From Betaproteobacteria bacterium (GTDB taxonomy: Bacteria; Pseudomonadota; Gammaproteobacteria; Burkholderiales; Ga0077523), in assembly GCA_025350245.1 (NCBI GenBank), contig JANXYG010000035.1, positions 1 to 42,418 of the forward strand: a stretch of 42,418 nt of DNA, given 5' to 3'. A program made the translations under genes and the position numbers. Position 1 is the first letter of the stretch. Each line of letters starts with the position of its first letter. The notes beneath the pieces were generated by a model. It saw only the letters and a list, made by a program, of their open reading frames with translations, made no database searches and had not been told where the DNA came from. This document shows positions 1-42,418 of the stretch, piece after piece.

Positions 1-129
1 AACTCCCCTATGAAATCAGCTTCTCGTGCCACATTTGCACAATCAAACAGACTCACAAAGCGCCGAATCTTCGTGTCTGCATTTTAGATGCAATCGATTG
101 ATATGTATAGTAAATACTGCTTTTCGGTC

Positions 130-225
130 AGGCACAAAGTAGCCAAGGCCATCCCGCCTCCGCAAGTGAGCGCAGATGATGCTGTAGCGGGACGTGCCGT
201 GCTTTTCGCAGTCGATCGATTTCAC
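130..225 (-). pseudogene. N-terminal fragment of a small Cys-containing hypothetical protein
   Basis: The minus strand reads GTG-KSIDCEKHGTSRYSIICAHL and then GLGYFV before similarity appears to stop. This resembles the start of small zinc-ribbon-like proteins that begin with a Cys-x-x-His-Gly motif and a second Cys in an I-C-x-H-L segment. The expected downstream acidic and Cys-rich half is not present, so I read it as a truncated relic. Family assignment rests on memory of the motif and is weak. It begins two bases after the stop of the fragment at 227-440, so the two may once have been adjacent genes. Confidence 0.3.
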
Positions 226-226
226 G

Positions 227-440
227 TCAACGCCTGGCTTTCTCGTACACCGCGACATTACCGGTTCTCGATGACATCACCTGCAACTGGCGCTTGTCCG
301 TGGTCGGGATGAACAGGAACGGCAGAGTCTTGCTGTTCGGCATTACGAACGACGCCTTGACGCCCTCTTCCTTGATCACGTACACGCCAGCAGCCTGCCG
401 CCCTTGCGGCGAGATGTTGACGACCTGGCCGCCTTCGCCG
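227..440 (-). pseudogene. C-terminal fragment of an unidentified protein
   Basis: An open minus-strand frame with no start codon of its own reads GEGGQVVNISPQGRQAAGVY, continues through a segment rich in Lys, Val and Thr (FLFIPTTDKRQLQV), and ends at a TGA at 227-229. Codon use is GC-rich at third positions, as in a real gene. The frame breaks near 440, where the neighbouring PEP-mutase-like remnant begins in another frame. I do not recognise the family. It is probably the 3' end of a decayed gene rather than an expressed one. Confidence 0.3.
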
Positions 441-469
441 AATCTTCAGGGGAGGGCGGCGGGAAATTG

Positions 470-700
470 CTGGAACCAGCGCTTCGATGGTCTTCGGATC
501 CGAGGCCCCCGGCCAGTGAGAATCGCGGCCTCGATGGTATTGCCGACTTCGTCCGGATCCGCGCCGTAGCCCGCCTGGAGATCCGCACTGACCGGCAGCG
601 GGATCGCCGCCGCAATCGCACCGACCCGGTCGAGCATCATCTCGCGGCTCAGTGCCGCTGCTTCATCAGGGAGCCCGAGGGAGAAGCACACGCCCGCGCT
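470..700 (-). pseudogene. Fragment of an isocitrate lyase/PEP mutase family protein
   Basis: The minus-strand translation CFSLGLPDEAAALSREMML, followed by AAAIPLPVSADLQAGYG and EVGNTIEAAI, matches the core of the phosphoenolpyruvate mutase/isocitrate lyase superfamily. In intact relatives the segment P-V-(S/T)-A-D-x-(E/Q)-A-G-Y-G forms the metal and substrate site. Here the DLEAGYG-type motif reads DLQAGYG. After TIEAAI the family normally continues with a G-x-N-x-E-D strand, but the frame turns into unrelated Arg/Pro-rich sequence, and nothing upstream supplies the N-terminal barrel strands. It covers perhaps a quarter of the family length, so it is a pseudogene relic. Confidence 0.55.
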
Positions 701-759
701 CGCGTTGATTCATGGTGAAGGTCCGCGTGTCGGATGGAAGCTGGCGTCGGGCGGCGGTG

Positions 760-1032
760 CCCATCCAACGGGTTGGTGGCCACCGACAACGGCTCTCGCA
801 AGGCGCATACCGTGTACTTCTGGCCGTACCGGCTACTCTCTCCTGGGAGTGCCTCGCCCGTGGTCGCATGGGCCAGGAGGTCGACTCGTAGTTGCTCCCA
901 GTCCTGCTGCGTGTATCCGAGCGGGAAGAAGACGGCGGACTTGAAGCGGCCGATTGGGTGGCTGGGAGAAAGCAGGTAGTCGCGAACCTTGCTCAGCAGC
1001 TCGACGATGGCCCTGGAGGCGTTTGGAAGCAT
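760..1032 (-). pseudogene. DUF6883-like gene remnant, C-terminus frameshifted
   Basis: From an ATG at 1032-1030 the minus strand encodes MLPNASRAIVELLSKVRDYL, then SPSHPIGRFKSAVFFPLGY and later SRYGQKYTV. This is the layout of the DUF6883 family (K-x-R-D-Y-x-L, then G-x-F-K, then Y-G-Q-x-Y). Family members are about 110 residues. The first 75 or so are intact here, but the last beta strands are lost: the frame runs into unrelated sequence and on into the PEP-mutase relic. DUF6883 proteins have no well-established function and some sit beside toxin or mobile genes (family knowledge, moderately sure). Probably not functional. Confidence 0.5.
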
Positions 1033-1154
1033 CGCCAAGTGTAGGCGATGGCCTTGGTCTGGTGGACTCTCCGGGCAACCGACATTCGACCATCGCAAAG
1101 CCGTAGACAACGCCCCGCATCACTGACGCCCGATGGCAGGCGCCGCCGACCGCA

Positions 1155-1425
1155 GGGCGTCCGCCACGCGCAATCGCCGGGTGCGTGGACACCGTGCGGC
1201 AAAACTTGAAGGCCGGGCTCATCGACGAGATCCATCTGGCACTGGCGCCGACGCTGCTGGGCAGGGGCGAAGCGCTGCTCACCGGCATCGGCATGATCGC
1301 CGCCGGCTTCAGCAGCACGCAGCACGCAGCACGCAGCACGCAGCACGCAGCACGCAGCACGTGAGCACGTGAGCACGCCGCGAGCGATGCATGTGGTGCT
1401 GACCAAGGGCCGGGAAGCTGGATGA
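1155..1425 (+). pseudogene. C-terminal remnant of a RibD/DHFR-type reductase broken by a 7-bp repeat
   Basis: The plus-strand frame reads CVDTVRQNLKAGLIDEIHLA, then LAPTLLGRGEALLTG and AAGFSS. This is the typical C-terminus of RibD_C/dihydrofolate-reductase-like proteins (V-x-Q-x-L-x-A-G-L-I-D-E, P-V-L-L-G-x-G). In intact relatives the chain ends in a strand such as T-H-V-V-L-T-K. That strand (AMHVVLTKGREAG, stop 1423-1425) is present but in a different frame, because an expanded 7-bp repeat lies between the two parts and the first frame reaches TGA inside the repeat tract. No N-terminal half (G-x-x-T motif, NADPH loop) is seen upstream. Its 3' end converges with the CWC gene at 1431. Confidence 0.6.
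1314..1378 (+). repeat. 7-bp short tandem repeat (AGCACGC)n
   Basis: Six perfect AGCACGC units (1314-1355) are followed by AGCACGT (1356-1362) and two 8-bp variants, GAGCACGT and GAGCACGC (1363-1378). The unit is not a multiple of three, so changes in copy number shift the reading frame. It sits inside the RibD/DHFR-like remnant and separates two frames of the same protein family. Confidence 0.9.
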
Positions 1426-1430
1426 TGGCC

Positions 1431-1643
1431 TCAGTTCACCGACGTGGTCTTCGTTCTCGCCGCACAGGCTTTGCAGATGCAGGCCTTGCCGCGCTTCGGC
1501 GCTGGCACCAGGGCCAAGACATCCGGAGGAAACCGAACTGCACTGCACCAGCACGGTTGCTCGAACGAGCCGGTACGGGCAACCGCACACTCGTTGGCTC
1601 CTCCGCAGAGGGGGCATGCGTGTTCAGGCAGCGGTACGAGCAT
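1431..1643 (-). CDS. Cysteine-rich CWC family protein
   Basis: A 70-residue Cys-rich protein. It has the pattern C-P-x-C-G-G (Cys10, Cys13), Cys19, C-W-C (Cys31, Cys33) and C-I-C-x-x-C (Cys55, Cys57, Cys60). This is the signature of the Cys_rich_CWC family, small presumably zinc-binding proteins of unknown role that are common in Beta- and Gammaproteobacteria. The length is normal for the family. The ATG at 1643 has only a weak ribosome site, so the start is the least certain part. It lies 52 bases after the monooxygenase-like gene on the same strand and may be co-transcribed with it. No signal peptide or membrane segment is visible. Confidence 0.75.
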   Translation of the reverse strand: MLVPLPEHACPLCGGANECAVARTGSFEQPCWCSAVRFPPDVLALVPAPKRGKACICKACAARTKTTSVN

Positions 1644-1695
1644 GCGGGAAATTGGAGCTTCCGGCTGTTCGAGGTGCGCCGTGCCGATCCAACGC

Positions 1696-2004
1696 TCAGA
1701 CCGGCGAGAAAACGCGTACTTCGATGCCCTTGACGAAAGCCTTCACTTTTGGCCGGTAGGCCTGCATGTGCGGCGCGACGAGGTGCGCTTTCAGGGCAGC
1801 GGCATCTGCCCATCTCTCGATGATCGTGATCTTGTCCGGGCCGATCTTGAACTGGGTCGGAATCCCGGTTTCCGCGTCGATGGTCGGGAAGTAGTCGATG
1901 CAGCCCGCTTCCGCCTTGACGTCAGGGACGATCTTGCGGAACTCCGTCAGGAACTGGTCGCGCGTTCCCGGATTGAGGTCGACGGTGGCGACGACGTGGA
2001 TCAT
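1696..2004 (-). CDS. Antibiotic biosynthesis monooxygenase (ABM)/YgiN-like protein
   Basis: A 102-residue protein starting MIHVVATVDLNPGTRDQFL, followed by V-x-A-E-x-G-C-x-x-Y and, later, IIERWADAAALKAHL and a terminal P-H segment. This is the dimeric alpha+beta-barrel ABM fold, whose family members include quinol monooxygenases (YgiN) and heme-degrading enzymes. The Glu-x-Trp (E-R-W) and the Leu-x-x-His of the family core are present. The start is fixed by an AGGAG eight or so bases before the ATG at 2004. It lies between the GFA protein upstream and the CWC protein downstream, all on the minus strand. The likely job is oxidation or binding of a small quinone-like or aromatic compound. The substrate cannot be told from sequence. 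Confidence 0.85.
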   Translation of the reverse strand: MIHVVATVDLNPGTRDQFLTEFRKIVPDVKAEAGCIDYFPTIDAETGIPTQFKIGPDKITIIERWADAAALKAHLVAPHMQAYRPKVKAFVKGIEVRVFSPV

Positions 2005-2177
2005 GCTGTTCTCCTGAGTGGAATGAATCAAATCGTGCTCGGTGGATACGAATCCGGCAGCGCCGAGCAAGGCGTCGCCTGCCCGAAGAATACCGTGAGT
2101 GCGCGCCTGGAAAAAAGATCGGACCGGCTCCTCGCGGCAGCAGCCAGAACTCGCCGCAAGCGCAACCGTCATGGCGC

Positions 2178-2633
2178 TCACCATTTGAAGCGCGCATCCG
2201 GCAACTCGTCGAACTGCGGCAGGTCGTCGGTGATCTCGAACCACGGCGCCTTCGACGCCACATGCACATGACATCGGGCCCTGACCTGGGGATCGTCGTC
2301 GAGCACCCCGAGTGCCAGGCCGTAGACGTGAGGCCGCGCATCGAACGTGCTGATGAGATTGGCGCCGCACACCGAGCAGAAGCTTCGGTACAACCCGGGC
2401 GACGACTCGCAGTAGCGCACCAGATCCTCGCCTTTCGTCCAGCGAAAGTCAGCCGACTTGATCCGGGCCCGGGCGCGAAAGGCCGTGCCGTGAGCCTTGC
2501 GACACATCGTGCAATGGCAATACAAGGCGTCGGTGACAGGGCCGTCGATGGCGAATGCCACACCTTGGCACAGGCAGCTACCGCGAAGCATGGTGGGCGC
2601 CTTGTCGACATTCAACTTCGTAGATGCGGTCAT
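2178..2633 (-). CDS. GFA (CENP-V/formaldehyde-activating-like) zinc protein
   Basis: A 151-residue protein with the full zinc ligand set of the GFA/CENP-V fold: C-L-C (Cys20, Cys22), C-H-C-x-x-C (Cys39, Cys41, Cys44) and F-C-S-V-C-G (Cys86, Cys89). The family is named after glutathione-dependent formaldehyde-activating enzyme, but most members have no proven reaction, so the specific activity is unknown. The N-terminal 14 residues precede the usual family start. A shorter start at Met15 is possible, but neither ATG has a strong ribosome site. It is the first gene of the short minus-strand cluster with the ABM and CWC genes, with a 173-base gap before the next gene. The lower-GC Fic island begins just upstream. 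Confidence 0.85.
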   Translation of the reverse strand: MTASTKLNVDKAPTMLRGSCLCQGVAFAIDGPVTDALYCHCTMCRKAHGTAFRARARIKSADFRWTKGEDLVRYCESSPGLYRSFCSVCGANLISTFDARPHVYGLALGVLDDDPQVRARCHVHVASKAPWFEITDDLPQFDELPDARFKW

Positions 2634-2670
2634 TCAGGAGCAAAAAGACCGCAGACGATCTCCTTCTAGC

Positions 2671-4008
2671 CTAGAGTTTGACCTGACCAACTAGCGCTTC
2701 GGCGATTTTTGCTGCTAGCTCAGTCGTCTGAACTCTCAGAATCGAGTCGTCCGCAAGTCGGGCAATCCACTCATCACCATTCCCTGCCCTCGAGGTAACT
2801 TCTGGCGCGAAGGGAGAGTTCTCGCCGTCAGCGAGCCATTTTGGGAAATTCAAGGGGTTCTTCGACGACCAATACAGAGATGGCCCACCATCGTAGTTCA
2901 TCGCTTGATACATTCGATCGCTACGATGACCAATAAATGCAAGCTTTTCAAGCCGCGGAACGCTTGGAATATCGATACCGACGGTGAATGCCCAACTCCG
3001 CGCAACGCTTCGTCCTCCACATACTTCCAAGTAGTCGTCCAAGTCGAGTGGTGAGTCGTACAGGCGGATGCTCCCTGTTCCCCCGACGGACTCGAGAAGT
3101 TGAGTCAAGCGATGTCCGATTATCGAAGCCAGTAGTTTTACACTTGTTTCCCAGATATAGAGCTGCTTCTCTTGCATCTGGCGAATCTTCTCAACGACGG
3201 GATTGAAGCCCTGCTTTTGTTTTGCAGACAGTTCGAGCCCAGTAAGTGCCCCTTCAATTCGATCAAATATTAGTTCTAAGAAAGATCGAATGTCACCGCC
3301 TTCGTCGGACTCAGCCAAGGCTTCAATATAACGATCACGCTCCTTCTTCTTAATAATTATTGGAGGATAACCTGCTCGGATGAGTTCAAGGTTCCCTATC
3401 GCCCTAGAGATCCGCCCATTGCCATCAATGAACGGATGCACGTGAGTAAGCCAAGCGTGGAGCACGGCCGAGCGGACCGGTGCGGGTAGTGTGATGTTTT
3501 CTGCAGACCAAGACTGCCATTCGGCCATCATGGACATGATGTGCTCCCAAGTTTTCGGGGGAGTGTGTTTTGCGCCGCGGATCGTTACCCTATCCTTGCG
3601 AAATATTCCTGCGCCGAATCGATCGCCAAGAAGAAGGGCATGCACTTCATGCAGCTGGTGGATGTCAGTAGGGTGTTTCTTGTCACGTGCAAGCTCTGTG
3701 ATACGCGTTAGTGCGCGGTCTAGCGCCATCGCGTCTTTGGCATATGCCGGGTCGTGACCGGTAATTGTTATGCCTTTCAACACCGCAAGTTCCGTCTCGC
3801 CAGCGGACAGGGTACTGCCTTCTATTGCATTTGACTCGGCGACTTGTTCGAAGCGCTTCTCACCGTAGTAGTCTCTGACGGTTTGCGCGGTTAGCGTCCC
3901 GTTGCGGCGCAGCAGTGAGACACGCTCCTCTATAGCATCAAGTCGAGCCTTTACTTGTTCGGACGCTTTCTGGTCAAGGAGGTATGGAGTGCCTTCTAGA
4001 TTGAACAC
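2671..4008 (-). CDS. Fic family protein (class II-type, intact autoinhibitory motif)
   Basis: A protein of about 445 residues. Fic proteins transfer AMP (sometimes other phosphate-containing groups) from a nucleotide to a Ser, Thr or Tyr of a target. The canonical motif HPFIDGNGRISR is at residues 191-202. The N-terminal inhibitory helix S-N-A-I-E-G (59-64) matches (S/T)xxxE(G/N) of class II enzymes, with the flap near 134-151. After the Fic core a tail of about 180 residues (from roughly 265) is not one I recognise and lacks an obvious winged helix. I chose the GTG at 4008, which has GGAG eight bases upstream. A TTG at 4035 would add nine residues but has no such site. GC content and codon use are clearly lower than in all neighbouring genes, which suggests transfer. 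No antitoxin partner is needed for class II proteins and none is seen. Confidence 0.85.
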   Translation of the reverse strand: MFNLEGTPYLLDQKASEQVKARLDAIEERVSLLRRNGTLTAQTVRDYYGEKRFEQVAESNAIEGSTLSAGETELAVLKGITITGHDPAYAKDAMALDRALTRITELARDKKHPTDIHQLHEVHALLLGDRFGAGIFRKDRVTIRGAKHTPPKTWEHIMSMMAEWQSWSAENITLPAPVRSAVLHAWLTHVHPFIDGNGRISRAIGNLELIRAGYPPIIIKKKERDRYIEALAESDEGGDIRSFLELIFDRIEGALTGLELSAKQKQGFNPVVEKIRQMQEKQLYIWETSVKLLASIIGHRLTQLLESVGGTGSIRLYDSPLDLDDYLEVCGGRSVARSWAFTVGIDIPSVPRLEKLAFIGHRSDRMYQAMNYDGGPSLYWSSKNPLNFPKWLADGENSPFAPEVTSRAGNGDEWIARLADDSILRVQTTELAAKIAEALVGQVKL

Positions 4009-4263
4009 GCGAATCTCCAAATGAATACGAACCAATTACGCCACGGACCAAGTGCGGTGGCTTGACTGGGCGATCGCCGCGACGGAGAGGCAGGGGCGCG
4101 CAGGGCGATCTGCGTTGTGCGTGCTGGATTGCACGACGAGAATCGGTTTGGGATTCTTGAGATACCCACATTGCATTTCGTCCGATAAGCGGCCGAAGCA
4201 CGATGGGCTAAAAAGGCCATTTAGGCGAACAATTTAAGGACAATAAATAACGAGAAGGCTAGA

Positions 4264-4365
4264 TCAAAGATCCTCACTGAGCGTGCCTGTTTCTACACGT
4301 GCGAGTAGCTCTTCGGAGTCCATTCGTTGATAGATGGTCCTCAGGTCATCAGCGCGTGCGGTCAT
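4264..4365 (-). CDS. Small 33-residue ORF, possibly a truncated hypothetical
   Basis: The ORF starts MTARADDLRTIYQRMDSEEL and ends with a short T-L-S-E-D-L segment. A GAGGGG sequence sits about seven bases before the ATG at 4365. The pattern Y-x-x-M-x-x-E-E-L-L resembles the N-terminus of small hypothetical proteins that begin with a short helix of the form YxxMSDEELL and then continue for 60 or more residues. Here the chain stops after 33 residues, so it may be a stub. It lies upstream of the Fic gene on the same strand, 255 bases away. Expression is uncertain. Confidence 0.35.
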   Translation of the reverse strand: MTARADDLRTIYQRMDSEELLARVETGTLSEDL

Positions 4366-4540
4366 AGAAATCGCCCCTCATCAGGTGTTGCACTTCAGAT
4401 TTGAGTCCGCCAGCGATCAACGCTACCCACGCCGTCCCGGAGAGACAAGCAGACCGCCCGGACAACGTCGTCCTCCGTCATATACCTAAATCCGTGAGCT
4501 CGCCTCTGCAATCGCGCACCCTGAGGGTGCAACCCTAAAA

Positions 4541-4666
4541 AGGTAAGGTCACTGATTCAGGATAGGCTTTCCAGGTAAGCCCAACGTAGACCTGAATCGG
4601 TAGCTAAACCTCGGTAAGGTGAAACTTTCACGGTACTGTCCCACAGAGGTTAAGTCACGGATTCAG
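4541..4666. repeat. Cluster of three alternating REP-like units
   Basis: A 20-bp unit with consensus AGGTWARGTCACNGATTCAG occurs directly at 4541-4560 and 4647-4666 (17 of 20 identical) and inverted, more degenerate, at 4592-4611. Neighbouring units can therefore pair (for example CTGATTCAGG at 4552-4561 with CCTGAATCGG at 4591-4600). Smaller palindromes lie in or beside the cluster: GCACCC-TGA-GGGTGC (4516-4530), GTGAAA-C-TTTCAC (4619-4631), and GTGAAACT (4619-4626) with AGTTTCAC (4667-4674). This looks like a REP/BIME-type or other small mobile palindromic array. No transposase gene is present here. Confidence 0.5.
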
Positions 4667-4688
4667 AGTTTCACAATTTTACCTGACC

Positions 4689-4813
4689 CAATGCTGTTGC
4701 GTTAGGGACTTTTCATAGCTAGCACGGATTCTTGTGCGCCGTTATCTGACCGGGGTCCCACCGAAGGCGCCCGCACGAAAGTCACGGCCCGGCGCCTTAA
4801 CGCAACAGTATTG
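4689..4813. mobile_element. 125-bp MITE-like element with terminal inverted repeats
   Basis: The left end CAATGCTGTTGCGTTAGGG (4689-4707) and the right end CCTTAACGCAACAGTATTG (4795-4813) are inverted copies with 17 of 19 bases matching. The 87 bases between them carry no convincing gene. No clear target-site duplication is visible at the flanks. A non-autonomous insertion element or the fused ends of a lost insertion sequence are the simplest readings. The whole stretch 4366-4877 holds no protein gene, only this element and the REP-like cluster. Confidence 0.5.
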
Positions 4814-4877
4814 CTACCAGACCATGTCGTCGTCGTGCGCAACGTCCAGCATTTTGACTGCGTCCCCCGCCCGCTCC

Positions 4878-6131
4878 TCACCTCCCTCCATACCAAACCC
4901 GATATACCGCCCCTGCATGATCATCCGACACCAGTATCGATCCGTCATCCAGCTGCGCAACATCCACCGGCCGCCCGAGATACTTCCCGGCCTCGTTCAT
5001 CCACCCCTCCGCGAACGGCGTCGGCTTGCCTGCTGGCTTCCCGTCCTTCACGGGCACCCACATCACGCGGGCGCCTATCGGATCGCTGCGGTTCCACGAG
5101 CCGTGCTGGGCCCAGAAGTAGCCGCCGCGATAGGGCTCGGGAAACTGCTTGCCGGTGTAGAACATCGCGCCCATGTCGGCGGCGTGGGCGTCGTGCTCCA
5201 GCACCGGAAAGACCGCGTCGGCGGGCGGGATCGATGCCTTGTAGTCAGCGGTGCGCACCCGGCCGCCGCCGTACCACGGGAAGCCGAAGTGCTGACCGGC
5301 CTTGGTGCTGATATTGGTTTCGCCGGGCGGGATGGTGTCGCCCATGCCGTCCACCTGGTGGTCGTTCCACCAGAGGGTGCCGTTGGTGTGGAAGGCGATG
5401 CCGGCGGGGTTGCGGGCGCCGCGGGCGAAGACCTCGCGGTTCCGGCCGTCGGAGTCGAGGCGGATGATGCCGCCGATGCCGGTCTCGTCATACCGCGCGA
5501 GCTTGCCGGCGGGCGGCACGTTGTAGGGCTGGCCCAGGGTGATGTAGAGCTTGCCGTCGGGTCCCTGTTTGATGACCCGGGCGCCGTGGTTCTGGCTTTC
5601 CTCGTCGGGTGGGATCAGTTTGCCTTGTGGCACCACACTGAAGGCGGGGATGTCGGCGCTCTCGTAGCGCGCTTCGGCGGCCGGGAAGACCAGCACACGG
5701 TTGAGTTCGACGACGTAAAGTCCGCCGTCGCTCGACAGGGCAACGCCGTTGGCGACATTGAACTCGACGCCCGGCGCGAATGGCCTGACATCATCGGCGA
5801 CGAAGTTGTGGTTGCGGTCGGTCACCGCCCACACGCGGCCTCTGCGGGTGCCCACGAACACGACCCCGGTGGCCGGGCCCACGGCCATATAGCGGGCGCC
5901 GGGCGCCACGGCATAGAGATCGATCCTGAAGCCTTCGGGCAGGCGGATGCGCTTGAGCATCTCGCGGATGGCCTCGGCTTGCGGGCCGGTCTGCGGCACG
6001 GCGGCGTTATCCGCCGCGTTGGTGGCCTTGAGCACCGGCAGGCGTTCCAGCCGCGACGTGTCCTGCGCGTGGAGGGCGGGAGCGCCCGCGACCAGGGCGA
6101 TGGCTGCGGTAGCGGACAAAAGTATTCTCAT
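4878..6131 (-). CDS. PQQ-dependent sugar dehydrogenase-like periplasmic protein
   Basis: A 417-residue protein with a signal peptide (residues 1-22, cleavage after LHAQ or just before it). It is built as a six-bladed beta propeller of the soluble glucose dehydrogenase/sorbosone dehydrogenase family. Family motifs include LPEGF(R/x)I near residue 63, N-H-G-A-R-V followed by G-P-D-G-K-L-Y-I-T-L-G (the N-H-G histidine is the usual catalytic-site residue), R-N-P-A-G-I-A-F, and the closing R-P-V-D-V-x-Q-x-D-D-G-S-I-L-V-S-D-D. Family enzymes oxidise sugars or related alcohols with PQQ in the periplasm. The actual substrate is unknown. AGGAG precedes the ATG at 6131. It is divergent from the carboxymuconolactone-decarboxylase-like gene, with 103 bases between them. 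No pqq synthesis genes are in the window. Confidence 0.85.
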   Translation of the reverse strand: MRILLSATAAIALVAGAPALHAQDTSRLERLPVLKATNAADNAAVPQTGPQAEAIREMLKRIRLPEGFRIDLYAVAPGARYMAVGPATGVVFVGTRRGRVWAVTDRNHNFVADDVRPFAPGVEFNVANGVALSSDGGLYVVELNRVLVFPAAEARYESADIPAFSVVPQGKLIPPDEESQNHGARVIKQGPDGKLYITLGQPYNVPPAGKLARYDETGIGGIIRLDSDGRNREVFARGARNPAGIAFHTNGTLWWNDHQVDGMGDTIPPGETNISTKAGQHFGFPWYGGGRVRTADYKASIPPADAVFPVLEHDAHAADMGAMFYTGKQFPEPYRGGYFWAQHGSWNRSDPIGARVMWVPVKDGKPAGKPTPFAEGWMNEAGKYLGRPVDVAQLDDGSILVSDDHAGAVYRVWYGGR

Positions 6132-6234
6132 GGCGGCGCTCCTGGTGGCGGGCAGGCACAGGCCGGACGATGGCCCGGATGCGTCGCCCGTAGTATTCCA
6201 CTCGTTGCGACCACCACACGAAAGGAAAATTGCG

Positions 6235-6612
6235 ATGAACCAGGAATTGTTCGACCGCGGACTCGAGACCCGCCGCGAGGTGCTCGGCGCGGACTATGTG
6301 GATGCCGCCATCGCCAAGGCGGACGACTTCAGCCGACCGATGCAGGAACTGGTCACGCAGTACGCCTGGGGCGAGATCTGGAATCGCCCGGGGCTGGACC
6401 GGCGCACGCGCAGCCTGCTCAACCTGGCGATGCTGATGGCGCTCAACCGCCCGCACGAGCTCAAGCTGCATGTGCGCGGGGCGATCAACAACGGCGTGAC
6501 GAAGGACGAGATCCGGGAGGTGTTCCTGCACGCCTCGGTCTATTGCGGCGCGCCAGCCGCGCTCGACAGCTTTCGCAACGCGAAGGAGGTGTTCACCGAA
6601 CTCGGGATCTGA
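6235..6612 (+). CDS. Carboxymuconolactone decarboxylase family protein
   Basis: A 125-residue protein that covers the whole carboxymuconolactone decarboxylase (CMD) fold at its usual length for PcaC-like proteins. It begins MNQELFDRGLETRREVLGAD. The core holds W-G-E-I-W-x-R-P-G-L-D-R-R-T-R-S-L, H-E-L-K-L-H-V-R-G-A-x-x-N-G and E-I-x-E-V-x-L-H-A-S-V-Y-C-G. The H-V-x-x-A-x-x-N-G-x-x-x-x-E-I-x-E pattern and the final Tyr-Cys-Gly-Pro-type turn (here Y-C-G-A-P) match true PcaC. 4-Carboxymuconolactone decarboxylase acts in protocatechuate degradation, but no other pca genes are nearby, so a relative with another substrate is equally possible. AAAGG lies ahead of the ATG at 6235. The terminator just beyond its stop belongs to the opposite strand. 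Confidence 0.85.
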   Translation: MNQELFDRGLETRREVLGADYVDAAIAKADDFSRPMQELVTQYAWGEIWNRPGLDRRTRSLLNLAMLMALNRPHELKLHVRGAINNGVTKDEIREVFLHASVYCGAPAALDSFRNAKEVFTELGI

Positions 6613-6617
6613 ACAAC

Positions 6618-6656
6618 AAAAAAAAGGACGGAAATGCTGTCGGGAGCATTCCCGTC
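6618..6656 (-). terminator. Rho-independent terminator of the DegP-like gene
   Basis: On the minus strand the arms GACGGGAATGCT (6656-6645) and AGCATTTCCGTC (6638-6627) pair in 11 of 12 positions around a six-base loop. One C later come eight T residues (6625-6618). This is a canonical intrinsic terminator about 90 bases past the stop of the protease gene. Its plus-strand reading has no T run, so it is unlikely to stop the convergent gene ending at 6612. Confidence 0.85.
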
Positions 6657-6746
6657 TGAAGCCGACCTGGCCTATCGGGGGAGGGCGCTGGGTCGGGGGA
6701 AGACCACCTCGGAGAAACCTACTGCGTCACCTGAAAATCCGTTTAC

Positions 6747-8207
6747 TCAGCCGACCGTGATGGGCACGAACATGCGCTGACCGTTGCGTTGCACCAGCAC
6801 CGCCACCCGGTCGCCGGCGCCTTCGAGCACGCTGCGCAATTGGCCGACACCGGTGATGGGGATGCCGTTCACCGCGAGCAACAGGTCGCCCGCCAGCAGG
6901 CCGGCCGCTTCGGCCGGACCGGATACATCCTCGATCACGATGCCGCTCGGGATGCCGGCCTGCTTGCGTTCCTGCGCGGTGAGCGAGCGGCCCAGAACGC
7001 CGAGCTTGCCCGCTTCGCCGCTGTCGCCCTTGTCGGCCTTTGCCACGACGGCGTCCTTGAGCTCGCCCACCTTCACGTCGAGCTTGATCGACTTCCGATC
7101 GCGCCAGACTTCCACCTTGGCATCGGCGCCGGGGGTGAGATTGGCCACGGCCGGGGGCAGGTCGGCCGACTCGCGAATCGGCGTGTCGTTCAACGACAGC
7201 ACCACGTCGCCGGGCTTGATGCCGGCCAGCGCCGCAGGGCTGCCGTTTTCCACCGAGGCCACCAGGGCGCCGCCGGGCTTGTCGAGGCCGAAGGCGGTGG
7301 CCAGCTTCTGGTCCACGGTCTGGGCCGAGAGGCCGAGGCGGCCGCGGGTCACCCGGCCATGCGAGACGATCTCGTCCTTCACGTGCAGCGCCACGTCGAT
7401 CGGGATCGCGAACGACAACCCCATGTAGCCGCCGGTGCGGGAGTAGATCTGCGAGTTGATGCCGACCACTTCGCCGTTCATGTTGAACAGCGGGCCGCCC
7501 GAGTTGCCGGGATTGACGGCGACGTCGGTCTGGATGAAAGGCACGTAGTTTTCGTCGGGCAGCGCGCGGCCCTTGGCGCTCACGATGCCGGCGGTGACGG
7601 TGTTCTGGAAGCCGAACGGCGAGCCGATCGCCAGCACCCAGTCGCCCGGTTCCACGCTGGCCGGGGTGCCGGTGCGCACCGTGGGCAGGTTGTTGGCGTC
7701 GATCTTGAGCACGGCGACATCGCTGCGGGTGTCGATGCCCACCACCTTGGCGGTGAACTCGCGGCGGTCGTTCAGGCGCACCGTCACTTCACGGGCATCG
7801 CGCACCACATGGGCGTTGGTGAGGATCAGGCCGTCCTTGCTGACGATGAAGCCCGAGCCTTCGCCGTGCATCGGCACCGGCTTCTGGGCGTTGGGGCCCA
7901 TGAACGGCTTGAAGAACTCGTAGAACGGGTCGTTGGGCTCCACGCCGGGCTGGCCCTGCTGCTGGTTGCCCATCTTGACCATCGCGGTGGTGCTCACGTT
8001 GACCACGGCCGCGCCGGACTCGCGGACGATGCCGCGGAAGTCGGGCAGGGCGACCCGCAGCGAGGCAGCGTCGGTACCGGCGGTCGGGGGCGCAACCTGG
8101 GCGGCACGCTCCGGATCGGTGGCATGATCGGCGTAGTGCACGGCCAGCGCCGTGGTCGAGATGAAGCCGGCAGCGGCGAGTGCCAGCACGGTCTTTCTGA
8201 GTCTCAT
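6747..8207 (-). CDS. degP: DegP/MucD-like periplasmic serine endopeptidase
   Basis: A 486-residue Do/HtrA-family protease. It has an N-terminal signal or anchor segment (about residues 5-23), a trypsin-like domain with catalytic His133 (in T-N-A-H-V-V), Asp163 (S-D-V-A-V-L) and Ser236 (G-N-S-G-G-P), and two PDZ domains (about 275-365 and 390-484). Such proteases degrade or refold damaged proteins in the cell envelope. The Gln-rich loop near residues 81-87 is the usual flexible LA-loop region. GGAG about six bases before the ATG at 8207 fixes the start. It is monocistronic with its own terminator. Whether DegP, DegQ or MucD is the best name cannot be settled here. MucD-type is favoured by the two PDZ domains and the betaproteobacterial setting. 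Confidence 0.92.
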   Translation of the reverse strand: MRLRKTVLALAAAGFISTTALAVHYADHATDPERAAQVAPPTAGTDAASLRVALPDFRGIVRESGAAVVNVSTTAMVKMGNQQQGQPGVEPNDPFYEFFKPFMGPNAQKPVPMHGEGSGFIVSKDGLILTNAHVVRDAREVTVRLNDRREFTAKVVGIDTRSDVAVLKIDANNLPTVRTGTPASVEPGDWVLAIGSPFGFQNTVTAGIVSAKGRALPDENYVPFIQTDVAVNPGNSGGPLFNMNGEVVGINSQIYSRTGGYMGLSFAIPIDVALHVKDEIVSHGRVTRGRLGLSAQTVDQKLATAFGLDKPGGALVASVENGSPAALAGIKPGDVVLSLNDTPIRESADLPPAVANLTPGADAKVEVWRDRKSIKLDVKVGELKDAVVAKADKGDSGEAGKLGVLGRSLTAQERKQAGIPSGIVIEDVSGPAEAAGLLAGDLLLAVNGIPITGVGQLRSVLEGAGDRVAVLVQRNGQRMFVPITVG

Positions 8208-8341
8208 GTCGTCTCCTTGCGAATCGTGTCGGGCACCGGTTGTGCCGCGATATGGTTCGCATCCTGACGACGCTGGCTTAAGTGAACCTTAAAGGTGGCG
8301 GCGCGGGCCGCAGCCGGGATTGATCGAGGAGAAATCGCAGC

Positions 8342-8704
8342 ATGCGCGACCGCGGATCAGGAGGTCTCGTCTACTCCACCGACAGCGGTCGCACCTGCCC
8401 GACCTGCCGCCAGCCGGTGGCCAAATGCACTTGCAAGACGCAGGCGCGCGCCATGCCGAAGGGCGACGGCGTGGTGCGGGTCAGCCGCGAGACCAAGGGC
8501 CGTGGCGGCAAAACAGTGATGATCGTGCGCGGCCTGGATCTCGAGCCGGCGGCCTTGGCGGCAATCGGCAAACAATTGCGAACCGCGTGCGGTGCGGGCG
8601 GTACCACCGGCGACGGGGTGCTCGAGGTGCAGGGCGATCACTGCGAGCGCGTGATGGCGTGGCTCGCAAACGATGGCTGGGTGGTGAAGCGCGCCGGCGG
8701 GTGA
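8342..8704 (+). CDS. SUI1/YciH-type translation initiation factor-like protein
   Basis: A 120-residue protein with an N-terminal zinc-type knuckle, C-P-T-C (Cys19, Cys22) and C-T-C (Cys29, Cys31), followed by the eIF1/SUI1 domain (about 45-118). The R-V-S-R-E-T-K-G-R-G-G-K-x-V segment and the C-G-x-G-G-T-x-x-x-G-x-L-E-V-Q-G-D-H motif are both typical. Bacterial SUI1 proteins (YciH in E. coli) resemble eukaryotic initiation factor 1 and may affect start-site fidelity. Their role in bacteria is only partly known. GAGGAG lies ten bases ahead of the ATG at 8342. It is divergent from the protease gene and precedes a hypothetical gene on the same strand after 57 bases. Confidence 0.92.
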   Translation: MRDRGSGGLVYSTDSGRTCPTCRQPVAKCTCKTQARAMPKGDGVVRVSRETKGRGGKTVMIVRGLDLEPAALAAIGKQLRTACGAGGTTGDGVLEVQGDHCERVMAWLANDGWVVKRAGG

Positions 8705-8761
8705 ACGGCCTCGCGCCAGTCACGTCGTCACGGCGATCGCGGCGGAGCAGCGCACCGACGT

Positions 8762-9277
8762 ATGATCCGCCGCATGACAAACGACACCACTGACATCGTC
8801 GACCACGAGGTCCCCGCGCCGATCAACGAACCCCGCCTCTGGCGCGACGACGGCTGGACCGCCCGGGTCATCAAGAACGAGGACGACGACGGCTGGGCCG
8901 TCGAGATGATCAAGGACGGCGAACCCGAGCCCGCCCTGGTCGGTCCCTGGACCATGGGGCGCGACAAGAAGAACCCGAAGCCGCTCAACCCCTCGGCGTT
9001 CCACACACTGGTCAAGACGGCGTCGGAAGTGCTGACCCGGCACGAGCAGCAACGGCGCGCTACGCTGCACAAACGCCTGGACGTGGCGATGCCCGATGGG
9101 TTCATCACTGTCACGCTCGATATCGTTCCGGATGATGACGATCCCTACGCCTGGCTGGCGGCAACGGATGCGGCGGGCGAGTCGCTCGGACGGGTCCGCG
9201 TGCCGGCGAACTTCAGGCTCAGCACCGCGAGCGCCAAGGCGTGGATCGAGGGTGGTTTTCGCGCACCGCGCGAATGA
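8762..9277 (+). CDS. Conserved hypothetical acidic protein
   Basis: A 171-residue soluble protein, rich in Asp and Glu, with no signal peptide or membrane segment. It begins with a short acidic leader, then W-R-D-D-G-W-T-A-R-V and D-D-G-W-A-V-E-M, a repeated D-G-W motif. Next comes a helix that starts F-H-T-L-V-K-T-A-S-E-V-L-T-R-H-E and then a C-terminal beta-rich part. I know no function for it. The arrangement recalls short hypothetical proteins found in Burkholderiales. A second in-frame ATG at 8774 would shorten it by four residues. It lies just downstream of the SUI1 gene and may share its transcript. It converges on panE. Confidence 0.75.
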   Translation: MIRRMTNDTTDIVDHEVPAPINEPRLWRDDGWTARVIKNEDDDGWAVEMIKDGEPEPALVGPWTMGRDKKNPKPLNPSAFHTLVKTASEVLTRHEQQRRATLHKRLDVAMPDGFITVTLDIVPDDDDPYAWLAATDAAGESLGRVRVPANFRLSTASAKAWIEGGFRAPRE

Positions 9278-9330
9278 TTGCCGGTTGATCGTCGCGGTGT
9301 CGGGCGCGGCGTTATCCGCTCGCCTGGGCG

Positions 9331-10338
9331 TTACCGCGCTTGCACCGCCAGCCGCCCGCCCGCATCCGCCAAAGTCTTCGCGAGCAGGCTGGCGGCCGCG
9401 TGGATCGCCTCGATCGTCGGGGTCGGCGTGCCGGTGATGCGCCCCAGTTCGATCACGCTGCCCACCAGCGCCTGCAACTCGAGCGCGCGACCGTGCTCGA
9501 CATCCTGCAGCATCGAGGTCTTGTGCGCGCCCACCGCTTCGGCGCCGGCAAGGCGCTGTTCCAGCGTGATCCGGAACACGACGCCGAGCTTCTCGGCCAC
9601 GGCCTGGCCTTCACGCATCATCGCCATCGCCAGCGCGCGCGACGCCGGAAAGCGGCAGATGTCTTCGAGTGTGGCGTGGGTCAGCGCGCTGATCGGATTG
9701 AAGCTCAGGTTGCCCCACAGCTTGATCCAGATCTCGGCGCGGATGTCCTTGCTCACGGGCGCCTTGAAGCCGGCGTTGATCATCGCTTTCGACAACGCCT
9801 CGATGCGTGGGCTGCGACTGCCGTCGGGCTCGCCGAGCGTGAAGCGATTGCCCTCGATCACCCGCACCACACCCGGTTCGACCAGTTCGGCGGCGGGATA
9901 GACCACGCTGCCGATCACCCGCTCGGGCTCGATGTTGGCGGCCAGCATGCCGTCGGGGTCCAGGCTCTCCAGCATGCGGCTTTCGTGCGGCCCGGCGAGC
10001 TTGTGGAAGTACCACCACGGCACGCCGTTGATCATGGTCACGACCATGGTGCCGGGCCCGAACAGCGCGCGCAGGGCGGGCAGTACGTCGCGCACCTGAT
10101 GCGCCTTGACCGTGAGCAGCACGACATCTTGCGGGCCGGCCTCGGTCATGTCCTGCACCGCTCGCACGTGGGTCGCGTGCTGCTGTGTGCCATCTTCCAG
10201 GATCAGCCGGAAGCCGTTCGCATTGATCGCGGCGAGGTTGCGGTTGCGCGCGATGAACGTGACCTCTTCGCCGGCCAGCGCGAGCTTCGCGCCGAGATAG
10301 CCGCCGATGGCGCCGGCGCCAAGAACCGCAAACTTCAC
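9331..10338 (-). CDS. panE: 2-dehydropantoate 2-reductase (ketopantoate reductase)
   Basis: A 335-residue protein with an ApbA/PanE Rossmann domain starting GTG-K-F-A-V-L-G-A-G-A-I-G-G-Y-L-G (the GxGxxG dinucleotide motif). A C-terminal helical domain holds the family segment W-x-K-L-W-G-N-L-S-F-N-P-I-S-A-L-T. It would reduce ketopantoate to pantoate with NADPH in pantothenate synthesis. The length is slightly above the classical 300 residues, as in the larger PanE-like paralogues common in Proteobacteria that act on other 2-oxo acids, so substrate specificity is not certain. The only suitable start is a GTG at 10338, with a weak ribosome site. Upstream on the same strand, across a GC-rich intergenic repeat, is the acyl-CoA synthetase gene. 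The two may form an operon. Confidence 0.85.
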   Translation of the reverse strand: MKFAVLGAGAIGGYLGAKLALAGEEVTFIARNRNLAAINANGFRLILEDGTQQHATHVRAVQDMTEAGPQDVVLLTVKAHQVRDVLPALRALFGPGTMVVTMINGVPWWYFHKLAGPHESRMLESLDPDGMLAANIEPERVIGSVVYPAAELVEPGVVRVIEGNRFTLGEPDGSRSPRIEALSKAMINAGFKAPVSKDIRAEIWIKLWGNLSFNPISALTHATLEDICRFPASRALAMAMMREGQAVAEKLGVVFRITLEQRLAGAEAVGAHKTSMLQDVEHGRALELQALVGSVIELGRITGTPTPTIEAIHAAASLLAKTLADAGGRLAVQAR

Positions 10339-10369
10339 GATGCAACTTGCCCGTGCGCCGGCGCCCGCC

Positions 10370-10437
10370 GGGCCGCCCCAAGGGCGTCGGGCCCCCCTGG
10401 GGGGGTAGCGAGCGAAGCAAGCTTGGGGGGGGGCGTC
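10370..10437 (+). repeat. GC-rich Burkholderiales-type intergenic repeat, copy A
   Basis: The sequence runs GGCCGCCCCAAGGGCGTCGG, a CCCCCCTGGGGGGG palindrome, TAGCGAGCGAAGCAAGC, then TTGGGGGGGGGCGTC. It fills the gap between two minus-strand genes. Close relatives are at 16049-16114 (same orientation) and 31096-31161 (opposite orientation). Confidence 0.8.
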
Positions 10438-10438
10438 T

Positions 10439-11968
10439 TCACGCTAGACCAAGCTTTTGCGCGAGGCCGATGCGTTGCAATTTGCCGGTCGCGCCCTTGG
10501 GGATCTCGTCCATGAACAGGATCTTCTTCGGCACCTTGAAGTCGGCGGCACGCTTCGACACGAATTCCTGCAGTTCGCGGTCCGTGGCCACGACGCCTTC
10601 CTTGAGCACCACCACCGCGGCCACTTCCTCGCCCAGCTTGGGATGCGGCATGCCGAAGCACACCACCTGCGCCACGGCCGGGTGGTCCATCAGGATCTCG
10701 TCGACCTCGCGCGGGCTCACCTTCTCGCCGCCGCGATTGATGATCTCCTTCAGGCGGCCGGTGATGCTGATGTAGCCGTCGGCGTCGCGGGTGCCCTGGT
10801 CGCCGGTGCGGAACCAGCCGTTCAGAAAGCCTTCTTCGTTGGCTTTCGGATTATTCTCGTAGCCCGAGGTGACGTTTGGGCCGCGGATCACGATCTCGCC
10901 CACGGCATCCGCGCCGAGCAGGTTGCCGTCGGCGCCCATGATCGCGATCTCGGGACCCGCGGGCAGGCCCACCGTGCCGGGCTTGCGCGCTTTCGGCGGC
11001 AACGGATTCGATGACATCTGGTGAGTGGCTTCGGTCATGCCGTAAGCCTCGATCAGCGGCGATCCGAACACCTCTTCGACGTCGCGGATCACCTGCGGCG
11101 GCATCGACGACGACGACGAGCGCAGGAAGCGCAACGGGTTACGCCGGATCACCTCGGCATTGCCCTTGGCGCGGCCGACGATGGCCTGATGCATGGTGGG
11201 CACGGCGGTATACCAGGTGGGTTTCGCCTCGTCCATCCACGCGAAGAACTTCAGGGCGTTGAAACCCGGCGTGCAGAACACCTGCGAGCCCGCCGACAGC
11301 GGCGCCAGCACGCCGGCGATCAGGCCGTGGATGTGGAACAGCGGCATGATGTTCAGGCCGATGTCGGCAGCGGTGAACTGCAACGTGTGGCCGATGTTGG
11401 CGGCCGAAGCGCACAGGTTGCGCACCGACAGCAGCACGATTTTCGGCCGCGACGTGGTGCCGGAGGTGTGCAGCACCATGCCGATGTCGTCGGGCTCGCC
11501 GTAGCCGCCGGACGGCGTGGCGGCAGGCGCCGCCTCGTCGCCGTCGCGCGGCACCAGGGCGAAGCTACCCGCGGGCGCGCCGTCCGCCACCAGCAGGTCC
11601 ACGACCCGCACGCCGAGCTGGCGCGCCACCTCGATGGCGGGAGAGGCGCTGTCGCGCTCGACGATCAGCACCTTCGCGTTCAGGTCGGAGAGATAGAACT
11701 CGAATTCATCGGCGCGATAGGCCGGATTCAGCGGCGCGCTGGTGGTGCCGGCGGCGCAGGCCATGTAGCACACGGCCATCTCCGGACCGTTGGCCAGCAC
11801 GATGGCCACGCGGTCGTTGCGTCCGACGCGCAGCGTGTTGAGGCTGGCGAGCGTGTTGTCGACCTGCGCCCGCAGCTCGCGATACGACAAGGCGGTGCGG
11901 CCGGGTGCCGAGATCGCAACGGCGGTGTCGGCGCCCGTGGAAAGCAACTGCCTGAATGTGTTGTGCAT
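10439..11968 (-). CDS. AMP-dependent acyl-CoA synthetase, oxalate-CoA-ligase-like
   Basis: A protein of about 509 residues in the ANL adenylating superfamily, which activates a carboxylic acid with ATP and joins it to CoA. The P-loop motif L-H-T-S-G-T-T-S-R-P-K, the A5 motif E-A-Y-G-M-T-E-A-T-H-Q-M, the A7/A8 hinge W-F-R-T-G-D-Q-G and R-x-K-E-I-I-N-R-G-G-E-K, and the catalytic lysine in K-G-A-T-G-K-L are all present. The segments P-L-N-P-A-Y-R-x-x-E-F, H-I-H-G-L-I-A-x-V-L-A-P-L and W-Y-T-A-V-P-T-M-H-Q-A-I resemble oxalyl-CoA synthetases (Pcs60/AAE3), so oxalate or another small acid is the best guess. I start at Met (11968) because homologues begin there. An upstream ATG at 12004 would add 12 residues. 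It lies upstream of panE on the same strand. Confidence 0.88.
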   Translation of the reverse strand: MHNTFRQLLSTGADTAVAISAPGRTALSYRELRAQVDNTLASLNTLRVGRNDRVAIVLANGPEMAVCYMACAAGTTSAPLNPAYRADEFEFYLSDLNAKVLIVERDSASPAIEVARQLGVRVVDLLVADGAPAGSFALVPRDGDEAAPAATPSGGYGEPDDIGMVLHTSGTTSRPKIVLLSVRNLCASAANIGHTLQFTAADIGLNIMPLFHIHGLIAGVLAPLSAGSQVFCTPGFNALKFFAWMDEAKPTWYTAVPTMHQAIVGRAKGNAEVIRRNPLRFLRSSSSSMPPQVIRDVEEVFGSPLIEAYGMTEATHQMSSNPLPPKARKPGTVGLPAGPEIAIMGADGNLLGADAVGEIVIRGPNVTSGYENNPKANEEGFLNGWFRTGDQGTRDADGYISITGRLKEIINRGGEKVSPREVDEILMDHPAVAQVVCFGMPHPKLGEEVAAVVVLKEGVVATDRELQEFVSKRAADFKVPKKILFMDEIPKGATGKLQRIGLAQKLGLA

Positions 11969-12290
11969 GGGTCGATGGCCTGTACCGGAGGGACATGGGT
12001 GCAATGTCGCTAACGCGGCCGCAGTTTACACAGTGAACGGATGACGCCGCCATGCAATCGAGCTGCGCACAAACCGCGCAGTGGATGTCGTTCGCCATGG
12101 CGTGGAGGCGAGGTTGACCGACTCTGAAGCGCGTCGTGTATCGACCTGTTTCCGTGCAACGGACACGTTGATCCAGCGATAGCACTCAAATCCAGCGTGT
12201 CTTGCGAAGGCACAGCATGATGCGATACTTGGGCAGCCGATGATGGGCGTTGAATGGCGCCCGTAACCGCAACAAGAGAGGAAGACCGCA
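11969..12290. other. Intergenic region between divergent genes
   Basis: This 322-base stretch lies between the minus-strand acyl-CoA synthetase and the plus-strand ATPase. It must hold the promoters of both, but I see no clear -35/-10 pair. A ribosome site (AGAGAGGAAG) ends eight or so bases before the ATPase start. Minus-strand open frames here have no recognisable protein. Confidence 0.5.
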
Positions 12291-13454
12291 ATGCTGATCT
12301 CGCGGCTCGAGCTGAAGAACTGGCTCAATTTCAGGAACGTGGACGTCCGGCTGCGCGAGCGCGTCTTCGTGGTAGGGCCCAACGCTTCGGGAAAGTCGAA
12401 CCTGCTGGATGCGCTGCGGTTCCTGAGGGATATCGCACGCCCGGAAGGTGGCGGCTTGCAGCGAGCCGTGAAGGCGCGGGGCGGTATCACCAAACTGCGC
12501 TGTCTTTCCGCACGGCGTGATCCAGAGGTCAGAATTTCAGTGGAGCTGGCCGAGTCCGCGGACGCTGCCCCTGTCTGGCGCTACACGCTCGGATTCAAGA
12601 GCGAAGGCAAAGGCCTGCAACGCGTGATGGTGAGCAAGGAGACGGTCGAGGACTTGTCCAAAGGCCAGGTGCTGCTGGATCGACCGGACACCGAACTCGA
12701 CGGTGCCGACCGCGAACGCCTCACCGAGACCAGCCTCGAGCAGGTGAACGCCAACAAGGATTTCCGGGCTATCGCCCAGTTTTTCTCCACGCTCACCTAC
12801 TTGCACCTGGTGCCGCAACTGCTCAAGTACAGCGAGATCGTCGGCGCCGCACGGCTCGATGGCGACCCGTTCGGTCAGTCGTTCCTGGAGCACATTGCCA
12901 ACACCCCGGATCGGACCCGCGACTCACGCTTGAAGAAAATCGAAGCGGCTCTTCGTGTCTGTGTGCCCAACATGCGCGATCTGAAATTCAGTCGTGATGG
13001 CGCCACCGGCCGTCCGCATCTGGAGGCGATGTACGAACACTGGCGGCCGGATGCCGGTTGGCAGCGCGAAGAACAGTTCTCCGACGGGACGCTACGGCTG
13101 CTCGGCATCATGTGGAGTCTGCTCGACGGCGATTCGCTGCTCTTGCTGGAAGAGCCGGAGTTGTCGCTGAACGAGAACATCGTGCGCCGGATCCCGCCGC
13201 TCATCTGGGATCTGCAGCGCAAGGCCAAGCACCGGCGCCAAGTTTTCATCACCACTCACAGCGAAGCGATGTTGTCGGACAAGAGCATAGACCCGCGCGA
13301 GGTGTTGCGGCTCGAATCCACGGCAGATGGCACCCGGGTACTGGGGGTCACCGAGAAGGAGTTGGCCCTGGTCGAAGCCGGCTATTCGGTTGCCGAAGTC
13401 GTCTTGAGCAAGGTGAAGCCGAGCGGCGTCGAGCAGTTGTTGTTGCTGCTCTGA
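12291..13454 (+). CDS. AAA/OLD-type ABC ATPase (AAA_21-like) of a two-gene unit
   Basis: A 387-residue ATPase of the RecF/OLD/AAA_21 group with no fused nuclease. It begins MLISRLELKNWLNFRNVDV. Walker A is G-P-N-A-S-G-K-S (29-36), the ABC signature-like segment is F-S-D-G-T-L-R-L-L-G (263-272), Walker B is L-L-L-L-E-E-P-E-L-S (283-292) and the H-loop histidine is His323 in I-T-T-H-S-E. The Glu after Walker B supports real ATP hydrolysis. Enzymes of this type act as sensors or motors in defence systems such as OLD, PARIS (AriA) and AbiL, normally paired with a TOPRIM nuclease. The next gene starts 13 bases after the stop and carries TOPRIM-like motifs. A strong AGAGAGGAAG precedes the ATG. Housekeeping roles are possible, and phage defence is inference. 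Confidence 0.88.
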   Translation: MLISRLELKNWLNFRNVDVRLRERVFVVGPNASGKSNLLDALRFLRDIARPEGGGLQRAVKARGGITKLRCLSARRDPEVRISVELAESADAAPVWRYTLGFKSEGKGLQRVMVSKETVEDLSKGQVLLDRPDTELDGADRERLTETSLEQVNANKDFRAIAQFFSTLTYLHLVPQLLKYSEIVGAARLDGDPFGQSFLEHIANTPDRTRDSRLKKIEAALRVCVPNMRDLKFSRDGATGRPHLEAMYEHWRPDAGWQREEQFSDGTLRLLGIMWSLLDGDSLLLLEEPELSLNENIVRRIPPLIWDLQRKAKHRRQVFITTHSEAMLSDKSIDPREVLRLESTADGTRVLGVTEKELALVEAGYSVAEVVLSKVKPSGVEQLLLLL

Positions 13455-13467
13455 TCACGACCTGCCG

Positions 13468-14064
13468 ATGGATGTGATGCTGGTTGCTGAAGACGAGTTG
13501 AGCATGGCCGTCATGCGACGTTTGCTATCGGCATCTGGCAGGGGTTTTCGAATCTACGCGGCGATCGTGGCTGGTGGTGTCGACGCCATACGACGCGGAA
13601 TCCCGGTTTATCGCAACGCGTGCCACGTGTTGCCTCACGTGGTGCTGGTCGACCTCGATCGAACAGCCTGCGCGCCGACGCTCCTGAAAACATGGGGGCT
13701 CGAGGTTCGGCCGGTGTCGTTGATGTTCAGGGTGGTGGTGCGCACTGTCGAAGCGTGGCTTATCGCCGACGCTGCCGGGTTGGCCGCAGAGTTGCTCGTG
13801 GCGCAGGTGAAGGTGAAGGTGCCGGCACACCCCGAAGATCTTGAACACCCAAAGCGTGAGTTGGTGAATCTGGCGCGTCGCAGTCGTAGCCGCCGTCTCG
13901 CGGCGGAGATCGCGCCGGCGCCAGGTTCGAGGGCGAATGTCGGACCGAAGTACAACGCTCGCCTGTGCGATTTTGTGCTGAATCGCTGGGATCCTTTTCG
14001 CGCGGCGGCCCGTGCGCCGAGCCTGGCGAAAGCGATGCATCGCCTCGATGGGTTCATGCGCTGA
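13468..14064 (+). CDS. TOPRIM-like (DUF4276/RloB-like) partner of the ATPase
   Basis: A 198-residue protein. The N-terminus M-D-V-M-L-V-A-E-D-E has a strand ending in acidic residues (Glu8, Asp9, Glu10), followed by a helix M-A-V-M-R-R-L-L. Next comes V-V-L-V-D-L-D (Asp62, Asp64), the D-x-D pair of TOPRIM folds, and then V-R-T-V-E-A-W-L-I-A-D (91-101). That last motif is close to the E-A-W-x-L-x-D segment of DUF4276/RloB-like proteins. Such proteins coordinate metal ions and cleave nucleic acid in OLD-family, PARIS (AriB) and AbiL-type systems. The C-terminus has N-P-K-Y-N-A-R-L-C-D-F-like content (GPKYNARL) and is basic. It is translated right after the ATPase gene. The fold assignment is motif-based and I could not model it. 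The function is inferred from the pairing. Confidence 0.65.
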   Translation: MDVMLVAEDELSMAVMRRLLSASGRGFRIYAAIVAGGVDAIRRGIPVYRNACHVLPHVVLVDLDRTACAPTLLKTWGLEVRPVSLMFRVVVRTVEAWLIADAAGLAAELLVAQVKVKVPAHPEDLEHPKRELVNLARRSRSRRLAAEIAPAPGSRANVGPKYNARLCDFVLNRWDPFRAAARAPSLAKAMHRLDGFMR

Positions 14065-14246
14065 CGCAAAGTGTTCGTGCGGCGAGTTTCCCCGTGCCCA
14101 TCTGGCTCTTGTGACGTGCAAGCCGGCGACCGATACGGAAGTGTACTCACGGCGGGGCCGCACCCGTGTGCGGGGCGCCGCGGTATGCGCCAAACCGGCG
14201 TGACTCTCGAAACGTTTGCCAATACACCAACATCCCCGGAGGAACG

Positions 14247-14742
14247 ATGAATCGACGTGAACTTCTGACCGCAGCGACGGCATCCGTCGCGCTCGCCGCC
14301 TGGGGTTCGATGCCCGGCATGAAGGGCATGGACCCGATCCTCGGCGCCTTGAGCTCGCAGCTCGGCGTGAGCGACACCCAGGCGGGCGGTGGTCTCGGGT
14401 CGATACTGAGCCTGGCGAAATCGAAGCTGTCGACGCAAGACTTCTCATGTCAGCAAGGCAGTACCCGGTGCGGAGAGCTACATCAAGGCGGCGCAGCAAG
14501 CGCTCGGTTCGAACGGGTCGATCACCGACAAGGCGGGGCTGAAGTCAGCCTTCGCCAAGCTCGGCATAACGCCCGACATGATCGACAAGTTCAAGCCGGT
14601 TCTGCTCGAGACCGCGGGCAAGCTCGGTGGCGCTTCGGTCGGCGTACAGCCCACGCCGTCGATGGCCAGCATGTTCTGCGGGCAGGCCGAGCAGGCGATC
14701 ATGAGATCCCGTCGGCGCCGCTGCCGCTGCCGGCGAAAGTGA
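14247..14742 (+). pseudogene. DUF2780-like secreted protein, frameshifted
   Basis: From an ATG with a strong GGAGGA ribosome site, the first frame gives MNRRELLTAATASVALAAWG (a Tat-like twin-Arg leader), then L-G-A-L-S-S-Q-L-G-V-S-D-T-Q-A-G-G-G-L-G and K-L-S-T-Q-D-F-S. It then derails at about 14448. The next frame continues the same family with S-K-A-V-P-G-A-E-S-Y-I and S-A-F-A-K-L-G-I-T-P-D-M-I-D-K-F-K-P-V-L. This is the DUF2780 (VcgC/VcgE-like) pattern split by a one-base frameshift. The last 25 residues diverge from the family, and the frame runs 44 bases into the opposite-strand kinase gene. Either a real pseudogene or a sequencing error. Confidence 0.65.
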
Positions 14743-16039
14743 CCGTTGCTGCAAGACCTGACCCCGTGGGGTTGTCGCCGAGCATTACCTGCGCCCCATG
14801 CAGATCGGCGATCCGCTTGACGATGGCCAGGCCGAGGCCGCTGCCCTCGGTGCCGGTGCCGGTGCCGGGCGCGCGGTAGAAGCGCCGGAACACGCGTTCG
14901 CGGTCTTCGGCCGGGATGCCGGGGCCGGAGTCGGTGACCCGCAGCCGGGCCGCGCCGTCGGCGGCACGGTCGACCGTCACGTCGATCGTGCCGCCCGGCG
15001 GCGTGTAGTGGATCGCGTTGTCGACGAGATTGGCGAGCAGGATGCGCAGGCCGTCGGCATCGCCGCGGACGGTGACCGGGGCGTTCGCGGCGATGCCCAG
15101 GTCGAGTTGGCGCTCGACGGCGATGTTGTGCAGGTCGGTGACGACGCTGCGGGCGAGTTCGGCAAGGTCGGCCGTGGCGAATCGCGGTGCCATGGCGTCG
15201 GGCTCCTGGCGGGCAAGCGTCAGCAGTTGCTCCACCAGGCGCGCCGCGCGCTGGATGCCGGCGGCGAGTCGCTCGAACGCGGCCTCACGGTCGGCGTCGG
15301 TCGGGGCGCGTTGCGCAAGCTGAAGCTGCAGCTTGAGAGCGGTGAGCGGTGTGCGCAGCTCGTGCGCGGCGTCGGCCACGAAACTGCGCTGGGCGTCGAG
15401 CGCCGTGCCGAGACGGTCGAGCAGCGCGTTGAGCGAAGCCACCAGCGGCTGGATCTCGGCCGGGTGCCCGGCCGCGGGTAGCGGCGCGAGCGCCTGTGGA
15501 TCGCGCTTGCCGATGGCGCGGGTCACGTCCTCGAGCGGGCGCAGGCCCCAGGCCGTGATCAATGATGCCGCGATGCCCAGCAGCGGCATGACCAGCATGA
15601 AAGGCGACAGGGTGCGGAACGCGAGGCTGGTGGCGAGGCGCGAGCGCACCTTCTCCGGCTGCGACACCTGGATCACCTGGCCGCGCATCTGCACCGTGAA
15701 GGTGCGCCAGTTACCCTCTGGTGTGGGCGTGCTGGCATAGCCCAATTGCCCCAGGCCGGGCAAGGTCGGGTGCGGCTGCGAGAGGTAGATGCGGCGCCCC
15801 TCGATGCTCCACACCTGCACCACGAAGTCGTACCGAACCCGGGCTTCGCGCAGGGCTTCCGGCACGGCGTAACCGAAGTCCTGGTCGCGCAGCGACATCG
15901 CGATCTGCCGCAGCTCGTCGTCGAAGAAGCTGTCGGCCTCGGCGAGTGCATTGCGGTAGATGAGCCACGACCCCGCGATCGCTGCGACCGCGACCGCTGC
16001 GAGCAGGGCAACCAGCAGGCGTTTGCGGATCGAGCCCAT
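14699..16039 (-). CDS. Sensor histidine kinase, QseC/TctE type
   Basis: A 446-residue membrane kinase. The first membrane helix is at about residues 8-28, a periplasmic sensor region at 30-140 and a second helix at 143-165. A HAMP-like linker follows. The HisKA motif V-A-D-A-A-H-E-L-R-T-P-L has phosphorylated His226, and the ATP-binding domain has the N box (L-V-D-N-A-I-H-Y-T-P), D-x-G-x-G (D-S-G-P-G-I-P) and G-S-G-L-G-L-A-I-V-K. It would sense an envelope signal and phosphorylate the response regulator encoded just upstream, from which a GC-rich repeat separates it by 78 bases. Its ligand cannot be told, and the gene is not linked to an obvious target operon. Confidence 0.9.
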   Translation of the reverse strand: MGSIRKRLLVALLAAVAVAAIAGSWLIYRNALAEADSFFDDELRQIAMSLRDQDFGYAVPEALREARVRYDFVVQVWSIEGRRIYLSQPHPTLPGLGQLGYASTPTPEGNWRTFTVQMRGQVIQVSQPEKVRSRLATSLAFRTLSPFMLVMPLLGIAASLITAWGLRPLEDVTRAIGKRDPQALAPLPAAGHPAEIQPLVASLNALLDRLGTALDAQRSFVADAAHELRTPLTALKLQLQLAQRAPTDADREAAFERLAAGIQRAARLVEQLLTLARQEPDAMAPRFATADLAELARSVVTDLHNIAVERQLDLGIAANAPVTVRGDADGLRILLANLVDNAIHYTPPGGTIDVTVDRAADGAARLRVTDSGPGIPAEDRERVFRRFYRAPGTGTGTEGSGLGLAIVKRIADLHGAQVMLGDNPTGSGLAATVTFAGSGSGADGIS

Positions 16040-16048
16040 CAGCGAGCG

Positions 16049-16114
16049 CCGGGCCGCCCCAAGGGAGCTGGCCCCCTGGGGGGTGGCGACCGAAGGAAGC
16101 CTGGGGGGGGCGTC
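16049..16114 (+). repeat. GC-rich intergenic repeat, copy B
   Basis: The sequence GGGCCGCCCCAAGGGAGCTG is followed by GCCCCCTGGGGGGTGGCGAC, CGAAGGAAGC and CTGGGGGGGGCGTC. It is a close relative of copy A (10370-10437) in the same orientation. It lies between the response regulator gene and its kinase gene, so it would be part of their joint transcript. Confidence 0.75.
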
Positions 16115-16117
16115 ATT

Positions 16118-16780
16118 TCAGCTTCGGGTACTCAACGTATAGCCCAGACCGCGGACGGTCTGGATGAAGCCGATGCCGAGCTTGCGCCGCAGTCCGTGGA
16201 CGTAGACCTCGATCGCGTTGCTCTCGATCTCCTCGCCCCAGCCGTAGATCCTGGCTTCGATCTGGTCGCGCGAGAGGATCGCGCCGGGGCGTTCGAGCAA
16301 CGCGGCGAGCACCGCCGTCTCGCGCGCCGACAGTGCAATCGGGCGGCCGTCTTGCGTGATCTGCCGCGTTGCCGGATCGAACACGACCCCCAGGTGTTCG
16401 AGATGCGGTTCGGCGCGCCCGGATGCCCGCCGCAGCACGGCGCGGATGCGGGCCATCAGCTCATCGAGATCGAAGGGCTTGACCAGGTAGTCGTCGGCGC
16501 CCGCGTCGAGCCCGCGGATCCGGTCGGGAACGGCATCGCGCGCGGTCATGATGAGCACCGGGGTGCCGGCGTGACGGGCGCGCAGCTCGGTCAGCACCTC
16601 CATCCCGCCCTTGCGCGGCAGGCCCAGGTCGAGCAGCACGACGTCGTAGGTGTCGGCGCGCAGCGCCAGCGACGCGGCGACACCGTCGCGCGTCCAGTCG
16701 ACGGCGCACCCTTCCTGCCGCAATCCGGCCTCGACGCTTTCTCCGATCATCCGGTCGTCCTCGACCAGCAGCACTCTCAT
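16118..16780 (-). CDS. OmpR-family response regulator, QseB/TctD type
   Basis: A 220-residue regulator with a receiver domain at residues 2-115 (acidic pair Glu7, Asp8, Asp9; phosphate acceptor Asp51 in L-L-D-L-G-L-P; Lys in Y-L-V-K-P-F-D) and a winged-helix DNA-binding domain at about 125-218 (V-Y-V-H-G-L-R-R-K-L-G). I start at the ATG at 16780 because the protein then begins M-R-V-L-L-V-E-D-D, the usual first strand. A 49-residue upstream extension is unlikely. It is transcribed just before the kinase gene, with which it forms a two-component pair. Confidence 0.93.
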   Translation of the reverse strand: MRVLLVEDDRMIGESVEAGLRQEGCAVDWTRDGVAASLALRADTYDVVLLDLGLPRKGGMEVLTELRARHAGTPVLIMTARDAVPDRIRGLDAGADDYLVKPFDLDELMARIRAVLRRASGRAEPHLEHLGVVFDPATRQITQDGRPIALSARETAVLAALLERPGAILSRDQIEARIYGWGEEIESNAIEVYVHGLRRKLGIGFIQTVRGLGYTLSTRS

Positions 16781-16914
16781 GGGGCGCGATTGTCGGCGCA
16801 TCGCGCGGCGCGACGCAATGACGAATCGCGTCCAACCGGGGCTGTGCGAGATTCTCGAGGGGCTCGCTGCATGCCCGGGAGCATCCGGTTCATGTCCAGC
16901 GTCAGGGAGGCCGG

Positions 16915-17110
<196 letters not shown>

Positions 17111-17117
17111 GTCTGCG

Positions 17118-19217
17118 CTATTCGGCGTCCGACGCGGCCGGCACCACGCAGTTGCGGCCCTGTTCCTTGGCGCGATAGAGCGCGTCGTCGGCGGCGAGCA
17201 GCAGCTCGCGCGCATTGTTGCGGCCGCCCAGCGTCGCGATGCCGGCGCTGAAGGTCATCTGGAAGGTCTCGCCCTTTTCGCCCTCGTGAACCAGGGTGGC
17301 GAAGCGGCTGCGCAGGCGGTCGATCACGGCCATGGCGTCGGTTTCGTCGGTGTTGGGCATGACGATGGCGAACTCTTCGCCGCCGTAGCGCGCGACGATA
17401 TCGGTCTGGCGCTGGCTCTGGCGCACGAAGCGGGCAAGCGTGCGCAGCACGCGGTCGCCGGTGGGATGTCCGTAGGTGTCGTTGACGTTCTTGAAGTGAT
17501 CGATGTCGATCATCGCGATCGCGAGCCGGGTGTCCTCGCGCAGCGCGCGGGCGACTTCGCTTTCGAGCAACTGCTGCAACCGTGAATGGTTGTTGAGGCC
17601 GGTCAGGCTGTCCTGGACCATGAGCGTGCGCAAGATCCGATAGCGTTCGATGCGCCCGCTCACCGCCGCCAGGAGCTGTGCCGGCTTGATCGGTTTGGTG
17701 AGGAACTCGTCGCCGCCGCGCCCGATGGCATTGAGCTGTCGATCGAAATCGTCTTCGACCGACAGGAACACGATCGGGATGCCGACGAAGGCGTCGAGCT
17801 GCCGCACCACGCGGGCGAGGTCGTCGCCCGAGCATTCGGGCAGATACATGTCCATCAGGATGAGCTCCGGATGGAAGTCGTCGATCTCTTCGAGCAATCG
17901 GGCGGGATCGGCGATGATCGACACCCGCATGCCGGCGCTGCGCAGGATGACGGCGTACAGGGCGGCCTGATCTTCGGCGTCCTCGACGATCATCACCCGG
18001 AACGGTTCGGGGATGGAGCGGGCGCCGACCTGGTCGAGTTTGTCGACCAGGCTGGCAAGCCGAAGCGGCCGGGCGAAGAACGCGGCGGCGCCGGCATTGA
18101 CCGACTGGAGGCGGGTGCGCAGGTCGCCGCGGTCGGAGATGAACAGCAGGGGCGGACGCTCGATCGCGTGTTGGGCGAGGCGCGTTGCCAGGGCGGCGCC
18201 GGCGAGCTGCCCCAAGACCATGTCGCCGTCGCTCACGATGGCGGTGGGCGGCAGGCGCTGCGTCGCCGCCTCGATCGAGTCGATCGAATCGAACGCGCGC
18301 GCGTCGTAGCCATGGCTTTCGAGCTGGTGGCGCAGTCCTTCGAGCGAATCGATACCGGGGCCAAGCAGGTAGACCACGCGCCGCCCCTCGGTCGGCCGGT
18401 TGGTCGTGATCGCGGCGGGCTCGGCCATCTCGGTTGCCTCGTCCTCCGCCGGATCGAACCGGGGGCCCGTGCCGATGGCTGCCGCCTCGAGCGCGGCCCA
18501 GAGCGGCTCGACCGGGTCGAGCTGCACGCTGTCGGGTGCGGCGTCGGTGCCCAGGAGATGCAGCAGGGCGTGTTCGAGCGATCGGGCGGTAGTGGCAACC
18601 GCGGCGAAGCCGAAGGTGCTGGCGGTGCCGGTCAGGCTGTGCACCTTGCGATGCAGTTCGGCCAGGGTCTGGCGGTCGGTCGCGGCACTCTTCAGGAAGG
18701 CCCATCGTTTGCCGATCTCCGCGATGCGCGCGGGAAGCTTGTGGAAGAACCGCAGCGCCAGCCGATTCACCGTCTGGTCGATGTTGGCCTTGCGCGGGTC
18801 GTCGGCGGTCGCCGCATCGGGACGGCGGGTCTGGTGCGCCGTCCAGATGGCGCGGACTTCCTCGGTCAGCCGCATCGGATCGAACGGCTTCGGAATCACA
18901 CCGATGGCGCCGATGTGTTCCAGGGCGGCGACTTCGTCGGGTTGCATCTTGGCGGTCATGAAGATGGCCGGGAGGTCCCGGCCCGCGGCGGTCTGGCGCA
19001 ACCGGCCGAGCAGCGTCGGACCATCCATGCCCGGCATCATCACGTCGAGCAGGAGCAGATCGGGCGCGAAGCCGGCGAGGCGGGCCAGCGCATCTTCGCC
19101 GGATTCGCAGGCGAGGATGGTGAGGCCGCCGACCACTTCGAGCGCCAGCCGCGCGACTTCGCGGATGTCGTGGTCGTCCTCGACGTACAGGACGCGTTCG
19201 AGCCAGGTCGTGCTCAT
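17118..19217 (-). CDS. REC-HPt-REC-like-REC-GGDEF response regulator (diguanylate cyclase)
   Basis: A 699-residue multi-domain signalling protein. Receiver 1 (8-125) has Asp58 and Lys110. An HPt-like domain follows, with H-R-K-V-H-S-L-T-G and His193. A degenerate receiver (280-395) keeps Asp330 but has Arg for the conserved Lys (F-A-R-P-L), so it is probably a pseudo-receiver. A third receiver (406-525) has Asp456 and Lys508. The GGDEF domain (530-690) has the active G-G-E-E-F motif at 612-616 and an R-Q-T-D inhibitory-site motif (603-606), five residues upstream. It would make cyclic di-GMP and be feedback-inhibited. The start codon overlaps the last bases of the kinase gene (ATGA), so the pair is translationally coupled. 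The HPt suggests a phosphorelay from the kinase via receiver 1. Confidence 0.9.
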   Translation of the reverse strand: MSTTWLERVLYVEDDHDIREVARLALEVVGGLTILACESGEDALARLAGFAPDLLLLDVMMPGMDGPTLLGRLRQTAAGRDLPAIFMTAKMQPDEVAALEHIGAIGVIPKPFDPMRLTEEVRAIWTAHQTRRPDAATADDPRKANIDQTVNRLALRFFHKLPARIAEIGKRWAFLKSAATDRQTLAELHRKVHSLTGTASTFGFAAVATTARSLEHALLHLLGTDAAPDSVQLDPVEPLWAALEAAAIGTGPRFDPAEDEATEMAEPAAITTNRPTEGRRVVYLLGPGIDSLEGLRHQLESHGYDARAFDSIDSIEAATQRLPPTAIVSDGDMVLGQLAGAALATRLAQHAIERPPLLFISDRGDLRTRLQSVNAGAAAFFARPLRLASLVDKLDQVGARSIPEPFRVMIVEDAEDQAALYAVILRSAGMRVSIIADPARLLEEIDDFHPELILMDMYLPECSGDDLARVVRQLDAFVGIPIVFLSVEDDFDRQLNAIGRGGDEFLTKPIKPAQLLAAVSGRIERYRILRTLMVQDSLTGLNNHSRLQQLLESEVARALREDTRLAIAMIDIDHFKNVNDTYGHPTGDRVLRTLARFVRQSQRQTDIVARYGGEEFAIVMPNTDETDAMAVIDRLRSRFATLVHEGEKGETFQMTFSAGIATLGGRNNARELLLAADDALYRAKEQGRNCVVPAASDAE

Positions 19218-22200
19218 GGCGCGAGCGCCTCGATTCGGGCCGGCCCGAGCCCGGCCTCGGGAAAGCGGACGACGAAGGTGGTGCCGCTGCGCCCCGGGGT
19301 CTCGCTTTCGGTGGTGGTGATGTAGTCGATGTCGCCGCCGTGGCGCTGCATGATCGACCGCACGATATTCAGGCCCAGGCCGGTGCCGCCATGTGGCCGC
19401 GTGTCGCTCGCGTCGGCCTGCGAGAACTTGCCGAACATCTTGGCGCGGAACTCGGGCGGGATACCGGGACCCTGGTCGGTGATCTCGATGCGCACCATGC
19501 CGTCGTCGCGCACGGCGCGCACCGCCACCACGCCGCCGGGCGGGGAGTATTTGGCGGCGTTGGACAGCAGGTTGGCCATGACCTGCATGAAGCGGTTGCG
19601 GTCGAGCGCCACCAGGCAATCGGGGATCGCGACCGCAAGCTCGAAGCGGACCTCGAACTGCTGACCATAGGCGGCGTTGGCCTCGATGGCCTGCGCGAGC
19701 AATTGCCGGACCGGTTCGGGCCGGAAATCGAACGGCACGTTGCCGAATTCCATCGTCTCGATGTGCAGGATGTCGTCGATGAGCAGCATGAGGCGGTCGC
19801 TGTTGTCGAGGGCGATGCGGGCAAGATGAGCGGCGCGCTCGGGCAGCACCCCGGCGGCACCGCCGGTCAGCAGCCCGAGCGAGCCGCGGATCGAGGTGAG
19901 CGGGGTCCGCAGTTCGTGGCTCACGGTGGAGACGAATTCGTTCTTCATGCGCTCGATCTTCTTGCGCTCGGTCGCGTCGCGCGCCACTGCGATCAGCACA
20001 TCGGCCTCGTCGGGACGCTGGATCACCTGCAGCGAAACGTCGACCGGCAGCAGGCTGCCGTCGCGGCGCTGGAGATCGCATTCGTAGAGCAGCGACGGCA
20101 CCTCTCCGGCGAGCAGCGGGGCGATGCTGCGCCGGTACTGATCTTCGCTGGCGCTCGGGCAAATCTGCATCGGCGTCATGCGCAGCAGTTCGGCCTGGGT
20201 GTAGCCCAGCGCATCGGTGACGCCGCGGTTGACGTACTGGTACAGCAGGGTCTTGGGATCGATGATGACGATCTGGTCGAGCGTGTTGTCGAGCGCGTAC
20301 TTGAACCGGTTCAGGGCGGCGGCGGCGCGGAAGCGTTCATCGATATCGCGGGTGACCGCGATGACCTCCAGCACCTCTTCGGAGTCGGGCGAGTGCACGG
20401 CGCGGAACGACGACTCGCTCCACAGCCAGTGGCCGTCGCGATGTCGCAGCCGGCAGGTGATGGTGTGCTGGACGTCGTCGCGGACCACGGCGGCGAAGCG
20501 TATGGCCGTGGACTCGAGATCGTCGGGGTGGATGAAGTCGGCGAGCGCGCTGCCTTTGAGATCTTCAGGGCGGTAGCCCAGCGTGCGCTTGCAGGCTGCC
20601 GAAACGTAGGTGAGCACGCCGTTCGGGGTCAGGCGCTGGATGATGTCGCTCGAATGCTCGGCCAGCAGGCGGTGGCTGGCCTCGCTGGCACCGAGCGCCT
20701 CCTGCATCTGTTTCATGTGGGTGATGTCGGTGCCGACGCCGACAATGTAGCGGCTGCCGTCGGGCAGTTCGCAGCGTTGCTTGCTCTTGAGGATCCAGCG
20801 GATGCTGCCGTCGTCGAGCGGGATCGAGGTCTCGCGCAGGACCGGATCGGCCTGGGCCAGCGCTTCGTCGTCTTCGGCCCAGTACTTGGCGACCAGCGCC
20901 GGCGGATAGATGTCGGCATCGCTGTGGCCGAGCAGACGTTCGCGCGGCAGCTTCATCATCATGGTGGCGAAGCGGGTGTTGAACAGCACCCAGCGATGGT
21001 GCTCGTCCTTGACGAAGACGGGTTGCGGGATGCCCTCGATCACGGCATCGAGGAAGCGCTGGCTACGTTCGAGAGCGAGTTTGGCCTCCTTGCGCTCGGT
21101 GATGTCCTGGAAGGTGCCGAACAGGCGCAGGGCAATACCGTCCTGCATGTCGGTATTGCCCTGCGCCCGCACCCAGAGTCGTCTGCCCTTGGCGGTCACG
21201 AAGGGCAGTTCGAGGTCCCACGGGGTGCCCTCCGCGCGCGCGGCGGCGATGGCATTCTGGATGTCGGGCCGTACTTCGGGCGGATAGAAATCGAGCGCGG
21301 CATTGAGGTCGGGATGACTGCCAGGCGCGAGTTCATGGATGTGGCAGACCTGTTCGGACCATTCGAGGGTGAGGGTCGGGAGGTCGAGCGACCAGCCGCC
21401 GATGCGCGCCATCTGCTCGGTCTGGCGCAGCAGCGAGGTGCTGCGCCGGAGCTGGATCTCGGCCTCGCGGCGCGGCGTGATGTTCTGGATCTGGGCCACG
21501 AAATGCACCGGTGCGCGATAGGCATCGCGGACCAGTGACACGCTGAGCAGCACCCAGACCACGCTGCCGTCGCGATGCAGGTAGCGCTTCTCCATCTGGT
21601 AGCTCTCGATGGTGCCGGCGAACATCTGCCCGACGAAGCCGGTATCGGCGCCGAGATCGTCGGGATGGGTGACCTGCTGGAAAGTCATGTTCAGCAGGCT
21701 CGCGGCGTTGTAGCCGAGCAGATCGCACAGAGCGTGGTTGACCTGCAACCAGCGGCCATCGGGCGAGACGATCGCCATGCCGATGGCGGCGAAGTCGAAC
21801 GCCTGGCGAAACCGGGTTTCGCTCTCGCGCAGCGCCGCCTGCTGTTTGCGCTGCGGGGTGACATCGGTGCCCCAGATGAACAGGCCCAGCACTTCACCGT
21901 CGGCGGCGCGATCGGGGGCGAGTTCGGCCAGGATGGTGCGCGACTGGCGGTCGATGGTGATGGTGCGTTCGTAGCTCACCGGCTCGCCAGCGAGGGCGCG
22001 CCGGTAAAATGGGGCGATCTCGCGAAAGGTGACATCGCCCACCAGGTGGGCCACCGTGCGACCGATAAGGTCTTCGGGCGCCACGCCATACCAGAGTTGG
22101 TAGGTGCGGTTGCAGAAACGATAGTGAAACCCGGTGTCGAGATAGCCTATGCATGAGGGGCTGTTGTCGGTGATCACCCGCAACCGTTCGACGCTTGCCT

Positions 22201-22507
22201 GGGCGGCGTCGCGGGCGAGTTCGATCTCGTGTGTGAGGGCGGCCTGGACCTGGTCGAAGCGTGCCTGGGCGGCCCGGAGCGGTACGCCACGGGCGCGGTC
22301 GAGTCGCTGCGCGGCGAGCCAGAGGGCAATGGCCAGCGCGGCCACCTCGAACAGCGCGAACAATATCCAGCCGGCTTCGTCGGAGTACCAGTGCGCGAGG
22401 TAGCCGGCAAAGCACGCCAGCGCGCCGACCGGAGTTGCCACGAACAGGATGCTGCGCAGGGTCGTGAAGACCCGGAAGTCGCTGTTCTGGTTGTCGTGTT
22501 CGGTCAT
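19214..22507 (-). CDS. Six-PAS membrane histidine kinase
   Basis: A 1097-residue kinase. Two membrane helices lie near residues 20-65. At least six PAS-like repeats follow, beginning near R-V-I-T-D-N-S-P-S-C-I-G-Y, F-R-Q-A-F-D-F-A-A-I-G-M-A, R-I-G-G-W-S-L-D, D-A-V-I-E-G-I-P-Q-P-V-F, A-E-H-S-S-D-I-I-Q-R and Y-A-L-D-N-T-L-D-Q-I. The HisKA motif V-S-H-E-L-R-T-P-L-T has phosphorylated His864, and HATPase_c follows with D-Q-G-P-G-I-P and H-G-G-T-G-L-G-L-N-I. No receiver domain is attached, so the phosphoryl group probably goes to the coupled REC-HPt-GGDEF protein. I start at the ATG at 22507 (M-T-E-H-D-N-Q). An upstream start would add 25 residues and has no better ribosome site. The signal may be redox or small molecules, but no PAS cofactor residues were identified. 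Confidence 0.9.
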   Translation of the reverse strand: MTEHDNQNSDFRVFTTLRSILFVATPVGALACFAGYLAHWYSDEAGWILFALFEVAALAIALWLAAQRLDRARGVPLRAAQARFDQVQAALTHEIELARDAAQASVERLRVITDNSPSCIGYLDTGFHYRFCNRTYQLWYGVAPEDLIGRTVAHLVGDVTFREIAPFYRRALAGEPVSYERTITIDRQSRTILAELAPDRAADGEVLGLFIWGTDVTPQRKQQAALRESETRFRQAFDFAAIGMAIVSPDGRWLQVNHALCDLLGYNAASLLNMTFQQVTHPDDLGADTGFVGQMFAGTIESYQMEKRYLHRDGSVVWVLLSVSLVRDAYRAPVHFVAQIQNITPRREAEIQLRRSTSLLRQTEQMARIGGWSLDLPTLTLEWSEQVCHIHELAPGSHPDLNAALDFYPPEVRPDIQNAIAAARAEGTPWDLELPFVTAKGRRLWVRAQGNTDMQDGIALRLFGTFQDITERKEAKLALERSQRFLDAVIEGIPQPVFVKDEHHRWVLFNTRFATMMMKLPRERLLGHSDADIYPPALVAKYWAEDDEALAQADPVLRETSIPLDDGSIRWILKSKQRCELPDGSRYIVGVGTDITHMKQMQEALGASEASHRLLAEHSSDIIQRLTPNGVLTYVSAACKRTLGYRPEDLKGSALADFIHPDDLESTAIRFAAVVRDDVQHTITCRLRHRDGHWLWSESSFRAVHSPDSEEVLEVIAVTRDIDERFRAAAALNRFKYALDNTLDQIVIIDPKTLLYQYVNRGVTDALGYTQAELLRMTPMQICPSASEDQYRRSIAPLLAGEVPSLLYECDLQRRDGSLLPVDVSLQVIQRPDEADVLIAVARDATERKKIERMKNEFVSTVSHELRTPLTSIRGSLGLLTGGAAGVLPERAAHLARIALDNSDRLMLLIDDILHIETMEFGNVPFDFRPEPVRQLLAQAIEANAAYGQQFEVRFELAVAIPDCLVALDRNRFMQVMANLLSNAAKYSPPGGVVAVRAVRDDGMVRIEITDQGPGIPPEFRAKMFGKFSQADASDTRPHGGTGLGLNIVRSIMQRHGGDIDYITTTESETPGRSGTTFVVRFPEAGLGPARIEALAP

Positions 22508-22634
22508 CTGGTCAGGTTCCGCCCGCCATCGGGTCCATTGCGGAATATCGGCATTGTTCGCTCGAAACCACAGGGCGGACAACCCGGCCGGCGGCTGCGC
22601 CGATACCCAGAGCGGAGGCGCGGCGAGGCCGGAC

Positions 22635-23855
22635 TCATGGTGTCGCCCCGACCGGTGGCGTTGCCGGCCGGACCAGGCCCGACAGCCAGATGCAGGTGAA
22701 GGTGGCGATTACCGCGAGCGCGCCAACCCGGTTGTAGTGCGTGAGCCGGCCGTCGACGGAATGGCCCAGGATGAGGCCTGCGGCGAGGGCCGCCAGGCCG
22801 GCGAACAATTGCTGGATGGAGGCATTGAACGCCAGGAAGCTGCCGCGCAGGCGCGGGTCGACGCTGGCGGTGACCAGCGCCATGAGGGGAATGAAGCGAC
22901 CCGATACGAAGACCATGAACAGGATGGAGGCCGCGATCGCCAGGGGCACCGGCACCGGCGGCAGATTGGTCGTGATCAGCAAAGGTATGATCGAAATCGC
23001 GGCGACGATACGGAATACCCTTTTCCGGCCGTAGCGGTCGGTCAGCCGGCCGATCAGCCGCGAGCTGAACAGCGTCACGAGCCCGCCAAAAAAATACAGC
23101 CAGGGCAGATCGGTTTCCTTCAACCCGACGTTGGCGACCATATAAGGGCTGATGAACGGGATCACCGAGAAGCCGGCGAACATCAGCGTTGCCGTCAGGG
23201 CGAACGCGTTCAGATGGTTGCGTTGAGCGAAGATCGCGCCGAGCTGGGCGATGGCCGGGCGCCCCGGTCCGCTATCCACATGGCGGTCGATGCGCGGCAG
23301 CGTGCGCCACGCAACGACCCAGATGGCGCTGCCGGATACGGCCAGCAGCACGAATGGTGCGCGCCATCCGAAGTGGTTGGCCAGGAACAGGCCGGCGGGC
23401 ACGCCCACCACCGACGATATCGAGAAGGCCGACGCGATCACACCCATGGCGGTGCCGCGCCGGGCCTCGGGAATCAGGTCGCCGACGATCGCATAGACCA
23501 CGGCGCCGGCGACACCGCCGAACACGCCGGCCGCGACTCTTGCGGCGAGCAGCGTCCAGAAGCCGGGTGCGATCGCGCACAGCGCCGTCGCCACGCAGAA
23601 ACCGGCGTAGATGCCCAGCAGCGCCACCTTGCGGTCGAAGCGGTCGATGTGGAAGGCGGCGAGAAACCCGGCTGCCGCCGCGCCGAACGTATAGGCCGAT
23701 ACCACCAGGCCGAACTCGCGCGGCCCGGTGCCGAACACGCGCATCAATTGCGGGCCGAGCGGCATCATCACCATGAAGTCCACGATGTGCGTCACCTGGA
23801 CCGCTGCCAGCAGGCCCAGCAGGAGACGTTCGGAGGGAACTGCGCGGACCAGCAC
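22635..23855 (-). CDS. MFS transporter, drug-exporter type
   Basis: A 406-residue membrane protein with 12 predicted helices. It contains the family loop G-x-L-x-D-R-x-G-R-K-like segment F-H-I-D-R-F-D-R-K-V (after helix 2), the R-V-A-A-G-V-F-G-G-V-A-G-A-V pattern of helices 4-5, and a G-R-L-T-D-R-Y-G-R-K loop in the second half. The substrate is unknown. The DHA1-like architecture suggests export of a drug or metabolite. The accepted start is a GTG at 23855. An ATG 11 codons upstream (23888) is in the same frame but is followed by a TGA after six codons, see findings. It lies downstream of the luciferase-like gene on the same strand and is probably co-transcribed. Confidence 0.88.
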   Translation of the reverse strand: MLVRAVPSERLLLGLLAAVQVTHIVDFMVMMPLGPQLMRVFGTGPREFGLVVSAYTFGAAAAGFLAAFHIDRFDRKVALLGIYAGFCVATALCAIAPGFWTLLAARVAAGVFGGVAGAVVYAIVGDLIPEARRGTAMGVIASAFSISSVVGVPAGLFLANHFGWRAPFVLLAVSGSAIWVVAWRTLPRIDRHVDSGPGRPAIAQLGAIFAQRNHLNAFALTATLMFAGFSVIPFISPYMVANVGLKETDLPWLYFFGGLVTLFSSRLIGRLTDRYGRKRVFRIVAAISIIPLLITTNLPPVPVPLAIAASILFMVFVSGRFIPLMALVTASVDPRLRGSFLAFNASIQQLFAGLAALAAGLILGHSVDGRLTHYNRVGALAVIATFTCIWLSGLVRPATPPVGATP

Positions 23856-23911
23856 GCCGAACCGCCGTCAGATCTCGGTGGTGTTCATCTGCGCCCGCTG
23901 GGGGGAAGGCG

Positions 23912-24937
23912 TCAAGCAGCGACCAGCCCGAATGCTTCCGCGAGCAGGGCGTACGAGGCGATCCGCGACTCGTAGCTGCCGGTGATGGTGAGCACCATGA
24001 CTTCGTCGGCCTCGAACGCCGCCTGCAGCTCGAGGATGCGGTCGCGCACGCTTTCAGGGGTGCCGACGATGGCGCGGGCACGCTCGCGCCGGATGAGTGC
24101 ACGGTCGCTGTCGGAATAGGGCATCGCGATCGCCTCGTCAGCCGGCACGATCGGACCGTCCTGGCCCCGCGCCATCTGCAAACGGCGCAAGTCGATGGAG
24201 GCGGCGAGCAGTTCGGCCTCGACCTGGGTTTCGGCGCAGATCGCGAACACCGTGAGGATGGCCGCCGGTGTGGACTCGCGCGGGGACGGGCGGAAGTCGC
24301 GGCGATACAAGCGCGTCACGGCATCGCCGCCATGGCCGCTGATGAAGTGCGCGAACGAGAAGCGCAGGCCGAGCGCGGCGGCGAGCCGGGCGCTGTAGTC
24401 GGAACTGCCGAGCAGCCAGACCTCGGGTGAACTCGTGCCGGCGGGCATCGCCACGATGCCGGCATACGGGTGGTCCGGCGGCAGGGCGTTGTCGAGAAAC
24501 GCGACGGTTTCCTGCACGTGGACGGGGAACTGGTCGAAGTCGTAGAACGCGCCATTGAACAGCGCGCGTGCGGTGACCGAATCGGAGCCCGGTGCCCGGC
24601 CGATGCCCAGATCGATGCGCTGTGGGAACAGCGCCTCGAGCATGCGGAAGATCTCGGCTACCTTGAGCCCGCTGTAGTAGGGCAGGAGCACGCCGCCGGT
24701 GCCGACGCGGATGCGGCTGGTGGCGGAAGCCACGCGTGTGAGCAGTATCTCGGGGCAAGGATCGGCCAGCCCGCGCATGTTGTGATGTTCAGCGAGCCAG
24801 ATGCGGTGATAGCCGAGACGTTCGACCTCGACCGCGAGCTCGACGGTGCGGCGGACTGCTTCGGCCGGTGAATGGCCGCGGATGATCGGCGACTGGTCGA
24901 GAACCGAGAGCCGCGGCGTGGGGGCCGGTGCGTTCAT
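23912..24937 (-). CDS. LLM class flavin-dependent oxidoreductase
   Basis: A 341-residue protein of the bacterial luciferase-like (LLM) family, an (alpha/beta)8 barrel that uses reduced FMN to oxidise small organic molecules. The start MNAPAPTPRLSVLDQSPIIR is preferred to an upstream in-frame start at 25048 with no matching family sequence. Motifs include R-I-W-L-A-E-H-H-N-M-R-G-L (the A-E-H-H turn of the family), G-T-G-G-V-L-L-P-Y-Y-S and I-D-L-G-I-G-R-A-P-G-S-D. Related proteins (YhbW/MsnO8 type) have unknown substrates. It is followed on the same strand by the MFS transporter, so the two may handle one compound. Confidence 0.88.
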   Translation of the reverse strand: MNAPAPTPRLSVLDQSPIIRGHSPAEAVRRTVELAVEVERLGYHRIWLAEHHNMRGLADPCPEILLTRVASATSRIRVGTGGVLLPYYSGLKVAEIFRMLEALFPQRIDLGIGRAPGSDSVTARALFNGAFYDFDQFPVHVQETVAFLDNALPPDHPYAGIVAMPAGTSSPEVWLLGSSDYSARLAAALGLRFSFAHFISGHGGDAVTRLYRRDFRPSPRESTPAAILTVFAICAETQVEAELLAASIDLRRLQMARGQDGPIVPADEAIAMPYSDSDRALIRRERARAIVGTPESVRDRILELQAAFEADEVMVLTITGSYESRIASYALLAEAFGLVAA

Positions 24938-25001
24938 GCGGAGCGCACCACGGCGCGGCCAGGGCGGGGGGGATCCATCGGTCGTTGGTCGCGTGATCGG
25001 G

Positions 25002-25676
25002 TCATTTGACCAGGATGTCGATCGCCAGCAACGGCGTCTGGCCGACATTGGTGAGTGTCATGGCCTGGCGGCTGTCGCGCCACTTGAAGCCTGCCGGGTC
25101 GAGCGCGATGCGTTCGGTGCCGCCGGGCGCATCGATCGTGATCAGTGCCCGCGTGACCGCGACCAGCATGCCGCAGGGCCCGTGCAGGGTGGTCGATGCA
25201 CCGGGTTCGAGTTCGATGCGGGAGACGCGGACGCGGGGGTTATCCGTCACGACCGGACCGGCTGCCGAATCGTCCGCGGGCGCCGCGCCACCGCAGCCGG
25301 CCAGAATTTCGGTATCGATGACGTGATAGATACCAACGCCGGCATTGCTCACCCGGTGGGCTTTCGGGCGCGTGCCGTAGCCGATGAAGTAGCTCTCGCC
25401 GGGGGTGCGGCCGGGTCTTGTCACCGGCGCCTTGCCCCAGTCCTCGGCCTCGGTGGCGCTGGCTTCGATGTTCACGAACACGCCGTCGTGATGATGGATG
25501 TGCATCACCCCCCGGTACCCCGGCGGCAGGCGGACGTCGAAGAATCGCACGTGGGAATTCTCGAAACGCAGCTTGTGCTGCGGCTCTTCCTCGATCGGGA
25601 CCGGTTCCTCCGCTCGCAACATCGGCGAGGAACAAAGGGTGCTGAACAACGTAACGGCCAAGGCGAATCGGAACAT
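25002..25676 (-). CDS. Secreted cupin-like protein, probably two-domain
   Basis: A 224-residue protein with a signal peptide (1-22, MFRFALAVTLFSTLCSSPML then RAEE). The N-terminal half has L-P-P-G-Y-R-G-V-M-H-I-H-H-H-D-G-V-F-V-N-I, a cupin motif with His-x-His-His as likely metal ligands. The C-terminal half repeats a related beta pattern (V-R-V-S-R-I-E-L-E-P-G-A-S-T-T-L-H-G-P) with one His. Overall it looks like a bicupin or duplicated cupin exported to the periplasm. I know no closer family. The ATG at 25676 has GAGG ahead (CCAGAGGAGG). It is a single gene divergent from the ABC importer. The LLM gene lies downstream. Confidence 0.75.
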   Translation of the reverse strand: MFRFALAVTLFSTLCSSPMLRAEEPVPIEEEPQHKLRFENSHVRFFDVRLPPGYRGVMHIHHHDGVFVNIEASATEAEDWGKAPVTRPGRTPGESYFIGYGTRPKAHRVSNAGVGIYHVIDTEILAGCGGAAPADDSAAGPVVTDNPRVRVSRIELEPGASTTLHGPCGMLVAVTRALITIDAPGGTERIALDPAGFKWRDSRQAMTLTNVGQTPLLAIDILVK

Positions 25677-26190
25677 GGAGCCTCCTCTGGAATGGTGGCG
25701 ATTCTACGGGCTTCCTCAGGGGTTCGACGGCGACTGTTCGATTCGGCTGATGCGGGTGCGGACGAGTGTGATGTCGTCACGGCAATCCGGTGTGCACCAG
25801 TAGCGAGCAATCAGGATCGAGGCGCACAATGTTGGCGCAAACGCTTGGTGCGGTGCAAGAGTTCGCCATAATTTCACTGCTGTCGGATCGGTTCGAAAAG
25901 CCACCGACAAAGCGGCGATGAACTGCGCACGAGTTGCGGCGGCCGGCCGACGGTGGCTGGCTCGGCGTGCATGAGCATCTTTCGAAAGATCCCAACGCCT
26001 GACTGGCATGAGCCCCGAGTGCGCGCGTCGCACGAACACGCGCGTCGCGCGAACATCGACGCGGAAACACGTCGTGGTGGTACCGGTCTGGTGTGCGCCG
26101 GTTCGGGGTTGGTCGTGTTGGCTGTGAGGTGGCACATCGCGCCGCCGGTTTACGTAGCACTCGCTGTTTCTTAAATCTCGAGGAGAATTC
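25677..26190. other. 514-base intergenic region upstream of the ABC importer
   Basis: This gap separates the divergent cupin and substrate-binding-protein genes. No convincing gene was found; open frames on both strands lack recognisable protein sequence. It should hold the importer promoter. The strong GAGGAG ribosome site ends at 26184, about six bases before the ATG at 26191. I checked for a sigma-54 promoter (TGGC-N7-TTGC) and found only near-misses. GCGCGTCG-type short repeats occur near 26020-26065. Confidence 0.5.
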
Positions 26191-27438
26191 ATGGATACGA
26201 AGCTGGACCGCAGACGCATTCTCAAAGCCGCCGCTGTCGGCACCGCCGCCGCGGCGGGGCCGTGGTTCATCCGCGACCTGCACGCGGCTGACGACATCAA
26301 GATCGCCGGCATCCACGATGCCTCCGGCGGGCTGGACATCTACGGTCGGCCGATGATCGACGTGCTCACGCTCGCGGTGGAAGAAGCGAACGCGGCCGGC
26401 GGGTTGCTAGGGCGGCAACTGACCCTGATCAACTACGATCCGCAGTCGAACATCCAGTACTACACGCAATACGCCACCGAAGCGGCCACCAAGGAGAAGG
26501 TGGCGGTGGTGCTCGCGGGCATCACCTCGGCGTCGCGCGAGGCGATCCGGCCGGTGCTCAAGCGCTTCAACACGCTGTATTTCTACAACACGCAGTATGA
26601 AGGTGGCGTGTGCGACCGCAACTGCTTCTGCACCGGCTCCACGCCCGCGCAGACGGTCGAGAAGCTGATTCCGTATGCGATGAAGAAGTTCAACGGCAAG
26701 AAGATCTACGTGCTGGCGGCGGACTACAACTATGGTCAGATCACCTCGAAGTGGGTCAAGAAGTTCACCCAGGAAAACGGCGGCACCATCGTGCAGACTG
26801 ACTTCTTCCCGCTGGACGTGACCGACTTCGGGCCGACCATCAAGAAGATCCAGGCGGCCAAGCCGGACATCGTCGTGTCGGTGCTCGTCGGTGGTTCGCA
26901 CATTTCGTTCTATCGCCAGTGGGCGGCCACAGGCATGAAGAAGCAGATCCCGATGGCGTCGACCACCTTCGGGGTGGGCAATGAGCACGTGGTGACCAAC
27001 CCGGAGGAGCACAACGGGATCCTGGCTGCGTATGCGTACTTCCAGGAGGTGAAGTCGCCGGCTAACGCCGATTACATCAAGCGCTACCAGAAGCGCTTCG
27101 GCGAGAAGGCCGCGCCATTGACCGAACTGGCGATGATGACCTACCACGGGTTCAACCTGTGGGCGGCGGCGGTGAAGAAGGCCGGAACGGTGGATCGGAT
27201 GAAGGTGATCGAAGCGCTGGAAGGCAACATGAGCTTCACCGGCCCTGGCGGCAAGACCACCATCGATCCGGCGACCCACCATGCCGTGCTCGATGTCTAT
27301 CTCGCCGAAGCGCAGAACCGGCAGTTCAAGGTGCTGGAGAGCTTCAGCCAGCAGAAGCCGGCCGACACCGCGGCGGTATGCGACCTGAAGAAGAACCCGA
27401 ACGAGAACCAGCAGTATGTGATCGACGTCAAGGTCTGA
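26191..27438 (+). CDS. ABC importer substrate-binding protein, urea/amide type
   Basis: A 415-residue protein with a Tat signal (L-D-R-R-R-I-L-K-A-A-A-V-G) and a type I periplasmic-binding fold. The mature part begins D-D-I-K-I-A-G-I-H-D-A-S-G-G-L-D-I-Y-G, and contains T-L-Y-F-Y-N-T-Q-Y-E-G-G-V-C-D-R-N-C-F. The pattern Y-x-G-x-E/x-C and the UrtA/FmdD-like N-terminus (A-x-E-E-x-N-A-A-G-G-L-L-G-R) suggest ligands such as urea, short amides or branched-chain amino acids. The substrate is not resolved, and no urease or amidase lies near. It is the first gene of the five-gene importer, with a GC-rich repeat between it and the next gene. Confidence 0.88.
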   Translation: MDTKLDRRRILKAAAVGTAAAAGPWFIRDLHAADDIKIAGIHDASGGLDIYGRPMIDVLTLAVEEANAAGGLLGRQLTLINYDPQSNIQYYTQYATEAATKEKVAVVLAGITSASREAIRPVLKRFNTLYFYNTQYEGGVCDRNCFCTGSTPAQTVEKLIPYAMKKFNGKKIYVLAADYNYGQITSKWVKKFTQENGGTIVQTDFFPLDVTDFGPTIKKIQAAKPDIVVSVLVGGSHISFYRQWAATGMKKQIPMASTTFGVGNEHVVTNPEEHNGILAAYAYFQEVKSPANADYIKRYQKRFGEKAAPLTELAMMTYHGFNLWAAAVKKAGTVDRMKVIEALEGNMSFTGPGGKTTIDPATHHAVLDVYLAEAQNRQFKVLESFSQQKPADTAAVCDLKKNPNENQQYVIDVKV

Positions 27439-27448
27439 GGACGTCCCC

Positions 27449-27490
27449 CCAGGGGGCGCAGCGTCCTCGGGGGGCCCTGTGGGCGCTGCC
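27449..27490 (+). repeat. GC-rich intergenic repeat, second type, copy 1
   Basis: The sequence CCAGGGGGCGCAGCGTCCTC is followed by GGGGGGCCCTGTGGGCGCTGCC. It aligns well with 30354-30396 (CCAGGGGGCGCAGCATTCCTC, then GGGAAACCCTGTGGATGCTGCC). Both copies sit between genes of the same importer operon. Confidence 0.7.
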
Positions 27491-27545
27491 CCTTCGTTGG
27501 GGAGCTGGCGTTCTGCAATCAGTGTCGTCGAGGGATAGGAGCGAT

Positions 27546-28412
27546 ATGGATCTGGTCGTCATCATCATCCTGCAAGTGATCGCCGCGGTGGCGAGCCTGG
27601 CGCTGGTGAGCGTCGGGCTGGCGGTGATCTTCGGCATGATGCGGGTGATCAACCTGGCGCACGGCGAGTTCATCATGCTGGGCGGTTATGCGGTGATCTA
27701 CGCCACCAGGTGGGGGGTGAACCTGTGGGTGGCGATGCTGCTGGTGGCGCCGCTGTTCGTGGGGGTGGTGGGGATCGTGGTGGAGCGCACCGTGATCCGG
27801 TTCCTGTATGGCCGCATGATCGACACCATGCTGGCTACCTGGGGCCTGAGTCTGTTGCTCATCGGGGCGGCGACGATGATCTTCGGCAACACCACCACCG
27901 GGGTGTCGGCGCCGCTGGGGAGCGTGACCATCGGGCAATACCAGACCAGCCTGTACGAGCTGGTGCTGGTGGTGATCGTGGTGGCGGTGCTGGGGGGCCT
28001 GATGGCGATCCTGCGCCTGACCAAGGCCGGGCTGATCGCGCGCGCGACGATGCAGAACCCGGCAATGGCGGCATCGCTGGGGATCAGCACCAACACCGTG
28101 TACATGGTGACCTTCGGGGCCGGTGCGGCATTGAGCGGTTTGGCCGGCGCCTTGATCGCGCCGCTATCGGGGGTGCTGCCCACCATGGGCGTGGCGTACG
28201 TGGCCAAGGCGTTCATCACGGTCATCAGCGGCGGGTCGGCGATCATCGCCGGGACGCTGTCGGCGAGCATGCTGCTGGGGTCGCTGAACACGCTGGCGAC
28301 CTTCGTGGCCACGCCCGTGGTGGGGGAGATCACCTTGCTGTTCGCCGCGATCGTGCTGCTGCGCATCCTGCCGCAGGGCATCACCGGGCGGTTCTTCCGC
28401 AGGGCGTTATGA
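27546..28412 (+). CDS. ABC importer permease, LivH/UrtB type
   Basis: A 288-residue inner-membrane protein with about eight helices, starting MDLVVIIILQVIAAVASLAL. It has the family segment F-G-M-M-R-V-I-N-L-A-H-G-E-F-I-M-L-G-G-Y and, later, A-T-M-Q-N-P-A-M-A-A-S-L-G-I (the cytoplasmic EAA-like loop contacting the ATPases). This is the first permease of branched-chain-amino-acid/urea-type importers. An AGGAG ribosome site is six bases before the ATG at 27546. The next permease begins four bases after its stop. Confidence 0.92.
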   Translation: MDLVVIIILQVIAAVASLALVSVGLAVIFGMMRVINLAHGEFIMLGGYAVIYATRWGVNLWVAMLLVAPLFVGVVGIVVERTVIRFLYGRMIDTMLATWGLSLLLIGAATMIFGNTTTGVSAPLGSVTIGQYQTSLYELVLVVIVVAVLGGLMAILRLTKAGLIARATMQNPAMAASLGISTNTVYMVTFGAGAALSGLAGALIAPLSGVLPTMGVAYVAKAFITVISGGSAIIAGTLSASMLLGSLNTLATFVATPVVGEITLLFAAIVLLRILPQGITGRFFRRAL

Positions 28413-28416
28413 GGCG

Positions 28417-29523
28417 ATGACCGCGCCGCTCAAAGCAGTAGGGTGGGTGGCCGGCCTGGCCCTGTCGGTGGCGGCGGTGTTCGGGCTGCCGCACGTGCTC
28501 GAGCTGTTCACGCTGATCAACGCCACGATCTACGTGAGCATGGCGATCCTGACGCTGAGCCTGGCGCTGATCTGGGGCTACGGCGGCATCCTGTGCTTCG
28601 GACAGGCTGCGTTCTTCGGTCTCGGCGGATATACCTATGCCATCTGCGCGATCAACTTCGGCGATTCCACCTGGGCCATCGTGCTGGCGATGGTGCTGCC
28701 CGCCCTAGTGGCCGCGCTGGTGGGGTATTTCATCTTCTGGGGCCGCATCGGCGATGTGTACCTGGGGGTGATCACGCTGACCATGACGCTGATCTTCTTG
28801 AAGTTCTTCAACGCCACCGCTGGTGACGCCTACAAGATCGGCCGGGCTGCGCTGGGGGGCTTCAACGGCATTCCCTCGACCCCGCCGCTGAACCTGCCGT
28901 GGGATGTGGGCACGCAACTGGCGCCCGAAGACATCTGGTATATCGCCGCGAGCCTGCTGGTGATCCTGTACGCGGGCTCGCGCTGGTTGCTCACCACCGC
29001 ATTCGGTCGTGTCGTGGTGTCGATCCGCGAGAACGAAAAGCGCAGTGAACTGCTGGGCTACGACGTGCGCCGCTACAAGCTCGGCATCTTCACCATCGGC
29101 GGTGCGATCGCCGGCATGGCCGGGATCCTGTTCGCCAACTGCGTGTTCGTGAGCCCGACGATGTTCAGCCTGTTCTACAACGCGCAGGTGATCATCTGGG
29201 TCACGGTAGGCGGATTGGGCACGCTGCTGGGCCCGATCGCAGGCTCGATCGCGTTGCAGATGATCGTGGCCAAGCTTGGCACGCTGCAGGGGCTGGATCC
29301 GAACGTGGTGCTCGGCGCCATCCTGATCGTGTTCGTGCTGCTGGTGCCCAAGGGCCTGCAGCCGGTGCTGCAAGACTGGTGGGACCGTCTGCGCGAGCCG
29401 CGCCAGCCCGCGATGCCAGCACCGGCGCCGGCATCGACATTGCGGTCCGCTGGTATCGAGCGCCCATTGACGTCGGCCACCACGGCGCACCAACCCGCGG
29501 CCAACGCCGCCTCGCGCCCCTGA
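28417..29523 (+). CDS. ABC importer permease, LivM/UrtC type
   Basis: A 368-residue inner-membrane protein with about nine helices. The N-terminus has A-L-I-W-G-Y-G-G-I-L-C-F-G-Q-A-A-F-F-G-L-G-G-Y-x-Y, diagnostic of LivM/UrtC. The loop V-S-I-R-E-N-E-K-R-S-E-L-L-G-Y-D-V is the ATPase-docking region. The last 40 residues are Pro/Ala-rich and probably cytoplasmic, longer than in most relatives. The ATG at 28417 follows a GAGG and sits four bases after the stop of the previous permease. It works with that protein to form the channel. Confidence 0.92.
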   Translation: MTAPLKAVGWVAGLALSVAAVFGLPHVLELFTLINATIYVSMAILTLSLALIWGYGGILCFGQAAFFGLGGYTYAICAINFGDSTWAIVLAMVLPALVAALVGYFIFWGRIGDVYLGVITLTMTLIFLKFFNATAGDAYKIGRAALGGFNGIPSTPPLNLPWDVGTQLAPEDIWYIAASLLVILYAGSRWLLTTAFGRVVVSIRENEKRSELLGYDVRRYKLGIFTIGGAIAGMAGILFANCVFVSPTMFSLFYNAQVIIWVTVGGLGTLLGPIAGSIALQMIVAKLGTLQGLDPNVVLGAILIVFVLLVPKGLQPVLQDWWDRLREPRQPAMPAPAPASTLRSAGIERPLTSATTAHQPAANAASRP

Positions 29524-29562
29524 AAGTCGTCGCATGACATTCCGACGCACCAGGCTGCTCGC

Positions 29563-30309
29563 ATGACACCCATCGCCGACCCGATCATCGAAACCCGCGG
29601 GCTGGTGATGCGCTTCGGCGGGGTCGAGGTGCTGCGCGGGATCGACTTCGGCATTGCCGCGGGCGAGTTGCGCTGCCTGGTGGGGCCCAACGGGGCGGGC
29701 AAGAGCACGTTCTTCAAGTGCCTGACGGGGCAACTGAAGCCCAGCGCGGGCGAGATCCGGTTCAAGAACGCCTCGATCGGCGGGCTGCCCAGCATGGACA
29801 TCGCCCGTCGGGGCATCGGCATCAAGACCCAGGTGCCCAGCCTGTACGACGGGCTGAGCGCGCGCGAGCACGTGTGGCTGGCGGTGAAGCGGCGCGTGGC
29901 CACCGTGGGCGGCTTGCGAAAAGAGGTCCCGTCTCTGGTGGACCAGGTGATGGAAGACATGCAGATCACGCCCCTGGCGAACCGGCTGGTGGGGCAACTG
30001 GCGCACGGGCAGCGGCAGATCGTCGAACTGGCCATGGTGACTGCGGCCGAGCCCGACCTGATCCTGCTCGACGAACCGGCAGCGGGGATGACGCACGAAG
30101 AGGTCGAGCGCCTGGCCGAACTGGTGCTGCGGCTGCGCGGCACCCGCTCCCTGATCGTGGTGGAGCACGACATGCAGTTCATCCGCATGATCGCGCGCAC
30201 GGTGACCGTGCTGCACCAGGGCCAGGTGCTCATGGAAGACGACGCCGAGACGGTGCTGCGCGACCAGCGCGTGCGCGACGTGTACCTCGGCAAACGAGAG
30301 GTAGCCTGA
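29563..30309 (+). CDS. ABC importer ATPase, LivG/UrtD type
   Basis: A 248-residue ATPase with Walker A G-P-N-G-A-G-K-S-T, signature L-A-H-G-Q-R-Q, Walker B L-I-L-L-D-E-P and an H-loop V-E-H-D-M. The C-terminus (L-R-D-Q-R-V-R-D-V-Y-L-G) matches LivG/UrtD, which end with a V-x-x-x-Y-L-G motif. The first strand (E-T-R-G-L-V-M-R-F-G-G-V) is also typical. The ATG at 29563 has only a weak site (CAGG). Next in the operon is the second ATPase, after a GC-rich repeat. Confidence 0.92.
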   Translation: MTPIADPIIETRGLVMRFGGVEVLRGIDFGIAAGELRCLVGPNGAGKSTFFKCLTGQLKPSAGEIRFKNASIGGLPSMDIARRGIGIKTQVPSLYDGLSAREHVWLAVKRRVATVGGLRKEVPSLVDQVMEDMQITPLANRLVGQLAHGQRQIVELAMVTAAEPDLILLDEPAAGMTHEEVERLAELVLRLRGTRSLIVVEHDMQFIRMIARTVTVLHQGQVLMEDDAETVLRDQRVRDVYLGKREVA

Positions 30310-30353
30310 GGTGACGCCCACCCTCAGCCTGCGCTGCGCTGCGGCTTCCCCCT

Positions 30354-30396
30354 CCAGGGGGCGCAGCATTCCTCGGGAAACCCTGTGGATGCTGCC
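30354..30396 (+). repeat. GC-rich intergenic repeat, second type, copy 2
   Basis: A copy of the 27449-27490 repeat. It ends directly at the ATG of the second ATPase (30397), so the element forms the leader of that gene. No Shine-Dalgarno sequence stronger than GTGGA is seen inside it. Confidence 0.7.
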
Positions 30397-31092
30397 ATGC
30401 TCGAAGTAACGGGGCTGAAGTCCGGCTACGGCCGCATCCCGATCCTCATGGGGATCGGCCTGAGCGTGAAGCCAGGCGAGTTCGTGGGCGTGTTCGGCCA
30501 CAACGGCATGGGCAAGACCACGCTCATGCGCACCCTGGCGGGGCACATCAAGTCCACGGCCGGGAAAGTCACGCTTGCCGGTCAGGACGTGAGCCTGGCC
30601 GCGCCGCACCAGCGAGCGCGCCTGGGGCTGGGGTTGGTGCCGCAGGGGCGCGAGATCTTCGGCGGCCTGAGCGTGCTGGAGAACCTGCGCATGGGGGCGA
30701 TCCGCAGCACGCAGCCGGCGACCATCATCGCGGCGGTGCTGGAAGACTTCCCGCGGCTGAAACCAATCCTGGAGCGCGCGGGCGGGGTGTTGAGTGGCGG
30801 GGAGCAGCAGCTCCTGGCACTGGCGCGGTGCCTGTGCGGGGAGCCGAAGATCGTGCTGCTCGATGAGCCCACCGAAGGCATCCAGCCCTCGATCGTGGAC
30901 GAGATCGGCGACACGCTGCTGCGGCTGCGCCAGAGCCGAGGGCTGACCGTGGTGCTGGTGGAGCAGTCGATCGAGTTCATCGGACGGCTGTCGGACCGGG
31001 TGCTGGTGATCCAGAAAGGCGCCTTCATTCGCGAAGTCGCCCACCAGGGCATCGCCGCCCTGGCCGATGAGTTCGTGGGCATGGAGGCCTAG
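30397..31092 (+). CDS. ABC importer ATPase, LivF/UrtE type
   Basis: A 231-residue ATPase with Walker A G-H-N-G-M-G-K-T-T, signature L-S-G-G-E-Q-Q, Walker B I-V-L-L-D-E-P-T-E-G-I-Q-P and H-loop V-E-Q-S. The N-terminal L-K-S-G-Y-G-R-I-P-I-L and the segment G-L-V-P-Q-G-R-E-I-F define LivF/UrtE. The Q-P-S-I-V variant after Walker B is the form usual for UrtE. The start could instead be the GTG at 30385, four codons upstream. A translated GC-rich repeat would then form the N-terminus, so I prefer the ATG. Confidence 0.92.
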   Translation: MLEVTGLKSGYGRIPILMGIGLSVKPGEFVGVFGHNGMGKTTLMRTLAGHIKSTAGKVTLAGQDVSLAAPHQRARLGLGLVPQGREIFGGLSVLENLRMGAIRSTQPATIIAAVLEDFPRLKPILERAGGVLSGGEQQLLALARCLCGEPKIVLLDEPTEGIQPSIVDEIGDTLLRLRQSRGLTVVLVEQSIEFIGRLSDRVLVIQKGAFIREVAHQGIAALADEFVGMEA

Positions 31093-31095
31093 ATG

Positions 31096-31161
31096 ACGTC
31101 CCCCCCCAAGCTCACGTGTTCGCTACCCCCCGAGGGGGGCCGGCGCCCTTGGGAGCGGCCT
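31096..31161 (-). repeat. GC-rich intergenic repeat, copy C (inverted relative to A and B)
   Basis: Read on the minus strand it runs GGCCGCTCCCAAGGGCGCCG, a C6/G6 palindrome, TAGCGAACACGTGAGC, then TTGGGGGGGACGTC. It matches copies A and B. It lies just after the importer operon, between convergent genes. Confidence 0.75.
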
Positions 31162-31175
31162 GGCGGCCGCTGTGA

Positions 31176-31775
31176 TCAGGACGCCAGCTTGCGTTCGACG
31201 AAATCGAGGCGGTCCTGGCCCCAGAAGATCTCGCCGTCGATCAGGTAGGTCGGCGCGCCGAACACGTTGAGCGCGATGGCCTCCTCGGTCAGTGCATCGT
31301 AGGCGGCTTTTGCGGCATCACCCTGGGCGGCGGCCAGCAGCCCGGGGCCATCCAGGCCAACACCCGTCGCGATCGCCTGCAGGGTCACGGCATCGCCGAT
31401 ATCGCGGTCTTCTTCCCAGCAGGCGCGCAGGCAGGCGCCGGCGAGATCGAGCTGGGCCTCGGTGCCGGCCACCGCCGCGCTGATGATCAGCTTCGCGGCC
31501 AGGTCGGTGGGTGCCGGAAAGAACCTGGGTTCGAGCCGGATCGGGATGCCGAGCTGGTCGCGCCAGCGTTTCAGCTCGGACATCCGGTAGAGTTGCCGCT
31601 GCATCGGGCGCTGCTTGAGCGGCAGTCCGCCGGACACCGGAAACACGCGCCCGAAGTCGATCGGCTTGACCCGCACGGTGGCGCCGTGTGTCCGGGCCAT
31701 GGCGCGCAGACGAGCATGGCCGAAGTGAGTCCATGGCGACATGGGAGAGAAGAAATAGTCGATGATCCTGGGCAC
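31176..31775 (-). CDS. 2-hydroxychromene-2-carboxylate isomerase-like (DsbA family)
   Basis: A 199-residue DsbA-fold protein. The N-terminal R-I-I-D-Y-F-F-S-P-M-S-P-W-T-H-F-G carries the Ser in place of the DsbA Cys that is typical of kappa-class GST/HCCA isomerases, which use glutathione. The closing N-V-F-G-A-P-T-Y-L-I-D-G-E-I-F-W-G-Q-D-R-L is the family C-terminus. HCCA isomerase works in naphthalene and phenanthrene breakdown, but no other genes of that path are near, so the substrate is uncertain. A GTG start at 31775 has GAGGA ahead. Confidence 0.85.
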   Translation of the reverse strand: MPRIIDYFFSPMSPWTHFGHARLRAMARTHGATVRVKPIDFGRVFPVSGGLPLKQRPMQRQLYRMSELKRWRDQLGIPIRLEPRFFPAPTDLAAKLIISAAVAGTEAQLDLAGACLRACWEEDRDIGDAVTLQAIATGVGLDGPGLLAAAQGDAAKAAYDALTEEAIALNVFGAPTYLIDGEIFWGQDRLDFVERKLAS

Positions 31776-31883
31776 GGCGTCCTCGCGTGGTTGTGTCGGC
31801 TTCGGGAAGCAAAATCGCGGTCGGGAATACCCCGTCCACCGGCGTCAGTTTATATTCCCGGTCATGTACCGTCCTCCCTTGTC

Positions 31884-32594
31884 ATGAATCCTGTCCCGCG
31901 TGGTCTGTTGCGTTGCGTCACCGTCGTGCTGGCGGCGCTTGGTTCCGTTGCCGCCGGCGCTGTCGACTATGCCGGTATCGGCCCGAACACCGATCCTGCC
32001 ACCTTGCGCGAGCTCTTTCCGGCGTCGCGGCACGAATTCTGGCAACGCGGCACCGGCAGTGTCGTGGTGCCACGCGACGACATTCTGCGCTTCGAGGCCC
32101 TGCTGAAGGAAGGCGATGGCCGCTATGTCGTGCGGCTCGCGGCAGACGACACCCGCGCCGAGGTCACGTCGGTCAGCATGTCGCTGGAGGGCGGGAAGGT
32201 GCGTCTGGTCACGCTGGGTTTCGAGCGCGAAGGCGACGGCGACAAACCGGTGCAGGTCGAGCGGCGCTATCCGGGATGTCGGGCCGTTCTCGATGCCCTG
32301 ATCGAGAAGTTCGGCCGGCAACCCGCATTGACGACCCGGGTCGAGGAATATCTCGAGCATCGCACCCGCACCTGGACCGGCCCGGATGGCGCGATGCGGC
32401 TCGATTGCGGCCGCTTCGTGAACCGCCGCCCGATCTTCGCCATCGACCTGGAGTTCGGCACGATACCCGCACCGACGTCACAGCCGGGTGCGCCTGTCGC
32501 CAAGCCACAGCCGAAGCCCGAACCGAAGGTCGTCAACCTCCCCAGGCCCGTGCCGAAAGTGGCACCGACCCCTGCTTCCCCCAACAAGCGCTGA
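31884..32594 (+). CDS. Secreted hypothetical protein with Pro-rich tail
   Basis: A 236-residue protein with a signal peptide (about 1-26), a globular part (27-190) holding the conserved-looking G-I-G-P-N-T-D-P-A-T-L-R-E-L-F-P and Y-P-G-C-R-A-V-L-D-A-L, and a Pro/Lys-rich C-terminal tail (from about 195: P-A-P-T-S-Q-P, Q-P-K-P-E-P-K). The tail looks like a flexible wall- or partner-binding linker. There is no recognisable family. Two Cys residues (in Y-P-G-C and L-D-C-G) could form a disulfide in the periplasm. It converges with the Sel1-repeat gene, leaving a two-base gap. Confidence 0.7.
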   Translation: MNPVPRGLLRCVTVVLAALGSVAAGAVDYAGIGPNTDPATLRELFPASRHEFWQRGTGSVVVPRDDILRFEALLKEGDGRYVVRLAADDTRAEVTSVSMSLEGGKVRLVTLGFEREGDGDKPVQVERRYPGCRAVLDALIEKFGRQPALTTRVEEYLEHRTRTWTGPDGAMRLDCGRFVNRRPIFAIDLEFGTIPAPTSQPGAPVAKPQPKPEPKVVNLPRPVPKVAPTPASPNKR

Positions 32595-32596
32595 GG

Positions 32597-34072
32597 CTAC
32601 TGCTGCCCGCGATACTTGCCGATCAGGTTATCGAGGCCGGAACGCGAGCCGTTGCGAAAGTCGTAGAGGCTGGTGAGATCCTTGAGCAACGGGTCGTGCA
32701 GGTCGCGCAGCGTGTCCTTGTTTTCAGAAAGGGCGACAGCGTGGGCATAGGCATCGATGACCAGGTCGAGCTTGGTGAAGGCTTTCCCGGTGGCGTCCAT
32801 CTTGGGCTCGCCGTCGAGCATCCTGGCGGCGGCATTGAGCTTCTCGTACTCGCCGAAGTGATTCTGGCCGAGCAGGTACCACGTGTAGGCATCGTTGGGA
32901 TTGAGCTGGCTCGCGCGTTCGAGCTTGGCACGCGAATCGGCGATGTTGCCGGCCTTGGAAGACAGCCCCGCGAGTTGCACGTATAGCTGGGGCAGCCACT
33001 TGGTGCGGTATTCGGCCCACTCGGCCGGCGTCATTCGTTCCGGACGCTTGTCGGCCTCGATCCTGGCGATCGCCTGCTCACCGTACTTCTTGGCGACCGG
33101 CGCGTACCTGGCCGGATTGGCGCGGGCTTCGCCCGCGGCCGAAAAGCCGAGCATGGTGAGCAGGGCCACGTCGTCCGGGCGTTTGCCGAGCCAGGTGTCG
33201 CCCAGGTCGAACGCCAGATCCGGTTTGCCTTTCTTGATGTACTCGTCGATGGCGGTGGGGGTGTAGGGCTGCCCGGCTTCGGCCGCTTTCTTGAACAGCG
33301 CCAGCGCCTCCGCGTCGTTGCGCTCCGCGCCCTTGCCATCGCGGATCAGCGCGGCGAGGTGATACTGGGCTTCGACATTGTTCTTGTCGGCGGCCTTTCG
33401 ATACCAGCGGACCGCCTCGGTGTAGTCGGGAATCACGCCGCGACCCGCCTCGTAGTTGGAGCCGAGCAGGTACGCCGCATCGAAATTGCCCTGATCGGCC
33501 GCCTTGCGATACCACTGATTGGCTTCCTGATCGTCTTTGGTGACACCGCGGCCGTCGGATAGCACGAGCGCCAGCGCGTATTGGGCCTCGGCCAAGCCCT
33601 GCTCGGCCGCCTTGCGGTACCACGATATGCCTTCGGCTTCGTTCTTGGTGGCGCCTTCGCCGGCCGAAAGCATGTACCCGAGAAGGTATTGCGCGCCGGC
33701 CTTGTTCTGGTCGGCGGCCTTGCGGAACCACTTCACGGCTTCGGCGTCGTCGCGCTTGACGCCGGCCCCGGCGGCATACAGCGAGCCGAGCGCGTACTGC
33801 GCATCGGCGTTGCCTTTTTCGCCGGCCTTGAGGTACCACTTCGCGGCCTCGATTTCGTCTTTCTTGACGCCCTCGCCGTTTTGGTAGATCCAGCCCAGAA
33901 TGTATTGGGCGGTGGCCTGACCCTGTTCGGCGAACGGCCGGAACTCCTTCGCGGCGACCCCGTAGTCGCCCTTGTTGTAGGCGGCCACCGCTTCTTCCCA
34001 GCCGGCGTGGGCCGGCATGGTCCACGGCAGCAGGGCCGCGAACAGCAGCGGGGCAAGGAAACGACGTTTCAT
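32597..34072 (-). CDS. Secreted Sel1-repeat (TPR-like) protein
   Basis: A 491-residue protein with a signal peptide (1-23, cleavage after A-H-A). Six to eight tandem Sel1-like repeats follow (pattern A-x-x-W-Y-x-K-A-A-x-Q-G-x-A-x-A-Q-Y-x-L-G-x-x-Y-x-x-G), ending at about residue 290. The C-terminal 200 residues are helical and include L-A-G-L-S-S-K-A-G-N-I-A-D-S-R-A-K-L-E-R-A-S-Q-L-N-P-N-D-A-Y-T, a TPR unit. Sel1 proteins mediate protein-protein contacts. Partners are unknown. GGAGGAAG lies eight bases before the ATG at 34072, which fixes the start. An upstream extension to 34243 is unlikely. Confidence 0.88.
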   Translation of the reverse strand: MKRRFLAPLLFAALLPWTMPAHAGWEEAVAAYNKGDYGVAAKEFRPFAEQGQATAQYILGWIYQNGEGVKKDEIEAAKWYLKAGEKGNADAQYALGSLYAAGAGVKRDDAEAVKWFRKAADQNKAGAQYLLGYMLSAGEGATKNEAEGISWYRKAAEQGLAEAQYALALVLSDGRGVTKDDQEANQWYRKAADQGNFDAAYLLGSNYEAGRGVIPDYTEAVRWYRKAADKNNVEAQYHLAALIRDGKGAERNDAEALALFKKAAEAGQPYTPTAIDEYIKKGKPDLAFDLGDTWLGKRPDDVALLTMLGFSAAGEARANPARYAPVAKKYGEQAIARIEADKRPERMTPAEWAEYRTKWLPQLYVQLAGLSSKAGNIADSRAKLERASQLNPNDAYTWYLLGQNHFGEYEKLNAAARMLDGEPKMDATGKAFTKLDLVIDAYAHAVALSENKDTLRDLHDPLLKDLTSLYDFRNGSRSGLDNLIGKYRGQQ

Positions 34073-34181
34073 CACAGGACTTCCTCCATGGCGCGCCCCG
34101 GGGTCGGCCCGGGGTCGCAGTCGATGAACACGGCTACCGCTTTCGCCGCTGGTGACATCGATCCGGCATGCGACATTGACA

Positions 34182-34382
34182 TCAATCTTCTTTGCTGTAG
34201 TACTCGTACGGTTTCTTCGGCACCGCGGATGCCGCGAAGGCACGCTGCTGGTCGGCGTCGAGCGTCTTGTCCCACCACGTTGCGCGGGCCTTCTTCTGTT
34301 TCTCGACCACGTCTGGATGGCGCGCCAGAAACTCGCGCAGGAACAGCGTGGTCTCGGATTCGTATTTTTCCATGCGACTCAT
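34182..34382 (-). CDS. DUF3460 family protein
   Basis: A 66-residue protein containing E-S-E-T-T-L-F-L-R-E-F-L, then K-K-A-R-A-T-W-W-D-K and P-Y-E-Y-Y near the end. This matches DUF3460, a short family restricted mostly to Betaproteobacteria, and supports a Burkholderiales-type host. Its function is unknown. Met4 (34373) is an alternative start closer to the family length. It is divergent from oligopeptidase B. Confidence 0.85.
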   Translation of the reverse strand: MSRMEKYESETTLFLREFLARHPDVVEKQKKARATWWDKTLDADQQRAFAASAVPKKPYEYYSKED

Positions 34383-34553
34383 GCCCCTGAAAATTCAAGC
34401 GAAACAGCCGCGATTCTAGCCCGGCAGCGTGTTTCGGGCCATCCGCTTCCGGTATGCTCGCCGCGCGGCCTCCGAGCGCCGCCGATGAATCGAGCCCTGG
34501 CGGCTCGTCGATACCGGCGCCGGCGAACGCCCGACGTTGAACCTCTTCTCCAG

Positions 34554-36611
34554 ATGTCCGCCGCCATGCCAGCAAAGCCGCCCGTTCCGCCCGTCGCCAC
34601 GCGCAAGCCGCGCCATTCGACCACTCATGGCGACCGTCGCCGCGACGACTACTTCTGGCTGCGCGACAAGGGCAAGCCCGAGGTGACCGCCCATCTCGAA
34701 GCCGAGAACGCCTACACCGAAGCGATGATGAAGCCGTCGCGGGCGCTGCAGAAGACGCTGTATCGCGAGATGCTCGGGCGCATCAAGGAAACCGACATGG
34801 GCGTGCCCTACCGCGAGGGCGAGTTCTGGTACTACTCGCGCACGCAGAAGGGGCGGCAGTACGGCATCTATTGTCGCAAGCATCGCAGCCTCGACGCGCC
34901 GGAGCAGGTGATCCTCGATGCGAACCGGCTCGCGCGCGGACAAAAGTATCTCGGCCTCGGCGCGCTCGACGTGAGCCCGGACGCGAAGTTGCTGGCGTTC
35001 TCGGCCGACGTCACCGGATTTCGCGAATACACGCTGCGCCTGAAGAGCCTGGCTTCAGGCCGGATGCTCGATCTCGAGGTGCCCAAGGCACGGTCGATCG
35101 CCTGGTCGGCCGACAGTTCGACGCTGTTCTACGTGACCGAGGATCAGACCAAGCGCTCGAACCGGGTGTGGCGGCATCGCCTCGGCACCACTGACCACAC
35201 CTTGCTGTACGAGGAAGCCGACGAGCGCTTCAGCGTCGGCGTGGATCTGTCGCGTAGTCTCGGCTTCGTGTTCATCACCGCGCACAGCGCCACCACCACC
35301 GAAGTTCGCTTCGTGCCCGCCGCCGAGCCCGATGCCGTGCCGCTGCTGGCGGTGTCGCGCCGGCAGGATCACGAGTACTACCTCGATCAGCACGGCGATC
35401 ATTTCTATATCGTGACCAATGACCGCGGGCGCAATTTCCGCCTGGTGCGCGCGCCGATCGCCGACTGCCGTGAGGCCGGGTGGGAGCAGGTCGTCGCCCA
35501 TCGCGACGACACCATGCTCGAGGCGGTCGACCTGTTCGCGCGCCACTACGTGCTGCACGAGCGCCGCGACGCATTCCCGCGGCTGGCGGTGGTGCGCTTC
35601 GACACCGGTGCGCGCCACGAGATCGACTTCCCGGAGCCTGCCTACAGCGCGTACGGCGGTGGTAATCCGGAGTTCGACACCGACGTCTTCCGCTTCGGCT
35701 ACGAGTCGTTCGTCACGCCGGACTCGGTGTTCGACTACGATATGAATACTCGCGGCCGCGTGCTGCTCAAGCAGCAGGAGGTGGTCGGCGGCTACGACGC
35801 GAGCGCCTACCGCAGCGAGCTCGTGCACGCGATCGCCGCGGACGGCGAGCGCATTCCGGTGTCGATGGTCTATCGCGCCGAGCGGCACGGCGACGCGCCG
35901 TCGCCGATGCTGCTGTCCGGCTACGGCGCGTACGGCTATCCGGAAAGCGTGAGCTTCAGTTCGTCGCGCCTGTCGCTGCTCGATCGCGGCATGGTGTTCG
36001 CGCTCGCACATGTGCGCGGCGGTGGCGACATGGGCAAGCGCTGGCACGATGCCGGCCGGATGATGGACAAGAAGAACACCTTCACCGATTTCATCGCCTG
36101 CGCGGAGAAGGTCATCAACAGCGGCTACACCGCGCGCGACCGGCTGGTGATCGAGGGTGGTTCCGCCGGCGGGCTGTTGATGGGGGCGGTGGCGAATCTG
36201 CGCCCGGACCTGTTCCGCGCGGTCGTGTCGCAGGTGCCGTTCGTCGACGTGGTCAACACCATGCTCGACGATACGCTGCCGCTCACCACTGGTGAATACG
36301 AGGAGTGGGGCAATCCGAACGAACCGGCCGCCTACGCCTACATGAAGTCGTATTCGCCCTACGACAACCTGGTCGCGCAGGACTACCCGGCGATGCTGGT
36401 GGAGACCTCGATCAACGACAGTCAGGTGATGTACTGGGAGCCGGCGAAATACGTGGCGAAACTGCGCACCCTGAAGACCGACGGCAATCCGCTGCTGCTG
36501 AAGACCAACATGGACGCCGGCCACGCCGGCGCCTCGGGCCGCTACGACTATCTGAAGGAGATCGCGTTCACCTATGCGTTCATCCTGGGGGTGGTCGGGG
36601 TGGTGAGGTAG
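34554..36611 (+). CDS. ptrB: Oligopeptidase B (S9A serine peptidase)
   Basis: A 685-residue S9A peptidase that cuts short peptides after Arg or Lys in the cytoplasm. It has an N-terminal seven-bladed propeller (about 75-410) and a C-terminal alpha/beta hydrolase domain. The catalytic triad is Ser537 (G-G-S-A-G-G), Asp622 (S-I-N-D-S-Q-V) and His657 (D-A-G-H-A-G). The N-terminal H-G-D-R-R-R-D-D-Y-F-W-L-R-D and the hydrolase segment V-S-M-V-Y-R are typical. I start at the ATG at 34554, as family N-termini begin close to K-P-P-x-x-x-R-K-P. Upstream in-frame starts at 34152 and 34485 are not supported. No signal peptide. Confidence 0.93.
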   Translation: MSAAMPAKPPVPPVATRKPRHSTTHGDRRRDDYFWLRDKGKPEVTAHLEAENAYTEAMMKPSRALQKTLYREMLGRIKETDMGVPYREGEFWYYSRTQKGRQYGIYCRKHRSLDAPEQVILDANRLARGQKYLGLGALDVSPDAKLLAFSADVTGFREYTLRLKSLASGRMLDLEVPKARSIAWSADSSTLFYVTEDQTKRSNRVWRHRLGTTDHTLLYEEADERFSVGVDLSRSLGFVFITAHSATTTEVRFVPAAEPDAVPLLAVSRRQDHEYYLDQHGDHFYIVTNDRGRNFRLVRAPIADCREAGWEQVVAHRDDTMLEAVDLFARHYVLHERRDAFPRLAVVRFDTGARHEIDFPEPAYSAYGGGNPEFDTDVFRFGYESFVTPDSVFDYDMNTRGRVLLKQQEVVGGYDASAYRSELVHAIAADGERIPVSMVYRAERHGDAPSPMLLSGYGAYGYPESVSFSSSRLSLLDRGMVFALAHVRGGGDMGKRWHDAGRMMDKKNTFTDFIACAEKVINSGYTARDRLVIEGGSAGGLLMGAVANLRPDLFRAVVSQVPFVDVVNTMLDDTLPLTTGEYEEWGNPNEPAAYAYMKSYSPYDNLVAQDYPAMLVETSINDSQVMYWEPAKYVAKLRTLKTDGNPLLLKTNMDAGHAGASGRYDYLKEIAFTYAFILGVVGVVR

Positions 36612-36626
36612 CGCGTCACTTCAGGT

Positions 36627-36977
36627 CTAGCTCTCGCGCAGGTACGCGTCGTCGCCCTCCAGCCAGTCTTTCCGCGGCGGCGTGAAGATGTCGTAGGCCA
36701 CGAGTGTCTCCACGGCCTCGACGGTGTGCGGCACATTCTTGGGGATGAAGATCATCTCGCCCGGGCCGACCTCAACCACCTTGTTTTCGAGGTGAAAGCG
36801 CCATTTGCCGCTCATCACCCACGTGACCTGCTCGTTGGGGTGCGAGTGCAGCGGCACGACATAGCCGCCTTCGACATCGGTGCGGGCGATCATGACATCG
36901 CCGTCCCACGCGAGTTTGCGGCGGAAATGCGGGTTGATCTGTTCGTACGGGATCTGGTCCCAGTTGATGTGTTTCAT
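36627..36977 (-). CDS. Cupin domain protein
   Basis: A 116-residue single-domain cupin. It carries motif 1 V-P-L-H-S-H-P-N-E-Q-V-T-W-V-M-S-G and motif 2 P-G-E-M-I-F-I-P-K-N-V-P-H-T-V, with His, His, Glu and a final His as metal ligands. It is cytoplasmic, and a good AGGAAG precedes the ATG at 36977. Single cupins of this kind bind or transform small ligands, but the reaction cannot be named. It converges with oligopeptidase B 16 bases away. Confidence 0.88.
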   Translation of the reverse strand: MKHINWDQIPYEQINPHFRRKLAWDGDVMIARTDVEGGYVVPLHSHPNEQVTWVMSGKWRFHLENKVVEVGPGEMIFIPKNVPHTVEAVETLVAYDIFTPPRKDWLEGDDAYLRES

Positions 36978-37034
36978 CGCGGGTCTTCCTCAGGGTCGAT
37001 GCAGCCGATTTTGCCACATTGACCAGCGGGCAAG

Positions 37035-37069
37035 AAAAAGCCCGCAAGCCTTGCCGGCCTGCGGGCTTT
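37035..37069 (-). terminator. Terminator after the SMP-30 gene
   Basis: The arms AAAGCCCGCA (37037-37046) and TGCGGGCTTT (37060-37069) are perfect inverted repeats around a 13-base loop. On the minus strand the stem is followed by T-rich sequence (TTTTTCTTG), so it should end transcription of the gene at 37093-38247, 24 bases downstream of its stop. It also shields the cupin gene from read-through. Confidence 0.88.
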
Positions 37070-37092
37070 CGATGCGACGGTGCGGCGCCGTC

Positions 37093-38247
37093 TTACGACA
37101 GGGCTGCGCCTACCGCATTGACATAGATTGCGTAGACCGAGGTGCTGCCGGTCATGAACAGGCGGTTGCGCTTGGTGCCGCCGAAGCACAGGTTGGCGAC
37201 GACTTCCGGGGTATGCAGGAAGGCGAGCAGGGTGCCATCGGGTGCATGCACGCGCACGCCGTTGGTGTCCATGCCGCCCCAGCCCCAGCCGCACCAGACG
37301 TTACCGTCGGTGTCGCAGCGGATGCCGTCGGTGAAGCCGGGCGCGAAATCGGCGAACTGCTTCGGGTTGCTGACGCCGGTGCCCGAACTGTTGACGTCGA
37401 ACACGGTGATGTCGGCCGGATACGGGCCGTCGGTCGCGCCGGTGTCGACGACATAGAGCTTCTTGAAGTCGGGCGAGAAGCACAGGCCGTTCGGCCGGCG
37501 AATCTTGCCTTCCGAGATGACCGACAGCTTGCCGGTCTTGCCGTCGATGCGATAGACACGGGTGGGCAGCTCGAACTCGGCCTTGTGGCCTTCGTACGGC
37601 CCGAGGATGCCGTAGCCGGGGTCGGTGAACCAGACGGAGCCATCGGCATGCGTCGCCGCGTCGTTGGGGGCATTGAGTTTCTTGCCTTCGAAGCTGTCGG
37701 CGAGGATGGTCCAGGTGCCGTCATACTCGCGGCGGCGCACGCGGCGGGTGTCGTGTTCCATGGCGATCAGGCGCCCCTGATTGTCGCGCGAATGGCCGTT
37801 GGAATAGCCGGATTCGGTCTGGAACACGCTCACGTGTCCGTCGTCTTCGTTCCAGCGCAGCACGCGGTGATTGGGAATGTCGCTCCACAGCAGGCAGCCC
37901 CAGTCGCCCATCCACACCGGGCCTTCATTCCACAGCGACGCATCATTGCCCATGCCGTGCCAGATGCGCTGCAGGGTTGCATTGCCCTGCCGGCCGCTGA
38001 AGCGCTTGTCCTTCACTTCGAAGGCAGGTTCCGGGTAGGTGATGGGATCGTTGCCGGTCCAGTCGCGGTCGCGGCCGAACTTGTCGGTGCCCGCGATCGC
38101 GAGCGGCGATGCGGCGATGGCGACGGTTGCCGCGGCGGTCCGCGTCAGGAAATCGCGACGGTTGAAGGCTTTCGGCGTCGTCAGGACGGTGCCGGTTGCA
38201 CGGGCTTGATCCAGATCGATGATCGGGGTGGGTCGATTGCGTTCCAT
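37093..38247 (-). CDS. SMP-30/gluconolactonase-type protein, Tat-exported
   Basis: A 384-residue protein with a Tat signal (N-R-R-D-F-L-T-R-T-A-A-A-T-V, residues 29-42) ending near A-I-A. It is a six-bladed beta propeller of the SMP-30/gluconolactonase (LRE) family. Motifs are N-E-G-P-V-W (likely Ca2+ Glu), N-A-P-N-D-A-A (Asn), R-R-P-N-G-L-C-F-S-P-D and V-V-D-T-G-A (catalytic-type Asp). These enzymes hydrolyse sugar lactones. It could act on products of the periplasmic PQQ dehydrogenase. GAGGAG precedes the ATG at 38247. Confidence 0.88.
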   Translation of the reverse strand: MERNRPTPIIDLDQARATGTVLTTPKAFNRRDFLTRTAAATVAIAASPLAIAGTDKFGRDRDWTGNDPITYPEPAFEVKDKRFSGRQGNATLQRIWHGMGNDASLWNEGPVWMGDWGCLLWSDIPNHRVLRWNEDDGHVSVFQTESGYSNGHSRDNQGRLIAMEHDTRRVRRREYDGTWTILADSFEGKKLNAPNDAATHADGSVWFTDPGYGILGPYEGHKAEFELPTRVYRIDGKTGKLSVISEGKIRRPNGLCFSPDFKKLYVVDTGATDGPYPADITVFDVNSSGTGVSNPKQFADFAPGFTDGIRCDTDGNVWCGWGWGGMDTNGVRVHAPDGTLLAFLHTPEVVANLCFGGTKRNRLFMTGSTSVYAIYVNAVGAALS

Positions 38248-38567
38248 GAAGTGCTTCTCCTCGGGACAGTTGTGAGGTCAGCGTTTGCCCGATACGGGCC
38301 TCGACGCGTGCAGGCGGATGCGGCACCTCTCCGAGACAAGCCGGGTCGTTGTGCCACTGAACGCGGTTGGCCGGATGGGGTTGGTCCAGACCTCGTGATT
38401 TATTGGGGGAGTCGGATCGGATCGGTCATGACGAATGCGAATGCCCGATCTTTGCAGTCGCAGCCAGAGCAGACTCTGCGATGACGGGTTGTACAACGGG
38501 TTGCCCGACTGTGCAATGTGCGGTGCAGCGTAAACTTCGCACTCGAACCCTGCTGGCAGGACCTGAA
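38248..38567. other. Intergenic region between divergent genes
   Basis: This 320-base gap lies between the SMP-30 and EamA genes and should carry both promoters. I found no RNA gene or strong promoter. A short TTGTACAA palindrome (38489-38496) is present. AGGA (38558-38561), about six bases before the GTG at 38568, supports that start. Confidence 0.5.
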
Positions 38568-39479
38568 GTGGAGACCACCGCCGATTCCGCGTCACCCCAT
38601 CGTGTCGATCCGCGCGCCGTTCTGATGATGCTGGGCATGGCGCTGTGCTTCACCGTGCTGGAAACCACGGCAAAATTCCTGAGCCGCAGCTATCCGGTGC
38701 CGATGGTGGTCTGGGTGCGCTACACGGTTCATGTCGGCCTGATGCTGCTCATCTTCCTGCCGATCCGGCGCGGGCAGCTTTTCCGGACGGTTCAGCCAGC
38801 GGGGCAGATCGCCCGCGCGACACTGCTGCTCGGTTCGACCATCTGCAACTTCGGCGCGATCAGCTTCCTGCCGCTGGCCGAGGTCAAGGCCATCAGCTTC
38901 GTGTCGCCGCTGCTGGTGACAGCACTGGCGGTGTGGCTGCTGAAGGAGCGCGTGACGCCTGGCCGGTGGATCGTGATCCTGGTGGGTTTTGGCGGCACGC
39001 TGTTCATCGTGCGCCCCGGCAGCGCGATGCTCAACCCTGCGGTGCTGCTCGCCCTGGGCTCAGCCAGTTGCTACAGCCTCTACCAGATCATCACGCGCAA
39101 GATCAGCGGCGGCGACGATCCGGTCACCACGCTCTTCTATACCGCGGTGGTCGGCTGCGCGATCATGACCTTCATGCTGCCTTACTCGTGGAAGATGCCG
39201 GCGCTCGCCGATCTGCCGCTGTTCGTCCTGCTCGGGGCCGCTGGGATGTCGGGGCACTACCTGCTCATCAAGGCCCTGGAGATAGAGCGCGCTTCGGCGC
39301 TGTCGCCGTTCGGCTATTCGCAACTGATCTGGATCGTGCTGGCGGGCTACGTCGTGTTCGGCGATTTTCCCGACCGGCATTCGATGATCGGCATGGCGAT
39401 CATCGTCGCGAGCGGCCTGTATGTGGCCTGGGGACACGGCACCCGCAAGGACGAAGAGCCCGACAGCGCGATCGAGTAG
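38568..39479 (+). CDS. EamA/DMT family transporter
   Basis: A 303-residue protein with ten predicted membrane helices in two EamA repeats. The first repeat has M-V-V-W-V-R-Y and L-P-L-A-E-V-K-A-I-S-F-V-S-P-L-L-V-T, the second H-Y-L-L-I-K-A-L-E-I-E-R-A-S-A-L-S-P-F-G-Y-S-Q-L. The start is a GTG (38568) with AGGA upstream, giving V-E-T-T-A-D-S. A longer start at 38367 would add 67 residues without family support. The substrate is unknown, as for most DMT exporters. It converges with the PNPOx-like gene, two bases apart. Confidence 0.88.
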   Translation: METTADSASPHRVDPRAVLMMLGMALCFTVLETTAKFLSRSYPVPMVVWVRYTVHVGLMLLIFLPIRRGQLFRTVQPAGQIARATLLLGSTICNFGAISFLPLAEVKAISFVSPLLVTALAVWLLKERVTPGRWIVILVGFGGTLFIVRPGSAMLNPAVLLALGSASCYSLYQIITRKISGGDDPVTTLFYTAVVGCAIMTFMLPYSWKMPALADLPLFVLLGAAGMSGHYLLIKALEIERASALSPFGYSQLIWIVLAGYVVFGDFPDRHSMIGMAIIVASGLYVAWGHGTRKDEEPDSAIE

Positions 39480-39481
39480 CC

Positions 39482-40123
39482 TCAAGCCCTGGCTTTCCGG
39501 AAGTAGCCCGGCGGTTTGATGGTGTCGGGCAGCCGGTCATCGGCAATCGGCTTGCCGGCCTTCATCGCGAGCGGCAGCACGCCCGCCCACACCGGCATCG
39601 CATAGTCTTCCTCGTCGTCCACCGGCGGACCGGTGCGCACCTTGGCCGAAGCTTCGCCGATCGGCAGCGCGAGCACGGTGGTGCCGTTGAGTTCCTTGCG
39701 CGAAGGCCCGCGGATCTGCGCCCAGCGGCCTTTCAGGATCTGTTCGGAGATCACTTCGAGCGCATGCAGCTTCTCGTCGCCCTCGACCTTGCGTGCCGCC
39801 CCCAGCACCACCACCGAGCGGTAGTTCATGGAGGAGTGGAAGCCGGAGCGGGCCAGCACCAGACCATCCAGATGCGTCACGGTCAGGCACATCGGCACGC
39901 CATTGGCCACCTGTTTCAGCGTGCGGCTGACCGACGATCCATGGAAGTAGAGCGTCTCGCCATCACGTCCGAACCCGGTCGGAATCACGAACGGCTGCCC
40001 TTCGGCCATGAATCCGATGTGGCACAAGAAGCCGGCGTCGAGAATGGCGGCAATGGTGTCGAAGTCGTAACGAGCCCGCTTGGGCAGGCGTTTGACGGTG
40101 GTGCGCCGGGTCTTCAGGGGCAT
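39482..40123 (-). CDS. Pyridoxamine 5'-phosphate oxidase family protein
   Basis: A 213-residue flavin-binding split-barrel protein (PNPOx-like). The segments A-G-F-L-C-H-I-G-F, P-F-V-I-P-T-G-F-G-R, Y-F-H-G-S-S-V-S-R and H-S-S-M-N-Y-R-S-V-V-V-L-G place it in the Pfam PNPOx_2/Putative_PNPOx group, close to flavin nucleotide-binding proteins of Nim type. The substrate is unknown. It does not look like classical PdxH. An AAAGG site lies before the ATG at 40123. It is 64 bases downstream of the cytochrome gene on the same strand. Confidence 0.85.
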   Translation of the reverse strand: MPLKTRRTTVKRLPKRARYDFDTIAAILDAGFLCHIGFMAEGQPFVIPTGFGRDGETLYFHGSSVSRTLKQVANGVPMCLTVTHLDGLVLARSGFHSSMNYRSVVVLGAARKVEGDEKLHALEVISEQILKGRWAQIRGPSRKELNGTTVLALPIGEASAKVRTGPPVDDEEDYAMPVWAGVLPLAMKAGKPIADDRLPDTIKPPGYFRKARA

Positions 40124-40187
40124 GGCACGTGCCTTTGTCGCGATAGTGGAAACTGCAAACCAGCGCGGTGGAGGCGCGGTGCTAAGG

Positions 40188-40550
40188 CTACTGCGGCAGT
40201 TTGCGCTTGCGGTTCTCGTCGCGGATCCAGGTGATGATGGTCCAGATCTGTTGGTCGGTGATGTTGTCGGAAAAGCCGGACATCGCGGTGCCCTGGCGGC
40301 CGTTGCGGATGGTGTTGAACACCATTTCGTCGGATGGCGTGCGCAGCCATTCGTCGTCGGTGAGATCGGGGCCGACGGCGCCGCGGGCGTTGTGGCCGTG
40401 GCAGGCGATGCACCCGGTGCGGTTGAACAGTTTCTTGCCTTCCGCGATCAACTCGGGCGTGGGTGACAGCGGGTTGGTGATGGCGGCAGTCGCGAGGGGT
40501 ATCGCCATCATGGTCGCGAACAGCAGGGTGCAACGAGCGATGGTGTGCAT
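40188..40550 (-). CDS. Class I c-type cytochrome
   Basis: A 120-residue periplasmic protein with a signal peptide (about 1-23), the heme motif C-I-A-C-H (Cys47, Cys50, His51) and a likely axial Met in T-A-M-S-G-F. It lies directly after the PQQ alcohol dehydrogenase gene on the same strand, so it is most likely the electron acceptor of that enzyme, as XoxG and ExaB-type cytochromes are in related systems. The partner role is inference. Confidence 0.88.
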   Translation of the reverse strand: MHTIARCTLLFATMMAIPLATAAITNPLSPTPELIAEGKKLFNRTGCIACHGHNARGAVGPDLTDDEWLRTPSDEMVFNTIRNGRQGTAMSGFSDNITDQQIWTIITWIRDENRKRKLPQ

Positions 40551-40562
40551 GTATGTCGGGAG

Positions 40563-40586
40563 CGGGGGCGGCGTGCGCCGCCCCCG
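40563..40586 (-). promoter_or_regulatory. Strong intercistronic hairpin
   Basis: The arms CGGGGGCGGCG (40563-40573) and CGCCGCCCCCG (40576-40586) are a perfect 11-base inverted repeat, so the stem has about ten pairs and a small loop. It lies in the 60-base gap between the dehydrogenase stop (40611) and the cytochrome start (40550). No T run follows, so it is not a standard terminator. It could stabilise the dehydrogenase mRNA or limit cytochrome expression. Confidence 0.6.
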
Positions 40587-40610
40587 TTGTCACGAGGTGT
40601 TGCCAGAAGG

Positions 40611-42338
40611 TTACTGCGGATCGAACAGCGCGAACACGTGCACGATGCCGCCTTTACGCATGTCCTTCAGGTGCGGCGCGCCGCCCTTGCCGCCCCAGGT
40701 GGCCCAGCCGGTCCAGCCGCCCCAGCCCGACGGCACGGCGATGTACTGCTTGCCGTCCACGGCGAACGCGACCGGGCTACCGACGATGCCGGACCCGGTC
40801 TGGTACGACCAGAGTTCTTCGCCGGTGTTGATGTCGAACGCCTTGAACTCGCCTTCCGGTGTGCCGGCGAAGGTGAGTCCGCCGCCGGTGGTCAGCACGC
40901 CGCTGGTGAAGGGCGACGGTGCCGCGACCGTCCACTTCTTTTCGCCGGTGGCCGCGTCGAACCCGACCAGTTGGCCGTAGCCCTTGATCCAGTCGGCCTC
41001 GGCGATGCCGAGGTTGTACTTGCCCTCGACCCGCTCGGATTTGCCGGCCAGGATGTCGGCGCAGATCTCGCGGCTCGGCACCACCACCATCTTCGCCACC
41101 GGGCTGTAGCTCATCGGATTCCACCACTTGCCGCCTTCGGAGGCGGGACATACGTGGATGGCTTTTTTATCGTAGGTCGGCACCTTGTCTTGCGCGACGA
41201 TCGGACGGCCCTCCGCGGTGAATCCGGTGGCCCAGTTCACCGTCGAGATTTCCTTGGCCCAGCCGAACTTGCCGTTGGTGCGGTCGATCGAGTACAGGAA
41301 GCCGTTGCGGTCGCCGTGCAGCCAGACCTTCTTGCCGCCGACGTTGGCCAGGATGGTCTCGTTGACGCCGTCGAAATCCCACACGTCCCACGGCGTGTAC
41401 TGGTAGTGGAACTTGTACTCGCCGGTGTCCGGATTGAGCGCGAGCGTGGAGTTGGTGTACAGGTTGTCACCGATGCGGCCCATGCCGTCCCAATCGGGAT
41501 TCGGATTGCCGGTGCTCCAGTAGAGCGTGTCGAGTTCGGGGTCGTACGAACCGGTGATCCAGGTCGAGCCGCCGCCGTACTTCGCGGCCTCCATGTCGGT
41601 ATTGCCCCAGGTGTCGGCGCCGGGTTCGCCCGGTGCCGGGATGGTGTACTTGCGCCATGCCATGGCGCCGGTCTCGGCGTCGTAGGCATCGATCCACAGC
41701 CGCGTCGGGTACTCCGCGCCCGACATGCCCACCACAACCTTGCCCTTCACCACCAGCGGGGCCACCGTCATGGTCTGAGCCTTGGTCCAGTCGCCGACCT
41801 GCACGTCCCAGACTTCCTTGCCGGTCTTGCGATCGAGCGCAATCAGATGCGCGTCGGGGGTCGCGAAATACACCTTGTTGCCGAACACGGCAGCGCCGCG
41901 GTTGCCGACGTCGCAGCACATCATCTTGCCGATGTTGTCGGGCAGCGGATGGGCAAACGACCAAAGTTCCTTGCCGGTCTTCGCGTCGAGCGAGTAAATC
42001 TTGCCGTGGGCGGCGGTGACGTACATCACGCCGTCGACCACGATCGGCGTGGTGTTCTGCGCGTCGAGCGTGCCGAGCGAGAACGAGTACACCGGCACCA
42101 GACGCTTCACCGTCTTGGCGTTGATGCGGGCGAGCGGGCTGTAGCGCGTGCCCGCGTAGTCGCGGCCGGCCATCAACCAGTTGCTGCCCTCCTTCGGGGC
42201 GTTGAGCAGCATCTCTTCGGTGACCGGCGTGTGGGTCGGGTCGGCAAGCGCGATCGGTGCAAGACCGGCGAGAACGACACCACTAGCCGCGGCGAGCAGG
42301 GCGCCGACACGGGTCGAGCGTGGGAAAGATCGTGGCAT
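40611..42338 (-). CDS. PQQ-dependent alcohol dehydrogenase, lanthanide-type active site
   Basis: A 575-residue periplasmic quinoprotein (signal peptide 1-32, cleavage after A-L-A), eight-bladed propeller, methanol/ethanol dehydrogenase family. It has the vicinal Cys141-Cys142 (M-M-C-C-D), tryptophan-docking repeats such as A-L-D-R-K-T-G-K-E-V-W, the metal Glu209 (G-M-S-G-A-E), Asn278 (S-T-G-N-P), and W-D-F-D-G-V-N with Asp321 and Asp323. Asp323, two residues after the catalytic Asp, is the mark of lanthanide-dependent enzymes (XoxF, PedH/ExaF); calcium enzymes have Ala or Ser. The loop after Glu209 (E-Y-P-T-R-L-W) differs from the classical E-x-G-V-R-G-x. It may therefore be a separate clade, and I give no gene symbol. 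GGAG is 10 bases before the ATG at 42338. The following gene is the cytochrome. Confidence 0.9.
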   Translation of the reverse strand: MPRSFPRSTRVGALLAAASGVVLAGLAPIALADPTHTPVTEEMLLNAPKEGSNWLMAGRDYAGTRYSPLARINAKTVKRLVPVYSFSLGTLDAQNTTPIVVDGVMYVTAAHGKIYSLDAKTGKELWSFAHPLPDNIGKMMCCDVGNRGAAVFGNKVYFATPDAHLIALDRKTGKEVWDVQVGDWTKAQTMTVAPLVVKGKVVVGMSGAEYPTRLWIDAYDAETGAMAWRKYTIPAPGEPGADTWGNTDMEAAKYGGGSTWITGSYDPELDTLYWSTGNPNPDWDGMGRIGDNLYTNSTLALNPDTGEYKFHYQYTPWDVWDFDGVNETILANVGGKKVWLHGDRNGFLYSIDRTNGKFGWAKEISTVNWATGFTAEGRPIVAQDKVPTYDKKAIHVCPASEGGKWWNPMSYSPVAKMVVVPSREICADILAGKSERVEGKYNLGIAEADWIKGYGQLVGFDAATGEKKWTVAAPSPFTSGVLTTGGGLTFAGTPEGEFKAFDINTGEELWSYQTGSGIVGSPVAFAVDGKQYIAVPSGWGGWTGWATWGGKGGAPHLKDMRKGGIVHVFALFDPQ

Positions 42339-42418
42339 GGCAGGCAATCTCCGGTGGATTTTCGGGTGCTTCCGTGTTTTCGTGCGAAACGCATCGGCCC
42401 TACGATGCAAGAGTACTG

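Follow-up and report, generated by a model that had tools for sequence, protein, structure and literature searches.

The window (the whole stretch of DNA analysed, 42,418 nucleotides) was found to contain a two-gene unit that is a genuine, apparently intact and free-standing member of the catalogued candidate system HEC-01, since both of its proteins matched the HEC-01 models over their full length. The unit probably acts as a HEC-01-type module with a logic like that of PARIS and the split OLD nucleases, in which the first protein (A) would restrain the second (B) and protein B would act as a nuclease that stops the phage. The role in defence is one that we infer on good grounds, short of a demonstration. 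Two ATG-initiated open reading frames (ORFs) were present on the + strand, gene A at 12291-13454 (387 aa) and gene B at 13468-14064 (198 aa), with 13 nucleotides between the stop of gene A and the start of gene B. The preliminary description had given the same span and gap, which agreed with the ORF list, and the gene B motifs that it had named (E8/D9/E10, D62-x-D64 and V94-E-A-W-L-I-A-D101) were found at these residues. The features of the pair, with the evidence for each, were as follows:

12291..13454, + strand: gene A, OLD/Rad50-like ABC ATPase (HEC-01A type) without a nuclease domain (ORF, Pfam, PADLOC, AlphaFold, kept motifs)
12375..12398, + strand: gene A Walker A, GPNASGKS, residues 29-36 (alignment of 77 A proteins)
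13080..13097, + strand: gene A ABC signature, SDGTLR, residues 264-269 (alignment of 77 A proteins)
13140..13160, + strand: gene A Walker B, LLLEEPE, residues 284-290 (alignment of 77 A proteins)
13468..14064, + strand: gene B, HEC-01B-type protein with a predicted TOPRIM fold, remotely related to DUF4276 and predicted to be a metal-dependent nuclease (ORF, PADLOC, AlphaFold, closest folds)
13489..13494, + strand: gene B TOPRIM acidic motif 1, E8 and D9 (alignment; directly after model strand 2-7)
13651..13659, + strand: gene B TOPRIM D-x-D, D62, L63 and D64 (alignment of 79 B proteins)
13747..13770, + strand: gene B V-E-A-W-L-I-A-D, residues 94-101, DUF4276-like part (alignment; weak Pfam DUF4276 match at 81-148)

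In PADLOC, protein A was matched by the HEC-01A model PDLC04180 with an E-value of 4.5e-146 (residues 1-384 on model positions 1-379 of 382), and protein B by the HEC-01B model PDLC04194 with an E-value of 2.1e-53 (residues 3-196 on model positions 6-197 of 204). The combination of an ATPase and a TOPRIM protein is not new, as PADLOC already lists it as HEC-01, and the window pair has the same two-gene composition, with the genes adjacent and co-oriented. HEC stands for Hma-embedded candidate, and several HECs were antiviral in assays, according to the available part of PMC12988326. The window pair differed from the Hma (helicase-methylase-ATPase) cluster, as neither a helicase nor a methylase was found in the ten ORFs scanned between 2.7 and 21.5 kb. 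HEC-05 and HEC-06 are discussed in the accessible text of PMC11411939, and HEC-01 is named among the predicted systems of Desulfovibrio piger in that of PMC12724379. No published study testing HEC-01 was found in the searched literature, preprints aside, and other uses of the term were unrelated.

Protein A matched the Pfam family AAA_21 with an E-value of 2.2e-36 (126.9 bits, residues 26-328) and AAA_15 with 48 bits, and no TOPRIM family was present among its nine Pfam matches (E up to 10); the earlier reading of gene A as an ABC ATPase without a nuclease domain was borne out by these matches. The alignment (A5) held 77 A proteins, from 76 of 81 loci and the window copy (L033, L055, L060, L073 and L091 were omitted as partial, missing or over-long). 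Walker A contained conserved G29 (76 proteins), G34 (77), K35 (76) and S36 (77), with P30 (68/77) and S33 (61/77) less constant. The signature contained S264, D265, G266, T267 and R269 in all 77 proteins and L268 in 75, and Walker B was conserved in all 77 at residues 285-290, the EEPE stretch (E287-E290) included, and in 76 at L284. The switch histidine H323 was present in 77/77. The AlphaFold model of protein A had a pLDDT of 90.7 and a pTM of 0.89, and the structural search with it (VIA) gave Z scores of 20.9 for PtuA, 20.8 for SMC, 20.6 for Rad50 and 19.2 for AriA. On this predicted structure the closest family of protein A is not named, the four candidates lying within 2 Z units; protein A is called an OLD/Rad50-like ABC ATPase because its model resembles all four about equally. 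The best PDB sequence matches of the A profile were GajA chains (2.2e-13).

Relatives of the pair were collected from genome contigs with the alignment A1 as the query, which gave 360, and the best 80 of the 360 were kept, together with one viral contig. A single B protein as the query of the genome contigs found no close relatives, whereas the alignment query did. In our study, we found a relative of A directly upstream of B and on the same strand in 80 of the 81 fetched loci (in a few of them A was partial); in the sole exception (L060), B lay at the very end of the contig. The spacing between A and B was from -32 to +13 nucleotides in 77 of the 80 loci, including 35 with an overlap of 4 nucleotides, and the other three spacings accompanied short or over-long ORF calls. 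A separate set of 14 loci contained A in 13 (four of them divergent), the remaining one being cut by the contig end. Repeated co-occurrence, which had earlier been named as support for a defence unit, was thus near-constant over great distances. Judged by sequence comparison, the pairing is far beyond chance, since both proteins match full-length PADLOC models and 80 of the 81 relatives keep order and strand.

The distances among A proteins and among B proteins, compared over 75 loci, were correlated with a Mantel r of 0.81, of which shared ancestry alone can give a part; none of 2000 permutations was as high (highest 0.20). In only 36 of the 75 loci did A and B have the same nearest relative. 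The tree of A (77 rows, 8 without a label) contained 15 phylum labels, including archaea, and required 25 label changes, against a minimum of 14 and a mean of 49.5 for shuffled labels. This tree indicates partial clustering by phylum with mixing, behind which paralogy or mis-binned contigs may lie. The window A was placed in a supported set of ten rows from Pseudomonadota, Thermodesulfobacteriota and Bacteroidota (support 99, quick tree).

The distribution of the pair and its surroundings bear on the alternative that survives best, namely a chromosomal toxin-antitoxin or genome-maintenance module in which the ATPase-controlled nuclease would serve in the stress response or in controlling plasmids or the cell cycle, and not against phage. 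We consider this reading unlikely but credible. The archaeal OLD-class ATPase-nuclease Cran1 has a cell-cycle role rather than one in defence, as given in the available text of PMC12796447, and AAA/TOPRIM_OLD pairs are treated as toxin-antitoxin pairs in the part of PMC10440598 that was available. The same reading would suit the finding that no carrier was present among phage and plasmid records: none of the 50,697 phage and 72,556 plasmid records was matched by the window proteins (E limit 1e-5; 1e-20 for A in plasmids), and among viral contigs only one match was found. Against it stands the patchy spread of the pair. The HEC-01B model PDLC04194, at E up to 1e-10, was matched in 4/200 relatives including the own genome (3/199 others) and in 10/369 genomes of the class including the own genome (9/368 others), and only one of the 11 other genomes of the genus (G003) had a match, which was weak and divergent. 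The pair is not a core function, since it is patchy in both genus and class; conserved co-occurrence in every genome of the genus, which the preliminary description had named, if defence neighbours were also lacking, as one outcome that would speak against defence, was not found. PARIS also argues against a toxin-antitoxin pair, as its defence needs both genes and is lost, with no toxicity, when one or the other is deleted (PMC9122126, available text).

The GC content and third-position GC content were 0.620 and 0.80 in gene A and 0.626 and 0.70 in gene B, below those of five neighbouring housekeeping genes (0.67-0.71 and 0.84-0.91, respectively). The lower GC of the pair is in line with acquisition, though not proof of it. 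The flanking AMP-ligase gene was matched, at E up to 1e-100, in 2/12 genomes of the genus, one of them the own genome; in the second, the ligase match and the kinase matches were on separate contigs. In another genome of the genus, a weak, divergent HEC-01-like pair (L114:9392-12112) was found beside an ORF that looked transposase-like by eye, so that a mobile context of that pair is possible.

The surroundings of the window pair were examined by a Pfam scan of the ten ORFs between 2.7 and 21.5 kb, the direct neighbours included. The scan found an AMP-ligase, a ketopantoate reductase, a DegP-like protease, a DUF2780 protein, a histidine kinase, a response regulator and a Fic protein, and three ORFs were unmatched. 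The pair stood free between the AMP-ligase gene and the two-component pair, and the scan of the ten ORFs found no defence gene directly beside it. The Fic ORF at 2671-4035 (- strand), 8 kb upstream of the pair, was identified by Pfam (4.2e-13) and by the PADLOC model SoFic (1.2e-25); its GC content was 0.52 against 0.65 for the window, and it was probably acquired. In the ORF at 14247-14879 (+ strand), just downstream of the pair, the DUF2780 match covered only residues 27-67, which suggests a frameshifted gene or a pseudogene.

Beside the relatives, 224 near ORFs of 90-900 aa were taken from 79 loci, at most two per side and none farther than 4 kb. The genes were called greedily, longest ORF first, so some may be false ORFs. 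The 224 were compared with PADLOC at 1e-20 in two subsets, 113 chosen by the analyst and the other 111. Among the best 25 of 78 families matched by the 113 ORFs, mad3 was found in four and type III methyltransferase in three, followed by PD-T4-6, ZorD, DpdE, mad6, PDC-S27 and dGTPase models with one each. The best 25 of 33 families matched by the 111 ORFs contained helicase-type models, AbiD, PD-Lambda-2_B and PDC-M30A, one each. These counts are per model, and the number of distinct genes behind them is approximate. The far control, 103 ORFs at distances above 5 kb, matched five families with one member each (GlgB, desaturase, two WYL and Cas3c); it comprised the 103 of 159 far ORFs with at least 170 aa, and as 67 of the 224 near ORFs were shorter, the near and far sets are unmatched. 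Close to the pair, defence models are in modest excess over those at distances above 5 kb, and this counts against the toxin-antitoxin or maintenance reading. On the side of that reading, the commonest Pfam families among the 113 of the 224 near ORFs (best 25 of 161 families) were metabolic. The earlier expectation of variable islands with defence neighbours therefore found weak support: the modest excess near the relatives speaks for it, and the metabolic character of the commonest families and the lack of such a gene directly beside the window copy speak against it.

The AlphaFold model of protein B was confident, with a pLDDT of 94.6 and a pTM of 0.90. The PDB sequence search with B or with its profile gave no matches. 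In Foldseek, the top two entries were TOPRIM domains of XccOLD with E-values of 6.7e-3 and 8.7e-3, and nothing was found at an E-value below 0.001. In the VIA structural alignment, the TOPRIM of BpOLD was first with a Z of 9.9 (163 aligned residues, rmsd 3.6), followed by AriB of PARIS with 9.6 (157 residues), XccOLD with 8.8-8.9, the uncharacterised archaeal protein 2p62 with 8.8 and a second AriB entry with 8.5. Six of the top seven rows, with Z from 9.9 to 8.5, were TOPRIM chains of OLD or AriB; the highest-scoring entry that is clearly unrelated had a Z of 7.3, and retron TOPRIM effectors were lower (6.0 and 5.5). According to the search tool, top Z scores of 7 to 8 are often seen even where a model has no clear match, and the scores of B are moderate, so the fold call rests on scores and motifs together. 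Support for a TOPRIM fold in the predicted structure is good, though not overwhelming. The preliminary description of B as a small TOPRIM protein agrees with the model, with the OLD and AriB chains as its closest folds and with the kept glutamate and D-x-D acids. With this predicted fold, protein B would be a metal-dependent nuclease.

The alignment of B (A3) contained 79 proteins, from 78 of the 81 loci and the window copy (L055, L057 and L089 were omitted for short or over-long ORFs). E8 was conserved in 79/79, D9 in 76/79, D62 in 79/79 and D64 in 76/79 proteins, and C68, R88, E95, W97, K129, G159, Y162, W174 and S185 were invariant (79/79). The window copy contained a two-residue insert, Q113 and V114 (13804-13809), that is missing from the other 78. 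It is improbable that protein B serves as a TOPRIM-fold adaptor without catalytic activity, with protein A doing the work. Fold similarity is no proof of catalysis, and the window copy has T93 (13744-13746) where 76/79 B proteins have the near-invariant E; however, E8, D62 and D64 were kept jointly in 76/79 B proteins, the window copy among them.

With Pfam DUF4276 (PF14103), the window B gave an E-value of 0.015 and 16 bits against a curated cut-off of 30.2, and this family matched every one of the 79 B proteins when E-values up to 1 were allowed, the best being 3.7e-9. In a profile-profile comparison of B with five DUF4276 and two HEC-01B proteins, the probability was 98.5%, and E8, D62 and the E93/E95 segment of B were set on acidic positions of the DUF4276/HEC-01B set. 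By these profile comparisons, protein B is a remote relative of DUF4276, outside the family by Pfam's own rule. The DUF4276/RloB-like segment noted earlier was thus real in its DUF4276 part, though below the cut-off, whereas the RloB part did not hold, as the 12 families with a match (E up to 1) among the 79 B proteins did not include RloB. A literature search for DUF4276 by name found nothing. Five strict DUF4276 hits (L116-L120) were present in 4/143 genomes of the class, each directly downstream, and on the same strand, of an ORF whose start was judged by eye to be ABC ATPase-like. As all five follow such an ORF, the pairing with an ATPase may be general to the wider DUF4276 family.

Among the known systems, PARIS (class 4 OLD) resembles the window pair in having a separate ABC ATPase and a TOPRIM protein in one operon. 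PARIS is detected as AAA_15 or AAA_21 together with DUF4435 in the available text of PMC9122126; protein A matches both ATPase families, and the fold of B is near that of AriB (Z 9.6 and 8.5). The AriB chains have 305-306 residues against the 198 aa of B, with 6% identity in the structural alignment. None of the 79 B proteins matched DUF4435 at E up to 1, in agreement with the earlier view that the second protein does not look like AriB, and no DUF4435 proteins were found in 143 genomes of the class. A strict PARIS (AriA/AriB) system is very improbable: the two-gene order and logic are the same, AAA_21 is present in A and AriB is among the closest folds of B, but the DUF4435 domain needed for PARIS detection (PMC9122126, available part) is missing, which contradicts this identity, and HEC-01A matched A at 4.5e-146 against 2.8e-33 for the best AriA model, whose length and matched range are those of Pfam's generic AAA_21.

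The OLD and Gabija GajA enzymes (classes 1-2) resemble the pair in that the best fold match of B was an OLD TOPRIM (Z 9.9, tied with AriB) and the best PDB matches of the A profile were GajA chains. They differ in carrying the ATPase and TOPRIM in one polypeptide, whereas here two genes were found and A had no TOPRIM match; the ten ORFs scanned near the window pair included no helicase. AbiL (AbiLi/AbiLii) also has an ATPase and a TOPRIM_OLD-related effector as two genes, AbiLii and RloB being related to OLD_TOPRIM in the available text of PMC10440598, and A matched the AbiLi model in PADLOC (9e-21); the RloB-type second protein of AbiL was absent (0/79 B proteins). TOPRIM-linked OLD-ABC operons are an established theme, according to the available part of PMC12839542.

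In its mode of action the pair most likely follows PARIS, although it is not itself a PARIS system. In PARIS, binding of the trigger frees AriB, which then cuts tRNA-Lys, as given in the accessible text of PMC12409363. By the same logic, protein A, an ABC ATPase that is probably multimeric, would bind ATP, sense a signal of infection and hold protein B inactive. Once A is triggered, B would be released or activated and would cut nucleic acid, and the infected cell would stop supporting the phage (abortive infection). B may act on tRNA, like the PARIS effector, or on DNA, like other OLD enzymes. As a case of an ATPase-gated TOPRIM protein, the pair is clean, compact and widespread; the literature searched contained no study of its function, and its small size suits direct biochemical work. 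If it works in this way, it would extend the OLD/PARIS group by a further, untested family of effectors. Tentatively, this HEC-01 subgroup could also represent a distinct and ancient line of split ATPase-TOPRIM immunity that is mainly chromosomal and occurs singly across bacteria and archaea. Its compact TOPRIM of 200 residues, with an invariant set of its own (C68, R88, E95, W97, K129 and Y162, with E93 in 76/79), would then act on a substrate, or respond to a trigger, unlike those of PARIS and Gabija.

A second, distant HEC-01 pair was found in the same genome (C114:13610-17784, L003:1611-5785), directly downstream of a DNA methyltransferase ORF. It was matched by the HEC-01A model PDLC04182 (6.5e-190) and by the HEC-01B model PDLC04205 (2.3e-71, residues 3-172 only), and the C-terminal part of its B-like ORF looks frameshifted. 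As the same genome carries this pair near a methyltransferase ORF, the free-standing and the methylase-linked versions could be compared. Further strong AAA_21 matches were present in the genome at C44:21924-22847 (3.6e-30), C64:35137-36045 (3.2e-22) and C86:37916-38245 (5.8e-20), and these ORFs are possible further ATPase-based systems.
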